A stretch of DNA of 64,000 bases. Source: an uncultured Lachnospiraceae bacterium (GTDB lineage: Bacteria > Bacillota > Clostridia > Lachnospirales > Lachnospiraceae). Shown one piece after another: positions 1 through 64,000 of this stretch. Where the stretch lies: the NCBI GenBank assembly GCA_905234595.1, contig CAJOID010000013.1, positions 1-64,000 of the forward strand, in the 5' to 3' direction. The first letter of the stretch is position 1; each line of letters opens with the position of its first letter. The position numbers and the translations under genes are program-made. A model generated the notes under the pieces. The model searched no databases. It was not told the origin of the DNA and was given only the letters and a program-made list of their open reading frames with translations.

Positions 1-2
1 AT

Positions 3-479
3 ATCCTTGATGAGCTTAAGGAGGAGTATGAAAGACTTTCGTCACTGGGCTATGAGGGTAAGATATCTGTTGACCTTGGAATAGTCAGCCATACTGATTA
101 TTATACAGGTATTGTATTCAAGGGCTACCTTTCAGAGGTCGGCAAGTACGTTCTCAACGGCGGCAGGTATGACGGCCTTGTGGGCTCGTTTGGCAGGGAC
201 TGCAATGCAGTAGGCTTCGGCGTTAATGTAGATGCAGTTGTAAGGCACCTTGCAAGGATAGGCAAGCGCTTCCCGCTGAGTTCCCCCGATGCTGTAGTTT
301 ACGGGCAGAAGGGGTATGTTGTCGAGGCCCTTTCCTTTGCAAAACGTCTTGCGGGTGACGGGCTCAAAGTAGAGAACTCACTGTTTGATACGCTTGATGA
401 AACTATCGAATATGCAAAGAGCAAGGGTATAAAAAGAGTTATAAGCGTCGGTGAAAAGGCCGAAGAGATAAATGTATAA
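3..479 (+). CDS. hisZ: ATP phosphoribosyltransferase regulatory subunit HisZ (HisRS-like), 3' part only; 5' end outside window
   Basis: Frame 3 reads [75 protein letters not shown], with the HisZ/HisRS-like YYTG(I/V)(I/V)FKG and GGRYD motifs; followed by a hisG start. Confidence 0.85.
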
Positions 480-492
480 AGGCGGAAACAAG

Positions 493-669
493 ATGAATAA
501 ACCACTGAGAATAGCCCTTACAAAGGGCAGGCTTGAAAAGGATACAGTAGGGCTTTTTGAAAAGATAGGCTTTGACTGCACGGCTGTAAGGGAAAAGGGC
601 AGAAAACTCATACTTCCCGTTGACGGCGGCAGGATAGAAAAGACCACTTTGGATAAAAATGGAATATAA
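493..669 (+). pseudogene. hisG: 5' fragment of short-form ATP phosphoribosyltransferase (HisG), truncated after about 50 codons
   Basis: [50 protein letters not shown] is a typical HisG N-terminus; homology stops near 645 and a stop follows at ~669. A full-length hisG lies at 23399-24040. Confidence 0.8.
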
Positions 670-1396
670 GAACGGCAGACTGCAATTAAATAACGTGACG
701 CTGGTCGCAATGACCAGCGTAAATGTATATGAGACCGTACAGGCCATGAAGTATTCGATGCGCGGTATCGATTTCGGCGATGCGGTCCTGATCTGTCATT
801 TCAGACCCATATATCTGCCGCGCAATATCAGATATGATCATACGGGCAAGCTGCGTAACATTGATGATTTCAACTATAAGATGCTCTATGAACTCGGAGA
901 TCATATCCATACCGATTACGCGATGATAGTCCATTATGACGGGTTTATAGTTCATCCGGAGTGCTTCAGGGATGAATTCCTTGATTATGATTACATAGGT
1001 GCTCCGTGGCCCGACCCACATGATGACTTCACTTACAGGGATATAAACGGCACTCTCAGAAGAGTCGGCAATTCGGTCGGATTCAGGTCAAAGAGACTGA
1101 TAGATTTCCCGAAGGCTGCGGGACTTCCGTTTGAAGCAGATCACGGATACTTTCATGAAGACGGATTTCTGTGTGTGAAGAACCGGCATCTGGTCGAAGA
1201 AGCCGGAATGACGATCGCTCCGATGGAAGTTGCGAAGTATTTCTCTCATGAGACCATGATCCCCGAGATAGAAGGTATCACACCGTTTGCCTTTCACAAA
1301 TGGGCCGGAACCAATGCGGGATACCCCAGATTTAAGGGCAAACCCGTTATCCTCAGACGTATTGAGAAAAAACTGTTTGGAGGTCAACCGAAATGA
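659..1396 (+). CDS. DUF5672-like glycosyltransferase
   Basis: [35 protein letters not shown]...DYIGAPWP...[12 protein letters not shown]...[10 protein letters not shown] pattern; first gene of a glycosyltransferase cluster. Confidence 0.7.
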
Positions 1397-2259
1397 TCTA
1401 TGATTGTTTTCAGTTTTTCAATGAACTGGATATCCTGAAACTGCGGATGAACGTGATGAATGATATTGCCGACAGATTCGTGATCAGTGAATCTACCGTT
1501 ACTTTCTCCGGAGATCCCAAGAAACTGTATTATGCCGAGAATAAGCGCAGATTCTCGGAATTTGAGGGAAAGATAATCCATAACGTGGTCGATGACACGC
1601 CCATGGATTGTACCCCCTTCGTGAGAGATTCCCACCAGAAGTGCGCTGTGGCACGCGGGCTTGAGGGCGCGAAGCCGGATGATATCGTGATCTTCTCAGA
1701 TGTGGATGAGATACCCAATCCCGAAGCGGTAAAGCGTGTTCTTGCAGACTTTGATCCGACTAAGATATATGCGCTGGCTCAGAGGAATTTCTATGTGTAT
1801 GTGGATATGGAAGAGAAGTCCGGGAATCTGCTCTCGATCACAGGCGAATTCCCCGGCGTGGAAGGCCCTGACCGCAGATGGCTCGGGACCAAGATCTGTG
1901 CATACTCCATGCTTGAGAAATATACTACGGAGCAGCTGCGTGACAGGGAACAGCAGTCGATCATGATCAGGGTTCCCGATGGCGGATGGCATTTCTCATA
2001 TATGGGCGGAGAAAAGAAAAGATCGGCAGCCAGCCGTGCCAGATACAAGATCAGATCCGCTGCACACCAGGAGTATAATAAACGCCGTGTTCTCTGGAGC
2101 GTGGGCAGGAATATCAAATCCCACAGTGATATCCTGGGACGTGATGCGGATTTTCAGATAGTTCCCATAGATGACAGCTATCCTGAATATCTGAGAACTC
2201 ACCTTAAGGAATTTAAGCATCTGGTCTATCCGAAGCACGGGCTTAAGTTCATGTTCTGA
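1393..2259 (+). CDS. Glycosyltransferase family 17-like protein (MGAT3-like)
   Basis: [40 protein letters not shown]...DIVIFSDVDEIPNPEA is a typical GT17 pattern with a DVDE motif; ATGA overlap with the upstream gene. Confidence 0.8.
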   Translation: MIYDCFQFFNELDILKLRMNVMNDIADRFVISESTVTFSGDPKKLYYAENKRRFSEFEGKIIHNVVDDTPMDCTPFVRDSHQKCAVARGLEGAKPDDIVIFSDVDEIPNPEAVKRVLADFDPTKIYALAQRNFYVYVDMEEKSGNLLSITGEFPGVEGPDRRWLGTKICAYSMLEKYTTEQLRDREQQSIMIRVPDGGWHFSYMGGEKKRSAASRARYKIRSAAHQEYNKRRVLWSVGRNIKSHSDILGRDADFQIVPIDDSYPEYLRTHLKEFKHLVYPKHGLKFMF

Positions 2260-2278
2260 ATACGATACGGAGACATAA

Positions 2279-3223
2279 GTGGCCAAAGTTTCGATATGCA
2301 TACCGGCGTACAGGGATGCACGCGGTGTGGAAAGATTACTTAAATCAATATCAGGATCGGATTACCGGGATATCGAGGTCATCATTACCGATGATACTCC
2401 CGACACTTCCGTCGCAGAGGTTGCGGACAGATTTAAGGACAGTTTTGATCTGACCTATCATCATAACGCCGAACCACTGGGGCCTGCCGGCAACTGGAAC
2501 AGATCGATCGACATGTCGTCGGGAGAGTATATCAAGATCATGCATCAGGATGACTGGTTTACCTATCCTGATTCACTGAGCAGATATGTAAGGATGCTTG
2601 ATGAACATCCGGAGGCCGTACTTGCATACTCCGGGTCCAGACAGGTCACTGTGACGGATGCGGAGGATCAGGACGGATCACCGGCAGAATACTATGACAG
2701 GTGCATATCCGATGAGCATCGCAAGCTCATAGAAGATGACTGGCGCGGTATCTATGTCGGGCAGTATATCGGTGCTCCTTCCGCCACTATATACAGAAGG
2801 TCGGATCTCAGATTTGATCCCGCGCTCAAGTGGCTCATAGATGCCGATTTCTATATGGGACTGCTGCAAAACGGCGGTCAGATGGTATGCTCATGTGACC
2901 CGCTGGTAAGCATAGGTATCAGCTCCGGACAGATGACCAACGACTGTGCGGACAGTAAAGAAGTGAATCTGAGAGAGTATAAACACGTATTCCGTAAGTT
3001 TGATCTCGGCGGGAGCGAAGCATGCAGGTATAAGCTGGCCGATATATGCGTGAGCTTCAGAGGCAGATACAGCGATATATCGGATTGCGGTATCACCAGA
3101 CAGGAATATGCAAAAGTTCTTAAGCCCTACAGACGCGATCTGAGAGCATTCTACTTCGATCTGATACTCAGGAAACTTCATATCAGAAAGAGCGATCATT
3201 CATCGGTTGAGAGATTTGCATGA
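2279..3223 (+). CDS. Glycosyltransferase family 2
   Basis: VSICIPAYRDARGVERLLKSISGSDYRDIEVIITDDTPDTS...MHQDDWFTYPDSL GT-A fold motifs. Confidence 0.85.
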   Translation: MAKVSICIPAYRDARGVERLLKSISGSDYRDIEVIITDDTPDTSVAEVADRFKDSFDLTYHHNAEPLGPAGNWNRSIDMSSGEYIKIMHQDDWFTYPDSLSRYVRMLDEHPEAVLAYSGSRQVTVTDAEDQDGSPAEYYDRCISDEHRKLIEDDWRGIYVGQYIGAPSATIYRRSDLRFDPALKWLIDADFYMGLLQNGGQMVCSCDPLVSIGISSGQMTNDCADSKEVNLREYKHVFRKFDLGGSEACRYKLADICVSFRGRYSDISDCGITRQEYAKVLKPYRRDLRAFYFDLILRKLHIRKSDHSSVERFA

Positions 3224-5487
3224 CGGAAAATAAGATCACGGACAGATTAATGTCTGCTTATAACAGAATATATACTCCTGCAGTTCGTGAGATCGGGCGT
3301 GTATTCTTTTACATCGCCCTTTTTTGCGAGGTTGTGATCTTTGTGCTTGACAGGGCAGACTGGATCAATCCGTACCAGAGTATGATGTTCAGGGTCACTT
3401 TTGTTTTGTTCCTGATCAAGTGCCTGTGTACCGGATATACCCCGAGGGAATTTGTATTTATAATACTTACCGCAGTGTTATGTGTAGTTGCATACTCCTT
3501 CAGCATCAAGGATGAGATCATACGCGCGATGGTCTTCATCGTAGCGATGAAGGATATGGATGTTAAGCGGACTCTTAAGTTCAATTATATTCAGACCATG
3601 GCCGGGATGCTGATACTTACGCTGCTCGCCGTATTCGGAGTGATGGGAGAGGTGGTATCTCCTTTCGGATACCGTGAGAAATCCGATATGTTCATGCTGT
3701 CACTCGGACTCGGCAGCTCCAACACTCTGGGCATACAGATATGGCTTTTCGTGGCCCTGGGCATATACCTGTTCCATGAGAGAATGGACAGGATGGGATA
3801 TGCTCTGATCGCCGTACTCGGGATAGCCGTATATTTCATGACTCATTGTAAGACTGCCGTGCTCATGATCTTTTTCAGTGCATTTGCCGGATTTATGTTT
3901 AAGCAGTTCCCCGTGCTGGCCCGGAAGAAATGGGTGTATGTGCTCGGCGGGCTGATCACCCTCGCGTGTGTGGCATTCTCGGTATATGCGGCTGCCGTAT
4001 CCACATGGTGGGACGACCAGTCCGAACTCCAGCGTAAGCTCAATATCATCACTACCGGCAGGATCATGTCCATTTATCCCTTTGAAAACGGCGGAGGAGT
4101 ACTGAAAAACTGGCGTCTCTTCTCGGCACCGGATTTTGACAGATACTTTGATATGGGGCTGGTCAGGCTGTTCTGGTGGTACGGTATCATCCCGGGGGCG
4201 CTTGCCATAGCGGCCGTACTCATCCTCTATGTATATCAGTACAGACGCAGGGATCATGCAGGTTTTGTTCTGACTCTGTCCGTGATCATGTTCTCTGTAC
4301 TCGAGGCTCATTTTATCTCACCTTTTATAGCCAGAGCTTACGTTCTTTTTCTGATCGGAGGAGCATGGTACCGCATACTCGCATCTAAGCGCAGTGATGC
4401 GCGGCACATTGCTTTCTATATCGGTTCCCTGCACAAAGGAGGCGCCGAGAGAGTATTCGTTAATCTGGCTTCGTATTTCCTGTCGGAAGATTACAAAGTG
4501 ACCATGATCACTCAATATAAGCTGGAGGATGAATATGAGCTGCCTGCAGGTGCTGACAGAGTGATCTCCGATCTGTCGGAATCCGAATGCCGCGGCAGAG
4601 TCTATAACTTCTGCGCCAGGATAATGAAACTCCACAGAGTACTCAGGCAGACGGATGCGGATCTGCTCATGACCACTGCGGGTAAGTCCAATTTCATGGC
4701 GATAGCATGTGCGGCATTTCTGCCTACACGTGTGGTCGTGTCTGTTGTGGCCGATCCTCCTCTGGAGTATCCCACACATATCATGAGGTTTCTGCTTCAG
4801 ACCATGTTCGGCGAAGCCGACGGCATAATCATGCAGACTCACAGACAGTTATCATGTCTGCGAAAGGGCCTTCAGCGCGTGTCAGTGATACTTCCGAACT
4901 CCATAAGCTGTGAATTTGTAAGAGAACGCTTTGCGGGCGAGCGTACACGAAATATCTATATGGTCGGCCGTATGGATGATAACAAGAATCAGGCGATGGC
5001 CGTAAACGCTTTTGCACAGGCTGCCGGGACCAGGTCCGGATTCAGGCTTATAATATGCGGAGACGGTCCTCTTCGTGATGAACTTGAAGATATTGCTTCT
5101 CAATCCGGCGCAGGTGACCGTATCGAATTTGCCGGGATGGTCTCCGATGTTCCCGACAGGCTGTATGATGCATATGCATTTGTACTGACTTCGGACACGG
5201 AAGGAATGCCGAATACTCTGCTCGAAGCCATGAGCCTGGGAGTAGCCTGTATATCAACGGATTGTCCGTGCGGCGGCCCTGCGGAAGTCATAAAAGACGG
5301 TGAGAACGGTATTCTGGTACACGTGAGGGATACGGAAGCACTTAAACTTGCACTTGAGCGTCTGATGGATGATCCGGGATATGCCGAAGGGCTGGGCCGT
5401 GCAGCGTATGATTCGATGCTGGATCACAGGCCCGCAACCGTAAATGCGAAATGGCGGTCATATTACGAATCCGTCATGGACCGATGA
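3220..5487 (+). CDS. Fusion: polytopic O-antigen-ligase/Wzy-like N-terminus plus GT4 glycosyltransferase C-terminus
   Basis: About ten hydrophobic segments in residues 1-390, then a GT4 domain (IAFYIGSLHKGGAERVFVNLASYF...EGMPNTLLEAMSLGVACISTDCPCGGPAEVI). Confidence 0.75.
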   Translation: MTENKITDRLMSAYNRIYTPAVREIGRVFFYIALFCEVVIFVLDRADWINPYQSMMFRVTFVLFLIKCLCTGYTPREFVFIILTAVLCVVAYSFSIKDEIIRAMVFIVAMKDMDVKRTLKFNYIQTMAGMLILTLLAVFGVMGEVVSPFGYREKSDMFMLSLGLGSSNTLGIQIWLFVALGIYLFHERMDRMGYALIAVLGIAVYFMTHCKTAVLMIFFSAFAGFMFKQFPVLARKKWVYVLGGLITLACVAFSVYAAAVSTWWDDQSELQRKLNIITTGRIMSIYPFENGGGVLKNWRLFSAPDFDRYFDMGLVRLFWWYGIIPGALAIAAVLILYVYQYRRRDHAGFVLTLSVIMFSVLEAHFISPFIARAYVLFLIGGAWYRILASKRSDARHIAFYIGSLHKGGAERVFVNLASYFLSEDYKVTMITQYKLEDEYELPAGADRVISDLSESECRGRVYNFCARIMKLHRVLRQTDADLLMTTAGKSNFMAIACAAFLPTRVVVSVVADPPLEYPTHIMRFLLQTMFGEADGIIMQTHRQLSCLRKGLQRVSVILPNSISCEFVRERFAGERTRNIYMVGRMDDNKNQAMAVNAFAQAAGTRSGFRLIICGDGPLRDELEDIASQSGAGDRIEFAGMVSDVPDRLYDAYAFVLTSDTEGMPNTLLEAMSLGVACISTDCPCGGPAEVIKDGENGILVHVRDTEALKLALERLMDDPGYAEGLGRAAYDSMLDHRPATVNAKWRSYYESVMDR

Positions 5488-5509
5488 AAACCGTTTATTC
5501 ATGCAGTTG

Positions 5510-5550
5510 AAAGCTTAAGAGAATCTTCATAATTGTCTTAAGCTTTTCTT
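5510..5550 (+). terminator. Intrinsic terminator after the glycosyltransferase cluster
   Basis: AAAGCTTAAGA...TCTTAAGCTTTT inverted repeat followed by a T-rich stretch. Confidence 0.65.
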
Positions 5551-5611
5551 TATATTCAAATGTTTTAATGTCTAATGTGAGGACCGGTGCGAGCGGTCCG
5601 GGAAGGGTGCT

Positions 5612-6316
5612 ATGTCAAATATACTGGTTTGCGATGATGATAAGACCATAGTGGATGCCATAGAGATCTATCTGACACAGGAGGGATACAACGTATTCAA
5701 AGCGTATGACGGCGAGCAGGCGATCCGGGTGCTAGATGAACAGGATATCAGGCTGCTGATAATCGACATCATGATGCCGAAGCTGGACGGGATACATGCG
5801 ACTCTTAAGATCAGAGAGAAGTATTCGATCCCGATAATCATCCTCAGTGCCAAGTCGGAAGACGCAGATAAGATCCTGGGGCTTAACATCGGAGCAGATG
5901 ACTATGTGACCAAGCCTTTCAATCCTCTGGAACTGGTAGCGAGAGTCAAATCCGCACTCAGGAGATATACATCTCTGGGCAGTATCACCGGCGAAGGATC
6001 ATCAAATATCTACACTACCGGAAGTCTTGTGATCAACGACGATACCAAGCAGGTATATGTGGATGAGGATGAAGTCAAGCTGACTCCCATAGAGTTTAAC
6101 ATCTTAAAACTCCTGGTCAGCAATGCCGGTAAGGTGTTCTCGTCCGATCAGATCTACGAGAATATCTGGAATGAGGAGGCATACGGCTCGGATAATATCG
6201 TGGCCGTACACATCAGGCATATCAGGGAAAAGATCGAAATAGACCCGAAAAACCCCAGATACATCAAAGTTGTATGGGGGATAGGCTACAAAGCCGAGAA
6301 ATATGAGGGGAGCTAA
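5612..6316 (+). CDS. OmpR/PhoB-family response regulator
   Basis: MSNILVCDDDKTIVDAIEIYLTQEGY...IIDIMMPKLDGI...KPFNPLELVARV plus winged-helix C-terminus. Confidence 0.95.
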   Translation: MSNILVCDDDKTIVDAIEIYLTQEGYNVFKAYDGEQAIRVLDEQDIRLLIIDIMMPKLDGIHATLKIREKYSIPIIILSAKSEDADKILGLNIGADDYVTKPFNPLELVARVKSALRRYTSLGSITGEGSSNIYTTGSLVINDDTKQVYVDEDEVKLTPIEFNILKLLVSNAGKVFSSDQIYENIWNEEAYGSDNIVAVHIRHIREKIEIDPKNPRYIKVVWGIGYKAEKYEGS

Positions 6317-8795
6317 GATGTCTAATAAAAAGAAAAAGCACAATACCGTTATTTCGAAATTCCTGCAGCATGTACTTATTACCGTGGCAGCCGTTATGCT
6401 GCTCATGTACGTGGCAAGTTCCATTGTAGTGGTCAGTTCATATGACAAGAATGAGATATACCACTTAAGTACCGGTGATCAGGGACGTGCATATGAGGAT
6501 TCGGTATTTTTTAATACTGTTCTCGGCAAGGAAACAGAGGGACTGCTCAAATATGTGACGATCCGGACCCAGATGGAAACCGACGGGGCTTATGATCCCG
6601 ATAAGATCATAGATGTGACCACCTACAATGCGAGACAGGAGAACGGATACAGTGACACAGGCAATGTTACTGCGCAGTATCATCTCGGGGATCTGCTCAA
6701 GTGGACTAAATACGGTTTCGAATACAAGGATGTGGAAGTAAGGACCGATACCGTATCAAGTAATTATCTGAACAAAAACGTATATGATTCACCGGATGGT
6801 GGGGAGACAGCCGATCTCTACGGCACGGATTATAACGATACATATTCCATGCTCATCAACCGGTATAATACCGCTGACGGTCATGTGATCGAAGAACTTG
6901 CGGATAACTGGAACGATTATTATATGCTGACCGGCATGATCCAGTCCTGCTCCGAAGATCTGTACTATAACTATACGGATTACTTAAAGTTAAGCGATTA
7001 TTATAATGCACTTAATTCCAATATCAGATACTGGATCATCATGGGGGATGGTGCGGACAGTACGGTCTATACCAATACTGCGCTGAAAGCCGCTGATGAA
7101 GCCAAAGTGGCATCCGCATTCAAGGCTTACGGCAGATACATAAGCTATGATGTCGACCGGATGGTCTATGACACCAATACCGCCATAAATGAATCCGCGT
7201 TTAATTCATTGATATCCAGATACAGATATGCATATCCGGATGACTGCAGGATATACATAGGAGTGGATATGACGATGCCCGCGGATGATGCCGTGAGATC
7301 AGCCAGATCAGGCTTCGTATCCACATATCTGCCTGATACGGATATCACCTTCGGGATCATTGCCCTGTGTATCATAGGATATCTGATACTGCTTGTGATA
7401 TGCACGATACGTGAAGGCGTTGAACGTAACGAAGACGGCACCAAAACCATCAGATTTACCGACTTTGACAATACCCCGATAGAACTCTGGCTTATCATAT
7501 TTGCGGTTATTCTGGTACTGTTTATCGGAATCCCGGCTGCTATTGCATCAACATATTTTGACAGCTTCAGGTACGAAGCGATGAGTATCCTGAAGGATAT
7601 ATATGTCTATGTCATATTCGGTGTGGTAGTATTCATTTTCGATGTACTGATGCTCTGGCTGTATTACTCTCTGGTCAGACGTATCAGAGGCCGCCATATC
7701 TGGAAGCAGAGTTTCCTGTATAAAGTCCTGAATGCCATAGGACAGGGCGCGGTCAAGGTATACGACAACGGGAATCTGCTGCTCAGGAGTGTGGTTCCTT
7801 ATGCAGGACTTCTGCTGCTCAATCTGTTCCTGATAGTCATGACTGCTGTTTCGGATGATAATCTCGTACAGTTTATGCTCATAGCCGTGCTCATAGTGAT
7901 CGATGCTCTGGCAGGGGTATTTATCTACAAGCAGGTAAAAGACCGTGATCAGATCATGTCCGGCATGAAGAGGATCATATCCGGCGATCTGTCATACAAA
8001 GCGGATGTAAGTGCAGTCCATGGCGATAACAGGGAACTCGGGATATGTGTCAATTCAATAGGTGAGTCGGTACGCAATGCGGTAGAACAGAGCATGAAGG
8101 ATGAGCGTATGAAGACCGAGCTGCTCGCAAACGTCAGCCATGATATACGTACTCCTCTGACCAGCATCATCAACTATGTGGACCTGATCAAGCGTGAGAA
8201 CATAGATGACATGAAGATCGCAAGCTATGTGGATATTCTGGATGAGAAATCACAGCGTCTCAAGACTCTGACAGATGACCTGATCGAAGCCAGCAAAGTT
8301 TCAAGCGGAAATGTGGAGCTTGAACTCATGAAGATGAATCTGCCCGAGATGGTAACACAGGCTCTCGCCGAGTTCGATGAGAGACTGGCTGAGAAAAACC
8401 TGTCGGTTGTAACAAATACGGAGAATCTGACCATACCTTCGATGATGGCTGACGGTAAGAGCTTATGGAGAGTCATGGAGAATCTGCTGAGTAACGTATG
8501 CAAGTACGCTATGCCGGGCACGAGAGTATTCGTAGATATGTTTAATCGTGATGGCGGTGATACCGGTATGGATATAAGTCTCAGGATCACCAATACATCC
8601 GAGATACCGCTTCCGTCAGATCTCACCGAACTGACAGAGCGCTTCAGCAGAGGCGATACGGCACGCACGACAGAAGGCTCGGGTCTGGGGCTCTCCATCG
8701 CCAAGTCACTCACGGAATTGATGGGCGGCACGTTCCGTCTGTTCTCCGAAGCTGACCTGTTCAAGGCAGAGATCACGTTTAAAGCAGTTCAGTAA
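6303..8795 (+). CDS. Membrane sensor histidine kinase
   Basis: N-terminal TM, large extracytoplasmic region, further TMs, HAMP-like region, HisKA (ELLANVSHDIRTPLTSIINYVDLI) and HATPase (GSGLGLSIAKSL); overlaps the response regulator gene. Confidence 0.92.
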   Translation: MRGAKMSNKKKKHNTVISKFLQHVLITVAAVMLLMYVASSIVVVSSYDKNEIYHLSTGDQGRAYEDSVFFNTVLGKETEGLLKYVTIRTQMETDGAYDPDKIIDVTTYNARQENGYSDTGNVTAQYHLGDLLKWTKYGFEYKDVEVRTDTVSSNYLNKNVYDSPDGGETADLYGTDYNDTYSMLINRYNTADGHVIEELADNWNDYYMLTGMIQSCSEDLYYNYTDYLKLSDYYNALNSNIRYWIIMGDGADSTVYTNTALKAADEAKVASAFKAYGRYISYDVDRMVYDTNTAINESAFNSLISRYRYAYPDDCRIYIGVDMTMPADDAVRSARSGFVSTYLPDTDITFGIIALCIIGYLILLVICTIREGVERNEDGTKTIRFTDFDNTPIELWLIIFAVILVLFIGIPAAIASTYFDSFRYEAMSILKDIYVYVIFGVVVFIFDVLMLWLYYSLVRRIRGRHIWKQSFLYKVLNAIGQGAVKVYDNGNLLLRSVVPYAGLLLLNLFLIVMTAVSDDNLVQFMLIAVLIVIDALAGVFIYKQVKDRDQIMSGMKRIISGDLSYKADVSAVHGDNRELGICVNSIGESVRNAVEQSMKDERMKTELLANVSHDIRTPLTSIINYVDLIKRENIDDMKIASYVDILDEKSQRLKTLTDDLIEASKVSSGNVELELMKMNLPEMVTQALAEFDERLAEKNLSVVTNTENLTIPSMMADGKSLWRVMENLLSNVCKYAMPGTRVFVDMFNRDGGDTGMDISLRITNTSEIPLPSDLTELTERFSRGDTARTTEGSGLGLSIAKSLTELMGGTFRLFSEADLFKAEITFKAVQ

Positions 8796-8806
8796 AACTG
8801 AAAAAC

Positions 8807-8963
8807 GGCCGGTGCAACTATATATCCACAAGCAGGTGCTTAGCAGCCCGTCGTTACTTGGCGAGGTATTTCACGAGCCTAGTAACGTGACGAGGCAATC
8901 AAGCAGCCGGACGTAAAGAACACGTCCAAGCGTGCCTGCGGTGGATGTATAGTTGCACCGGCC
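8807..8963. repeat. Structured intergenic element, copy 1 (23-nt terminal inverted arms, conserved 70-nt core)
   Basis: 5' arm ggccggtgcaactatatatccac (8807-8829) and 3' arm gtggatgtatagttgcaccggcc (8941-8963) are complementary; core 8830-8899 is identical to the reverse complement of 14716-14785. Confidence 0.85.
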
Positions 8964-8970
8964 TAACTTT

Positions 8971-10158
8971 TTAGAACGTGAACTCTTCGCGATTGTTATA
9001 TCGATCGAGTATCTTGCGTATTTTCTCGGTAGGCGTATTTAAGTCGGACATTGGCGCATCGTGATTCATGAAGTCTATGATGGATGCGATGAATTTGCCC
9101 ATATCGGCCTGCAGATAGTAAGGTCTGGTATAGAGCTCGGGGTTGATATAATTCAGATTCGTGGTTATGATCCTGTCGAAATAGCATTTCTCATATGCCT
9201 CATCAAAAGCGGCGAGTCCGTCCGTGAATAATCCGAATGTAGTGCATATATATACACGTTTTGCATTCATCTCCTTGAGCTGTCTGGCAGTATCTATCAT
9301 GGAACCGCCCGAAGATATCATATCATCGATGATGATGCAGTCCTTGCCGTCTATGTTGTCACCCAGGAATTCATGAGCGACTATGGGGTTCTTACCGTTC
9401 ACCATCTTGGTATAGTCACGCCTCTTGTAGAACATGCCGGCATCGAGTCCGAGAACGGAAGCGAAGTAGATGGATCTGTCGAGTGCGCCTTCATCGGGAG
9501 ATATGATTATGGTATGGTCCTTGTCGATGATCATATCACGCTCATTGCTGAGCAGGGTTCTCGCGAACTGGTACATTGCATTGAAGTTATCGAATCCGGT
9601 GAACGGAGCCGAGTTCTGTATACGCGGATCGTGGGCATCAAATGTGATGAAGTTTGCGATACCCATACCGGAGAGTTCTTTGAACATATACGCGGCATCC
9701 AGTGATTCACGTCCGCTGCGCTTATGCTGCCTGCCTTCATAGAGGAAAGGCATGATCACATTGACACGGTGAGCCTTGCCGTCGATGGCGGCAACTATAC
9801 GCTTTAAGTCCTGGAAATGGTCATCGGGAGAATAATGATTCTCAAATCCCTGCATATTATATGTAAGGGAGTGGTTGGTGACATCGGTGATTATGAATAT
9901 ATCATCTCCGCGGATGGAGTCGAGCAGAGTGCATTTGCTCTCGCCGCTGCCGAATCTGGGCAGATCTATGCGGGCAATGTAATTATCTTTGATATATCCC
10001 TGAAAAGCAGGATCGGCCTTGAATTTATTGTGCAGATCCTGACGGAATTCGATCAGATAGCGGTTGACGCTGCTACCGAGTTTTTCTGCGCAGGGGGGAA
10101 CTATGAGTTTGATCGGGGCAACAGCCATTAATTGCTCCAGTTTCTGTATATTTGCCAT
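8971..10158 (-). CDS. prs: Ribose-phosphate pyrophosphokinase (long form, 395 aa)
   Basis: PRPP-binding loop DCIIIDDMISSGGSMIDTARQLKEM, PFLYEGRQHKRSGRE, FDAHDPRIQN motifs. Confidence 0.88.
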   Translation of the reverse strand: MANIQKLEQLMAVAPIKLIVPPCAEKLGSSVNRYLIEFRQDLHNKFKADPAFQGYIKDNYIARIDLPRFGSGESKCTLLDSIRGDDIFIITDVTNHSLTYNMQGFENHYSPDDHFQDLKRIVAAIDGKAHRVNVIMPFLYEGRQHKRSGRESLDAAYMFKELSGMGIANFITFDAHDPRIQNSAPFTGFDNFNAMYQFARTLLSNERDMIIDKDHTIIISPDEGALDRSIYFASVLGLDAGMFYKRRDYTKMVNGKNPIVAHEFLGDNIDGKDCIIIDDMISSGGSMIDTARQLKEMNAKRVYICTTFGLFTDGLAAFDEAYEKCYFDRIITTNLNYINPELYTRPYYLQADMGKFIASIIDFMNHDAPMSDLNTPTEKIRKILDRYNNREEFTF

Positions 10159-10253
10159 AAAAATACTCCGTATTAAAGCAGACTGTATTTACGTGTCATA
10201 TTTTATTATCCGACAGATGGCACGTCAAGGCGATTTGGGGTAAACTTAAAGCT

Positions 10254-11600
10254 ATGAGATCCAATAAGCGTGTGGTTAAAGACATAATACAGGGGTCGCC
10301 TGCAGACGGTACCGGGATAACCGGCGGTGATACCCTGATCTCGGTAAACGGTGAAACCGTTGAGGATATATTTGACTATCAGTATCTGACTCTGGAGGAA
10401 GAACTGGATCTTGTTTTTGAAAACAGGGACGGGGAGGAGTTCGGAGTACATCTATCCAAGATGGCTGATGAAGATCCCGGTCTGGTATTCGAAGACGGAC
10501 TCATGGATGAATACAGGTCCTGTACCAATAAATGCGTATTCTGCTTTATTGACCAGATGCCTCCCGGTATGCGTGAAACCCTGTATTTCAAGGATGATGA
10601 TTCAAGGCTCAGTTTTCTTCAGGGCAACTATGTGACACTGACCAACATGTCCGATCATGATGTTGACAGGATATGCAAGTATCATCTGTCACCCATTAAT
10701 GTCTCTTTTCATACAACCAATCCCGAACTCAGATGCAGGATGTTAAATAACAGGTTTGCAGGTGAAGCCCTGCAAAAAGCTAAAAGACTGAAAGAAGCCG
10801 GCATCACGATGAACGGACAGATAGTATTGTGCAAGGGGTTAAATGACGGCAGGGAACTCGAACGAAGTATATCTGATCTGTCGAAACTCATGCCCGAGCT
10901 TCAGAGTGTATCGGTTGTTCCTGTAGGCCTTACCAGATACAGGGATGGTCTGTATCCGCTCGAGCCGTTTGGCAGTGAAGATGCCCGTGAAGTGCTGGCC
11001 GTCATTCATAAGTGGCAGGACCGGATCAAAGAAGAGACCGGATCGTATTTTGTGCATGCCTCCGATGAATGGTATCTGACCGCCGGGCTGCCCCTTCCGG
11101 ACGAAGAGAGATATGAAGGATATGTTCAGCTTGAGAACGGGGTCGGTATGGTCAGGCTTATGCTAAATGAGTATGAGGATGCCATAAGCCGCCTGCATTT
11201 CATCAAAAAGCCCCACGAGGAACTGTCAATCGTGACAGGTAAGCTGATGAGTCCGATCATTTCGGATATGGCTTCTAAACTTATGGACAGGTATCCGGGA
11301 CTGAACATACATGTCTACGAGATAATCAATCATTTCTTCGGTGAGATGATCACGGTTTCGGGCCTGCTCACAGGTCAGGATATGTGTGAACAGCTTAAGG
11401 ACAAACCTCTCGGAAAGCGTGTACTCATCCCCGAGAATACACTTCGTGCGGGGGAGGATTATTTCCTTGATGACATGACGCGTACGCAGATGGCCGAAAC
11501 TTTACAATCAGACGTGCAGATTGTAAAATCAAGTGGATATGATTTTGTAGATAAAATAACGTCTTCAGGCATTCGCCTGGGGATGCGGAGTAAGATATGA
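10254..11600 (+). CDS. DUF512 family radical SAM protein with N-terminal PDZ-like domain
   Basis: [42 protein letters not shown] cysteine motif; directly upstream of der, a common synteny. Confidence 0.88.
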
Positions 11601-12934
11601 GTCGCGCAGCTAACCGTCCCATCGTTGCAGTGGTGGGACGTCCCAATGTAGGTAAATCCACCTTTTTCAATGCAATAGCCGGTGAAATGATATCCATCGT
11701 CAAGGACACGCCGGGTATAACGAGAGATCGTATATATGCCGATGTGGAATGGCTGGACTATGCCTTCACCATGATAGATACAGGCGGTATAGAACCGGAC
11801 AGTTCCGATGTTATCCTTTCACAGATGCGTGAGCAGGCCCAGATAGCGCTGGATACCGCTGACGTGATCATCTTTATGGTCGATGTCAAACAGGGACTGG
11901 TGGACGACGATATGCGCGTGGCCGATATGATCCGCAGATCTGCCAAACCCGTGGTCCTGGCGGTCAATAAAGTCGACAGCTTTCAGCGTGATATGGTCGA
12001 TGTATACGAGTTCTATAATCTCGGCATAGGTGAACCGTATGCCATATCGAGTGTAAACAGGCTCGGCTTCGGTGAACTGCTTGATGCCGTATGCGAGCAT
12101 TTCCCTGAAGGTTCAGCTTCCGATGAAGAGGATGAGGCGGTCAAGATCGCCATTGTAGGCAAGCCCAACGTGGGCAAAAGTTCGATCTTAAACAAACTGG
12201 CAGGCGAAGAGCGTGCCATCGTATCCGATATCGCAGGCACCACCCGTGATGCCATTGATTCGCGCATCATGCATGACGGTAAGGAATATCTGCTCATAGA
12301 TACCGCCGGACTCAGACGCAAGAATAAGGTCAAGGAAGAACTTGAGAAATACATGATAATCCGCACCGTAGCCGCAGTTGAGCGTGCGGATATAGTTCTG
12401 CTGGTCATAGATGCGACAGAAGGCGTGACCGAACAGGATGCCAAGATTGCAGGTATCGCCCATGACAGGGGCAAGGCTGTCATTATAGTTGTCAATAAAT
12501 GGGACGCCATTGAGAAGAATGATAAGACAGTAAACGAGTATACGGCCGACATACGTAACACGCTCAGTTTCATGACGTATGCGGAGATAGTATTTGTATC
12601 GGCCAAGACCGGTCAGAGGCTAAATAAGCTCTATGAGACCATAGATGCCGTTAACGAGAATCATTCGATGAGAGTCGCCACCGGTGTGCTGAATGAGATC
12701 ATGGCCCAGGCTACTGCCATGAAGCAGCCTCCGTCCGACAAGGGCAGGAGACTCAAACTGTTCTATATCACCCAGGTGGCTGTCAAGCCGCCCACATTTG
12801 TAATATTTGTAAATGATAAGGAACTGATGCATTTCTCATATACGAGATATATAGAGAATCAGGTACGTGAAACATTCGGATTCATGGGTACTCCGCTTCG
12901 GTTCATCATACGTGAGAGAAAGGAAGATAAGTAA
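11597..12934 (+). CDS. der: Ribosome-associated GTPase Der (EngA), tandem G domains
   Basis: Two P-loops ([24 protein letters not shown]), two NKxD motifs (NKVD, NKWD) and a C-terminal KH-like domain. Confidence 0.97.
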
Positions 12935-13635
12935 TGCTTGAAAGGATTCTGTGTCTGGTCATAGGATATGCTTTTGGGCTTATTCAGACAGGATTTATAT
13001 ACGGCAAGATGCACGGCATCGATATCAGAGAGCATGGAAGCGGCAATTCCGGTGCTACCAATACATTGCGTACTCTGGGAACGAAAGCCGGATTCATTGT
13101 TCTGTTCGGAGATGCGATCAAATGTATCGTGGCGATCGTCATCACATATTTTCTTTTTGGCAAAGCAAATCCCGAGTATCTGTTCCTGTATCGTATGTAT
13201 ACGGCTCTAGGAGTCATCCTCGGTCACGATTTTCCGTTTTATCTGCAGTTTAAAGGCGGAAAAGGCATTGCGGCTACTGCAGGTGTCATAGTCAGCTTCG
13301 GACCGGTTTCATTCCTGATACATATACTGGTATTTGCACTTGTGTTCCTGACAACACACTATGTATCACTGGGATCGATACTGATCTATATCACGTTCTT
13401 TGTGTATGTGCTGGTATGCGGGCAGACCGGTAATCTGGATATGCGTGCAGGGTTGGATATACCGCAGGCAGTGATGTATGAGATGTATGTGGTTGTACTG
13501 GTGATGACCGTCATGGCTGTCTGGCGTCACAGAGCCAATATTAAACGGCTCCTTACGCACAGCGAGAGCAAGGTGTACTTAAGCAGCCGCGGAAAAGAGA
13601 AGTCAGGCAAAAAGGATAATGATGATCTGGTGTAG
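12934..13635 (+). CDS. plsY: Glycerol-3-phosphate acyltransferase PlsY
   Basis: HGSGNSGATNTLRTLG and FKGGKGIAATAG motifs in a polytopic protein next to gpsA. Confidence 0.95.
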   Translation: MLERILCLVIGYAFGLIQTGFIYGKMHGIDIREHGSGNSGATNTLRTLGTKAGFIVLFGDAIKCIVAIVITYFLFGKANPEYLFLYRMYTALGVILGHDFPFYLQFKGGKGIAATAGVIVSFGPVSFLIHILVFALVFLTTHYVSLGSILIYITFFVYVLVCGQTGNLDMRAGLDIPQAVMYEMYVVVLVMTVMAVWRHRANIKRLLTHSESKVYLSSRGKEKSGKKDNDDLV

Positions 13636-13645
13636 GAGAAGATAA

Positions 13646-14656
13646 ATGGCTAAAATCGGCGTGATCGGAGCAGGCAGCTGGGGAACGGCACTCGCATGGC
13701 TTCTGAATAATAACGGACATGAATGCATCATGTATTCGGCTCTGGCTGAAGAGATAGATATGTTCAGAACATATCATGAAAATAAGGACAAGCTCCCCGG
13801 AGTAGTTCTCTCCGAGGCCACAACATATACAACAGACATATCGGAGGCTATTGACGGCCGTGATGTGATCGTGATGGCAGTTCCGTCCAAGTTCGTAAGG
13901 AGCACGGCTAAGCTGATGTCGCCGTATGTGGCCGACGGACAGAAGATCATAGATGTCGCAAAAGGCATAGAAGAAGGTACATCATATACGATGTCGCAGA
14001 TCATAAATGAGGAGATCCCTCAGGCTGATGTATCTGTGCTTTCCGGACCTTCACATGCAGAGGAAGTCGGCAAGGGTATCCCTACAACGATAGTAGTAGG
14101 TTCTAAGTCCAAAGATACCGCCAAATACCTGCAGGATATATTTATGAGCGATGTCTTCCGGGTTTACATAAGTCCGGATATCCTCGGTATCGAGATCGGA
14201 GCCGCACTTAAGAACGTGATCGCTCTCGCTGCCGGTGCAGCCGACGGCCTGGGCTACGGAGATAACACCAAGGCTGCGCTCATCACCCGCGGTATTGCTG
14301 AGATCTCACGTCTCGGTGTCGCTATGGGCGGTAATGTACAGACTTTCGCAGGCCTGACCGGTATGGGTGACCTGATAGTTACCTGTGCTTCGATGCATTC
14401 CAGAAACCGCAGGTGCGGCATTCTGATCGGACAGGGCAAGAGTCTCGAGGAGGCGCAGGCTGTGGTAAAGATGGTTGTTGAGGGCGTATATTCAGCCAAG
14501 GCAGCTATGGAACTTGCTGAGAAGTATGATGTCGAGATGCCCATCATAACCGAAGTGAACCGTGTACTATTTGAAGGCAAGAACCCTTCGGAAGCAGTTA
14601 AAGACCTCATGATGAGAGATAAGAAGATCGAGAATCCCCTGATTCCCTGGGACTGA
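13646..14656 (+). CDS. gpsA: NAD(P)H-dependent glycerol-3-phosphate dehydrogenase
   Basis: IGVIGAGSWGTALAWLL N-terminus; SGPSHAEEV; GIEIGAALKNVIALAAG. Confidence 0.97.
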   Translation: MAKIGVIGAGSWGTALAWLLNNNGHECIMYSALAEEIDMFRTYHENKDKLPGVVLSEATTYTTDISEAIDGRDVIVMAVPSKFVRSTAKLMSPYVADGQKIIDVAKGIEEGTSYTMSQIINEEIPQADVSVLSGPSHAEEVGKGIPTTIVVGSKSKDTAKYLQDIFMSDVFRVYISPDILGIEIGAALKNVIALAAGAADGLGYGDNTKAALITRGIAEISRLGVAMGGNVQTFAGLTGMGDLIVTCASMHSRNRRCGILIGQGKSLEEAQAVVKMVVEGVYSAKAAMELAEKYDVEMPIITEVNRVLFEGKNPSEAVKDLMMRDKKIENPLIPWD

Positions 14657-14671
14657 ACTTTTAGCAACACA

Positions 14672-14808
14672 GGGAATGACAAGCATACATCCGCCGCAGG
14701 CACGCTTTCGCTGCTATTGCCTCGTCACGTTACTAGGCTCGTGAAATACCTCGCCAAGTAACGACGGGCTGCTAAGCACCTGCTTGCGGATATGTGCTTG
14801 CCATTCCC
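14672..14808. repeat. Structured intergenic element, copy 2 (inverted relative to copy 1)
   Basis: Terminal arms gggaatgacaagcatacatccgc (14672-14694) and gcggatatgtgcttgccattccc (14786-14808); core 14716-14785 is the exact reverse complement of 8830-8899. Confidence 0.85.
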
Positions 14809-14830
14809 GGATCATCAACAAGGAGATAAC

Positions 14831-15652
14831 ATGTCAAATAAATTTTCTTCCACAAATACATACGTGGCCAGCCAGGAACTGCTCGACGCTGTAAACGTAG
14901 CGATGGTCTTAGAGAAGCCCCTCCTGATCAAAGGAGAACCCGGCACCGGCAAGACCATGCTGGCAGCAGCAGTTGCAGAGAGCCTCGGCAAGCGTCTGAT
15001 CATATGGAACATCAAGTCGACCACCAAGGCACAGGACGGCCTGTATATGTATGATACGATCCAGCGTCTCTATGACGGCCAGTTCGGCGAAGAAGGCGTG
15101 GATGATATCGCCAGGTACATCAAGCTCGGCAAACTCGGAGAAGCGTTTAAGTCCGACGAGCAGGTGGTTCTTCTTATCGATGAGATCGATAAAGCGGATC
15201 TGGAGTTCCCCAATGACCTGCTCTGGGAACTCGATCAGATGGAGTTCTATATCCATGAGACCCGTGAGACGGTCAAGGCGAAGACCAGACCAGTGGTGAT
15301 CATTACATCCAATGCGGAAAAGGAACTCCCCGATGCTTTCTTAAGGAGATGCATATTCCACTATATTGACTTCCCGGATGCACCGCTGATGGAGGAGATA
15401 GTGAGGACACACTTCCCTGATGTGGAAGCCAATCTGCTTAAAAATGCGATGGATGTATTCTACTGGATAAGAGGCCTTAAGGATGTGCGCAAGAAGCCGT
15501 CGACATCCGAACTCATAGACTGGGTCAACGCCCTTCAGATAGGCGGAATGGATCCTGCACTTATCAAAAAGAACCTGCCCAATCTCGGTGTAGTCATCAA
15601 GAAGGATGAAGACATGGCCGTGGTTAAGAGCAGGACCAACGAACTGAACTGA
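14831..15652 (+). CDS. MoxR-type AAA+ ATPase
   Basis: LLIKGEPGTGKTMLAAAVAESLG Walker A, VVLLIDEIDKADLEFPNDLLWELD Walker B; aggagataacATG start. Confidence 0.9.
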   Translation: MSNKFSSTNTYVASQELLDAVNVAMVLEKPLLIKGEPGTGKTMLAAAVAESLGKRLIIWNIKSTTKAQDGLYMYDTIQRLYDGQFGEEGVDDIARYIKLGKLGEAFKSDEQVVLLIDEIDKADLEFPNDLLWELDQMEFYIHETRETVKAKTRPVVIITSNAEKELPDAFLRRCIFHYIDFPDAPLMEEIVRTHFPDVEANLLKNAMDVFYWIRGLKDVRKKPSTSELIDWVNALQIGGMDPALIKKNLPNLGVVIKKDEDMAVVKSRTNELN

Positions 15653-15666
15653 TAAATCAAGGGTAT

Positions 15667-16875
15667 ATGTTTACAAACTTTTACAATAATCTCAGAGAAT
15701 TCGGTCTGGATGTGACACTCAAAGAGTGGCTCACATTACAGGATGCGCTCGATAAGGATCTCGCAGGCTCGTCGCTTACGAGATTCTATTATCTGTCGCG
15801 CATGATACTGGTAAAGTCCGAGACCGAATATGACAAGTTCGATATGGCCTTTGAGAATACATTCAAGTCTGCGAAGTATGAGCCGGATATCACCAAGACG
15901 ATGCTCGCATGGCTCGATAAGCCCGAAGCATATGAGCAGTGGCTCGAAGAGAAGAAGTTCGAAATGAATCAGGATCCGGGCGATAACGCTCAGATCGACC
16001 GTGATGATGTGGAGAAAAAGTTCAGGGACAGGCTCAAAGAACAGGATTCCGAGCATAACGGAGGTTCATACTGGATAGGTACGCAGGGCAAGACTTCCTT
16101 CGGTAACATGGGCGGACATATGGGCGGTATCAGAGTAGGCGGATCGACGGGATACCAGTCTGCTTTTGAGGTTATAGGTGCTCACAAGTTCCAGGATTTC
16201 AGAGATGATAAGGTACTGACGTCGAGGCAGTTCATGGCGGCACTTAAGAGTCTCAGGCAGTTTTCGACCAAACTGGATGTGCCCAAGACAGAGCTTGATA
16301 TAGACGGGACGGTACATAAGACATGTAACAACGGCGGATATCTGCAGATCGTGATGGAGAAGCCTCGTAAGAATTCGGTCAAGCTGCTCCTGCTCATGGA
16401 TTCCGGCGGAACCATGATCCCATACAGCACGCTCTTAAACGAACTGTTCCAGGCAGTGGATAAGATGGATCATTTCAAGGATGTGAAGACCTATTATTTC
16501 CACAACTGTATCTATGCCAAGGTATATAACACACCGGAGTGTGAGAACGGCGACTGGGTAGATACGGACTGGCTCTTCAAGAATCTGGATTCGGATTATA
16601 AAGTGATGATAGTCGGAGATGCCGCCATGGCTCCCGAGGAACTGTATTCCACCACAGGTAATTACCGCGGGCCCAATAACGGTCTGTCCGGATGGGACTG
16701 GCTGCATCTGATGAAAAGCCATTATAAGCATATAGTCTGGCTTAATCCGAAGATGGCTCCGGGAGATGCTCCGTGGAGAGAGGCGGAGACTGCCATCAAG
16801 ACCATGTTTCCCATGTATAAACTTACAGTAGCGGGTTTAAAAGCCGCAGTCGCCAAACTTATGGTCAACAGGTAA
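15667..16875 (+). CDS. VWA/CoxE-like protein partnered with the MoxR ATPase
   Basis: KLLLLMDSGGTMIPYSTLLNELFQAVDKMDHFKDVKTYYFHNCIY (variant MIDAS) and HIVWLNP; directly downstream of MoxR. Confidence 0.85.
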   Translation: MFTNFYNNLREFGLDVTLKEWLTLQDALDKDLAGSSLTRFYYLSRMILVKSETEYDKFDMAFENTFKSAKYEPDITKTMLAWLDKPEAYEQWLEEKKFEMNQDPGDNAQIDRDDVEKKFRDRLKEQDSEHNGGSYWIGTQGKTSFGNMGGHMGGIRVGGSTGYQSAFEVIGAHKFQDFRDDKVLTSRQFMAALKSLRQFSTKLDVPKTELDIDGTVHKTCNNGGYLQIVMEKPRKNSVKLLLLMDSGGTMIPYSTLLNELFQAVDKMDHFKDVKTYYFHNCIYAKVYNTPECENGDWVDTDWLFKNLDSDYKVMIVGDAAMAPEELYSTTGNYRGPNNGLSGWDWLHLMKSHYKHIVWLNPKMAPGDAPWREAETAIKTMFPMYKLTVAGLKAAVAKLMVNR

Positions 16876-16880
16876 ACGGC

Positions 16881-18157
16881 ATGAGCATACTTATATTTCT
16901 CATCATCATACTGGCATTCATAGTACTCATCGGGATACTCAATGAGAAAGCTTTTCACATACAGAGTGACATAGCCCTGATAATGTTCTCACTGATCATC
17001 GCCCTTATCATGGCAGTTCTCAGCAAACTGACTTCGATAGCCTGGCTGGATGTTTTTGTGAACAGGATTGGCGATTTCGGTTTTGAGGAGTATCTGCTCG
17101 ACGGTGTGCTCTGTTTCATGCTTTTCGCAGGTGCCAGCAAGGTAAATATAAGCTTTATTGCCCGCAGAGCCGTCAGACTGTATAGTTGCATATTCGCCTG
17201 TGCTCTTGAGTGTGCCGCCGGTCAAATATCATAGTCAGGATCTTCGGTATCCCCATGGATATATGGATGTGCATTCTGCTCGGATGCGTGGTCTCTCCGA
17301 CAGACCCGATCGCTGCCACGGGCATACTCAATAAGATAGGCTTATCCAAGAATGTCTGCTCTGTCATCGAAAACGAGTCTCTCTTCAATGACGGAACCGG
17401 TGTTGCGCTCTTTGTTTTCGTTCGTTCGATAATCATTCAGAGCGGTGACAGTCATTTCGTCATACTTATGTGCAAGGAGATATTCGGAGCGGTTGCGGTC
17501 GCCCTTGGTGTTTCGTTCCTGCTCTTTAAACTGATGGAGATCACCAAGGACCCGGTCAGGTATATCCTGATATCACTTCTCGATGTGTCACTTGTATACG
17601 TTATATGCGAACATATGGGATTCTCCGGTGTCATAGCTTCGGTCGTATGCGGTATGTATTTCTCATATGCCATGGATAAGATGGAGAGGAGAGTCAAAGT
17701 CATCGACCCATCGGAGTATTATAAGGATTTCTGGGAGATCCTTGAGAGTATCTTAAATGCCGTGCTTTTCGTAATGATAGGGCTCATGCTCCTGGATGTG
17801 GAGATCAGCAGGTACGCGCCAATAGTCATACCTGCCGGTATTGTGATACTGCTCATATCAAGAGCGGGCGGCGTGACCTTGAGTTCCGTGCTTACCGGAC
17901 GAAGCATACCGGGGAATTATGATCTTAAGGAATTCGTGATCCTGATGACATGGTCGGCGCTTAAGGGCGGACTGTCTCTGGCGCTTGCCATGGGTACTGC
18001 CGAATATCTGGATCCCGCGATATATAAGCTGTTCATCAATGTGACTTATGTGACGATCTTCTTCACTGTACTTGCGCAGGGACTAACCATCAAAAGAGTA
18101 TATTTCAGACTGGAAGAACATAAATCAAACCGAATCAAACTCAGGGGGAAAGTATGA
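16881..18157 (+). pseudogene. CPA1 (NhaP-type) Na+/H+ antiporter split by a frameshift near 17190-17235
   Basis: ORF 16881-17234 encodes the N-terminal helices (DGVLCFMLFAGASKVN); ORF 17210-18157 encodes the rest (GCVVSPTDPIAATGILNKIGLSKNVCSVIENESLFNDGTGVALF). Frames differ and each is only part of the family. Confidence 0.8.
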
Positions 18158-19305
18158 AGATAATAGTTGTAGGCCTGGGAGAAGCCGGCAGATCTCTGAT
18201 CAAACTGCTTGACGGATCCGATCATGACATAACGGTCATAGATAAGGACCGTGCATGTGTAGACATGATCACGGATAAATACACTGTAAACGGGGTATGC
18301 GGAAGCGGCGCCTCGATAGAGACTCTGACGAAAGCGGGAGCGGATACGGCGGATGTGCTGGTTGCGCTGACACATACCGATGAGATCAATCTGCTCGCCT
18401 GCATGCAGGCCAAAGTCGTCGGTACGCGCCTGACCTGTGCCCGTGTACTGATGCCCGATCTGGCCGACGAGAAGGACAAGCTGAAAGAGGAATATAACAT
18501 AGACTATCTGATCAGCCCCAAAGAGGATCTGGCTAAAGAGATATACAGAAATATAGGCCTGCCGGGATATGTGAAGATCGAGAACTGCCTCAATGACGAA
18601 GTATATGTACTTGATCTGAATGCTGTAGGAGATTCCCCGCTTATTGGCAGAAGCATAGCCGATATACGTACGGGCATCAGCGAGAATATGTTTATAGGTG
18701 TGATCGTCAGAGGCAAAAAGACTATAGTCCCCAAAGACAGCGATGTGGTCGCAGAGAACGACAGCCTGTACATAGTTGTATATAAGGAACATCTGGGAGA
18801 AATATTCACTTCTCTCGGAATAAAGAGATGTAAAACAGGCAATATAGCCATTGTGGGCGGTGGTATCACCGGCGCATGTCTTGCGGATATGCTTACGGAA
18901 GACAAAAAGAAGCTCACTATACTTGATGATGATCTGAACAGATGCAGGGAGCTCATGGAACGCTATCCGAATGTCCGGATCGCTTATGCTGAAGGCGATA
19001 TCACGGAGGTGCTCGATGAGGAGCATGTGGACAGATCGGATGCGATCATATCACTGACGGATAATGATGAGACCAACCTCGTGATCAGTATGTATGCATG
19101 GTCCAAGGGCGTTAAGTCCGTGATAACCCGTGTGGACAGGCAGGTTCATGTAAAACTTCTTCACAGGGTAAACATCGATATCACGGTTTCCCCCACCGAA
19201 TTGTGTGTATTCTCGATAATGCGGTTCATCAATACGGCATCCGGCCGGAGCGGTGACGAGCATGCAGATGTTCTGGAATTCATAGGCGATCTCAGGAGAT
19301 TCTGA
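18154..19305 (+). CDS. TrkA-like protein with RCK-N/RCK-C (NAD-binding) domains
   Basis: MKIIVVGLGEAGRSLIKLLDGSDHDITVIDKD and a second NIAIVGGGITGACLADML domain; ATGA overlap with the antiporter ORF. Confidence 0.85.
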   Translation: MKIIVVGLGEAGRSLIKLLDGSDHDITVIDKDRACVDMITDKYTVNGVCGSGASIETLTKAGADTADVLVALTHTDEINLLACMQAKVVGTRLTCARVLMPDLADEKDKLKEEYNIDYLISPKEDLAKEIYRNIGLPGYVKIENCLNDEVYVLDLNAVGDSPLIGRSIADIRTGISENMFIGVIVRGKKTIVPKDSDVVAENDSLYIVVYKEHLGEIFTSLGIKRCKTGNIAIVGGGITGACLADMLTEDKKKLTILDDDLNRCRELMERYPNVRIAYAEGDITEVLDEEHVDRSDAIISLTDNDETNLVISMYAWSKGVKSVITRVDRQVHVKLLHRVNIDITVSPTELCVFSIMRFINTASGRSGDEHADVLEFIGDLRRF

Positions 19306-19307
19306 GT

Positions 19308-21674
19308 ATGACCCGTTTGTTCGGTTCGGATAAACTGAATAAGATCATCGGTACCATCGTGACGATATTTGTTCTATGCAGTATCGTTCTGTACATATAT
19401 GGTCAGTTTTTTCTTCCTCATGCAAGACTCTTTGATGATCATTGTGAAGAGTATACCAATGCCTGGTATTACACCGATGAGAACGGAGAGACCAGGGAAT
19501 ACCATGCTCCGGATTCGTTTGAGATAGTCAATACCGGTACGCTGACAGTAGAGACCCGTCTGCCTGATGACCTGAAGGTCGGGAGCTGTTTCTTCTACAG
19601 GACAGGCAAGTCTTTCAAGGCATATGTCGACGGAGAACTGCGTGAAGAGTACGATATCACTCACTGCGAATTCGGCAGAAACGTCAAGGCACTGTGGACC
19701 AGGATAGCTCTGAATCCCGACGATTCGGGCAAAGTGCTGACTATAGTGAAAGAAGACTATCCGCTGGACTATTGTATCATTCCGGTTTCTTATATCGGCG
19801 ACCGCATGGGTTTTTTGCATGTGTGCTTTAATGACAACAAGGTCATTCTTTCGGTTGCGTTTTCATTGATCATCCTCGGCCTTGTGGTTTTCCTTATCTG
19901 TCTGGTGCAGCGCATACAGACACGCAGACCGTTTGCCCTCTGGTACATGAGTATAGGTGTGCTGGCAGGAGGCACCTGGATCATTCTGGATAATTTCATG
20001 TATCCGATCATTTTCGGGAATTACTACATTGACGGTATCTGTGAGTATCTGATGGTATTCCTTATGCCTTTTCCGTTCCTGGCATATCTGAATCTGCTTC
20101 AGGAACGCAGGTATCAGTTCCTGTATAATCTGGCAGGTATAGTCCTTATCATTAATTTCGCTGTTTTTACATTCCTGCATTTCGCAGGGATCATGGACTT
20201 CGACTTAAGCAAGGATTATAGCGTTATTGCGATCGTTCTGGCGGCTTTGGTCTGCCTGTATACCATGATCATGGATGTCTTAAATCATAATAAGATCGTC
20301 CATTCGGCCATGATGCCCGGATTCGGGGCCATGATCATCATGGCACTCCTGGAAGTCATACATATCAATCTGCCGACGCATAATAACGACGGAGTATTCG
20401 TAGCTGTCGGCATGATCATATTGCTGGGATGTGCGATCATCCATGAGATACTCATGTTCAATGCGATGAATGTCAGGACAGCCAAGGCACAGGAAGCCAA
20501 CCGCGCCAAGACAACGTTCCTGGCAAATATGTCACATGAGATCCGTACACCGATCAATGCGATCATGGGTATGGATGAACTGATCCTCAGAGAGGATATC
20601 AATGAGGAAACCCGCGGATACGCCATGAATATCAAAGAAGCCAGTATGACGCTGCTGGATCTCATAAACGATATTCTGGACTTCTCCAAGATAGAACAGG
20701 GCAAAATGGATGTGACCGAAGAATCGTACAGTGTCCGCCAGCTCATCAACTCCGTGCTGATAATAATAGGCGTCAAGGCCGAAGAAAAGAAACTGAAGCT
20801 CATACCGCAGATCTCTCCGGAACTGCCCTCAGGATTAAACGGTGATCCCAAGCGTATACGTGAGATCATGATCAACCTTCTCAACAATGCCGTTAAGTAC
20901 ACTCATGAGGGAAGCATCACGTTTTCCGTAACTCATGAAAAAGAGGAAGAGGGGAAAGCGGTACTGGTGATCAAAGTTTCCGATACCGGTATAGGTATCA
21001 AAGAGTCTGATATGGACAGGCTGTTTAATCAGTTCGAGAGACTGGATCATAAGCATAACCGGAATATAGAAGGTACAGGACTGGGGCTTGCGATCACTGC
21101 CAATCTGATCCGTATCATGGGCGGGACCATAGACTGCGACAGCACATACGGCGTCGGTACGACATTTACAGCCAGGATCCCTCAGACAGTGATTGATCCC
21201 GCACCTGTGGGAGATATCAATGAGTATATGAATACTCCGGCTAAGGCTGAGAAGGATAATAAAGACACTTCCGAAGATAAATACTCCTGCCACGGCGCAC
21301 GTATTCTCGTGGTTGATGATAACGCACTTAACCTGAAGGTCGCTGTCAGGTATCTGGAAGCGCTGGAAGCCGATCCTGTATCCTGTAAATCCGGCTTCGG
21401 GATGCTCAAACTCATCACCGAGGAGCGCTTTGACCTGATCCTGCTTGATCATATGATGCCCGAGATCGACGGCATCGAGACTTTGCAGAAGGCCATGGAA
21501 ATGGATGATAACTTAAACAGGGATGTTCCTGTGATAGCTCTGACGGCAAATGCCATAAGCGGTGCACGGGAACTGTATCTGGAGAACGGATTTACGGATT
21601 ATCTGAGTAAACCCATGACGATCAGTGATCTCACGGAGATACTTAAGAAACACCTGTCTCATAAGAACGGTTAA
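19308..21674 (+). CDS. Hybrid histidine kinase (7TM sensor, HisKA, HATPase, REC)
   Basis: FLANMSHEIRTPINAIMGMDELI, GTGLGLAITANLIRIMGG and C-terminal REC (ARILVVDDNALNLKVA...LDHMMPEIDG). Confidence 0.93.
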   Translation: MTRLFGSDKLNKIIGTIVTIFVLCSIVLYIYGQFFLPHARLFDDHCEEYTNAWYYTDENGETREYHAPDSFEIVNTGTLTVETRLPDDLKVGSCFFYRTGKSFKAYVDGELREEYDITHCEFGRNVKALWTRIALNPDDSGKVLTIVKEDYPLDYCIIPVSYIGDRMGFLHVCFNDNKVILSVAFSLIILGLVVFLICLVQRIQTRRPFALWYMSIGVLAGGTWIILDNFMYPIIFGNYYIDGICEYLMVFLMPFPFLAYLNLLQERRYQFLYNLAGIVLIINFAVFTFLHFAGIMDFDLSKDYSVIAIVLAALVCLYTMIMDVLNHNKIVHSAMMPGFGAMIIMALLEVIHINLPTHNNDGVFVAVGMIILLGCAIIHEILMFNAMNVRTAKAQEANRAKTTFLANMSHEIRTPINAIMGMDELILREDINEETRGYAMNIKEASMTLLDLINDILDFSKIEQGKMDVTEESYSVRQLINSVLIIIGVKAEEKKLKLIPQISPELPSGLNGDPKRIREIMINLLNNAVKYTHEGSITFSVTHEKEEEGKAVLVIKVSDTGIGIKESDMDRLFNQFERLDHKHNRNIEGTGLGLAITANLIRIMGGTIDCDSTYGVGTTFTARIPQTVIDPAPVGDINEYMNTPAKAEKDNKDTSEDKYSCHGARILVVDDNALNLKVAVRYLEALEADPVSCKSGFGMLKLITEERFDLILLDHMMPEIDGIETLQKAMEMDDNLNRDVPVIALTANAISGARELYLENGFTDYLSKPMTISDLTEILKKHLSHKNG

Positions 21675-21677
21675 GAC

Positions 21678-22211
21678 ATGGGTACGCATAAATCAAGAGG
21701 CCTCCGCGGTTCCATCCTGGAGGACATGATCAATCAGACGAATGAGATATATCTGGAAAAGGGTCTGGCCTGTGTGCAGAAGATCCCTACTCCCATCACA
21801 CCCATAGAAATGGATAAAAAGACCAAGCATATAACGCTTGCCTATTTCGATCAGAAATCCACGGTCGATTATATAGGCGCTGTCCAGGGTATCCCCGTAT
21901 GCTTTGATGCCAAGGAATGTGCTCAGGATACATTCAGCCTGCAGAACATACATGAGCATCAGGTTAACTTCATGGTCAATTTTGAAAAACAGGACGGTAT
22001 AGCGTTTTTTCTGATATACTATACACATCGCGACGAATTCTACTATCTGCCGCTGGAGATGCTGCTGTTCTTCTGGAACAGGGCGAAGGACGGAGGCCGT
22101 AAGAGCTTCAGGAGGGAAGAACTGAATCCCGCCTATATACTGCCCAAGCATCCCGGGATTCTGGTCCCGTATCTGGATATGATGCAGCAGGACCTGTATG
22201 ACAGAGAGTAA
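21678..22211 (+). CDS. recU: Holliday junction resolvase RecU-like protein
   Basis: SRGLRGSILEDMINQTNEIYLEKGLACVQKIPTPI...KSTVDYIGAVQGIPVCFDAKE...FFLIYY nuclease pattern. Confidence 0.8.
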   Translation: MGTHKSRGLRGSILEDMINQTNEIYLEKGLACVQKIPTPITPIEMDKKTKHITLAYFDQKSTVDYIGAVQGIPVCFDAKECAQDTFSLQNIHEHQVNFMVNFEKQDGIAFFLIYYTHRDEFYYLPLEMLLFFWNRAKDGGRKSFRREELNPAYILPKHPGILVPYLDMMQQDLYDRE

Positions 22212-22246
22212 GAGATCATCGGTCGTAATACGTAAGTGAGGAAGAT

Positions 22247-23365
22247 ATGAGTAAGAGACTGTTACATACTCCCGAGGGAGTCAGAGACATATACGGTGAT
22301 GAGTACAAGCGCAAGCTCAAGGTCGAAGCCCTCATACGGGAGAAGACCGGAGAGTTTGGGTACGATGAGATAGAGACACCCACGTTCGAGTTCTTCGATG
22401 TGTTCTCGAATGAGATAGGTACGACTCCCAGCAGGGAACTGTATAAGTTCTTTGACAAAGAGGGAGACACACTGGTCCTGCGGCCCGACTTTACGCCTTC
22501 CATAGCCAGATGTGCCGCCAAGTACTTCATGGAATCCGATGAAGCTATCAGGCTGTCTTATGCGGGAAATACGTTTACGAATAACTCACTGCTCCAGGGG
22601 CGTCTTAAAGAATCCATGCAGATGGGAGCGGAACTCATCGGTGATGCATCCGTTCAGGCAGATGCCGAGATCATCGCTCTTACATGTGAGTCGCTGTTTC
22701 ATGCGGGGCTGTCCGATTTCCAGATAAGTGTTGGCAACGTGGCCTTCTTTAAAGGCCTGTGTGCCGCCTGCGGTCTGGACGAAGAGACTGAGCTTGAACT
22801 GAGAGACTACATCTCCGGCAAGAATTATTTCGCTGCTCAGGATCTGCTCGAAGCCAAGTCCATAGATGCAGACGCCGCTGCAAGACTGCTGTCCGTATCC
22901 GATCTGTTCGGCCAGGAAGATATACTTGATAAGGCGATGGACACCGCCGATAATGAGCAGTCAAGACAGGCAGTTGAAAGACTGCGTGCCCTTATCGATG
23001 TGCTCAAACTGTATGGAGTCGATAAGTATATATCCTTTGATCTGGGCATGCTGTCCAAATACAATTATTATACGGGAGTCATATTCAAGGGCTTCACATA
23101 CGGTGTGGGAGATGCGATAGTCAAAGGCGGACGTTATGACAGATTACTGTCCCAGTTCGGTAAGGATGCTCCTGCAGTCGGATTCGTGATACTTGTCGAT
23201 GACCTGCTTAATGCCATGCAGCGTCAGGGAGTCCCGGTTACGATCAAAGACGATGTGGTCACCCTGGAATATACCGATGATACATACGAGAGCGTACTTA
23301 AAGAAGCACTTAAGATGAGACATGTGGGCGGAAGCCGCGTTAAGCTTATTAAGAAAAAGGACTGA
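22247..23365 (+). CDS. hisZ: ATP phosphoribosyltransferase regulatory subunit HisZ
   Basis: LLHTPEGVRDIYGDEYKRKLKVEALIREKTGEFGYDEIETPTFEFFDVF, YNYYTGVIFKGFTYGVGDAIVKGGRYDRLL; followed by hisG and hisD. Confidence 0.93.
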   Translation: MSKRLLHTPEGVRDIYGDEYKRKLKVEALIREKTGEFGYDEIETPTFEFFDVFSNEIGTTPSRELYKFFDKEGDTLVLRPDFTPSIARCAAKYFMESDEAIRLSYAGNTFTNNSLLQGRLKESMQMGAELIGDASVQADAEIIALTCESLFHAGLSDFQISVGNVAFFKGLCAACGLDEETELELRDYISGKNYFAAQDLLEAKSIDADAAARLLSVSDLFGQEDILDKAMDTADNEQSRQAVERLRALIDVLKLYGVDKYISFDLGMLSKYNYYTGVIFKGFTYGVGDAIVKGGRYDRLLSQFGKDAPAVGFVILVDDLLNAMQRQGVPVTIKDDVVTLEYTDDTYESVLKEALKMRHVGGSRVKLIKKKD

Positions 23366-23398
23366 TCAGCTGACGGCTGATCCGGAGATAAAGAGAAA

Positions 23399-24040
23399 AT
23401 GGAAGACAGATATCTGACTTTTGCCCTGGGAAAAGGGCGGCTGGCCAATAAAACAATGGAACTCCTCGAGGAGATCGGCATACATTGCGAGGAGATGAAA
23501 GACAAGGATACGCGTAAACTCATCTTCGTCGATGAGAAGAACAAGATGAGATTCTTCCTGGCTAAAGGCCCCGATGTGCCTACATATGTAGAGTACGGTG
23601 CTGCGGATATCGGAGTGGTCGGCAAGGACACGATCATGGAAGAGAACCGCAGGGTATACGAGGTGCTGGATCTGGGATTCGGCAGGTGCAGGATGTGCGT
23701 GTGCGGTCCCGAGACATCACGTGAACTGCTCGAGCACCATGAGATGATCAGAGTAGCGACCAAGTATCCGAATATCGCCAAGGATTATTTCTATAACCAT
23801 AAGCATCAGACCGTTGACATCATCAAGCTGAACGGTTCCGTGGAGCTGGGGCCGATAGTCGAACTCTCCGATGTGATCGTGGATATAGTAGAGACTGGAG
23901 GCACGCTTAAGGAGAACGGCCTCACGGTCCTCGAGGAGATATGTCCCTTAAGTGCACGGATGATAGTGAACCAGGTATCGATGCAGATGCAGACCGAGCG
24001 TATCAGGGATCTGATCGATGCGGTAAAGAAGAGATTATAA
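23399..24040 (+). CDS. hisG: ATP phosphoribosyltransferase catalytic subunit, short form
   Basis: [22 protein letters not shown]...[32 protein letters not shown]. Confidence 0.96.
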
Positions 24041-24069
24041 GCCGGATACGGCATAAATGAGGTAGAGAT

Positions 24070-25365
24070 ATGCGTATTATCAAATTAAATGATGAATCAA
24101 GAGGAGAGCTTATAGAGAGTCTCCTTAAGAGAAGTCCCAATAACTACAGGGAATATGAGGCGACAGTCAACGATATCATAGAAGATGTGCGTGACCGCGG
24201 CGATCTCGCTGTAATCGAACTTAACCGCAAATTCGACAAGTGGGACTGCAGCGCAGATAAGCTCCGTGTGACCGATGCAGAGATCGATGAGGCATATAAG
24301 GCCGTGGATGAATCCTTCATCAGAGTTATCAGGCGCGCTGCGGAAAACATCCGTGAATTCCATGAGAAGCAGGTCCGCAACACATGGATCGACATGAAGG
24401 ACGACGGTACCATACTCGGACAGCGTATCATGCCGATCGCCGTATCGGGTGTATATGTACCGGGCGGAAAGGCCGCATATCCCAGTTCGGTCCTTATGAA
24501 TATCATCCCTGCTAAAGTAGCCGGAGTGGGACGAATCATAATGTGCACTCCCGCGGGTTCTGACGGCAAGGTCACTCCCGGCACGCTTGTGGCTGCTGAT
24601 ATAGCAGGTGTGGATGAGATATACAAGGTCGGCGGAGCACAGGCTATCGCAGCCATGGCTCACGGTACACAGACCATACCGAAGGTAGATAAGATCACGG
24701 GCCCCGGCAATATATTCGTAGCTCTGGCTAAAAAAACCTGCTTCGGATACGTATCGATCGATTCGATAGCCGGTCCCAGCGAGATACTTGTACTGGCTGA
24801 TGATACCGCCAATCCCAGATTCGTGGCCGCAGATCTGCTCAGTCAGGCAGAGCATGATGAACTGGCCAGTGCGATACTGATCACCACATCGGAGAAACTC
24901 GCACGTGAAGTGAATAAGGAAGTGGACGGATTCCTGAAGGTCCTGACCAGACACGAGATCATAGAGAAGAGCCTCGAGAACTACGGATATATATTCGTGG
25001 CCGATGATATGCAGGATGCTTATGATGCGGTCAATGCCATTGCAAGCGAGCACCTGGAGATCATCACGGCAGATCCTTATGAGACCATGACACACATAAA
25101 GAATGCGGGAGCGATATTCCTCGGCCACTTCTCATCCGAGCCTCTCGGGGATTATTTCGCAGGTCCCAACCACATCCTGCCTACGAACGGTACGGCCAGA
25201 TTCTTCTCGCCGCTTTCGGTTGATGATTTCATCAAGAAGACGAGTATCATATCATACTCGGAGGAAGCACTCAGAGCCGTACATGAAGATATAGAGCTGT
25301 TCGCACGTAATGAGGGACTTACGGCTCATGCGAATTCGATAGCTGTACGTTTCGAGGAGAAATGA
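24070..25365 (+). CDS. hisD: Histidinol dehydrogenase
   Basis: GVYVPGGKAAYPSSVLMNIIPAKVAGV, DKITGPGNIFVALAKK, SEHLEI, GPNHILPTNGTARF. Confidence 0.98.
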   Translation: MRIIKLNDESRGELIESLLKRSPNNYREYEATVNDIIEDVRDRGDLAVIELNRKFDKWDCSADKLRVTDAEIDEAYKAVDESFIRVIRRAAENIREFHEKQVRNTWIDMKDDGTILGQRIMPIAVSGVYVPGGKAAYPSSVLMNIIPAKVAGVGRIIMCTPAGSDGKVTPGTLVAADIAGVDEIYKVGGAQAIAAMAHGTQTIPKVDKITGPGNIFVALAKKTCFGYVSIDSIAGPSEILVLADDTANPRFVAADLLSQAEHDELASAILITTSEKLAREVNKEVDGFLKVLTRHEIIEKSLENYGYIFVADDMQDAYDAVNAIASEHLEIITADPYETMTHIKNAGAIFLGHFSSEPLGDYFAGPNHILPTNGTARFFSPLSVDDFIKKTSIISYSEEALRAVHEDIELFARNEGLTAHANSIAVRFEEK

Positions 25366-25373
25366 GGTAGACA

Positions 25374-25961
25374 ATGAGCAGAAAAGCTGAAATAACCAGA
25401 ACGACCAAAGAGACTGATATACGGTTAAGTCTTGACATAGACGGAACCGGCAAAGGGGAGATCAGTACCGGGATCGGATTCTTTGACCACATGCTTGAAG
25501 GGTTTGCAAAGCACGGATTCTTCGACCTGACATGCAATGTAAAAGGCGATCTGAATGTGGACGGACACCACACGGTTGAGGACACCGGTATCGTGATCGG
25601 AACAGCCATTAAGGATGCACTCGGAGATAAGGCCGGTATCAGGAGATATGGTCACTTCACACTTCCTATGGATGATGCACTCATAACCGTGGCTGTGGAT
25701 CTCTGCGGCAGACCGTATTTCAATTATGATCTGAAGTTCGATGTTGAAAAAATCGGTGATCTCGATACCGAGCTCATACGCGAGTTCTTCTATGCGGTAA
25801 GCTACAGTGCCGGCATGAACCTGCACATCAAGATGCTCGACGGTATAAACGGACATCACATCGCAGAAGCCGCTTTCAAGGCTTTCGCCAAGGCACTGGA
25901 TATGGCCACTCAGACCGATCCCCGCGTTGATGGTGTCCTTACTACCAAAGGAAGTCTGTGA
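25374..25961 (+). CDS. hisB: Imidazoleglycerol-phosphate dehydratase
   Basis: GIGFFDHMLEGFAKHGFFDL, DGHHTVEDTGIVIG, NGHHIAEAAFKAFAKAL. Confidence 0.98.
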   Translation: MSRKAEITRTTKETDIRLSLDIDGTGKGEISTGIGFFDHMLEGFAKHGFFDLTCNVKGDLNVDGHHTVEDTGIVIGTAIKDALGDKAGIRRYGHFTLPMDDALITVAVDLCGRPYFNYDLKFDVEKIGDLDTELIREFFYAVSYSAGMNLHIKMLDGINGHHIAEAAFKAFAKALDMATQTDPRVDGVLTTKGSL

Positions 25962-26326
25962 TCATGGATTATGATATGAGCAGAGTGACGATGTCAGGAC
26001 ATAAGCCTGCATTCGCCTTCTCTGAAGTGAAGACAGATGATAAAGGCCTGGTACCCGTGATAGTTCAGGAAGATTCCACGGGTGAGATCCTGATGCTCGC
26101 CTATATGAACGAAGAGGCCTATAACCTCACACTCGAGCGCGGAGTGATGACGTATTTCAGCCGCTCAAGACAGGAACTGTGGCTGAAAGGAGATACATCA
26201 GGACACTTTCAGTATGTGAGGGCCCTGTATCTGGACTGTGATAAGGACACGATCCTCGCCAAGGTCGATCAGGAAGGTGTGGCGTGCCACACGGGAGCAC
26301 ATTCATGCTTCTTCAATGAGATCTGA
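25958..26326 (+). CDS. hisI: Phosphoribosyl-AMP cyclohydrolase (no fused HisE domain)
   Basis: LVPVIVQEDSTGEILMLAYMNEEAYNLTLERGVMTYFSRSRQELWLKGDTSGHFQ...CDKDTILAKVDQEGVACHTGAHSCFF. Confidence 0.97.
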   Translation: MIMDYDMSRVTMSGHKPAFAFSEVKTDDKGLVPVIVQEDSTGEILMLAYMNEEAYNLTLERGVMTYFSRSRQELWLKGDTSGHFQYVRALYLDCDKDTILAKVDQEGVACHTGAHSCFFNEI

Positions 26327-26452
26327 AACGACGGATCCGCTGATCCGCTTATTCGTTGATGATTATGGAAAAGTATAACCTCTTCGATGAAAGCGCATAC
26401 TAATGTCCTGTGATCCCGTGATCACCCCAAAGATTGTAACAGTATTGAAATC

Positions 26453-26512
26453 ATCCCCACTTTAAGGGTAAAATTGGAAGGACACTCCTTCCACCCTGAA
26501 GTGGGGATTTTT
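26453..26512 (+). promoter_or_regulatory. Nested hairpin immediately upstream of the TIGR03960 start codon (terminator-like or RBS-sequestering)
   Basis: ATCCCCACTTTAAGGGT / ACCCTGAAGTGGGGAT outer stem around the GGAAGGACACTCCTTCC inner hairpin, then TTTTT and ATG at 26513. Confidence 0.7.
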
Positions 26513-28384
26513 ATGCGCAGATTAGCTTTAAGTGATGACATATTGTTGAAGATCGTTAAGCCCGCCAGGTATATAGGCGGGGAGATCAATTCGTGCATGA
26601 AGGATTCGGCCTCGGTCGACATCCGTTTCGCCATGTGCTTTCCCGATGTATATGACATAGGCATGTGTCATCTGGGCATTCAGATACTGTATGACATGTT
26701 CAACTCCTGGGATGATGTGTGGTGTGAGAGAGTGTACTCTCCATGGCCCGATCTGGATGCGGTCATGAGACGTGATGGTATACCTCTTTTTGCATTGGAG
26801 AGTCAGGATCCGGTCAGACACTTTGATTTCCTCGGTATCACTCTCCAGTATGAAATGTGCTATACGAACATCCTGCAGATACTCGACCTTGCAGGTATAC
26901 CTTTAATTGCCACTGAGCGAAGCGATGATGATCCAATCATAATCGGCGGAGGTCCTTGCTCGTATAATCCCGAACCCATAGCAGATTTCTTCGATATCTT
27001 CTATATCGGCGAAGGTGAGACCAGATACCGCGAACTGCTCGATACATATAAGGAATGCAAAGCGGGCGGGCTCGGACGACTGGAGTTTCTCAGGAGGGCA
27101 TGCCGTATCCCCGGCATGTATGTACCTCAGTTCTATCAGGAAAAGTATAATCCCGACGGCACCATACGTGAGCGGGTCAAGCTTTACGACGAAGCCCCTG
27201 ATACTATCCGCAAGGAAGTAGAGATGAACCTGTCGGATACCTATTATCCTACGAAGCCCCTGGTTCCTTTCATGCAGACAGCTCAGGATCGTGTGACCCT
27301 CGAGATACAGCGTGGCTGTATCAGAGGCTGCAGATTCTGCCAGGCCGGTCAGTTGTATCGTCCAGTGAGGGAGAGGAGCGTGGAGTATCTTAAATCCATA
27401 GCGCTCGAGATGCTTGATTCCACCGGACTCGAGGAACTGACGTTAAGTTCTCTCAGCTCCAGCGATTACAGCGGCCTCGAAGAACTGCTGGAATTCCTGA
27501 TAGATGAGTGTAACAAGAGACATGTGAACATATCGCTTCCGTCATTGCGTATAGATGCCTTTTCTCTGGATGTGATGAGTAAGGTTCAGGATGTCCGTAA
27601 GTCATCCCTGACATTCGCTCCTGAGGCCGGTACTCAGAGGATGCGTAATATCATCAACAAGGGCCTGACCGAAGAAGTGATCCTTAAGGGTGCTTCCGAA
27701 GCCTTCCACGGCGGATGGCGCAGGGTCAAACTGTACTTCATGCTCGGACTGCCGTTTGAGACAGACGAGGATATCGAAGGAATCGGAGAACTCTGTAATA
27801 ATGTTGCCATGACCTTCTTCGATGAGATACCGAAGGAGGAGCGGCGTGAGCCGGTTCAGATCGTAGCTTCGACTTCTTTCTTTATCCCGAAGCCCTTCAC
27901 GCCACTGCAGTGGGCTCCGATGGGCACCCGCGAAGAATTCGTCCGCAAGGCTCATGTATGCTTAAACGGCATACATTCACAGCTTAACCAGAAGCGTATC
28001 AAGTATAACTGGCATGATACCGATACCAGTGAGCTCGAGGGCGTGCTCGCCAGAGGTGACAGACGCCTCGGACCGGTGATCCTTGAAGTATATAAGCGCG
28101 GTCAGATCTATGATGCATGGACCGAGTACTTTAACTATCAGACCTGGCTGGATGTGATGGAGGAGATGGGCATCGACAAGGATTTCTATACTACGAGAGA
28201 ACGCTCCGACGACGAGATATTCCCCTGGGACTTCTTAGACATCGGTGTGACCAAGCGATTCCTGCTTAATGAGTGGCACAATGCCCGGGCAGGTATCGTA
28301 ACTCCCAACTGCCGCGACAAATGTTCCGGCTGCGGCGCCGCAGTATTTGGCGGTGGAATCTGTTTTATGAACAGAAATAAGTAG
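26513..28384 (+). CDS. TIGR03960-family B12-binding/radical SAM protein
   Basis: MRRLALSDDILLKIVKPARYIGGEINSCMKD; QRGCIRGCRFCQAG cluster motif; PFTPLQWAPMG. Start re-assigned from 26474 by family pattern. Confidence 0.88.
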   Translation: MRRLALSDDILLKIVKPARYIGGEINSCMKDSASVDIRFAMCFPDVYDIGMCHLGIQILYDMFNSWDDVWCERVYSPWPDLDAVMRRDGIPLFALESQDPVRHFDFLGITLQYEMCYTNILQILDLAGIPLIATERSDDDPIIIGGGPCSYNPEPIADFFDIFYIGEGETRYRELLDTYKECKAGGLGRLEFLRRACRIPGMYVPQFYQEKYNPDGTIRERVKLYDEAPDTIRKEVEMNLSDTYYPTKPLVPFMQTAQDRVTLEIQRGCIRGCRFCQAGQLYRPVRERSVEYLKSIALEMLDSTGLEELTLSSLSSSDYSGLEELLEFLIDECNKRHVNISLPSLRIDAFSLDVMSKVQDVRKSSLTFAPEAGTQRMRNIINKGLTEEVILKGASEAFHGGWRRVKLYFMLGLPFETDEDIEGIGELCNNVAMTFFDEIPKEERREPVQIVASTSFFIPKPFTPLQWAPMGTREEFVRKAHVCLNGIHSQLNQKRIKYNWHDTDTSELEGVLARGDRRLGPVILEVYKRGQIYDAWTEYFNYQTWLDVMEEMGIDKDFYTTRERSDDEIFPWDFLDIGVTKRFLLNEWHNARAGIVTPNCRDKCSGCGAAVFGGGICFMNRNK

Positions 28385-28402
28385 TATCTGGGACCCCGAG
28401 GA

Positions 28403-29140
28403 ATGAATATGAAACTGCGCATACAATTCACCAAACACGGCTCCATGAAGTTCATAGGGCATCTGGACACGATGCGTTACTTCCAGAAGGCGATACGCCG
28501 TTCCGGTATCGATGTCACGTATACCGGAGGATACTCGCCTCATCAGGTCATGGCTTTCGCCCATCCTCTGGGAGTCGGTGTGGAGAGTGAATCGGAAATC
28601 GTAGATATAGAAGTGAACTCATATGATCTGATACTCCGCGATGAGGATCCCGCATTTACGGGGTTGAGTAACCGTCAGCGCCTCCTGGCAGCTCTTGATG
28701 CTCAGATGAGCGAAGGATTCACGATCCGCGATATCAGACTGCTTCCCGATGATGCCGGTAATGCCATGGCTTCCGTGGCCGGTGCATCCTATGAGATACA
28801 CGGTATTCCCGAAGAAATGTATGCCGCGGTGACCGGAGCTGTACATGATATGGTCGAAGCCACAGAGATAATGATCCTTAAGAAGACCAAGAAGAGCGAG
28901 CAGATGACGGATATACGTCCCGGAATGTATGACTTAAGATTCGCAGACGGTATACTGTATATGACGGTAGATGCCAGTTCGGCCGGTAATATCAAGCCTG
29001 ACACCGTAGTGAGAGCGATATGTGACAGGATGGGCGCTGACCGGGATTTAATGTCTTTATCGGTAACGAGGACCGAGATCTACGGCCGTGATGACAGTGG
29101 AGCACTGAAGCCTCTGATCGCTTTCGGAGAGGATTTCTAG
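28403..29140 (+). CDS. TIGR03936-family (DUF2344) radical-SAM-linked protein
   Basis: KLRIQFTKHGSMKFIGHLDTMRYFQKAIRRSGIDVTYTGGYSPHQVMAFAHPLGVGVESESEI. Confidence 0.92.
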   Translation: MNMKLRIQFTKHGSMKFIGHLDTMRYFQKAIRRSGIDVTYTGGYSPHQVMAFAHPLGVGVESESEIVDIEVNSYDLILRDEDPAFTGLSNRQRLLAALDAQMSEGFTIRDIRLLPDDAGNAMASVAGASYEIHGIPEEMYAAVTGAVHDMVEATEIMILKKTKKSEQMTDIRPGMYDLRFADGILYMTVDASSAGNIKPDTVVRAICDRMGADRDLMSLSVTRTEIYGRDDSGALKPLIAFGEDF

Positions 29141-29141
29141 A

Positions 29142-30323
29142 TTGGCAGTTAAGCGCATAGTACTTACAAAAGCATATAACCGGAGAGTCCTCGTCTATAT
29201 GGAGGATAATAAACCCGTACGCATCAGGGTGATAGGAGATGAGCCGAGATTCCCGATAGGTACCGTGGTCATGGCGCGCGTCAAAAAGATGATCCCTTCA
29301 TCCGGAGCGTGTTTTGTGGATATAGGTGATGATACCGATTACTTTCTTCCTATACCGAAGTCCGTATCTGGACTGCATTTTGCAGATGGCAGGGAACATA
29401 CGGCTGTCAAGCCGGAAGATGTGGTGATGGTGCAGATCTCAAACGAAGCGGTCAAGCTCAAAAGCCCCTGTGTTACCGGCCGTATATCGATACATTCCAG
29501 ATATCTGGTACTCGAAGAGGGACGCGGAGTATCCTTTTCGTCCAAGATCGGTCAGAATGACAGAAAAACATTCAAATTACCCGAAATAATCAATACATAT
29601 TCTTCCAAATATCATATAATAGTAAGGACAGAGTCAAGAAATGTGAATGACCCTGAAATACTCAGTGAAGAACTCGTCCGGCTTGCCGAGATCTACGAGC
29701 ATATACTGTCGCGTAATAAGACCGCCCGTGTGGGTAATGTGTTATATTCCACACCCGGTTATCTGGAATCAACCCTGCTTGACTGGCTTAAATACGGATG
29801 TGATGAGGTTGTAACGGATCTGGAACCTTACAGGCAGATTTTAGAGCACGCAACCCTGGATCGCGGTATTCCTTTCAGGTTTTATACGGATGAGCTCCTG
29901 CCTCTCGGTAAACTGTATAAGCTTGAAACCTGTGTGGACGAATGCCTGAGCCGTAAGGTTTATCTTAGATCAGGCGCTTTTCTCGTAATCGAACAGGGTG
30001 AGACACTTACTGCGATAGATGTTAATTCGGGTCATAACACACGCGGCGATAAGGATAAGACTTCTTTTGAGATCAATATGGATGCTGCCGATGAGATATT
30101 CAGACAGCTGAGACTTCGTAATATCAGCGGGATGATATTGATAGATTATATCAACATGAACAGCAGAGATTATCTGGAACAGCTCATACACAAGACGGCT
30201 TCGGTCGTTAAGACGGATGATGTTCTGTGCAGATATATAGATACAACAGGCTTAGGCTTGTTTGAGTTAACACGAAAAAGGGTTTTTAAGAGTTTTACAG
30301 AACAATGGAAGGGTTCAGATTAA
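29142..30323 (+). CDS. Ribonuclease E/G family protein
   Basis: LTAIDVNSGHNTRGDKDKTSFEINMDAADEIFRQLRLRNISGMILIDYINM and TGLGLFELTRKRVFKS. Confidence 0.93.
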   Translation: MAVKRIVLTKAYNRRVLVYMEDNKPVRIRVIGDEPRFPIGTVVMARVKKMIPSSGACFVDIGDDTDYFLPIPKSVSGLHFADGREHTAVKPEDVVMVQISNEAVKLKSPCVTGRISIHSRYLVLEEGRGVSFSSKIGQNDRKTFKLPEIINTYSSKYHIIVRTESRNVNDPEILSEELVRLAEIYEHILSRNKTARVGNVLYSTPGYLESTLLDWLKYGCDEVVTDLEPYRQILEHATLDRGIPFRFYTDELLPLGKLYKLETCVDECLSRKVYLRSGAFLVIEQGETLTAIDVNSGHNTRGDKDKTSFEINMDAADEIFRQLRLRNISGMILIDYINMNSRDYLEQLIHKTASVVKTDDVLCRYIDTTGLGLFELTRKRVFKSFTEQWKGSD

Positions 30324-30886
30324 ACAGCATAAAGAATACCGGAGGAGGAAGGTTCCTAAAGAACTACGAGCTCAATTATACCAATAAAAAGGGCAATCCG
30401 AAGGTATATGAGATGGTATCCTACCGGGATATATCAGATCCGGAGGAGATAGGAACGAGAGTAGGCGGGGCTGTCATCGTGGCACTTAAGGGCGACCGGA
30501 TCCTGCTGCTCAAAGAATTCAGAATGGCGGTAAACCGCTTCGTATGGAATATGGTCGCAGGCTTCAAAGAGCACGGTGAGACCATGGAGGATTGCGTAAG
30601 ACGTGAACTCTATGAGGAATCAGGACTCAAGCTCGTGCGTATCAGGGAAATGCTTAAGCCTGCTTTTGCGGCAGTATCCATGTCGGACGTGTCGAATCAG
30701 CTTGTGATCGCTGATGTGGACGGCGAGATTTCCGATCACACCGAAGATGATGAACTGATCGAAGCCGGCTTTTACAGTAAAGAAGAAGTTGCGGAACTGA
30801 TCAGGAATGAGACATTTACATCCAGAGCACAGTTTGTTGCATATGCTTTCAGCCGTGGCTTTTTTGATGAAAAGGAGAACCCATGA
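30305..30886 (+). CDS. NUDIX hydrolase (ADP-ribose pyrophosphatase-like)
   Basis: GFKEHGETMEDCVRRELYEESGL Nudix box (GX5EX7REUXEEXGU). Confidence 0.9.
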   Translation: MEGFRLNSIKNTGGGRFLKNYELNYTNKKGNPKVYEMVSYRDISDPEEIGTRVGGAVIVALKGDRILLLKEFRMAVNRFVWNMVAGFKEHGETMEDCVRRELYEESGLKLVRIREMLKPAFAAVSMSDVSNQLVIADVDGEISDHTEDDELIEAGFYSKEEVAELIRNETFTSRAQFVAYAFSRGFFDEKENP

Positions 30887-31734
30887 AAGACAACAGGGTA
30901 GGAATCTTATATGCCGATATTCTTGAGAGCGGCCTTACTCATGAGTTTTTCTCAAGAATCCTGGATTCGTTTAAGAATTATTGCGAGCAGGAAGGGTATG
31001 TGATCTCTTTCTTAAATGCTCAGCCCAAATACCTGATGACGCATACATTCATCGATCAGGTGCGGGAAGATGAGTATGCAGGAGTGTTTATAGCCAATAT
31101 TCCCTATGACATGCCTGAAGTCACTGCTCTTTTCAAGGCAGACATCCCCGTGGTCAATATCGATTACAAGACTGAGGGTGCCATATCCATCACTTCTGAC
31201 AATATAAATGGTATCAATGATCTGATCAATTATATATGTATCGAGAAGAAGCACAAGAAGATCGCCTACATATCCGGAGATCCGGAGAGTGAAGTGAGCA
31301 AGACCAGACTCAGAGTGTTCAAGGAAGCTCTGGCCAATAACGGTATTGAAGTACGGTCTGCATATATACGTGAATCCAGATTCAGGGACATCCGTGATGT
31401 GACGCGTAAGACCGAGGAACTGCTCAATCTTCCGGATCCTCCTACATGTATCCTTTTTCCTGATGATTACGCCGCGATAGGCGGTATCAATGTTATACAT
31501 AACAGAGGTCTGGAGGTTCCCAAGGATATCTCATATTGCGGATATGACGGTATCAGTCTGGTGGGATTATGGGATCCCCAGCTGGCTACGGTTGTGCAGG
31601 ACACCGAGACAATGGGAGTTACGGCGGCACGCGAACTGATCAGACTTATGCGTAACGGTGAGTCGGGTGACGGCAGCGAGATAGTCATACCTACGAAGCT
31701 GCAGGTCGGTCATACCGTCAGTCAGATGTATTAA
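30883..31734 (+). CDS. LacI/PBP1-like sensor-domain protein lacking the DNA-binding HTH
   Basis: Starts in the ligand-binding fold (RVGILYADILESGLTHEFFSRILDSFKNYCEQEGY), has KIAYISGDPESEVSKTRLRVFKEAL and ISYCGYDGISLVGLWDPQLATVVQDTETMGVTAA; no N-terminal HTH or signal peptide. Confidence 0.85.
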   Translation: MKDNRVGILYADILESGLTHEFFSRILDSFKNYCEQEGYVISFLNAQPKYLMTHTFIDQVREDEYAGVFIANIPYDMPEVTALFKADIPVVNIDYKTEGAISITSDNINGINDLINYICIEKKHKKIAYISGDPESEVSKTRLRVFKEALANNGIEVRSAYIRESRFRDIRDVTRKTEELLNLPDPPTCILFPDDYAAIGGINVIHNRGLEVPKDISYCGYDGISLVGLWDPQLATVVQDTETMGVTAARELIRLMRNGESGDGSEIVIPTKLQVGHTVSQMY

Positions 31735-31750
31735 TGATTTTTTCGGGAAT

Positions 31751-34700
31751 ATGAATATTAGTTTATCGATACTGCTGGTCACTTTAGCTATAGTGGCAGC
31801 TGTTGCATTCAAGGTCATATATACGGGCAAGGTTAAGGAAGTCAATGATTCGCTGAGATTGATATGCGTATTCGGAGTGATCACCATATCCTTTTGCGCT
31901 CTTATCACCGTTTCATCCAAAGAAACGGCCACTTTCACGCTGTATACGATCTACTATATATTCTATGCGCTGACGATATATGCGTTTGTCAGATTTACTT
32001 ACATTTTCTGTAAGGGTAAAAGACGCTTGTTGTTTATGTCTCCGTTTTTTATCGGGACTCTGATAGTTATCCTGTTATTATTGTGGAATATGTATTCGCA
32101 GGAAGTCTTTACCGTATCCACATACTCCTTTGCGGGCGTGATATTCCCTGCTTCCGTAACTTACAGTCTGTTTCTTTTCTATATGGGATTTCTGGTAGTG
32201 GAATCTGTGTCTGCCGGAATAAATGCATTCAGATATATGCTTAAGAGTGCCAGGATCTATAAGGCACGCTATGCTTATATTATTTTTGTCATATTATTCC
32301 ACCTGGCTCTTGAGTTTATCGGATATTACCAATCGATCCCTACGGTTATCAAGGCGTTTTTCCTGTTACCTGAAGGCCTGTTCCTGGCTTATATATCAAG
32401 TTCGTTTACTACGCGTAAACTGACCATGTCTGTTCTGACTCATGTGATGGACAATACATCCGACGGTCTGATGATCTATGACGAGAATGATTATCTCATG
32501 TATCACAACAAAAGGACCGAGGATATCCTGACACCTGAGCAGCTGGCAGACTTCTATGAGATGAACCGGATAGATGAGTGGAGTTCCCAGCTGGAGGAGT
32601 TCAACGGTATCAATATCAAATCAATGGAGGTCGACGGCAAGAAATGCTATTTCAATATCTACAAGCATTCATTTGTTGAGAACGGCTCATATATCGGTAC
32701 CAGTTATCAGTTCCAGGATATAACGGAATCCTTTGAACGGTTCTCCATGATCGAAGAGACCAATGAAGAACTCAAGCGCGCAGCTCATATGAAATCCGAT
32801 TTCCTCGCAAATATGAGCCATGAGATACGTACTCCCATGAATGCGGTCATAGGACTGGCCGAGATGTCTCTCAGAGAGGAGATGACCGACCAGGCACGTG
32901 ATTATATATCCCAGATCAAGTCTTCGGGACGTAATCTGCTCAATATCATCAATGACATTCTGGATTTCTCCAAGATCGAATCCGGCAAGATGGATATCAT
33001 ACCTGAAGAATATGAACCCTTGAGCGAATTCAATGATGTTGCGAACACCCTTGTCACGAGGATAGGCGATAAGGATCTGGAACTCACCATGGAGGAGAAT
33101 CCCAATGTTCCCACAAGGCTGTACGGTGATGTCCTGAGGATCAGGCAGATACTGGTAAATCTCGCGAACAATGCCATAAAGTTCACTGATCACGGGCGCG
33201 TTCAGATAATCAATGATTATGAAAAGATCGATGATGAGACGATAATGCTCAGATTTCATGTTGTTGACACCGGACGCGGTATCAAAAAAGAAGATCTGAA
33301 GAAACTGTTTGTTTCTTTCCAGCAGGTTGATTCCAAACGGAACCGTTCCATAGAGGGTACGGGTCTCGGACTGGCCATATCCAAATCCCTGGTGGAAGCC
33401 ATGGGAGGAAGCATCGGAGTAGAGAGTGAATACGGTAAGGGCAGTGATTTCTATTTTGAGATCCCCCAGAAGGTGGTAAGCTGGTCACCGTCGATCGTGG
33501 TAGAGAACCCCGAAAACATATTTGCCATGGGTATGTTTCACAAGAAGTACCTGGCCAGAAGGTTTTTCCTTGATTGCTCCAGGATGGGTGTGTTTAATGT
33601 CGTGCTCAAATTCGCTGAAGATTATGAAGATACATGTGATCTGTATGCGGATATGCTTGATGATCACCGCAGATACCTGTTCTTTGAAGAAAAAGACTAT
33701 AAGGATCAGGTGAGGGAACTGCTTTTGAATGATCCCGATCTTGTAGGAGTCATGCTTGCTGATTTCGGATCTGTTTTCAAGCCGGATCTTAAGAATCTGC
33801 GTATGATCAGGAAGCCTTTTTCAACTGCTGCGATCGCCATAGCTCTTAATAATATGGAGTTCAACCTGAATAACGAGGATGGAAAAGCTTTTTCAACGGA
33901 TTTCACCGCTCCGGATGCCAGGATCCTGATAGTTGATGATAACATGGTCAATCTGACTGTCGCAGAAGGGCTTCTTGAACCTCTGAAGATGCAGATCGAT
34001 TGTGCGGCATCGGGTAAGGAAGCCATCGATCTGATCAATGTAAACAGGTATGATATCGTATTCATGGATCATATGATGCCTGAGATGGATGGTGTTGAGA
34101 CTACGCATATCATCAGGAGAATGTATCCTGAGATGGAAAACATGCCTATCATTGCATTGACTGCAAATGCCGTCAGCGGCGTTAAAGAATTTTTCCTCAA
34201 GGAAGGCATGAATGATTTCATACCCAAGCCTATCGAGATCAGGGAGATCATGTCCAAGGTTAAACAATGGCTTCCTTCGGAGAAGATAGTTAAGGGCTAT
34301 GAACTGGTTAATAACAGTGATGAACCTGAAGAATCGATCATGATCCCGGGGCTTGATACCGAAAAAGCCATAGGAATGATCGGTTCCGTACAGCTGTATC
34401 TTAAAATCCTGAATGAGTATTACAGGAATATAGAACCCAATCATTCACAGCTTGAAAAAGAATATTCCGGAGAAAACTGGGCTGAATATACCGTTAAAGT
34501 TCATGCGCTTAAGAGCTCATCCCGCCAGATAGGTGCTATCTGTCTGGCTGATAAGGCTGCCAAACTCGAAGAGGCCGGTAAGGCAGGAGACATCGGATAC
34601 ATACGCGCCAACAATTCGGATGCTCTTGATGAATATCTTGCACTGAAGGCTGTGTTAAGAGAATACTGCGCGCCGGATGATGCAGGCGAAAAGAAGATCA

Positions 34701-34912
34701 TCCCCGATGATACACTTAATGATATATTGAACAGGACAATAACAGCATCAGATGATCTGGATATGGATGTAATGGAAGGAATAGTGAACGAACTCAGATC
34801 ATATTCGTATGAGGAAGATATACAGGGAGATATTGATGCTCTGATCGAAGCTGCAGAGCTTATGGATGTCTTTACATGCAGCGAGATAGCATCAAAGCTT
34901 CTTTCCAGATGA
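31751..34912 (+). CDS. Hybrid histidine kinase (7TM, PAS, HisKA, HATPase, degenerate REC-like region, REC, Hpt)
   Basis: FLANMSHEIRTPMNAVIGLAEMSLRE; GTGLGLAISKSLVEAMGG; ILIVDDNMVNLTVAEGLL...FMDHMMPEMDG; Hpt VHALKSSSRQIGA. Confidence 0.92.
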   Translation: MNISLSILLVTLAIVAAVAFKVIYTGKVKEVNDSLRLICVFGVITISFCALITVSSKETATFTLYTIYYIFYALTIYAFVRFTYIFCKGKRRLLFMSPFFIGTLIVILLLLWNMYSQEVFTVSTYSFAGVIFPASVTYSLFLFYMGFLVVESVSAGINAFRYMLKSARIYKARYAYIIFVILFHLALEFIGYYQSIPTVIKAFFLLPEGLFLAYISSSFTTRKLTMSVLTHVMDNTSDGLMIYDENDYLMYHNKRTEDILTPEQLADFYEMNRIDEWSSQLEEFNGINIKSMEVDGKKCYFNIYKHSFVENGSYIGTSYQFQDITESFERFSMIEETNEELKRAAHMKSDFLANMSHEIRTPMNAVIGLAEMSLREEMTDQARDYISQIKSSGRNLLNIINDILDFSKIESGKMDIIPEEYEPLSEFNDVANTLVTRIGDKDLELTMEENPNVPTRLYGDVLRIRQILVNLANNAIKFTDHGRVQIINDYEKIDDETIMLRFHVVDTGRGIKKEDLKKLFVSFQQVDSKRNRSIEGTGLGLAISKSLVEAMGGSIGVESEYGKGSDFYFEIPQKVVSWSPSIVVENPENIFAMGMFHKKYLARRFFLDCSRMGVFNVVLKFAEDYEDTCDLYADMLDDHRRYLFFEEKDYKDQVRELLLNDPDLVGVMLADFGSVFKPDLKNLRMIRKPFSTAAIAIALNNMEFNLNNEDGKAFSTDFTAPDARILIVDDNMVNLTVAEGLLEPLKMQIDCAASGKEAIDLINVNRYDIVFMDHMMPEMDGVETTHIIRRMYPEMENMPIIALTANAVSGVKEFFLKEGMNDFIPKPIEIREIMSKVKQWLPSEKIVKGYELVNNSDEPEESIMIPGLDTEKAIGMIGSVQLYLKILNEYYRNIEPNHSQLEKEYSGENWAEYTVKVHALKSSSRQIGAICLADKAAKLEEAGKAGDIGYIRANNSDALDEYLALKAVLREYCAPDDAGEKKIIPDDTLNDILNRTITASDDLDMDVMEGIVNELRSYSYEEDIQGDIDALIEAAELMDVFTCSEIASKLLSR

Positions 34913-35991
34913 TCGTTTTCCCGGATAAATTTAAGATGACGGGAACTGATGCAGGCAGATCAGCTGACGGCCGGGATATCATTAACCTGCAGATAACGGT
35001 CTCCGATACAGGTACAGGTATCTCAAAGGAGGATCTGGGCAAACTTTTTGCCAAATTCGAACGTCTGGATCTGGAGAGGAACAGTACCAAGGAAGGTACG
35101 GGACTGGGGCTTGCCATAACCAAGAGACTGCTCGACATGATGAACGGCAGTATCGAGGTTGAGAGCGAGTATGGCTGGGGATCGACTTTTAAGCTCACTA
35201 TTCCTCAGGTTGTGACTTCGCGTGAGTCTATAGGCAATTTTAAAGAGAAATTCGAGAAGAGTCTCGGAGAAAAAGCGGAATACCATGAGAGCTTCAGGGC
35301 GCCCGATGCGAAGATCCTGATAGTGGATGATACCAGGATGAACCTGATAGTCGCGACGCAGTTCCTTAAGGATACGGGCCTCAATATAGATACTGCAGGA
35401 GGTGGCAGGGAGGCTGTCGAACTCGCGCTTGAGAGTAAATATGATGTGATCCTGATGGACCAGCGTATGCCCGAAATGGATGGTGCGGCTGCTCTTAAGG
35501 AGATAAAATCTCATACGGACGGACCGAACATAGATACTCCCGTGATATGTCTTACGGCTGATGCCGTGATCGGAGCCAGAGAAAGATATCTCGCCAAAGG
35601 CTTTAACGACTATCTGACCAAACCGATTGATTCGATATCTCTGGAATCGATGCTCAGGAAGTATCTGCCTGCGGAATATGTAAGTACCTTCCCCGATAAA
35701 AAGGAAATCCTTGATAACTCGCTGGCGGAAGGTGACTTGGAACTCTATGGGGTGAATGTACATTCTCTTAAGAGTACTTCGGCAGTCATTGGCGCAGAAA
35801 GCGTACGTACTATTGCAGCTAAACTTGAAAAAGCAGCAATGTCGGGCGAGAATAAGGATCTTACACCGGATCATGAAGACCTGATGAGACTTTATGAGAG
35901 TGTTATGAGATCTATCAGTTCCGTAATAACCGATGAAGCGGTTCCTGCGGAAGATGATGACGGGGATATCCTGGAGTTTGCACCGGATTAG
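34909..35991 (+). pseudogene. 5'-truncated hybrid histidine kinase (HATPase remnant, REC, Hpt); lacks sensor and HisKA
   Basis: Starts within HATPase (LQITVSDTGTGISKEDLGKLFAKFERLD...GTGLGLAITKRLL), then REC and Hpt (VHSLKSTSAVIGA). No sensor, HisKA or N-box. Strong similarity to the C-terminal half of 53038-55653. Confidence 0.75.
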
Positions 35992-35993
35992 TT

Positions 35994-36021
35994 CTTGACA
36001 TGTGATCAGGATTTATATATT
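35994..36021 (+). promoter_or_regulatory. Sigma-A-type promoter for the rplU operon
   Basis: TTGACA, 17-nt spacer, TATTAT. Confidence 0.6.
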
Positions 36022-36029
36022 ATATTACA

Positions 36030-36105
36030 GTATGCCGCTTGGCGAGGTATAAGTGTGCCCATGCACCACCGTAACCGGCGAGAATAGTAGGACAGGAGGG
36101 ATAAG
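36030..36105 (+). ncRNA. Probable ribosomal protein L21 leader
   Basis: Structured-looking leader (gccgcttggcgaggtataagtgtgcccatgcaccaccgtaaccggcgag) directly before the rplU RBS (aggaggg); L21 leaders are established in Firmicutes. No covariance model run. Confidence 0.55.
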
Positions 36106-36107
36106 AT

Positions 36108-36413
36108 ATGTACGCAATCATTGAAACAGGTGGTAAGCAGTACAAGGTGTCTGAAGGTGAAGAGATCAAAGTCGAGAAGCTTGAAGCTAATGTCGGCGAT
36201 GAAGTGACTTTTGACAAGGTAATTGCTGTATCCGACGGCTCACTCAAAGTAGCCGGTGATGTAGCCAATTCCAGCGTTAAGGCCACAGTACTTGATCAGG
36301 GACGTGGACGTAAGGTCATCGTTTACAAGTACAAACCCAAGAGCGGTTACCACAAGAAGAACGGTCACAGACAGCCTTTTACCAAGGTTCGTATTGATTC
36401 CATCAATGCATAA
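36108..36413 (+). CDS. rplU: 50S ribosomal protein L21
   Basis: [25 protein letters not shown]...[22 protein letters not shown]. Confidence 0.98.
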
Positions 36414-36416
36414 GAG

Positions 36417-36755
36417 ATGACCGAAGTCATATTCACACAGAATGCCGACCATAAGATAACCGGTTTTATCAGCCGGGGTCATGCAGGATTCGCAAGGAGA
36501 GGCAAAGATGTTGTCTGTGCAGCGATATCCGTGTTGACCATCAATGCGGTCAATTCTATCGAAAAGATAGCAAAAGCCGAGGCGGATGTGGTTCAGAATA
36601 AAAAGGAAGGGCAGATAAGCTTCCGTTTATTATCGGAACCCGATGATAAAACAGAGACTATACTCAGGAGTCTTATATTGGGACTTAAAGGAGTAGTTGC
36701 GGATTACGGCGGCAGGTATTGCAAAGTGACAATCGAGGAGGAAGAACAATGTTAA
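36417..36755 (+). CDS. prp: Ribosomal-processing cysteine protease Prp
   Basis: [29 protein letters not shown] motif; between rplU and rpmA. Confidence 0.94.
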
Positions 36756-37033
36756 GAATGGACCTTCAGTTCTTTGCACATAAGAAGGGCGTGGGCTCTA
36801 CCAAGAACGGTAGAGATTCAGAGTCCAAGAGACTTGGTGCGAAACGTGCCGACGGACAGATAGTGAAAGCCGGCAATATTCTTTACAGACAGCGCGGAAC
36901 TCATATTCATCCCGGTGAGAATGTAGGGATCGGCGGAGATGATACATTATATGCTCTTAAGGACGGAGTATTAAGATTCGAACGTAAGGGCAAGTTCAAG
37001 AAGCAGGCATCTGTTTATCCTGTAGAGAAGTAA
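36749..37033 (+). CDS. rpmA: 50S ribosomal protein L27 with Prp-cleavable N-terminal extension
   Basis: [39 protein letters not shown]. Confidence 0.98.
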
Positions 37034-37039
37034 AGGTTA

Positions 37040-37075
37040 GGCTTCGGGCTCAGTCAGTCCGAAGCCATATTTTTA
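37040..37075 (+). terminator. Intrinsic terminator after rpmA
   Basis: GGCTTCGG...CCGAAGCC stem then ATATTTTT; a second AGTACGG...CCGTACT stem follows at 37076-37103. Confidence 0.75.
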
Positions 37076-37120
37076 AGTACGGCTGCTTATAAGCGTCCGT
37101 ACTGTAATAGGTAAGAGGTT

Positions 37121-38407
37121 ATGTTTGCTGATAGAGCCCGTATCACTGTTATAAGTGGAAAAGGCGGGGATGGACATGTCTCCTTCAGAAGAGAAAAATA
37201 CGTGCCTGACGGCGGACCCGACGGCGGTGACGGAGGAAACGGCGGAAGCGTTGTTTTCACGGTCGATGACGGCTTAAATACACTGACGGATTACCGTCAT
37301 GTACATAAGTATGCGGCTGAAGCCGGTGAAGACGGCAAAAAGAGAAACTGCCACGGCAAGAACGGTTCGGATATCATACTGAAAGTACCTGAAGGTACTG
37401 TAATAAAGGATGCCGAGACAGGACGCGTGATAGCGGATATGTCCGGTGACACCAGAGAGTATGTGATCTTAAAGGGCGGACACGGCGGAAACGGCAACCA
37501 GCATTATGCAACCAGCTCAATGCAGGCTCCCAAGTATGCTCAGCCCGGTCAGCCGGCCAGAAGCCTGGATCTGATTCTTGAGCTCAAGATGATCGCCGAT
37601 GTCGGACTTGTAGGATTTCCGAATGTTGGTAAATCGACTTTTCTGGCAAGAGTGACCAATGCAAAACCCAAGATCGCAAATTATCATTTCACTACACTCA
37701 GTCCCAATCTCGGTGTGGTCGATCTGGATGGTTCCGCCGGTTTCGTGATAGCGGATATACCGGGGCTTATCGAAGGAGCTTCCGACGGTGCGGGACTGGG
37801 ACATGAATTCCTGCGCCATATTGAGAGGACCAGGGCTATAATCCATATAGTGGATGCCTCATCGAGTGAGGGCAGAGATCCCGTAGAGGATATATATGCG
37901 ATCAACAAAGAACTTCACGAGTATAATGAAGAGATCGCATCCCGTCCTCAGATCATTGCCGCCAATAAGACTGATATCATAGCCGAAGGAGAAGACCCTG
38001 TAGGCAGACTGAAAGCCGAATTTGAGCCTCAGGGGATAGAAGTCGTACCCATCAGTGCCGCTACGGGCGATGGGGTTCAGGCTTTGCTCTATAAAGTAAA
38101 TGCAATGCTGGATGAATTGCCTAAAGAACGTATCGTATTCGAACAGGAATATGATCCGGAGACCGAAATGAGGTTCTCGGATGAACCTTATACGGTGGAA
38201 TATGATGCGGCAGCGGATGAGTATGTGGTAGAAGGTCCTCGTATCGAGAAGATGCTCGGATATACCAATCTTGAGTCTGAGAAGGGCTTCACTTTCTTCC
38301 AGAAATTCCTTAAGGAAAACGGTATCCTTGATGAACTGGAAGCACTCGGCATAGGTGAAGGCGATACGGTCCGTATGTACGGATTGTCTTTTGACTATTA
38401 TAAGTAG
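37121..38407 (+). CDS. obgE: GTPase ObgE
   Basis: Gly-rich Obg fold (GGPDGGDGGNGGSVVF), P-loop [37 protein letters not shown]-terminal OCT domain. Confidence 0.98.
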   Translation: MFADRARITVISGKGGDGHVSFRREKYVPDGGPDGGDGGNGGSVVFTVDDGLNTLTDYRHVHKYAAEAGEDGKKRNCHGKNGSDIILKVPEGTVIKDAETGRVIADMSGDTREYVILKGGHGGNGNQHYATSSMQAPKYAQPGQPARSLDLILELKMIADVGLVGFPNVGKSTFLARVTNAKPKIANYHFTTLSPNLGVVDLDGSAGFVIADIPGLIEGASDGAGLGHEFLRHIERTRAIIHIVDASSSEGRDPVEDIYAINKELHEYNEEIASRPQIIAANKTDIIAEGEDPVGRLKAEFEPQGIEVVPISAATGDGVQALLYKVNAMLDELPKERIVFEQEYDPETEMRFSDEPYTVEYDAAADEYVVEGPRIEKMLGYTNLESEKGFTFFQKFLKENGILDELEALGIGEGDTVRMYGLSFDYYK

Positions 38408-38416
38408 GTGAGTGGA

Positions 38417-38713
38417 ATGGGATATATCAAGACCAGTAAACAGAGAGCACACTTAAAGAGTCTGGCTATGAATATCGATCCGATATTTCAGGTCGGCAAA
38501 TCCAGCCTGACACCCGAGGTGACGGAAGCTATCCGTGAATCGTTCAATACACATGAGCTGATCAAGATCGGTGTGTTGAAGAACTGTATGGATGATCCCC
38601 GCGAACTCGGCGAGATCATAGCTGAGAGGACCGGAGCCGAGCTTGTACAGACGATTGGTAAGAAGATCGTGCTATACAAGCGTGACACTAAGAATCCGAA
38701 AATAGAACTGTGA
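38417..38713 (+). CDS. yhbY: YhbY/CRS1-CRM RNA-binding protein
   Basis: QRAHLKSLAMNIDPIFQVGKSSLTPEVTEAIRESFNTHELIKIGVLKN. Confidence 0.93.
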   Translation: MGYIKTSKQRAHLKSLAMNIDPIFQVGKSSLTPEVTEAIRESFNTHELIKIGVLKNCMDDPRELGEIIAERTGAELVQTIGKKIVLYKRDTKNPKIEL

Positions 38714-38720
38714 TCACCTT

Positions 38721-38792
38721 GGATCGAACAATACAGATCATCCCAACTGCGGCCCGTTAGTCCTCGTTGCGGATGACTGTATTGCCCGATCC
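38721..38792. repeat. 72-bp palindromic intergenic element
   Basis: ggatcgaacaatacagatcatcc ... ggatgactgtattgcccgatcc form ~22-nt imperfect inverted arms around caactgcggcccgttagtcctcgttgc. Confidence 0.7.
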
Positions 38793-38815
38793 TTAGATAT
38801 TTAGCACGGAAAAAT

Positions 38816-39394
38816 ATGGCGGAATACAATTTCTCGAAAATAAGGCACAAGCTCGAAGATGAGCTTACGGATAAGCGGTTCGAGCACACTTTGGGAGTAG
38901 CCGTGACGGCGAGGATGCTGGCACGTATTCACGGAGCCGATGAAGAGGCAGCCTATGTGGCCGGCCTTTTGCATGACTGTGCCAAGAATCTGTCTGCCAA
39001 AGACCGTATACACCTGTGTAACAAAGCCGGTGTGGAGATAACGCTGCTTGAGATCGATAATCCCGAGCTTCTCCATGCCAAGGCAGGTGCGATACTGGCA
39101 GCAAAAGAGTATGATATAAAGGACGGGGATATCTTAAATGCCATCAGTTCACATACGACCGGCCGCCCGGGGATGTCTTTGCTTGAAAAGATAGTATTTG
39201 TGGCGGATTATATCGAACCCGGACGGGATGAACGGCCCGGGCTTAAAGAACTCAGGACCGAAGCATTTAATGACCTGAACGGCACTGTCCTGCATATCCT
39301 GGATACTACACTTAAGTATCTCGGAGACACTGCCAAAGCCATTGACCCCGCAACCAGGGAAACCTATGATTATTACAAAGAAAACGGAGAGTGA
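38816..39394 (+). CDS. yqeK: HD-domain protein YqeK (bis(5'-nucleosyl)-tetraphosphatase, symmetrical)
   Basis: RFEHTLGVAVTARMLARIHGADEEAAYVAGLLHDCAKNLS HD motif; synteny with rsfS. Confidence 0.92.
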   Translation: MAEYNFSKIRHKLEDELTDKRFEHTLGVAVTARMLARIHGADEEAAYVAGLLHDCAKNLSAKDRIHLCNKAGVEITLLEIDNPELLHAKAGAILAAKEYDIKDGDILNAISSHTTGRPGMSLLEKIVFVADYIEPGRDERPGLKELRTEAFNDLNGTVLHILDTTLKYLGDTAKAIDPATRETYDYYKENGE

Positions 39395-39400
39395 TCATCT

Positions 39401-39754
39401 ATGAATGAACAATCACGTGAGATGGCGAAGATCGCCGTCAAATGCCTTGAAGATAAAAAAGCAGAGAATATTCAGGTGATAGATATCTCAGCGATATCGG
39501 TGCTGGGGGATTATTTCCTGATAGCAAACGGTAATAACCGTAATCAGATCCAGGCGCTGGCCGATCATGTGGAAGAAGAACTTGGCCGTGCGGGATTTGA
39601 ACCGAAGCAGATAGAAGGTTATAATACTGCTAACTGGATATTGCTCGATTATCGCGATGTGATCATCCATATCTTCGATCCGGACAGCAGATCATATTAT
39701 GATCTTGACAGGATATGGAGAGACGGTACACAGATCGATATATCAGAGATTTGA
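39401..39754 (+). CDS. rsfS: Ribosome silencing factor RsfS
   Basis: KAENIQVIDISAISVLGDYFLIANGNNRNQIQALADHVEEEL...NWILLDYRDVIIHIFDPDSRSYYDLDRIW. Confidence 0.96.
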   Translation: MNEQSREMAKIAVKCLEDKKAENIQVIDISAISVLGDYFLIANGNNRNQIQALADHVEEELGRAGFEPKQIEGYNTANWILLDYRDVIIHIFDPDSRSYYDLDRIWRDGTQIDISEI

Positions 39755-39766
39755 TCGCAGTCTTAT

Positions 39767-40588
39767 TTGGGAGGAATGATCATGGATGCAAATATGAATA
39801 TGAACCCTAATATGAATACTAATATGAATCCGGCCGTTAATCCGAAACCCAGGTCGAATTTTGCCGGTCCTCTCATTATAGGACTTGCAATAGTGATAAG
39901 CTGTGCGATACTCGGAGGCGCTTTCCTTAAGTACAAGACAAGTGATGTACGTACTATCAGCGCTACGGGTTCTGCGAGTGTGGATTTTGACGCGGATCTG
40001 ATCGTGTGGAGGGGCTATTTCACGGCATATTCCGAAAGTTCTGCCAGAGCTTATGATCAGATTAAGAAGCAGGCATCTCTTGTAGAGGATTATCTGGCCG
40101 GCAAGGGCCTTGATGCCAGCGAGTATGTATTCTCATCCGTGGATATCTCCGAGAGCACGGTCAATAACTATGACGAATATGGTAACTATTTAAATTCCAC
40201 GATACAGGGCTATAATCTGTCACAGAACGTGGTCATAAGTTCTTCCAACATCGATCTGGTCGAGGATATATCCAGAGATATATCCAAGCTGCTTGATAAG
40301 GGAGTTGAGCTGACTTCCGGTACTCCAGAGTACTATTGTACGGGGCTGGATGAGATCAAGCTCGATCTGATAGAAAAAGCTACAGAGAACGCAAAGGCCC
40401 GTGTGGGTATAATAGCAGAACAGGCCGGAGCTCATCTGGGCAGACTCAACAGCTCGAATCTCGGCGTATTCCAGATCACGGCGCGCAATTCCGGAACATC
40501 ATATTATTCATATGACGGATATCTGGACACCACATCGAGACAGAAGACCGCAACGATCACGGTCAAGCTGGAATATGATATAAAGTGA
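39767..40588 (+). CDS. SIMPL-domain (DUF541) membrane-anchored protein with Asn/Met-rich N-terminus
   Basis: N-terminal MDANMNMNPNMNTNMNP, one TM, then RTISATGSASVDFDADLIVWRGYF. Confidence 0.8.
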   Translation: MGGMIMDANMNMNPNMNTNMNPAVNPKPRSNFAGPLIIGLAIVISCAILGGAFLKYKTSDVRTISATGSASVDFDADLIVWRGYFTAYSESSARAYDQIKKQASLVEDYLAGKGLDASEYVFSSVDISESTVNNYDEYGNYLNSTIQGYNLSQNVVISSSNIDLVEDISRDISKLLDKGVELTSGTPEYYCTGLDEIKLDLIEKATENAKARVGIIAEQAGAHLGRLNSSNLGVFQITARNSGTSYYSYDGYLDTTSRQKTATITVKLEYDIK

Positions 40589-40605
40589 TAAAATATCGCC
40601 GGTGA

Positions 40606-41238
40606 TCAGAATCCCGACTTGACCATGCGGAATACTCCGAATACGCGTCCGAGAATCTGGCAGTCGTTGACGATTATGGGATCCATGTCATCATTCTCGG
40701 GCTGGAGCCTGATGTGATCGGCTTCCTTGTAGAAGGTCTTGACCGTAGCCGAATCATCTACGAGTGCTACGACCATGTCACCGTTCTTCGCGGTATCGCA
40801 TGCATGTACGAATATCTGATCGCCGGAAAAGATTCCCGCGTTGATCATCGAATCACCCTTAACATTAAGTACAAAACTGTCTCCGTTTGGAACCATTGAA
40901 GCCGGAACGGGGAAGTAGCTCTCTATGTTCTGCTCGGCGAGAATGGGCTCGCCTGCAGCGACTCTGCCGACTACGGGTATCGAAACCATCTCGGTCCTTA
41001 CCTGCTGGAAGGAATCATCGACTATCTCTATCGCCCTGGGCTTGGTAGGGTCTCTTCTTATATATCCGTTTTTCTCAAGTCTTTCGAGATGAGCATGGAC
41101 TGTAGAAGTGCTCTTCAGATTAACGGCTTCGCATATCTCACGAACAGCCGGGGGATAACCTCTCTTAAGGATCTCTTCCTTAATATACTCGAGTATCTGC
41201 TGCTGCTTGGCTGAAATCTTGCCATTAGTACCGGCCAT
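40606..41238 (-). CDS. lexA: SOS repressor LexA
   Basis: [59 protein letters not shown]24 protease [15 protein letters not shown]. Confidence 0.98.
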
Positions 41239-41325
41239 CTGAATACCTCCTGATCATTGGAATACTGTTTTCATTGAGTCCGTTTTATCGAACACTTAAC
41301 CGGATAGAATAGCATTATCAGGTAT

Positions 41326-41337
41326 GAATGAGTGTTC
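41326..41337. promoter_or_regulatory. Putative LexA box
   Basis: GAAT-GAGT-GTTC, one mismatch to GAAC-N4-GTTC; proximal to lexA. Confidence 0.55.
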
Positions 41338-41396
41338 TGTGACTTGCTACATTTACAGTTTAGCACAAGACATACACGGATGCAAACATATTTTCG

Positions 41397-41408
41397 GAAC
41401 AAATGTTC
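41397..41408. promoter_or_regulatory. LexA box
   Basis: GAAC-AAAT-GTTC matches the Gram-positive SOS box core GAAC-N4-GTTC. Confidence 0.8.
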
Positions 41409-41418
41409 TGATTTTGTA

Positions 41419-41447
41419 TTGACAAAAGAATGTATGTTCGATAATAT
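41419..41447 (+). promoter_or_regulatory. Promoter of the yneA-like gene, with a LexA box in its spacer
   Basis: TTGACA (41419-41424), 17-nt spacer, TAATAT (41442-41447); GAAT-GTAT-GTTC at 41428-41439. Confidence 0.75.
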
Positions 41448-41454
41448 GGTTACA

Positions 41455-41466
41455 GAACGGATGTTC
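41455..41466. promoter_or_regulatory. LexA box
   Basis: GAAC-GGAT-GTTC just downstream of the -10. Confidence 0.8.
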
Positions 41467-41498
41467 GACATCGTTTCGGTTTATTTGGAGGCAGTATC

Positions 41499-41897
41499 AT
41501 GAAGAGGAACACAGAGCAGTTAAACGCATCACAGATCAGGGAACTTAAGATCAGACGTAACCGCATACGCAGACAGCGTCAGCTCAGGAGACGTATTGTC
41601 ATAGGTGTTGCAGCCATGATCATTATTCTCTGTTCATCACTCGGACTGACTTCATTCCTGTCAAAAGCTGCCGAGACACCCGATGAGTATAAGGTCAAGA
41701 CATATTCAAGTGTTATGGTTCCTTTCGGTTCGGATCTTAGAGACCTTGCCAGAGTATATACCGATCTTGAGTATTATGATTCGTATGATGCTTATATTGA
41801 TGAAGTGATGTTCATCAATCATCTTGAGAATGATTCCGTTCGCCCCGGTTATTATCTGATCCTTCCGGTATATGTTGACGGTACTGAGATCGGATGA
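41499..41897 (+). CDS. YneA-like SOS-induced membrane protein with degenerate LysM-like domain
   Basis: Basic N-terminus, one TM, then YKTYSSVMVPFGSDLRDLARVY...RPGYYLILPVY; divergent from lexA behind LexA boxes. Confidence 0.7.
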   Translation: MKRNTEQLNASQIRELKIRRNRIRRQRQLRRRIVIGVAAMIIILCSSLGLTSFLSKAAETPDEYKVKTYSSVMVPFGSDLRDLARVYTDLEYYDSYDAYIDEVMFINHLENDSVRPGYYLILPVYVDGTEIG

Positions 41898-41952
41898 GTT
41901 TCTCAGGTTGAGTTTTGGACAGTATTTGTTTATGATGGCTTATGGGAGATGA

Positions 41953-42630
41953 ATGGCCCATAAGCCTGTTTTTATTATGAAACATACAATATATGAGAAG
42001 TTCATAAAACGTTTGTTTGATATCCTTCTGTCTGTCATTATCCTGATTCTTTTCAGCTGGTTATATCTGATACTTGCCATTCTGGTCAGGACAAGGCTTG
42101 GCAGTCCTGTAATATTTAACCAGGAGAGGCCCGGTAAAGACGAGAAGGTCTTTCATATGTACAAGTTCAGAACGATGACGGATGAACGTGATACAAACGG
42201 TGATCTGCTTCCGGATGAGAAGAGACTTACACGTTTCGGCAGTTTCCTGCGTAAGACCAGTCTTGATGAACTTCCCGAGTTTCTGAATATCCTTAAAGGA
42301 GATATGTCTTTTATAGGCCCCAGGCCTTTGCTCGTACGTTATCTGCCTTACTATAATGAGAGAGAACGTCTGCGTCACAGTGTAAGGCCCGGTCTTACCG
42401 GATGGGCACAGGCTCACGGACGTAATGCGATCTCATGGGAGCAGAAGTTTGAATATGATGTATGGTATGTGGAACATATATCCTTCATTACAGACATCAG
42501 GGTGATCATGGATACAGTCAGGGCTTTTTTGGACAGATCCGATAACGGGGCCGTTCTTAATACATTTGACGATTTCGATGTGCACAGAAGAAAACAATGG
42601 GAAACAGGTGAGGGGGATTCACGTGAGTAA
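41953..42630 (+). CDS. Bacterial sugar transferase (phosphoglycosyl transferase, PglC/WcaJ type)
   Basis: KRLFDILLSVIILI...FNQERPGKDEKVFHMYKFRTMTDE...LRKTSLDELPEFLNILKGDMSFIGPRPLL...RPGLTGWAQ. Confidence 0.95.
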   Translation: MAHKPVFIMKHTIYEKFIKRLFDILLSVIILILFSWLYLILAILVRTRLGSPVIFNQERPGKDEKVFHMYKFRTMTDERDTNGDLLPDEKRLTRFGSFLRKTSLDELPEFLNILKGDMSFIGPRPLLVRYLPYYNERERLRHSVRPGLTGWAQAHGRNAISWEQKFEYDVWYVEHISFITDIRVIMDTVRAFLDRSDNGAVLNTFDDFDVHRRKQWETGEGDSRE

Positions 42631-43708
42631 GATACTTATCCTTGCCAATTCTTCAAGCGGTCTGTATGATTTCAGGAATGAGCTCATATGCGCCCTCCTT
42701 GAAGCCGGACATGAAGTAGTCATCAGTCTTCCCGATGATGTTAAGAACCGTGAACTGACGGAAGAAGGCTGCAGAGTGATACACACGGAGATAAACAGAC
42801 GAGGAGTGAATCCCGTACAGGACTTAGGTTTACTGCGTGAGTATATCAGACTTATCCGTCGCGAAAAGCCTGATCTGGTATTGTCGTATACCATTAAACC
42901 GAATATATATGGCGGAATGGCATGCAGACTGGTTCATATGCCTCAGATAGCTACGGTGACCGGGCTTGGGACGACATTTGAGCGTGGAGGAGTGCTCCTT
43001 AAGCTCATAGTGGCCATGTATAAGGTGGCGCTTAAGAAGTGCCGTTGCCTGTTTTTTCAGAATGAAGAGAATGCCGGTAAATTCGCTTCTCACGGAATCC
43101 GTGCCTCTAAAACCGTTATCGTACACGGCTCCGGAGTCAATCTTAAGAAGCATTCCGCCGAGGATTATCCCGGGCATGCTGATGATGTTACCAGGTTTCT
43201 GTATGTCGGCAGGATCATGAAGGAGAAAGGCATGGATGAATACCTGCATGCTGCACGTACTCTTCATGACAGATACGGTGACAGGGTTTCTTTTGCCGCA
43301 GTCGGATATTATGATGATGATTATGAGACTGTCATATCCGAAGCGGAAAAGGAAGGATATTTAAAGCGTATTCCTTTTCAAAAGGATATTCATCCATATA
43401 TGAAGGAAGCGGATGCGATCGTCCACCCGTCATACCATGAAGGTATGTCTAACGTGATCATGGAGGCGGCTGCGTGTGCAAGGCCCGTCTGCAGGGAGAT
43501 GATAGATCCGGATGTGTCCGGGTATCTGGTGAGTCCCAGAGATGCAGAGGCGCTCATACGTGCTCTCGACAGATTCATGAACCTGACTGAGGATGAACGC
43601 CGGGCCATGGGGCAGGCGGGCAGAAGATATGTGGAAGAGCATTTTGACAGACAGGATGTCGTATCAAACTATATAAGAGAGATTGAGGCAATAATAAACG
43701 GCAGGTGA
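42623..43708 (+). CDS. Glycosyltransferase family 4
   Basis: KILILANSSSGLYDFRNELICALLEAGHEVVISLP...VTGLGTTFERGG...HPSYHEGMSNVIMEAAACARPV. Confidence 0.92.
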   Translation: MSKILILANSSSGLYDFRNELICALLEAGHEVVISLPDDVKNRELTEEGCRVIHTEINRRGVNPVQDLGLLREYIRLIRREKPDLVLSYTIKPNIYGGMACRLVHMPQIATVTGLGTTFERGGVLLKLIVAMYKVALKKCRCLFFQNEENAGKFASHGIRASKTVIVHGSGVNLKKHSAEDYPGHADDVTRFLYVGRIMKEKGMDEYLHAARTLHDRYGDRVSFAAVGYYDDDYETVISEAEKEGYLKRIPFQKDIHPYMKEADAIVHPSYHEGMSNVIMEAAACARPVCREMIDPDVSGYLVSPRDAEALIRALDRFMNLTEDERRAMGQAGRRYVEEHFDRQDVVSNYIREIEAIINGR

Positions 43709-43722
43709 TACCTGCCGTTTTT
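43696..43722. terminator. Intrinsic (likely bidirectional) terminator between convergent genes
   Basis: AAACGGCAGGTGATACCTGCCGTTTTT. Confidence 0.8.
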
Positions 43723-43746
43723 GATAGATGTTCGTATCCGTTAGGA

Positions 43747-43983
43747 TTATTTGAAAAGCTTCTTGGCAAGCCAGATAAGGATGCATGCACCGATGACAGA
43801 TACGATGATACCACCGATGATGCCTGTTCCGTGGATGCCTATTATTCCGAGTACAACTGAACCGATCACGCCGCCGATAAGACCGATGATGATGTTCATC
43901 CACCATTTCTGTGCACTGCCCATCAGCATACCAGCCAGCCATCCGGCTACACCGCCTATTAACAATGTGATAATGAATCCCAT
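43747..43983 (-). CDS. GlsB/YeaQ/YmgE family (transglycosylase-associated) membrane protein
   Basis: GGVAGWLAGMLMGSAQKWWMNIIIGLIGGVIGSVVLGIIGI...GGIIVSVIGACILIWLAKKL. Confidence 0.88.
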   Translation of the reverse strand: MGFIITLLIGGVAGWLAGMLMGSAQKWWMNIIIGLIGGVIGSVVLGIIGIHGTGIIGGIIVSVIGACILIWLAKKLFK

Positions 43984-44069
43984 AATGTTCTCCTTTCGAA
44001 AAGATTGTTTACTAACGTATTATAGCATGTTTTATGATATCATAGAATCGGTGTGAGGAAATTTGGATC

Positions 44070-45671
44070 ATGATCAGAATTCTATTTACAGGAGTAGGCA
44101 GACGTATTGAGTTATTGCAGGCTTTTAAGGCTGCTTCGGTCAATTCGGACTGCCCGGTAAAAATCTACGGAGCGGATATGGCAGGTACCGCTCCGGCATT
44201 GTGTTACTGCGATGAGACCAGGCATATATGTGCGATGAAGGACCCTGCATATATAGATGAACTGGCCGCTATCTGTGAACGCGAGAAAATAGACCTGCTC
44301 ATACCTACGATCGATACTGATCTGCAGGTTCTCTCCGATAATATATCAGCGTTTAAGGCTGTGGGTACCCGGGTTCTCATAAGTGCGCCCGATAAGATCA
44401 GATTGTGCAGGGATAAAAACCTGACATCTGATTTCTTCAGAAGCTGCGGTCTCGAGGCGCCTCATACATATAATGATGTTGAGGCTTATGACGAAGGCTA
44501 TCCCTGTTTTATCAAACCCAAGGACGGGAGCAGCAGTATCAATGCTTTCCGCGCCGATAATGAGGCCCAGTTACGTGTATATGCAGGCCTTATAGAAGAC
44601 TATGTCATACAGCCGTTTGTTGACGGGATCGAGTATACCGTAGATATCATGTGCGATTTCGGAGGCAACCCGATATTCATCACGCCCAGGATAAGAGAAG
44701 CGGTCAGGGCCGGAGAAGTCTTAAAGACGCGTATAGTAAACGATCCGGTTATAGTTGATGAGATGAAGAAACTCATAGAGGCTTTTAAACCCTGCGGGCC
44801 GATCACCGTACAGCTTATCAAAGACAGATCCACTGGTATCGATCATTATATCGAGATCAACCCCAGATACGGTGGAGGTGCTCCCTTAAGCATCAAGGCC
44901 GGAGCGGATTCGGCTTCGGCGATACTTAAACTTCTTTGCGGAGAAAATCCCGGCTATACGGAAGATGCGGCTGCTGAAGATGCGGTTTACAGCAGATTCG
45001 ACCAGAGTGTATGTATCACACCTTCTAAGCAGATGAGTATCCGCGGTGTTATCTTTGATCTGGATGATACTCTCTATCCCGAAAGACAGTATGTACAGAG
45101 CGGATACAGACTTATCGCAGAGTATCTCGGTGATGCTTCATATGCCGGCCGTCTGATGAAGTATTTCGAGGACGGTAAGCAGGCGGTAGATGAACTTCTT
45201 GCGGAGATAGGGCGCCCCGAAGAAAAAGAAAAGTGTATAGATATATATCGTGAACAGATACCGGATATCAGACTTTATCCGGGAGTTTCCGAACTGATCG
45301 CGTCGCTCAAAGATAAAGGTATAAAAGTCGGTATCGTTACCGACGGGCGTGTTAACGGTCAGAGGAATAAGCTTCATGCTCTGGGGCTTGACAGTCTTAT
45401 CGGCGATGAAAACATCATGATCACTGATGAACTCGGCGGTGTACAGTTCAGGAAACCGTGTGATATAGCTTTCAGGATACTGCAGAACAGATGGCGCATC
45501 CCTGCAGGGCAGATCGTATATATAGGAGATAATATTGCCAAGGATCTGCAGGCCCCCATGCAATTGGGCATGCAGTTCATATATTATAAGAATGCGGATG
45601 GCATATATCCACGTACCGGCAGTGTTATAGATGTTCCTGTTATAACTGATATCAGGGAACTTAAATTTTGA
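44070..45671 (+). CDS. ATP-grasp (carbamoyl-phosphate-synthase-like) protein fused to a C-terminal HAD hydrolase
   Basis: Residues ~1-315 ATP-grasp (FIKPKDGSSSINAF...YIEINPRYGGGAPLSIKAG); residues ~325-533 HAD (GVIFDLDDTLYPERQYV...VGIVTDGR...IVYIGDNIAKDLQAP). Confidence 0.88.
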   Translation: MIRILFTGVGRRIELLQAFKAASVNSDCPVKIYGADMAGTAPALCYCDETRHICAMKDPAYIDELAAICEREKIDLLIPTIDTDLQVLSDNISAFKAVGTRVLISAPDKIRLCRDKNLTSDFFRSCGLEAPHTYNDVEAYDEGYPCFIKPKDGSSSINAFRADNEAQLRVYAGLIEDYVIQPFVDGIEYTVDIMCDFGGNPIFITPRIREAVRAGEVLKTRIVNDPVIVDEMKKLIEAFKPCGPITVQLIKDRSTGIDHYIEINPRYGGGAPLSIKAGADSASAILKLLCGENPGYTEDAAAEDAVYSRFDQSVCITPSKQMSIRGVIFDLDDTLYPERQYVQSGYRLIAEYLGDASYAGRLMKYFEDGKQAVDELLAEIGRPEEKEKCIDIYREQIPDIRLYPGVSELIASLKDKGIKVGIVTDGRVNGQRNKLHALGLDSLIGDENIMITDELGGVQFRKPCDIAFRILQNRWRIPAGQIVYIGDNIAKDLQAPMQLGMQFIYYKNADGIYPRTGSVIDVPVITDIRELKF

Positions 45672-45683
45672 TCAGGTGGGATA

Positions 45684-47027
45684 ATGAACAGATTTCTCAA
45701 GGATAATAAATATGCAGCTCTGGGCGTGACTGCTTTTATGGTCATAGTCAGCGGAGCATTGGCAGTATTTGTCATATTCAACTTCGGGATCGTACTTACC
45801 GGATTCAAGAAGCTCCTGCAGATACTTACACCGATAATAGACGGAGTCGCACTGGCTTATATTCTGACGCCGTTACTCAACTTCGTTGAGAGAGAATGGG
45901 TGGGACGCATATATACGCACTCGAAGAAGGAGATGACGCCCAAGCGTAAAAAGAGCATGCGCAGCTGGTCGATCCTGGTGACCTACATGATCTTCATCGG
46001 CCTGATCTTTCTGTTCTTCAGGCTCATCATCCCACAGCTGATCGCGAGCATCAAGAGTATCATTTACCAGTTCCCCAGGCTTATCAATAACCTGGAAGCA
46101 TTTATCGCGGAGCTTTTTGATGATAATCCCGATATCGAATCAACGCTTAATGAGTTTATTACCGATTATTCCATACAGCTCAATAATATTGTGCAGACCA
46201 AACTGATACCTCAGGCCGAAGATCTGATCAAGACTTTCTCGTTAAGTGTGATCAATGTATTCAAGGCGCTTTTTGACCTGATAATCGGTGTGATCATATC
46301 TCTGTATCTGATGAGCACCAAGGAACTGCTCGCGGGTCAGACCAAGAAGATACTCTACGCACAGTATGAGAATAAAGAAGCCAACAGGATAATCTCAGGT
46401 ATCAGATACAGCCACAGCGTATTTATCGGATTCCTCGGCGGCAAACTGATCGATTCCGTTATCATAGGTATCCTGTGCTTCGTTATAATCAGTTTAGTCG
46501 GTATCCCTTATGCAGTGCTTGTCAGCGTCATCATAGGTGTGACGAATATAATCCCTTTCTTCGGACCGTACATAGGCGCGATACCGTCCATTCTGCTCGT
46601 ACTCATGATCAACCCGATCAAGGCGCTGTATCTGCTGATCATAATACTTGTACTGCAGCAGCTTGACGGCAATGTCATAGGCCCCAAGATCCTGGGCGAC
46701 TCAACCGGACTCTCGAGCTTCTGGGTCATCTTCTCGATCACTGTATTCGGAGGTATGTTCGGTCTGGCAGGTATGATATTGGGCGTGCCTACTTTCGCAG
46801 TGATATATGCGCTCGTTAAGTACAAGGTAAACCGCAAGCTCAAAGCCAAATCCATGCCCCAGGATACGACATCATATATCAATGTAGGTGCGGTTGATAA
46901 GGACGGCTCGTTCATAGACTATGTGCCTGTCAAAGGCAGAAATTTCCTTCAGATAATCGGGATCGATAAGCGTAAGAACGCCAAAGAGGAAATACTGCCT
47001 GATGATAATGATGAAAGCGAAGAGTGA
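45684..47027 (+). CDS. AI-2E family transporter (PurR-regulated permease PerM-like)
   Basis: Polytopic; GGKLIDSVIIGILCFVIISLVGIPYAVLVSVIIGVTNIIPFFGPYIGAIPSILLVLMINPIKAL...QQLDGNVIGPKILGDSTGLSSFWVI. Confidence 0.93.
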   Translation: MNRFLKDNKYAALGVTAFMVIVSGALAVFVIFNFGIVLTGFKKLLQILTPIIDGVALAYILTPLLNFVEREWVGRIYTHSKKEMTPKRKKSMRSWSILVTYMIFIGLIFLFFRLIIPQLIASIKSIIYQFPRLINNLEAFIAELFDDNPDIESTLNEFITDYSIQLNNIVQTKLIPQAEDLIKTFSLSVINVFKALFDLIIGVIISLYLMSTKELLAGQTKKILYAQYENKEANRIISGIRYSHSVFIGFLGGKLIDSVIIGILCFVIISLVGIPYAVLVSVIIGVTNIIPFFGPYIGAIPSILLVLMINPIKALYLLIIILVLQQLDGNVIGPKILGDSTGLSSFWVIFSITVFGGMFGLAGMILGVPTFAVIYALVKYKVNRKLKAKSMPQDTTSYINVGAVDKDGSFIDYVPVKGRNFLQIIGIDKRKNAKEEILPDDNDESEE

Positions 47028-47042
47028 CTGTGAGGTAGCGAT

Positions 47043-47258
47043 ATGGATATGTATGTAGTTAAAACGCTGGCTCTCACAACGGTCCTGCTGGTTGTCATAT
47101 ATATCTTCACATTCAGACGTCTCAGAAAAAACCGTGATAAGAAGTGGGACAGTGTTCAGGACTATCGTGACAGATATGTGAAACGCCGGGAACACCGCTC
47201 CGGTGAGACCAATTATGTGACCAAATATAATTCGACCGAGGATTACAGGGAGAAATAA
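47043..47258 (+). CDS. Small single-TM protein, unknown function
   Basis: 71 aa with one N-terminal TM and a charged tail; colinear with neighbours. Confidence 0.6.
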   Translation: MDMYVVKTLALTTVLLVVIYIFTFRRLRKNRDKKWDSVQDYRDRYVKRREHRSGETNYVTKYNSTEDYREK

Positions 47259-47271
47259 GGCACTATCGGAT

Positions 47272-47904
47272 ATGAAAACTGTTCTGTGCTATGGAGATTC
47301 AAATACATACGGCTATATACCCGAGACAAGCATGAGGTATCCGAGGGAGATACGATATCCCGGAGTGCTTCAGAGACTGCTTGGGGACGAATATGCGGTG
47401 ATCGAAGAAGGCTGCAACGGACGCACCACGATATACGGTGAATCTAACGAGGAATGGAAGAACGGACTCGATTATCTAAAGCCCTGCCTGAACTCACATA
47501 AGCCTATAGATATCGTTGTCATGATGCTCGGCAGCAATGACTTGAAGACTTTCTTTGATCTGACCGCAGAAAAGATTGCATATGGTGCCGGAGTCCTGGT
47601 CGATACCATACAGGAATTCATGCCCGTTAAGCAGGGATATGTACCGAAGATACTGCTGATCGCTCCACCGGAGATAGGAGAGAATATCAGGTTTTCGCCT
47701 TTTTACGGGGAGTTTGATGAAAACTCAATCACAGAGTCTAGGCGATTCCCCGAGTGCTACAGAGCTCTGGCCCAGGAAAAAGGTTGCCTGTATCTGAACG
47801 CTGCAGAGTATATAACCCCTTCCGATTATGATTCGCTCCATCTGACACCTGAAGGCCACAGGATACTGGCGGAGAAGGTGGCGGAGATGGTCAGAGGGAT
47901 ATGA
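47272..47904 (+). CDS. SGNH/GDSL hydrolase
   Basis: VLCYGDSNTYGYIPE block I, MMLGSNDLK block III, DSLHLTPEGH block V. Confidence 0.93.
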   Translation: MKTVLCYGDSNTYGYIPETSMRYPREIRYPGVLQRLLGDEYAVIEEGCNGRTTIYGESNEEWKNGLDYLKPCLNSHKPIDIVVMMLGSNDLKTFFDLTAEKIAYGAGVLVDTIQEFMPVKQGYVPKILLIAPPEIGENIRFSPFYGEFDENSITESRRFPECYRALAQEKGCLYLNAAEYITPSDYDSLHLTPEGHRILAEKVAEMVRGI

Positions 47905-47931
47905 TCAGGTAGTCCTGATCCACGATTTTTT
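47903..47931. terminator. Terminator between convergent genes
   Basis: GATCAGG TAGT CCTGATC followed by CACGATTTTTTA. Confidence 0.65.
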
Positions 47932-48748
47932 AGTCGGATTTCTGTTTTAATAGTGCCTCGAGTTCGGCAACACGCCTCTCAGCTGCTTCGGCACGTTTAC
48001 GCTCACGTTCAGTATTTGCACGTTCTTCTTCACGCCCAAGGTTACGTTCTTCCTCACGGATCAGACCTTCACGTCTTTCGAATGACATATCAATGCCCAT
48101 GTTTTTGATTACCTCCGCGCCACGTTCCCGTAGAAATGACTCCAGGATATGGTTATCTATACAGTGTTTTATAGCATTCTTGATAGGTTCGTCGATTCCC
48201 TCAGTCTTAAATCTTCTGACCGTCTCAACGAACCGGGTGTATTCATCAAGGACAGCGCATCTGTCCAGCAGTTCTTTTCCCTTATCAGGGTTAATATTGT
48301 ATATGGTACAAGTCAGCTCAAGTTCAGGTTCGTCCGTGGGCTTCTCGTACGATGATGAGAGCTTTATCGTTTCTATGGCAGGCCTGTCACTTACTCCGTT
48401 ATAGAATACAGCGAAGTGCGGTACAGGTATCAGGATCCGATGTGCGCTATAAAGGTCCCTGTTTTTCAACAAATTCTGCAGAGTAGAGGTGTAGTATATC
48501 AGGAACCTCACGGACATGTTCGGATTATAACTTGACTGATGTTCATAGAAGCTAATGTCAGCATCTACTATGAACGATGCATCGTTCCGGACAGATATGT
48601 ATATATCGCTTTCGAGTGTTACAATCTCGATTGCTTCGGGGTCATCATATGATGATCCGTTTAGTGCATTGTATACCTGCAATGCATACGCTTTGTTCTC
48701 CATCAGCATGGAGAAGACATCGCTCTTGTATTCCCTGTTTTCATTCAT
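47930..48748 (-). CDS. Rpn/PD-(D/E)XK-type putative nuclease/transposase family protein
   Basis: YKSDVFSMLMENKAYALQVYNALNGSSYDDPEAIEIVTLESDIYISVRNDASFIVDADISFYEHQSSYNPNMSVRFLIYYT and charged coiled-coil C-terminus; start moved to MNENREYKSD. Confidence 0.7.
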   Translation of the reverse strand: MNENREYKSDVFSMLMENKAYALQVYNALNGSSYDDPEAIEIVTLESDIYISVRNDASFIVDADISFYEHQSSYNPNMSVRFLIYYTSTLQNLLKNRDLYSAHRILIPVPHFAVFYNGVSDRPAIETIKLSSSYEKPTDEPELELTCTIYNINPDKGKELLDRCAVLDEYTRFVETVRRFKTEGIDEPIKNAIKHCIDNHILESFLRERGAEVIKNMGIDMSFERREGLIREEERNLGREEERANTERERKRAEAAERRVAELEALLKQKSD

Positions 48749-49213
48749 ACAGATCCCTCCCCGTGTATCACAGCCTAAACGGGTGTGACAGACTATGGCA
48801 GGAACCGCTTTAAGAATCCTGCCTACAACAGATATGAAAAAGTGAGTAAGCATAGATTCTTAGAATATAAACAGAAGTGTTTTATATGATATTCTGAACA
48901 ATAGAACCAGTGGGCGTTGACCGGCCATTGGAATTTATGCTTGAAGAGAGTATAGCAGAGGGAAAATACGAAAACAATCGGCAGAATAGACAGAAAACAG
49001 GTGTAAAAAAAGCCGAAAGAGGGGTACCGGATTTACCGTACTATTCAAAAAACAACTTGGTAAATATATTGATTATATAAATACAGGTGTGATATTATAA
49101 AAATAGCCGGCTGGTTTACATAAGGCATTATTTTGCGGATCAGTTGATTTTGTGGTGTCAAAAGCCGATATATTTAATATAGTATGTAATAGTAACACAA
49201 GGATGTGAAAACT

Positions 49214-52200
49214 ATGATGAATAACGACATGAGTACATCGACCAGAAGAAAAGTAAATAAAGAATGGGGAATCGAAGAGGAGCGCTACTCACGTACCGCG
49301 CCCGGCTTCACCAAGCGCAAACTCAGGAAACGCGACACGCTGCCGATCATCTTTGTGATCGCGATGCTTGCAGTGCTTGCCATAGGCGGATGGCGATCCA
49401 GCGCCAAGGCAGGTGCACCTATTGCTGTCTTGTTTGATGCAAATGGTGGCTACTGGATTAGTGATGATGCAATGGGTTCTCATCTTGAATCTTTAGAAGT
49501 GTTCTCAACCGATACTATTGAAGAAGGTGAAGATGCTGGAAAAGCGACTGTGAATTATCCAGAAGTGCCTTTAAGACCAGGATTCGAGTTTGTTGGATGG
49601 TATAGAGAGTCAGGAACAACCAATCCTTTTAATGATTCTTTTATTATGGCAGAAACCACTTTATATGCAAGGTGGAAAGCTTTAGATATTGTTGTTCCGG
49701 ATCCGCTTGTTGAAGGTACTGATATATCTTCTTTACATTATGGCGATACTGATGGAGTACTAAGCGTTGAATTTGATGAAGCAGATTATCATACATATTT
49801 ATATCGTTGGGAATGTACTACTGATGATCCCGATAGTGTTTCTCCATCGTGGTCAGATGCTGCAGGATCGATAACAGGATCAGAGTATGCCGTTCCGACC
49901 ACTTCCGTTTCAACTATTTACTATCGCTGTAAAGTTACAGCTTCATGGGATGGCTCTACTGGAAATAATACTACAGCTGTAGTCAGGTATAGTAATGCTA
50001 TCGCTGTTACTGTCTCCAAGCGTGTTATCACGGTTTCTGGAATCACTGCAAATGATAGGGATTATTCTGAAGGTGATATATCTGCTACTCTTAACTATGA
50101 AAAAGTAATCTTTGACGAGGCTTTGAATTCAGATTTGAATTCGCTTACACTGGTAGGTGTCGGTGAGTTTTCAGATGATGCTATAGGTAGTAACAAAACA
50201 GTAACTATTAGTGATCTGGAATTGACCAGTTGCCTTGATAAGTACATATTGGATGCAAATAATAGTCAACATACTACTACAGCGACAATCAGAGGAGGTA
50301 CCGTAAGCCCGACACTATCTGTAAATAAAACTAAAGTCTGCACTTATAATGGTTCAAGCATAATACCAGAATATACCGTTACTTTGAATGGACAAACATT
50401 TCCTGCTTCGAACTATACAGTAACGTGTACTAACAATGTGAATGCCGGTACTGCCACCATTACGGTATCTAAGGCTACTGGTAGTCTATATGATTTCACG
50501 AATATTGTTGATACTTATACTATAGCCAAAGCTCCCGCAACGATAGCTTCAGTTACTTTGGGGCCTTCTCTTACGTACAACAAGACTGAACAGACTCAGA
50601 CAGTGACAAAAGTCTCTGTGGGTAATGTTGATCTGGATTCAAGCAAATGGGAGATTCGTGGTACCACCAACAAGGCAACAGACGCCGGTAATCACAATCT
50701 TGTTATAGATATCTCCGGTGATGCAAATGTTGAGGATGGAAGTGTTACTAAAATTTTCACTATAGCACCTAAAGAGGTTACTGTTTCAGGGATTACTGCC
50801 GAATCAAAAACTTATGACGGAAACAAAAATGCCGTTCTCAATTATTCCGGCGCTTCTTTTAACGGAAAACTTGATGGAGATACATTAACTGTAGCTGAGG
50901 CAAAAGGCGAATTCACATCAAAAAATGCCGGATCGGGTATAAGTGTTACAATTTCGGATATCAGATTAGGCGGAACCAGTGCAGCAAATTATAAGGTTTC
51001 TTCATCAAGCCAGTCATCAACGACAGCGACTATAAACAAAGCGGAGGCGAATCCATCTGTCTCTGTATCCGGAACTTATGTATATACTGGAAAGGCGATC
51101 AAACCTACAGATATCACTGTCACCGTGTCGGGAGAGGCTCTCGAGAAAACAGATTATTCTATATCGGGATATGACGATAATATCAACGCAGGTACAGCTA
51201 CTGTTTATGTATCATCTAAGTCTACGGGGAATTATTCATTCTCATCCGTGGGAGGTACATTCACCATAGGCAAGGCTACGTCGTTATCGCCCAGTCCTAA
51301 AACGACTCTGACGTTAAAGAAAACTGCCACAGCAACAACGGTAGGTGATATAGCAGTGTCATCTCTGGGTGTGAATGCTTCTAAATGGGCATGGAAAGCT
51401 TCTGATGCAGGTAAGTCACTCGGATCCGATACAGCAGATACATCAGGCACAGGATCTGTGTCTTCAAGTACCGCAACACAGCCTGTTACTGTAACAGCTA
51501 CGCTTGAGTACATTGGAGATGATGCAGCTAATTATGTTGATTCTATCAGAAACGTTACCGTTACCATAACCAAAGAAGGCGGTTCAACCGCCACCAAGAG
51601 CACAACCGGAACCAAATCCACTACCGGCACAAGTACCAGATCGAGCAGCTCTTCAACAGGTACCAGAACAGGCACGACTTCCAGCCGTACATCAGGCAGC
51701 AGTACGGGTACATCATCCAGAACTTCATCGAGTTCGGGATCCACATCATCACGTACAGGATCATCGAGCAGGACTTCATCCGGTTCGGCTTCGGGATCGG
51801 GCAGTGCAGCATCAGCTGAGGCTAAGCCTCCGTTTATCGAGGGCGCACCCGATATCAGCGGATGGGAAGCCATATTGACCCATATAGCAGGCACGGCACT
51901 CGGAGATTCGATTCCGGTATATATGAACGGATCATCTGTAGTTCCCGCTGATGTGCTTAACAGTTTCAAGGACAGGAATGTTACTCTGGTACTGGATATG
52001 GGCAACAGCATCAAGTGGAATATCAACGGAGCATGCATATCTCAGGATATTTCGGATGATATAGATTTCTCGATAACGACCAATATGAAGACTATACCTT
52101 CTGACCTGATCGATCTGGTCTCGACTACGGATTATAAGATGCAGCTGCATCTCGAACATAACGGTGACTTCCTCGTTGCCCCTATACTGACACTTAATCT

Positions 52201-52774
52201 GGGAGCAAATAACGCAGGTCTCTATGCGAATCTGTTCTACTATAACGAGCCGGATAACGCGCTTGAGTATGTGACCGCAGACCAGATATCCGAAGACGGT
52301 ACGGCTTCTCTGACATTCACACATGCATCGGATTATGTGATCATAGTGGATAAAGAGATCCTGGCCAATACCGCTGTACATCTTGATAAGCCTGCTGAGA
52401 AAGATACTGCCGAAAAGGCTGACAATCCCATCAGCAATATCGCAGATCCCAACAGCATGCAGGCATATGTACAGACTCAGTCGATGGAAGAGAACAAAAC
52501 ACCAAAGAGTGCGGCTGTAGCCCGCAGGATCGTTGCACCTGAAGCAAAAGCGGGATTACGTGTATTCTGGATACTTCTGATCCTGATAGCGGCTCTGGTG
52601 GGTGTAAATACATATCTCTTCATGAACCGTGAAGAACTCAAGGCCACTGCATCCAGCAGGGCGTCGAAGAAGGCTCTGTCAAGGAGTTCCAGTAAAGCCG
52701 CAGCAGCCAACGGACAGAAGAACTTAAAGAAGATACAGAAGGCAAATAATAAGAAGTTCAAGAAGTATCTGTAA
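49214..52774 (+). CDS. Large repeat-containing surface protein: N-terminal TM, InlB/Listeria-Bacteroides repeat, YDG-type repeats, Ser/Thr/Gly-rich linker, C-terminal TM and basic tail
   Basis: ANGGYWIS...PLRPGFEFVGWYRE...AETTLYARWKA; two YDG-like modules (ITVSGITANDRDYSEGD..., VTVSGITAESKTYDGNKNAVLNYSG...); TKSTTGTSTRSSSSSTGTRTGTTSSRTSG; FWILLILIAALVGVNTYLF then a Lys-rich tail. Confidence 0.85.
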   Translation: MMNNDMSTSTRRKVNKEWGIEEERYSRTAPGFTKRKLRKRDTLPIIFVIAMLAVLAIGGWRSSAKAGAPIAVLFDANGGYWISDDAMGSHLESLEVFSTDTIEEGEDAGKATVNYPEVPLRPGFEFVGWYRESGTTNPFNDSFIMAETTLYARWKALDIVVPDPLVEGTDISSLHYGDTDGVLSVEFDEADYHTYLYRWECTTDDPDSVSPSWSDAAGSITGSEYAVPTTSVSTIYYRCKVTASWDGSTGNNTTAVVRYSNAIAVTVSKRVITVSGITANDRDYSEGDISATLNYEKVIFDEALNSDLNSLTLVGVGEFSDDAIGSNKTVTISDLELTSCLDKYILDANNSQHTTTATIRGGTVSPTLSVNKTKVCTYNGSSIIPEYTVTLNGQTFPASNYTVTCTNNVNAGTATITVSKATGSLYDFTNIVDTYTIAKAPATIASVTLGPSLTYNKTEQTQTVTKVSVGNVDLDSSKWEIRGTTNKATDAGNHNLVIDISGDANVEDGSVTKIFTIAPKEVTVSGITAESKTYDGNKNAVLNYSGASFNGKLDGDTLTVAEAKGEFTSKNAGSGISVTISDIRLGGTSAANYKVSSSSQSSTTATINKAEANPSVSVSGTYVYTGKAIKPTDITVTVSGEALEKTDYSISGYDDNINAGTATVYVSSKSTGNYSFSSVGGTFTIGKATSLSPSPKTTLTLKKTATATTVGDIAVSSLGVNASKWAWKASDAGKSLGSDTADTSGTGSVSSSTATQPVTVTATLEYIGDDAANYVDSIRNVTVTITKEGGSTATKSTTGTKSTTGTSTRSSSSSTGTRTGTTSSRTSGSSTGTSSRTSSSSGSTSSRTGSSSRTSSGSASGSGSAASAEAKPPFIEGAPDISGWEAILTHIAGTALGDSIPVYMNGSSVVPADVLNSFKDRNVTLVLDMGNSIKWNINGACISQDISDDIDFSITTNMKTIPSDLIDLVSTTDYKMQLHLEHNGDFLVAPILTLNLGANNAGLYANLFYYNEPDNALEYVTADQISEDGTASLTFTHASDYVIIVDKEILANTAVHLDKPAEKDTAEKADNPISNIADPNSMQAYVQTQSMEENKTPKSAAVARRIVAPEAKAGLRVFWILLILIAALVGVNTYLFMNREELKATASSRASKKALSRSSSKAAAANGQKNLKKIQKANNKKFKKYL

Positions 52775-52803
52775 TTAATCTTAATACGGAGGTATATCAA
52801 AAA

Positions 52804-53019
52804 ATGGCAGATGTAAAGGAAATGATCGACAAGGTAGTGGATAAGGCTAAGAATGATCCGAAATTCATGGATGAACTTAAGAAGGATCCCGAGAAAGCAA
52901 TTGAATCCGTTGTAGGGATGGATATTCCCGACGGAATGGTAGACAAGGTTATGGCTGCCGTTAAGAGTAAGGACACCCTTGATAAAGTGGGAAATGTCCT
53001 GAATATGCTCAAGAAATAA
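52804..53019 (+). CDS. 71-aa protein resembling NHLP/Nif11-type RiPP leader peptides
   Basis: DPKFMDELKKDPEKAIESVVGMDIPDGMVDKVMAAVK resembles D-P-x-F-x-x-x-L-x-x-D-P-x-x-A-[I/L]-...-G-x-x-[I/L]-P-x-G; good RBS (acggaggtatatc). Confidence 0.6.
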   Translation: MADVKEMIDKVVDKAKNDPKFMDELKKDPEKAIESVVGMDIPDGMVDKVMAAVKSKDTLDKVGNVLNMLKK

Positions 53020-53037
53020 TAAACGTACCCTTTATCT

Positions 53038-55653
53038 TCAGTCGGGTTCAAACTCGAGGATCTCTTCATCAGAATCCGATGTATCTTCGCCGTTCTTATC
53101 GTATTCTTTCTTAAGAGTATCGACTACGGCGCTGTAGAGATCCAACATGGAATCATGTTCTTTATCAATGGCCGCGGTGTCTCCGACATCAGCGGCCTTT
53201 TCCATACGTCTGGCTGTCTCTGAGAGTTCCATTGCGCCTATCATCTTGGAAGAACTCTTGAGAGCATGAGCTGTTATCGCATAGTTTTTCCAGTCACCGG
53301 TGCTTCGGCTTTCATTAAGAACGAAAGTCTTACGATCGGAATCATTGATATATTCGTCCACAAGTTCTTTGTACAACGACTCGTCACCGCCGCAGAAAGA
53401 CATGGCTTCAGACTTGTCAATATACGGAGAATTACTGTCATAAGCCACCGATACGACCGGAGCGACCGCCTCGAATTCCTTATGGACTTTTTCCGACGGC
53501 AGATATTTGAGCAGAAGCCTTTCGAGGTTGTGTGAATCGATAGGCTTGGAAAGATAATCGTCAAAGCCTTCAGCCAGGTATTTATCCTTTGCACCGGTTA
53601 CGGCATCAGCCGTCAGGCATATAAAGGGCGTATTCTTATTCTGACTTCCCGCATCCTCTTTGATCCGGTTCATCGCTGTGATACCGTCCATTTCGGGCAT
53701 ACGCTGGTCCATGAGTATTAGATCATAGCAGTTCGATCTGCACAGTTCGATCGATTCGGCGCCGCTTTCGGCAGTATCTATCAGGATTCCGGTATTCTTG
53801 AGCAGCCCTTTGGCGACCACGAGGTTCATGATCGTATCATCAACGATAAGTATATGCGCATCCGGAGCGTGGAAGGCTTCTTTACGGGCTTTCTGTGCTT
53901 TGATCATCTGCTCGAACTTTTCACGGAAATCGCCTATAGGTTCGTCGACAGTGACTTTTTGAGGTAATGTGATCGTAAAGAGGGATCCCTTGCCGTATTC
54001 ACTCTGGACCTCTATATGTCCGTTCATCATACTCAGCAGGCTCTGTGTTATGGCAAGTCCCAGACCGGTACCTTCGATGGTGCTGTTCTGGTTTAGGTTT
54101 ACACGTTCGAATTTGCCGAAAAGTTTATCGATGTCTTCTTCTTTAATACCGATACCGGTATCCTTTACACCGACTATCAGGTCTATGTAACGGTCGCCGT
54201 TATCAGAAGTGACAGTCCCGGCGGATGAACGGACGGAGAGTGTGATACTGCCTTCGTGAGTGTATTTGACGGCATTATTGAGTATGTTGGTTATGACCTG
54301 GCGTACACGCAGCTCATCGCCATACAGGACGTCGGGAACCGTATCATCCACATCCACATGGAAATCCAGGCCTTTTGATTTGGCTTTGAATGAGATCATG
54401 TTGCTTACATCATTAAGGACGGAGCTTAACTGATAATCGGCGTTCACGATCTCCATTTTGCCGGCTTCGATCTTGGAGAAATCAAGTATATCGTTGATGA
54501 TAGACAGCAGACTGTTGCCGGCACTTGTGATATTACCGGAGTAGTTGCATATATTGGCGAAGGTCTTGCGGATATCGCTCCGGTCTTCGGGCAGATCATC
54601 CCTGGACTGCAGCGCCTCGCGGAAGATCATCTCATTCATGCCCAGAACGGCATTGATGGGAGTCCTGATCTCATGGGACATATTTGCGAGAAAGTCGCTT
54701 TTGGATGCATTGGAGCGTTCGGCAATAGCTTTAGCTGTCTTGAATTCTTCACTCTCGGCGGATTTACGCTCGAGACTCACTACGAGGATAATGGTCAGAG
54801 AGAAGGAGACGATGACTATTGATACGACGAAAAGCATTACTGCTATAACGCTGTAGGGATCTGTTTCCCCTGTCCCGTTGATGCCGGCTGCCAGTGTATT
54901 TCTCATCCACAGAGCGACCAGATAACCTCCTATACAGCATATGGCCACAAAGGTGATGTAGAGCGGACGAAATGCCTTATGGATCTGCCCCGAACCGCTG
55001 AATCCGTTGTATATACCGAGTTTTCGATATACGGCGATGATAGAGCAGGGGATCAGTATGAGGCACAGACCCTCGAGTATGGATGCATAATTATAGGGAT
55101 TGAGAGCTTCCGAAGGCCAGTCAAAACATGACGAGGTCCACATGGTGTATTCGCATACTATATACAGAAAAGTCGTATATGCAACATACGGAGGCCGTGC
55201 ATTGTTTTTTCTGTTATTTATATAATAGAGAATGGAATTAATGCTTAAACATACGCTGACAGTACTCAGAATACCCTGCCAGGCATTGTTGAAATATCCG
55301 CCATATTGGATGTAGAGCAGGAACTGGGCAATATTGAGCGGAACAGGGATCAGACATAAAGGATTGAAGTATCCCTTTTCCTCATGATATCTGGTGTGAT
55401 ATATCAGAAAAGGCATTACCAGATATGCACAGTTCCAGCCGAAATATGCCATGATGGATGAAACGTTGGGATAATCGATCATCACCAGCATGTATATACA
55501 CCAATAATAGTTAGAGAGCAGACTGCTTAAGAAAAAGACTATGCCGTATATCCAGGATCTGCGGGGATGCCTGACATACTGGAAAAGGCAGATCATGATG
55601 GCAGTCAGGTTAAGCAACAGGGTCAGAATATTACCTATCTGTTCAAATAACAT
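53038..55653 (-). CDS. Hybrid histidine kinase (7TM, HisKA, HATPase, REC, Hpt)
   Basis: FLANMSHEIRTPINAVLGMNEMIFRE; GTGLGLAITQSLLSMMNG; ILIVDDTIMNLVVAKGLL...LMDQRMPEMDG; Hpt AHALKSSSKMIGAMEL. Confidence 0.93.
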   Translation of the reverse strand: MLFEQIGNILTLLLNLTAIMICLFQYVRHPRRSWIYGIVFFLSSLLSNYYWCIYMLVMIDYPNVSSIMAYFGWNCAYLVMPFLIYHTRYHEEKGYFNPLCLIPVPLNIAQFLLYIQYGGYFNNAWQGILSTVSVCLSINSILYYINNRKNNARPPYVAYTTFLYIVCEYTMWTSSCFDWPSEALNPYNYASILEGLCLILIPCSIIAVYRKLGIYNGFSGSGQIHKAFRPLYITFVAICCIGGYLVALWMRNTLAAGINGTGETDPYSVIAVMLFVVSIVIVSFSLTIILVVSLERKSAESEEFKTAKAIAERSNASKSDFLANMSHEIRTPINAVLGMNEMIFREALQSRDDLPEDRSDIRKTFANICNYSGNITSAGNSLLSIINDILDFSKIEAGKMEIVNADYQLSSVLNDVSNMISFKAKSKGLDFHVDVDDTVPDVLYGDELRVRQVITNILNNAVKYTHEGSITLSVRSSAGTVTSDNGDRYIDLIVGVKDTGIGIKEEDIDKLFGKFERVNLNQNSTIEGTGLGLAITQSLLSMMNGHIEVQSEYGKGSLFTITLPQKVTVDEPIGDFREKFEQMIKAQKARKEAFHAPDAHILIVDDTIMNLVVAKGLLKNTGILIDTAESGAESIELCRSNCYDLILMDQRMPEMDGITAMNRIKEDAGSQNKNTPFICLTADAVTGAKDKYLAEGFDDYLSKPIDSHNLERLLLKYLPSEKVHKEFEAVAPVVSVAYDSNSPYIDKSEAMSFCGGDESLYKELVDEYINDSDRKTFVLNESRSTGDWKNYAITAHALKSSSKMIGAMELSETARRMEKAADVGDTAAIDKEHDSMLDLYSAVVDTLKKEYDKNGEDTSDSDEEILEFEPD

Positions 55654-55862
55654 ATTATTTTCTCCGAATACTTCGTTATAATGGGTACACCGGATGTATT
55701 TATGATTTAAGCACTTATTATTTTAGCAAAAAGAAGGAAGCAATAATATAAAATATTGATATTTTATCAAATTATTCCTTGCATTCTTATAGTAAGTCTG
55801 ATAACATATCAATGTTGTGTTGCAAATAGATACCTATAGAAGACAGTAAAGGAGGTGTCACC

Positions 55863-56048
55863 ATGGCAAAATGTGATATATGCGGCAAGGGCGCTCATTT
55901 TGGTAACAACGTCAGCCATTCTCATAGAAGATCCAACAGAATCTGGAATTCCAACGTTCAGAAGGTTAAATGCAAGGTGAACGGCGGAGCCAAGAGAATG
56001 CACGTATGTACAACATGCCTTAAGTCAGGTCTTGTTGAGCGTGCATAA
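55863..56048 (+). CDS. rpmB: 50S ribosomal protein L28
   Basis: MAKCDICGKGAHFGNNVSHSHRRSNRIWNSNVQKVK...RMHVCTTCLKSGLVERA. Confidence 0.98.
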   Translation: MAKCDICGKGAHFGNNVSHSHRRSNRIWNSNVQKVKCKVNGGAKRMHVCTTCLKSGLVERA

Positions 56049-56074
56049 TATCTGAATAATGCATTGTATCAGGG

Positions 56075-56112
56075 ACAGGAGACAGATAAAGTCTCCTGTT
56101 TTCTTTTTTTGT
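56075..56112 (+). terminator. Intrinsic terminator after rpmB
   Basis: ACAGGAGAC AGATAAA GTCTCCTGT then TTTCTTTTTTT. Confidence 0.85.
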
Positions 56113-56195
56113 AGATTTTTATATTATAGAATGGTAGAATGAAAATAACTTTGATATTAAAAGTATTTTGATAATAATGGAAAGGACTGGTACGT

Positions 56196-56558
56196 ATGAA
56201 GAAATCTTCAATGGATACACATCTGGGCAATATAGAGATCCAGAATGATGTAATAGGACAGTATGCAGGTGCCGTGGCTACCGAGTGTTTCGGTGTAGTG
56301 GGCATGGCCGGTATCAATGTCAGAGACGGTCTGGTCAAGATGCTCAAGATGGATAACCTGAATCGCGGTGTCGGCGTGTCATTGAACAACAACAAGCTCA
56401 CATTGGATCTTCATATCATTGTGGCATATGGCGTGAGTATCATGGCGGTTGCCGAGAACCTGATCGATGAGATCAAGTATAAGGTTGAAGAATTCGTAGG
56501 TGTTGAAGTAGAGAAAGTTAACGTGTTCGTAGAGGGCGTTAAAGTCATCGACGACTGA
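56196..56558 (+). CDS. Asp23/Gls24 family protein
   Basis: THLGNIEIQNDVIGQYAGAVATECFGVVGMAG...VGVSLNNNKLTLDLHIIVAYGVSIMAVAENL; upstream of the DAK2 gene. Confidence 0.93.
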   Translation: MKKSSMDTHLGNIEIQNDVIGQYAGAVATECFGVVGMAGINVRDGLVKMLKMDNLNRGVGVSLNNNKLTLDLHIIVAYGVSIMAVAENLIDEIKYKVEEFVGVEVEKVNVFVEGVKVIDD

Positions 56559-56570
56559 GGAGGATAAGAG

Positions 56571-58304
56571 GTGAGTGATACATCACTTGACGCAAAACAG
56601 CTTGCGGCGATGTTTGTTGCCGGCGCAAGACGTCTGGAGTCACAAAAAGAGATAATCAACGAATTGAATGTATTCCCTGTACCCGACGGCGATACGGGTA
56701 CGAACATGACATTGACCATAGTATCTGCAGCTGATGAGGTTTCATCCCTGTATTCGACCGGTGATATCTCCATGGAGACGCTGTGTAAGGCCATTTCTTC
56801 CGGTTCACTGCGCGGAGCCAGAGGTAATTCGGGAGTTATCCTGTCACAGTTGTTCAGGGGATTCACCAAGGTGGTAAAGAAGATCGATGGAGATATAGAT
56901 CCCCAGCTTCTGGCTGAAGCATGCGACAAAGCCGTAGAGACGGCTTATAAAGCTGTTATGAAGCCGAAGGAAGGTACCATACTGACCGTATCCAAGGCTG
57001 TCTCCGATAAGGTCTCGGAAATGGTTGATTCCGGCGAGACCGATATGAAGACCATCATATCCAAAGCCATCGAAGCCGGTGATGAAATGCTTAAGCGTAC
57101 TCCGGAGATGCTTCCAGTACTTAAGCAGGCAGGAGTGGTCGATTCCGGCGGACAGGGACTCATGGAAGTCCTTCACGGCGGATATGATGCATATCTGGGC
57201 AAGGAAGTGGACTTCAGCCCTATAGTATCGGGTGCTCCCAAGGAAAAGAAAGAGTCTGCGCCCGTACTCAAGGAGGCTCCCAAACTCAAATATCTGTATT
57301 GTACGGAATACATCATCCGTCTCAAAAAGGATTTCGTATTCAATGTAAAGCTTGAACTGGATTATAAGACATATCTCGAGTCCATAGGTGACTCTATAGT
57401 GGTCGTTACTGATGATGATCTGGTGAAGGTTCACGTTCATACCAATGATCCCGGTATGGCCCTTCAGAGAGCTCTTAAGTATGGTCAGCTGGATAAGGTC
57501 AAAGTAGAGAATCTTCTCCTCGAAGAGGAAGGCAAGATTGCCAGAGCTCATGCACATATCGAAGAAGAGATGGCACAGCAGCTTGCCGGAGAGCATGAGA
57601 ATGCGGATACCTCCGCGCCTGCACCTGCAGCTGATGAACCCCGCAAGGATATCGGTTTCATAGCAGTATCGGTCGGCGAAGGGATCAATGAGATATTCTC
57701 AAGCCTGGGTGTGGATATGATAATAGCCGGCGGACAGACCATGAATCCTTCTACGGAGGATATGCTCAATGCCATAGACAAGATCAATGCCGATCATATC
57801 TTCATACTTCCGAATAATAAGAACATCGTGCTCGCAGCTCAGCAGGCGGCACATATGACCGAAGACAAGGATATAATCGTGATCCCGACCAAATCCGTAC
57901 CTCAGGGTATCGCTGCCATGGTATCATTCATGCCCGATACTTCGGCTGAGGAAAACACCAGGATCATGACCGACCAGATGGAAGCGGTCAAGACAGGACA
58001 GGTCACCTATGCGGTAAGGGATACTGTTATCGATGATAAGGAAATCAAAGAGAACGATTTCATGGGCATAGGTGATTCGGGCATCCTGTCCGTGGGAACC
58101 GATAAGACTCAGGTCACGATAGATATGGTCGCAGCCATGATCGATGATACATCAGAGCTTATCAGCGTATATTACGGAGAAGATGTTGACGAGGATACGG
58201 CCGGTAAACTGGCAGAAGAACTGACATCCAGATTCACGGGTCAGGATGTTGAATTACAGTTCGGCGGACAGCCGGTATATTCCTACATCATTTCTGTTGA
58301 GTGA
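56571..58304 (+). CDS. fakA: DAK2/DegV-domain protein (YloV/FakA-like fatty acid kinase)
   Basis: VFPVPDGDTGTNMTLTIVSAADEV, SLRGARGNSGVILSQLFRGF, DSGGQGLMEVLHG. Confidence 0.88.
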   Translation: MSDTSLDAKQLAAMFVAGARRLESQKEIINELNVFPVPDGDTGTNMTLTIVSAADEVSSLYSTGDISMETLCKAISSGSLRGARGNSGVILSQLFRGFTKVVKKIDGDIDPQLLAEACDKAVETAYKAVMKPKEGTILTVSKAVSDKVSEMVDSGETDMKTIISKAIEAGDEMLKRTPEMLPVLKQAGVVDSGGQGLMEVLHGGYDAYLGKEVDFSPIVSGAPKEKKESAPVLKEAPKLKYLYCTEYIIRLKKDFVFNVKLELDYKTYLESIGDSIVVVTDDDLVKVHVHTNDPGMALQRALKYGQLDKVKVENLLLEEEGKIARAHAHIEEEMAQQLAGEHENADTSAPAPAADEPRKDIGFIAVSVGEGINEIFSSLGVDMIIAGGQTMNPSTEDMLNAIDKINADHIFILPNNKNIVLAAQQAAHMTEDKDIIVIPTKSVPQGIAAMVSFMPDTSAEENTRIMTDQMEAVKTGQVTYAVRDTVIDDKEIKENDFMGIGDSGILSVGTDKTQVTIDMVAAMIDDTSELISVYYGEDVDEDTAGKLAEELTSRFTGQDVELQFGGQPVYSYIISVE

Positions 58305-58325
58305 CCGGGTAAGATTCATACACAT

Positions 58326-60296
58326 ATGAACATAACGTCAATTAAGGGCATCGGTGATAAAACTGCTGCCCTTTTTGAAAAACTGGATATAAGAGATACG
58401 GCTGATCTGCTCAGGTTTTTCCCTTCCGAATATGATCTGTTCGGGCCTGTGACCACTATCGATCAGCTCAAATGCGGAGAAGTGGCTGCTGTTGAAGTGG
58501 TGATCATAAGCGCTCCGGTAGTAAGACATATCCGCCATCTGTCAATATTGTCATTTAATGTGAGCGACGGACACGGAGAAATGAATATCATATATTTTAA
58601 TGCTCCGTATCTGCGTAATTCAATCAAAAAAGGAGAAAGATGCATATTCCGCGGTAAAGTGATGATGCGCGGTAACCGTTTCTCCTTCAATAATCCCCGG
58701 AAATACAAAACTGAAGAATACGATAAGCTGGCAGGCACGAAACAGCCCATATATCATACGACCAAAGGATTAAGCTCATCCGCCATACAGAAATCAGTAA
58801 GAAAGGCATATGAAGCTGAACTGTATATAGGTGTGAACACTCCGGGATCGCCCCTGTATGATACGCTGCCTGAAGAGATAATAACTAAACGTGATCTGAT
58901 GCCGTATTACGAAGCAATATCGAACATACATATGCCGGTGGACGATGAGCATCTGATCAGAGCCAGGAACCGACTCGCATATCAGGAATTCTATGAGTAT
59001 ATTCTGCGTATGTCCAGACTGGGAACGTACAGCAGGCCCAATTCTTATCCCATGATAGAAGTGGCGGATACGCTCAGGCTTACTGAGGCGCTTCCGTACA
59101 GACTGACCGAAGACCAGACTGCGGTCTGGGCAGATGTAAGGCGTGATCTGTCATCTGATAAGAGGATGGTCAGGTTATTGCAGGGAGATGTAGGTTCAGG
59201 CAAGACCGTAGTTGCCGTATTAAGCCTGTTGATGTGCGTGTGTAACGGATATCAGGGAGCATTCATGGCTCCTACCGAGGTGCTTGCCGCACAGCATTAC
59301 GATACGATAGTACGGTTAAGCGATGACTACGGACTCCCGTTTAAACCTGTACTTCTCACCGGACAGGTAAAGGGAAAGGCAAGAAATCTGATCCTTGAAG
59401 AGATCCGGAGCGGAGAGGCCAATCTGATCATTGGCACACATGCGCTTTTTCAGGAGAAAGTTGAGTATTGTAAGCTGGCTCTGGTTGTTACCGATGAGCA
59501 GCACAGATTCGGTGTCCTGCAGAGAGAGGCCCTGGCCCAAAAAGGCGGTGAACCGGCTGTGCTCATTATGTCAGCCACTCCGATACCGAGAACACTGGCC
59601 ATGATCCTGTATGGTGATCTGGAAGTGAGTACCATACATACCATGCCTGCAGGAAGGCTGCCTATCCGTAACTGTGTGGTTGATACGACGTACAGGCCTA
59701 CGGCTTATAAATTCATAACAGAACAGGTAGAGATGGGACACCAGGTTTACATAATATGTCCTCAGATAGACTCGGGTGAACTTCCGGGCGTAGAGAACGT
59801 ATCGGATTACAGCAAAGAACTGGAGGCTTCCTTACCCGAGAAGATACGTATCGGTGTACTGCATGGTCAGATGTCCGCAACCATGAAGGACAAGGTTATG
59901 GGTGAGTTTGCCGCAGGCAATATCGATGTACTGGTATCCACGACTGTTGTTGAAGTAGGTGTCAATGTTCCCAATGCAACGGTGATGTATGTCGAAAATG
60001 CCGAAAGATTCGGTCTCGCACAGCTTCATCAGTTAAGAGGCCGTGTGGGCAGATCGGATGTACAGAGTTTCTGCATATTCATGATGAATAACGTTTCGGA
60101 CAGGGCAAAAGAAAGACTGGATATACTTGTCAGTTCCAATGACGGCTTTGAGATCGCGGCAGAAGATATGCGGCTTCGCGGCCCCGGAGACATATTTGGT
60201 ATAAGGCAGAGCGGGGATGTCATATTCAATATCGGCGACATATATCAGGACAGTGAACTGATCATGTGGGCCAAAGAAGATGCATCGAAGATTTGA
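58326..60296 (+). CDS. recG: ATP-dependent DNA helicase RecG
   Basis: RLLQGDVGSGKTVVAVLSLL, APTEVLAAQHYDTI, VTDEQHRFGVLQRE, MSATPIPRTLAMILYGDL, QLHQLRGRVGRSDVQSFC. Confidence 0.97.
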   Translation: MNITSIKGIGDKTAALFEKLDIRDTADLLRFFPSEYDLFGPVTTIDQLKCGEVAAVEVVIISAPVVRHIRHLSILSFNVSDGHGEMNIIYFNAPYLRNSIKKGERCIFRGKVMMRGNRFSFNNPRKYKTEEYDKLAGTKQPIYHTTKGLSSSAIQKSVRKAYEAELYIGVNTPGSPLYDTLPEEIITKRDLMPYYEAISNIHMPVDDEHLIRARNRLAYQEFYEYILRMSRLGTYSRPNSYPMIEVADTLRLTEALPYRLTEDQTAVWADVRRDLSSDKRMVRLLQGDVGSGKTVVAVLSLLMCVCNGYQGAFMAPTEVLAAQHYDTIVRLSDDYGLPFKPVLLTGQVKGKARNLILEEIRSGEANLIIGTHALFQEKVEYCKLALVVTDEQHRFGVLQREALAQKGGEPAVLIMSATPIPRTLAMILYGDLEVSTIHTMPAGRLPIRNCVVDTTYRPTAYKFITEQVEMGHQVYIICPQIDSGELPGVENVSDYSKELEASLPEKIRIGVLHGQMSATMKDKVMGEFAAGNIDVLVSTTVVEVGVNVPNATVMYVENAERFGLAQLHQLRGRVGRSDVQSFCIFMMNNVSDRAKERLDILVSSNDGFEIAAEDMRLRGPGDIFGIRQSGDVIFNIGDIYQDSELIMWAKEDASKI

Positions 60297-60366
60297 TTGA
60301 TTTACCCTCATATTTCAGATACAATATTTTAGATGCTTTATACACAAATCATTACTGAGGAAATAT

Positions 60367-61239
60367 ATGAGCAAGATCGCGATAGTCACTGACTCCAACA
60401 GCGGTGTATTACCGTCGGAAGCAGAGACATATGAAGGTGTATTCGTGATCCCTATGCCTGTTATCATAGGAGACGATATATATTATGAAGGCATAGATAT
60501 CACTCAGCAGAGATTCTATGAAGTCCTTTCGACACGTACGGATCTGAAGACATCCCAGCCGTCACTTGCAGACGTAACAGAACTGTGGGATAAACTGTTT
60601 GAAGAATACGATGAAATAGTACATATTCCGATGAGCAGCGGCCTTTCCGGAGCCTGTGAATCGGCTGTCATGCTGGCCGCTGATTATGACGGCAGAGTAC
60701 GTGTAGTGAATAATCAGCGTATCTCCGTTACCCAGAAGAGATCCGTATACGATGCGATGAAGCTTCGCAATGCCGGAATGAATGCCGGGGAGATCGGTGA
60801 TCATCTGGAGAAAGTCAAGTTTGAATCCAGTATTTACATCATGGTCGATACTCTGTATTACTTAAAACGCGGCGGCAGAGTAACTCCCGCGGCAGCAGCG
60901 ATAGGCACAGCTCTTAAGATCAAACCTGTCCTGCAGATCCAGGGTGAGAAACTGGACGCTTTTACCGTAGCACGTACAGTCGGTATGGCCAGGACAAAGA
61001 TGATCGATGCCATACGTAAAGATATGGATACACGTTTCGGCGGAGCCACACCCGATAACATGTCATTGGATATAGCATATACCTATAATGATCAGGTTGC
61101 AGAAGAGTTCCTTGAGCAGGTTAAGGCCGCATTCCCGGGATTTGAGGATATCACCGTTGATCCTCTGAGTTTGTCGGTATCGACACATATCGGCCCCGGT
61201 GCACTGGCAGTGGCCTGCAGCAGAAAGATCAGACTTTGA
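60367..61239 (+). CDS. DegV family protein
   Basis: IAIVTDSNSGVLPSEAETYEGVFVIPMPVIIGDDIYYEGIDIT...TSQPSLADV...IPMSSGLSGACESA. Confidence 0.96.
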   Translation: MSKIAIVTDSNSGVLPSEAETYEGVFVIPMPVIIGDDIYYEGIDITQQRFYEVLSTRTDLKTSQPSLADVTELWDKLFEEYDEIVHIPMSSGLSGACESAVMLAADYDGRVRVVNNQRISVTQKRSVYDAMKLRNAGMNAGEIGDHLEKVKFESSIYIMVDTLYYLKRGGRVTPAAAAIGTALKIKPVLQIQGEKLDAFTVARTVGMARTKMIDAIRKDMDTRFGGATPDNMSLDIAYTYNDQVAEEFLEQVKAAFPGFEDITVDPLSLSVSTHIGPGALAVACSRKIRL

Positions 61240-61256
61240 TCACGTTTATTTGAATT

Positions 61257-62690
61257 ATGAAACCCGGAGACTATCAATCACACAATGACGGCGAGGAAAC
61301 CCGCCGTCAACTTGCGTATATAGACAGACTGACCGAATATGTCAGTACCCTAAGAGATGAGCTCGGACGGAATCCGAGAGCATGTGTGGTTACATTTGGC
61401 TGTCAGATGAATGCCCGCGATTCCGAGAAACTTCTGGGGATCCTTATCACGACAGGATACGATGAAACCGACGAAGAATCCGATGCAGACCTGATCCTGT
61501 ATAATACCTGTTCTGTACGTGATAACGCCAATCAGCGTGTATACGGGCGTCTGGGCGTACTTAAGGGGTATAAAAAGACCAATCCTCATCTGAAAGTGGT
61601 TCTGTGCGGGTGTATGATGCAGGAAGAAGCCTGTGTCAATAAGATCCGTACAAGCTATTCGTTCGTGGATCTGATATTCGGTACTCATAATATATTCAAG
61701 TTTGCCGAGCTTATGTGCGAGATGTTCGAAAATTCGGGACATCCGGTCACTCAGGTATGGAATGAGACTGATCAGATAGTGGAAGAACTACCCGTCAGGC
61801 GTAAATACAGTTATAAATCCGGCGTGAACATCATGTTCGGCTGTAATAATTTCTGTACTTATTGCATAGTTCCGTACGTACGCGGACGTGAAAGAAGCCG
61901 CGCCCCTGAGGAGATATTATGTGAGATCCGTAATCTTGTGGACGGCGGTGTCATAGAAGTAATGCTCCTGGGCCAGAATGTTAATTCCTACGGAACGAAT
62001 CTTGATGAAAAGATGACCTTTGCAGGGCTTCTCAGACAGGTTGAAGAGATAGACGGTCTGAAACGGATCAGGTTCATGACATCACACCCGAAAGATCTGA
62101 GTGATGAGCTTATCGATGTATGTGCTCATTCGGATAAGATATGCAGACATATACATCTGCCGGTCCAGACAGGCTCGGACAGACTGTTAAAAGCCATGAA
62201 CCGGAACTATACAAGGGATCATTATCTGGCATTGGTCGACCGTATCAGGACTGCCATGCCCGATATTTCCATTACAACAGATCTGATCATGGGTTTTCCC
62301 GGTGAAACCGGGGCTGATGTGGAAGATACGATCGATCTGATCAGACGGGTCGGTTTTGATAATGCATATACTTTTGAATATTCCAAACGTACCGGGACGC
62401 CCGCAGCTTCCATGGACGGACAACTGAGTCCCGAAGAGATGCAGGCACACTTCGATACAGTCCTGAAGGTCGTACAGGAAACAGCCCGTAACGCGGCATC
62501 AAAACATACCGGAGAAGTATGTGAAGCCCTGATCGAGACTGTATCCGGTCATGATGACGGAATGGTCACCGGCAGATTATCCAATAATCTGCTTGTACAT
62601 CTGCCCGGTGATGCATCCATGACAGGTACTATAGTTCCTGTCAGGCTTGATGAATGCAAAGGATTCTATTTCCTGGGGAGCAGACAATAG
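61257..62690 (+). CDS. miaB: tRNA-2-methylthio-N6-dimethylallyladenosine synthase MiaB
   Basis: VVTFGCQMNARDSEKLLGIL, MFGCNNFCTYCIVPYVRGRERSR, LLGQNVNSYG, C-terminal TRAM domain. Confidence 0.97.
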   Translation: MKPGDYQSHNDGEETRRQLAYIDRLTEYVSTLRDELGRNPRACVVTFGCQMNARDSEKLLGILITTGYDETDEESDADLILYNTCSVRDNANQRVYGRLGVLKGYKKTNPHLKVVLCGCMMQEEACVNKIRTSYSFVDLIFGTHNIFKFAELMCEMFENSGHPVTQVWNETDQIVEELPVRRKYSYKSGVNIMFGCNNFCTYCIVPYVRGRERSRAPEEILCEIRNLVDGGVIEVMLLGQNVNSYGTNLDEKMTFAGLLRQVEEIDGLKRIRFMTSHPKDLSDELIDVCAHSDKICRHIHLPVQTGSDRLLKAMNRNYTRDHYLALVDRIRTAMPDISITTDLIMGFPGETGADVEDTIDLIRRVGFDNAYTFEYSKRTGTPAASMDGQLSPEEMQAHFDTVLKVVQETARNAASKHTGEVCEALIETVSGHDDGMVTGRLSNNLLVHLPGDASMTGTIVPVRLDECKGFYFLGSRQ

Positions 62691-62694
62691 ACAT

Positions 62695-64000
62695 ATGCCA
62701 GAGATCACTACTATAGACAGCATAAGTGAAGAACAGAAAAAGAACATCAGTCCCATGATGCAGCTCTACATAGAGACCAAGCAGCAGTATAAGGACTGTA
62801 TACTGTTCTACAGACTCGGTGACTTCTATGAAATGTTCTTCGATGATGCACTTGAAGCGAGCCGTGTGCTTGAGATCACCCTGACCGGCAAAAACTGCGG
62901 ACTGGAAGAGCGCGCACCAATGTGCGGCGTGCCTTATCATGCCGTGGAGAGTTATCTGGGCAAGCTGGTCAATCACGGATATAGGGTAGCTATCTGTGAG
63001 CAGGTGGAGGATCCGAAACTTGCCAAGGGCCTGGTCAAACGCGAAGTCGTAAGAGTAGTGACCCCGGGCACCAATCCGATCGTAGAGTCAATCGACGGCA
63101 AAAAGAATAATTATATAGTCTCTATCCTGTATATGGACGGCTGTATCGGTTTTTCACTGGCCGATGTGACGACCGGAGATTATTATCTGACCCAGATCGA
63201 ATCCCTTTCCCGATTATATGACGAGATATCGAAATACGGCCCCTCGGAGATCGTATGTAACGAAGCATTTCTGTTAAGCGGTATCAGTATCGATGACCTG
63301 AAGGATAAGCTCGGTATCAGCATAACTACGCTTGATGAACGCGTATTTGATGAAGAACATGCAAAGAGGGTCATACTTAAGCATTTCCATGCGGCAAGCC
63401 TGATCGGCATGGGAATAGCTGATTTCCCTGCAGGTGTAAGCGCCGCGGGTGCATTGCTTGAGTATCTGTATGAGACTCAGAAGAACGATCTGGTACAGTT
63501 CACGCATCTCTATCCTTATGTTTCCAGCAGGTATATGCTTCTTGACTCCGCTACCAGACGTAATCTCGAACTTACCGAGACGATGAGAGACAAGCTTAAG
63601 CACGGGTCATTACTCGGAGTGCTCGATCTGACCAGGACCGCCATGGGCGGCAGAATGCTCAGGCATTTCATAGAACAGCCTCTCATAGATGTGAACGACA
63701 TAAATCTGCGGCTCGATGCAGTGGACGAGTTCTCGGGCAGATCCATGGAGCGGGATGAGATCAGGGAGTATCTAAACGGGGTATATGACCTTGAACGGCT
63801 TATGGCCAAGATAAGTCTCAATACCGTTAACCCCCGTGATATGCTCGCATTTAAGAGCTCCATGAAGTATCTTCCCGCGATCAAACAGGTCCTCGGAGAT
63901 TTCAGGTCACAGAGATTATCGGAACTCGCTGAGACCATAGATGATCTGCAGGATCTCTATAATACCATAGATGCCGCTATCGTTGACGAACCTCCGGTCA
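62695..64000 (+). CDS. mutS: DNA mismatch repair protein MutS, 5' part; 3' end beyond window
   Basis: ATG at 62695; SPMMQLYIETKQQYKDCILFYRLGDFYEMFFDDALEASRVLEITLTGKNCG...APMCGVPYHAVESYLGKLVNHGYRVAICEQVEDPK; no stop before window end. Confidence 0.95.
   Translation, partial: MPEITTIDSISEEQKKNISPMMQLYIETKQQYKDCILFYRLGDFYEMFFDDALEASRVLEITLTGKNCGLEERAPMCGVPYHAVESYLGKLVNHGYRVAICEQVEDPKLAKGLVKREVVRVVTPGTNPIVESIDGKKNNYIVSILYMDGCIGFSLADVTTGDYYLTQIESLSRLYDEISKYGPSEIVCNEAFLLSGISIDDLKDKLGISITTLDERVFDEEHAKRVILKHFHAASLIGMGIADFPAGVSAAGALLEYLYETQKNDLVQFTHLYPYVSSRYMLLDSATRRNLELTETMRDKLKHGSLLGVLDLTRTAMGGRMLRHFIEQPLIDVNDINLRLDAVDEFSGRSMERDEIREYLNGVYDLERLMAKISLNTVNPRDMLAFKSSMKYLPAIKQVLGDFRSQRLSELAETIDDLQDLYNTIDAAIVDEPPV

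Follow-up and report, generated by a model that had tools for sequence, protein, structure and literature searches.

The BOX repeats of Streptococcus pneumoniae are assembled from boxA-boxB(n)-boxC modules, and both TIRs and target duplications have been reported for them (PMC3049150). Mobile/repeat sequence candidates, of which MRSC-65-2 is one example in Narunsky et al. 2024 (PMC11109978), are multi-copy, covarying sequences of inconsistent orientation, which that account reads as selfish elements, possibly acting as DNA.

The element of interest was found in two copies in a stretch of 64,000 nucleotides from an uncultured Lachnospiraceae bacterium (contig CAJOID010000013.1), which is called the window below. 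We conclude that the element very probably belongs to a family of small mobile repeats that are non-autonomous, dispersed, MITE/BOX-like and specific to Lachnospiraceae. The copies are many and nearly all intergenic, one covarying fold is found in more than 100 genera, elements are present, absent or inverted at orthologous sites, the arms travel with the element, and copies of a TIR-framed subfamily in [Clostridium] symbiosum are flanked by 9–10 bp duplications.

Copy 1 (positions 8807–8963, + strand) is a palindromic element of 157 bp, i.e., under ~300 bp, with no assigned gene inside it. Direct reading places it between two convergent genes—a histidine kinase gene on the + strand, which ends at 8795, and prs on the − strand, which ends at 8971—and it fills most of the interval between the two gene ends. 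The covariance model of the family matches positions 8807–8964 on the + strand with 129.8 bits (E = 7e-28). The two terminal arms, GGCCGGTGCAACTATATATCCAC (8807–8829) and GTGGATGTATAGTTGCACCGGCC (8941–8963), form 23 pairs, one of them T.G; their sequence is hypervariable among copies. Inside the arms lie (i) the inner pairs of stem P1, GCAGG (8832–8836) with CCTGC (8935–8939), which are nearly invariant in the genus (alignment columns 26–30/133–137), (ii) the covarying stem P2, with its 5' strand TGC at 8837–8839 and its partner GCA at 8903–8905, (iii) the core hairpin, CCCGTCGTTACT-T-GGC-GA-loop-GA-GCC-T-AGTAACGTGACGAGG (8847–8895), which carries a U.U mismatch at 8859/8880 and a tandem G.A/A.G at 8863–8864/8875–8876, and (iv) the position of the mini-hairpin P3 (8906–8931), where an extra hairpin, GGACGTAAAGAACACGTCC (8909–8927), replaces the GNRA loop that other copies have. 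Much of this anatomy had been proposed in the initial annotation: the 157-bp length, the 23-bp terminal stem with one G-U, the extra hairpin, and the nested stems CGTC/GACG and GTTACT-T-GGC/GCC-T-AGTAAC are all present. The outer pairing drawn there, GCAGG..GCTT with AAGCGTGCCTGC, holds for GCAGG/CCTGC (i.e., P1), and the remainder is better drawn as P2.

Copy 2 (14671–14808, − strand; arms at 14786–14808 and 14672–14694) has gpsA on one side and an AAA ATPase gene on the other, is antisense to both, and scores 147.9 bits (E = 2.8e-32) with the family model. The 70-nt core of copy 1 (8830–8899) is, as the same annotation had noticed, 100% identical to that of copy 2, and a repeat finder independently recovered the pair (8814–8899 / 14716–14801) at 95%. 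The scores of the two window copies are far beyond chance. Both copies belong to the training set of the model; independent support thus comes from the out-of-sample matches. The longest open reading frame of the AAA ATPase gene begins at 14792, within copy 2, and the conserved start with a ribosome-binding site lies at 14831 (MSNKFSS), such that the overlap points to a spurious upstream start made by the repeat. Two other inverted repeat pairs were seen in the window, at 35440–35633 / 53534–53727 (72% over 194 nt) and 32935–32998 / 54448–54511 (84% over 64 nt).

Folding and alignment give all copies of the family one three-way-junction fold, consisting of a variable ~23-bp arm, a core hairpin and a GNRA mini-hairpin (family core sequence: CTTRGCGAGGTNNNNNACGAGCYTAG). 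P1 is the hypervariable arm pair of ~23 bp, which in the window's genus runs on into GCAGG/CCTGC. P2, a short covarying stem leading into the core hairpin, occurs as TGC/GCA, TAC/GTA and TAG/CTA; in an alignment of 27 copies from the window's genus (A1), P2 pair counts are GC 18 and AU 9, and CG 25 and GC 2. The tandem G.A/A.G is invariant across the same alignment, and the U.U mismatch is retained in 22 of the 27 copies. P3, a hairpin of only two pairs, ends in a GNRA loop (GAAA, GAGA, GGGA, GCAA, GCGA or GGAA) in 102 of ~115 parsed loops. Arms can be wholly different among copies with identical cores (L001–L004), and duplicated cores with intervening hairpins occur in copies L005, L008, L012 and L039.

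Several variant arrangements were observed alongside this standard form. The core hairpin of C. symbiosum copies L282, L284 and L286 is replaced or interrupted by another hairpin (e.g., ...ATGTGAAATTT...AAATTTCACAT...), and hence the core slot takes different modules. Core hairpins are also arranged as tandem direct arrays, with a spacing of ~46–150 bp, in other Lachnospiraceae (L066, L083, L110, L121, L146, L155 and similar loci); linkers of these arrays, e.g., GGTATAATGTGAAC...GAGAACATATACC, hold a TATAAT-like box, giving a second architecture with the same hairpin. Finally, nested outer palindromes (CAATGTCATTTAG..., then GTAACAGTTCAGCC...) enclose the element in some C. symbiosum copies (L278–L289, L042, L114), as if palindromic repeats insert into or beside each other.

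Beyond the two copies first noticed, about 15 are present in the window's own genome (15 by the covariance model, built from the A1 copies; 16 partial matches by DNA search) and many in relatives: the covariance model finds 11, 10, 3 and 10 copies in four congeners, and at least 127, from 150 scored candidates, were counted in a C. symbiosum genome. A genus-only model matches 104 of 299 genomes (103 of 298 genera) in a Lachnospiraceae sample, in which the per-genome copy counts are lower bounds with a top value of at least 11. Seven of 292 genomes match in a class-wide sample; six of these are Lachnospiraceae, and the seventh is represented by one weak partial match at a contig end. A pattern scan of named genomes placed the core hairpin in C. 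symbiosum, Enterocloster, Hungatella, Faecalicatena, Butyrivibrio, Eisenbergiella, Lachnoclostridium and others, and only one viral contig carries it. The element is a dispersed family that is practically confined to Lachnospiraceae, where it occurs in about a third of the sampled genomes. Rfam 15, searched at gathering and permissive thresholds with the window and 11 loci of other genera, returned no relevant match (only an unrelated FMN riboswitch). A description of the family was not found in the open-access literature, in a search that excluded supplements and ISfinder, and the family is apparently undescribed.

The combination of a fixed core with differing, complementary arms had been taken by the initial annotation as a sign that structure is maintained, and this is strongly supported by covariation. 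In A1, two-sided change is seen in 36 of 52 pairs, with 89% of cells paired and a covariation score of 0.46, as compared with 32–40% pairing and scores of 0.07–0.13 when the partners are slid. A second alignment (A2) comprises 116 matches that were fitted to the model, 114 of them distinct and almost none used in its training; it shows compensatory two-sided change in 51 of 52 pairs, 92% pairing and a score of 0.79 (slid partners: 32–49% and 0.09–0.15), values that are biased towards structure because A2 was aligned to the model. Stronger evidence than the A2 score is provided by the genus-only model, which recovers full-length matches in other genera (64 of 65 matches full length; E down to 1.2e-23). 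Taken together, the covariation is overwhelming. Every position of the family arms shows all four Watson-Crick pair types, with ~3% G.U; a small tRNA control has 4% G.U, near that of the arms, and so low G.U alone cannot tell RNA from DNA. The ratio of G.U to A.C mismatches in the arms was tried as a discriminator between RNA and DNA, using an alignment that gives G.U no advantage. The counts are 50:16 in the window's genus, 8:10 in C. symbiosum and 39:48 elsewhere; the ratio is biased in the genus and level elsewhere, and does not decide the matter.

The prs and gpsA sites were compared across six congeners, with the window's genome designated G000. The prs site holds the element in G000 and, in inverted form, in G002; in G001, G003 and G006 it is empty, i.e., a clean, short intergenic stretch with no palindrome. 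The gpsA site holds the element in G000 and G002, is empty in G001, G003 and G006, and in G004 contains a one-arm remnant with a deletion between ACAAG repeats. Comparison of the G002 prs site (L184) with window positions 8807–8963 shows the body of the element reversed with respect to the neighbouring genes, between conserved arms, which suggests recombination between the arms; the inversion implies that the arms are able to recombine, or that the element re-inserts. Identical arms are found at different loci (L043, L059, L195, L201, and two copies in L032), showing that the arms move together with the element. In G005, both orthologous sites (L182, L187) are occupied by inserts unrelated to the family, the one at prs being a simple hairpin, GGGGACGGTTTGGACCCCGTGATCCAAACCGTCCCC; these are possibly another repeat family in the same intergenic niches.

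Further traces of movement come from C. symbiosum, in which one copy (L260:6931–7068) has clean empty sites in two relatives. TIRs (CAATGTCATTTAGTTAA) frame one subfamily in C. symbiosum, which measures 195–243 bp overall in the copies examined. The arms of C. symbiosum copies sit inside conserved outer ends, CAGC...GCGTCC. Direct repeats of 9–10 bp flank 7 of 14 TIR-framed copies (AGGCTGAAT, GGGCTGAAC, CGGGCGGAA, CAGAAATAGT, GTTCATCCGC and two imperfect repeats), a number reached by none of 20,000 shuffles. DDE transposases typically leave duplications of this size. In the window's genus no target duplication is detectable (mean longest direct repeat of 4.39, vs 4.13 ± 0.17 in shuffled sequence), which is compatible with old insertions. 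Given that the duplications are seen only at homologous copies in another genus, and outside an extra TIR layer, their link to the window's element would be one of homology only.

All 32 informative copies in the window's genus are intergenic (ORF-based calls), and their orientations are evenly spread: 11 same-sense, 11 antisense, 5 convergent and 5 divergent. In the set from C. symbiosum and relatives, most copies are likewise intergenic (2 of 37 lie in called ORFs), and there is a lean towards antisense (18 of 35). Since orientation shows no preference in the window's genus, and neither orientation nor position is consistent relative to any gene class there, a cis-regulatory RNA—one of three readings offered by the initial annotation—is unsupported, as is a dedicated terminator in that genus. 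It also seems unlikely that the element is a structured RNA with its own function, such as a multi-copy small RNA or RNA domain, for which dispersal is secondary. The GNRA loops, with R always A or G in 102 of ~115 parsed loops, the invariant tandem G.A, the near-invariant U.U, the strong covariation and the excess of G.U over A.C (50:16) that the arms show in the window's genus would all suit such an RNA. However, orientation relative to neighbours in that genus is unbiased, divergent pairs included; opposite orientations occur at the same site in two species; no promoter-like site was seen near copy 1; and outside the genus G.U roughly equals A.C (8:10, 39:48), as expected if neither strand is preferred. 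A two-way transcription terminator, the second of the initial readings, or some other intergenic cis element has a slim chance of being the correct explanation. Most copies are hosted by codirectional gene pairs, and divergent promoters host them too; a terminator scan found no site at the copy 1 arms, orthologous sites without the element are normal, and a conserved three-way junction is unnecessary for termination. These points stand against the convergent genes that flank copy 1, and against the T-rich stretches (≥6 T in 8) that follow the stem in 35% and 16% of copies vs 2% at random positions, a background not matched to intergenic DNA. As T-rich stretches lie beyond the stems at some sites, incidental termination is possible, e.g., between the kinase gene and prs; the copy 1 stem may incidentally be a terminator between these two convergent genes, and termination amounts to no more than a by-product at some sites.

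The third initial reading, a MITE/REP-like non-autonomous element, is upheld by the copy number, the empty sites, the inversion and the target duplications in relatives, and is unsupported where REP is meant in the strict RAYT sense. An element of the REP/BIME type, moved by a RAYT (Y1 HUH) transposase that works on folded single-stranded DNA, would likewise be palindromic, intergenic and multi-copy, with conserved non-Watson-Crick positions in its hairpin, and related core hairpins do form tandem arrays in other genera. Such an origin is nevertheless very improbable: Y1_Tnp has no match in G000–G004 and G006, all of them carriers (82–99% complete drafts, the host genome included), the sole match, a partial one, is in G005, which has the fewest copies, no core hairpin was found at 12 Y1 loci, and Y1 enzymes do not produce target duplications such as those of 9–10 bp at the C. 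symbiosum form. Hardly tenable is the proposal that the arms are pre-existing genomic palindromes, e.g., terminators, into the loop of which the core was inserted. While it would accommodate the identical cores with completely different arms (L001–L004) and the further outer palindromes around some C. symbiosum copies, the same arms recur at different loci (L043, L059, L195, L201; two copies in L032) and the C. symbiosum arms lie within the conserved CAGC...GCGTCC ends. The proposal was rejected because the empty sites hold no palindrome.

The preferred explanation is a dispersed mobile repeat, on the copies of which a transposase encoded elsewhere would act in trans; the family is putatively parasitic, and no host function is assigned to the element at the window site. 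The 9–10 bp duplications point to a DDE enzyme for the C. symbiosum TIR subfamily. An autonomous element with the C. symbiosum TIR was sought in nine genomes, and no TIR pair at insertion-sequence distance was present among the matches listed; the lack of an autonomous element with matching ends weakens the claim to a classic MITE and leaves mobility unaffected. What is unusual about the family is the contrast of a fixed core with arms that are hypervariable, keep a constant length and almost always remain complementary. The arms evolve much faster than the core, and simple copy-and-drift is insufficient without a correction process or selection. Selection acting on the folded strand, arm-to-arm correction together with arm-mediated inversion, or both could keep the arms complementary, and the folded core may be the part that is recognised or protected; the conserved core mismatches would have to be selected, because correction alone would erase them. 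A tentative and rather doubtful extension is that an enzyme of Lachnospiraceae moves or recognises the element when it is folded as single-stranded DNA or RNA, reading the three-way junction, including the U.U and the tandem G.A, and measuring a fixed arm of ~23 bp, such that arm sequence is free and both arms are rewritten together.

Lachnospiraceae are dominant gut bacteria of human and rumen. A repeat that occurs in about a third of their sampled genomes, with over a hundred copies in some, is yet apparently unnamed in Rfam and in the open literature searched. Its conserved structure and free arm sequence provide an unusually clean system for studying the origin of compensatory change (folded-strand selection vs DNA palindrome correction). 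Uses are also foreseen in genome annotation (cf. the spurious start at copy 2), in strain typing (as with BOX and ERIC), and in the search for the moving enzyme.

Comparison with known systems places the family close to, and apart from, each of them. Like BOX (PMC3049150), it consists of short intergenic repeats, interspersed in many copies, that have a strong predicted fold and ends that pair around a central module, which may be present in duplicate (here in L005, L008, L012 and L039). Unlike BOX, in which the end modules are conserved, its arms are hypervariable and its core is fixed; the host family also differs, and the comparison extends to architecture only. It shares with REP/BIME and the REPINs moved with RAYTs the extragenic palindromes and conserved mismatches, and differs from them in its three-way junction and in that most carrier genomes of the genus are without a Y1/RAYT gene. 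The nearest published category, as set out in PMC11109978, is that of the mobile/repeat sequence candidates. The example published there, MRSC-65-2, forms one long stem containing a UYCCGG repeat and comes from diverse phyla, whereas the present family has a three-way junction and a CGAGG...CGAGC core, and occurs almost only in Lachnospiraceae. Like the bacterial MITEs (RUP, Correia elements, Nezha), the family is non-autonomous and under 250 bp, with inverted-repeat ends, a strong fold and, at C. symbiosum copies, target duplications. In contrast to MITEs, no parental insertion sequence was found for it; it shows fixed terminal repeats in one subfamily only, and conserves an internal three-way junction with non-Watson-Crick motifs. 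The family is MITE/BOX-like in behaviour, with the pattern of conservation inverted: the ends are free and the core is fixed.
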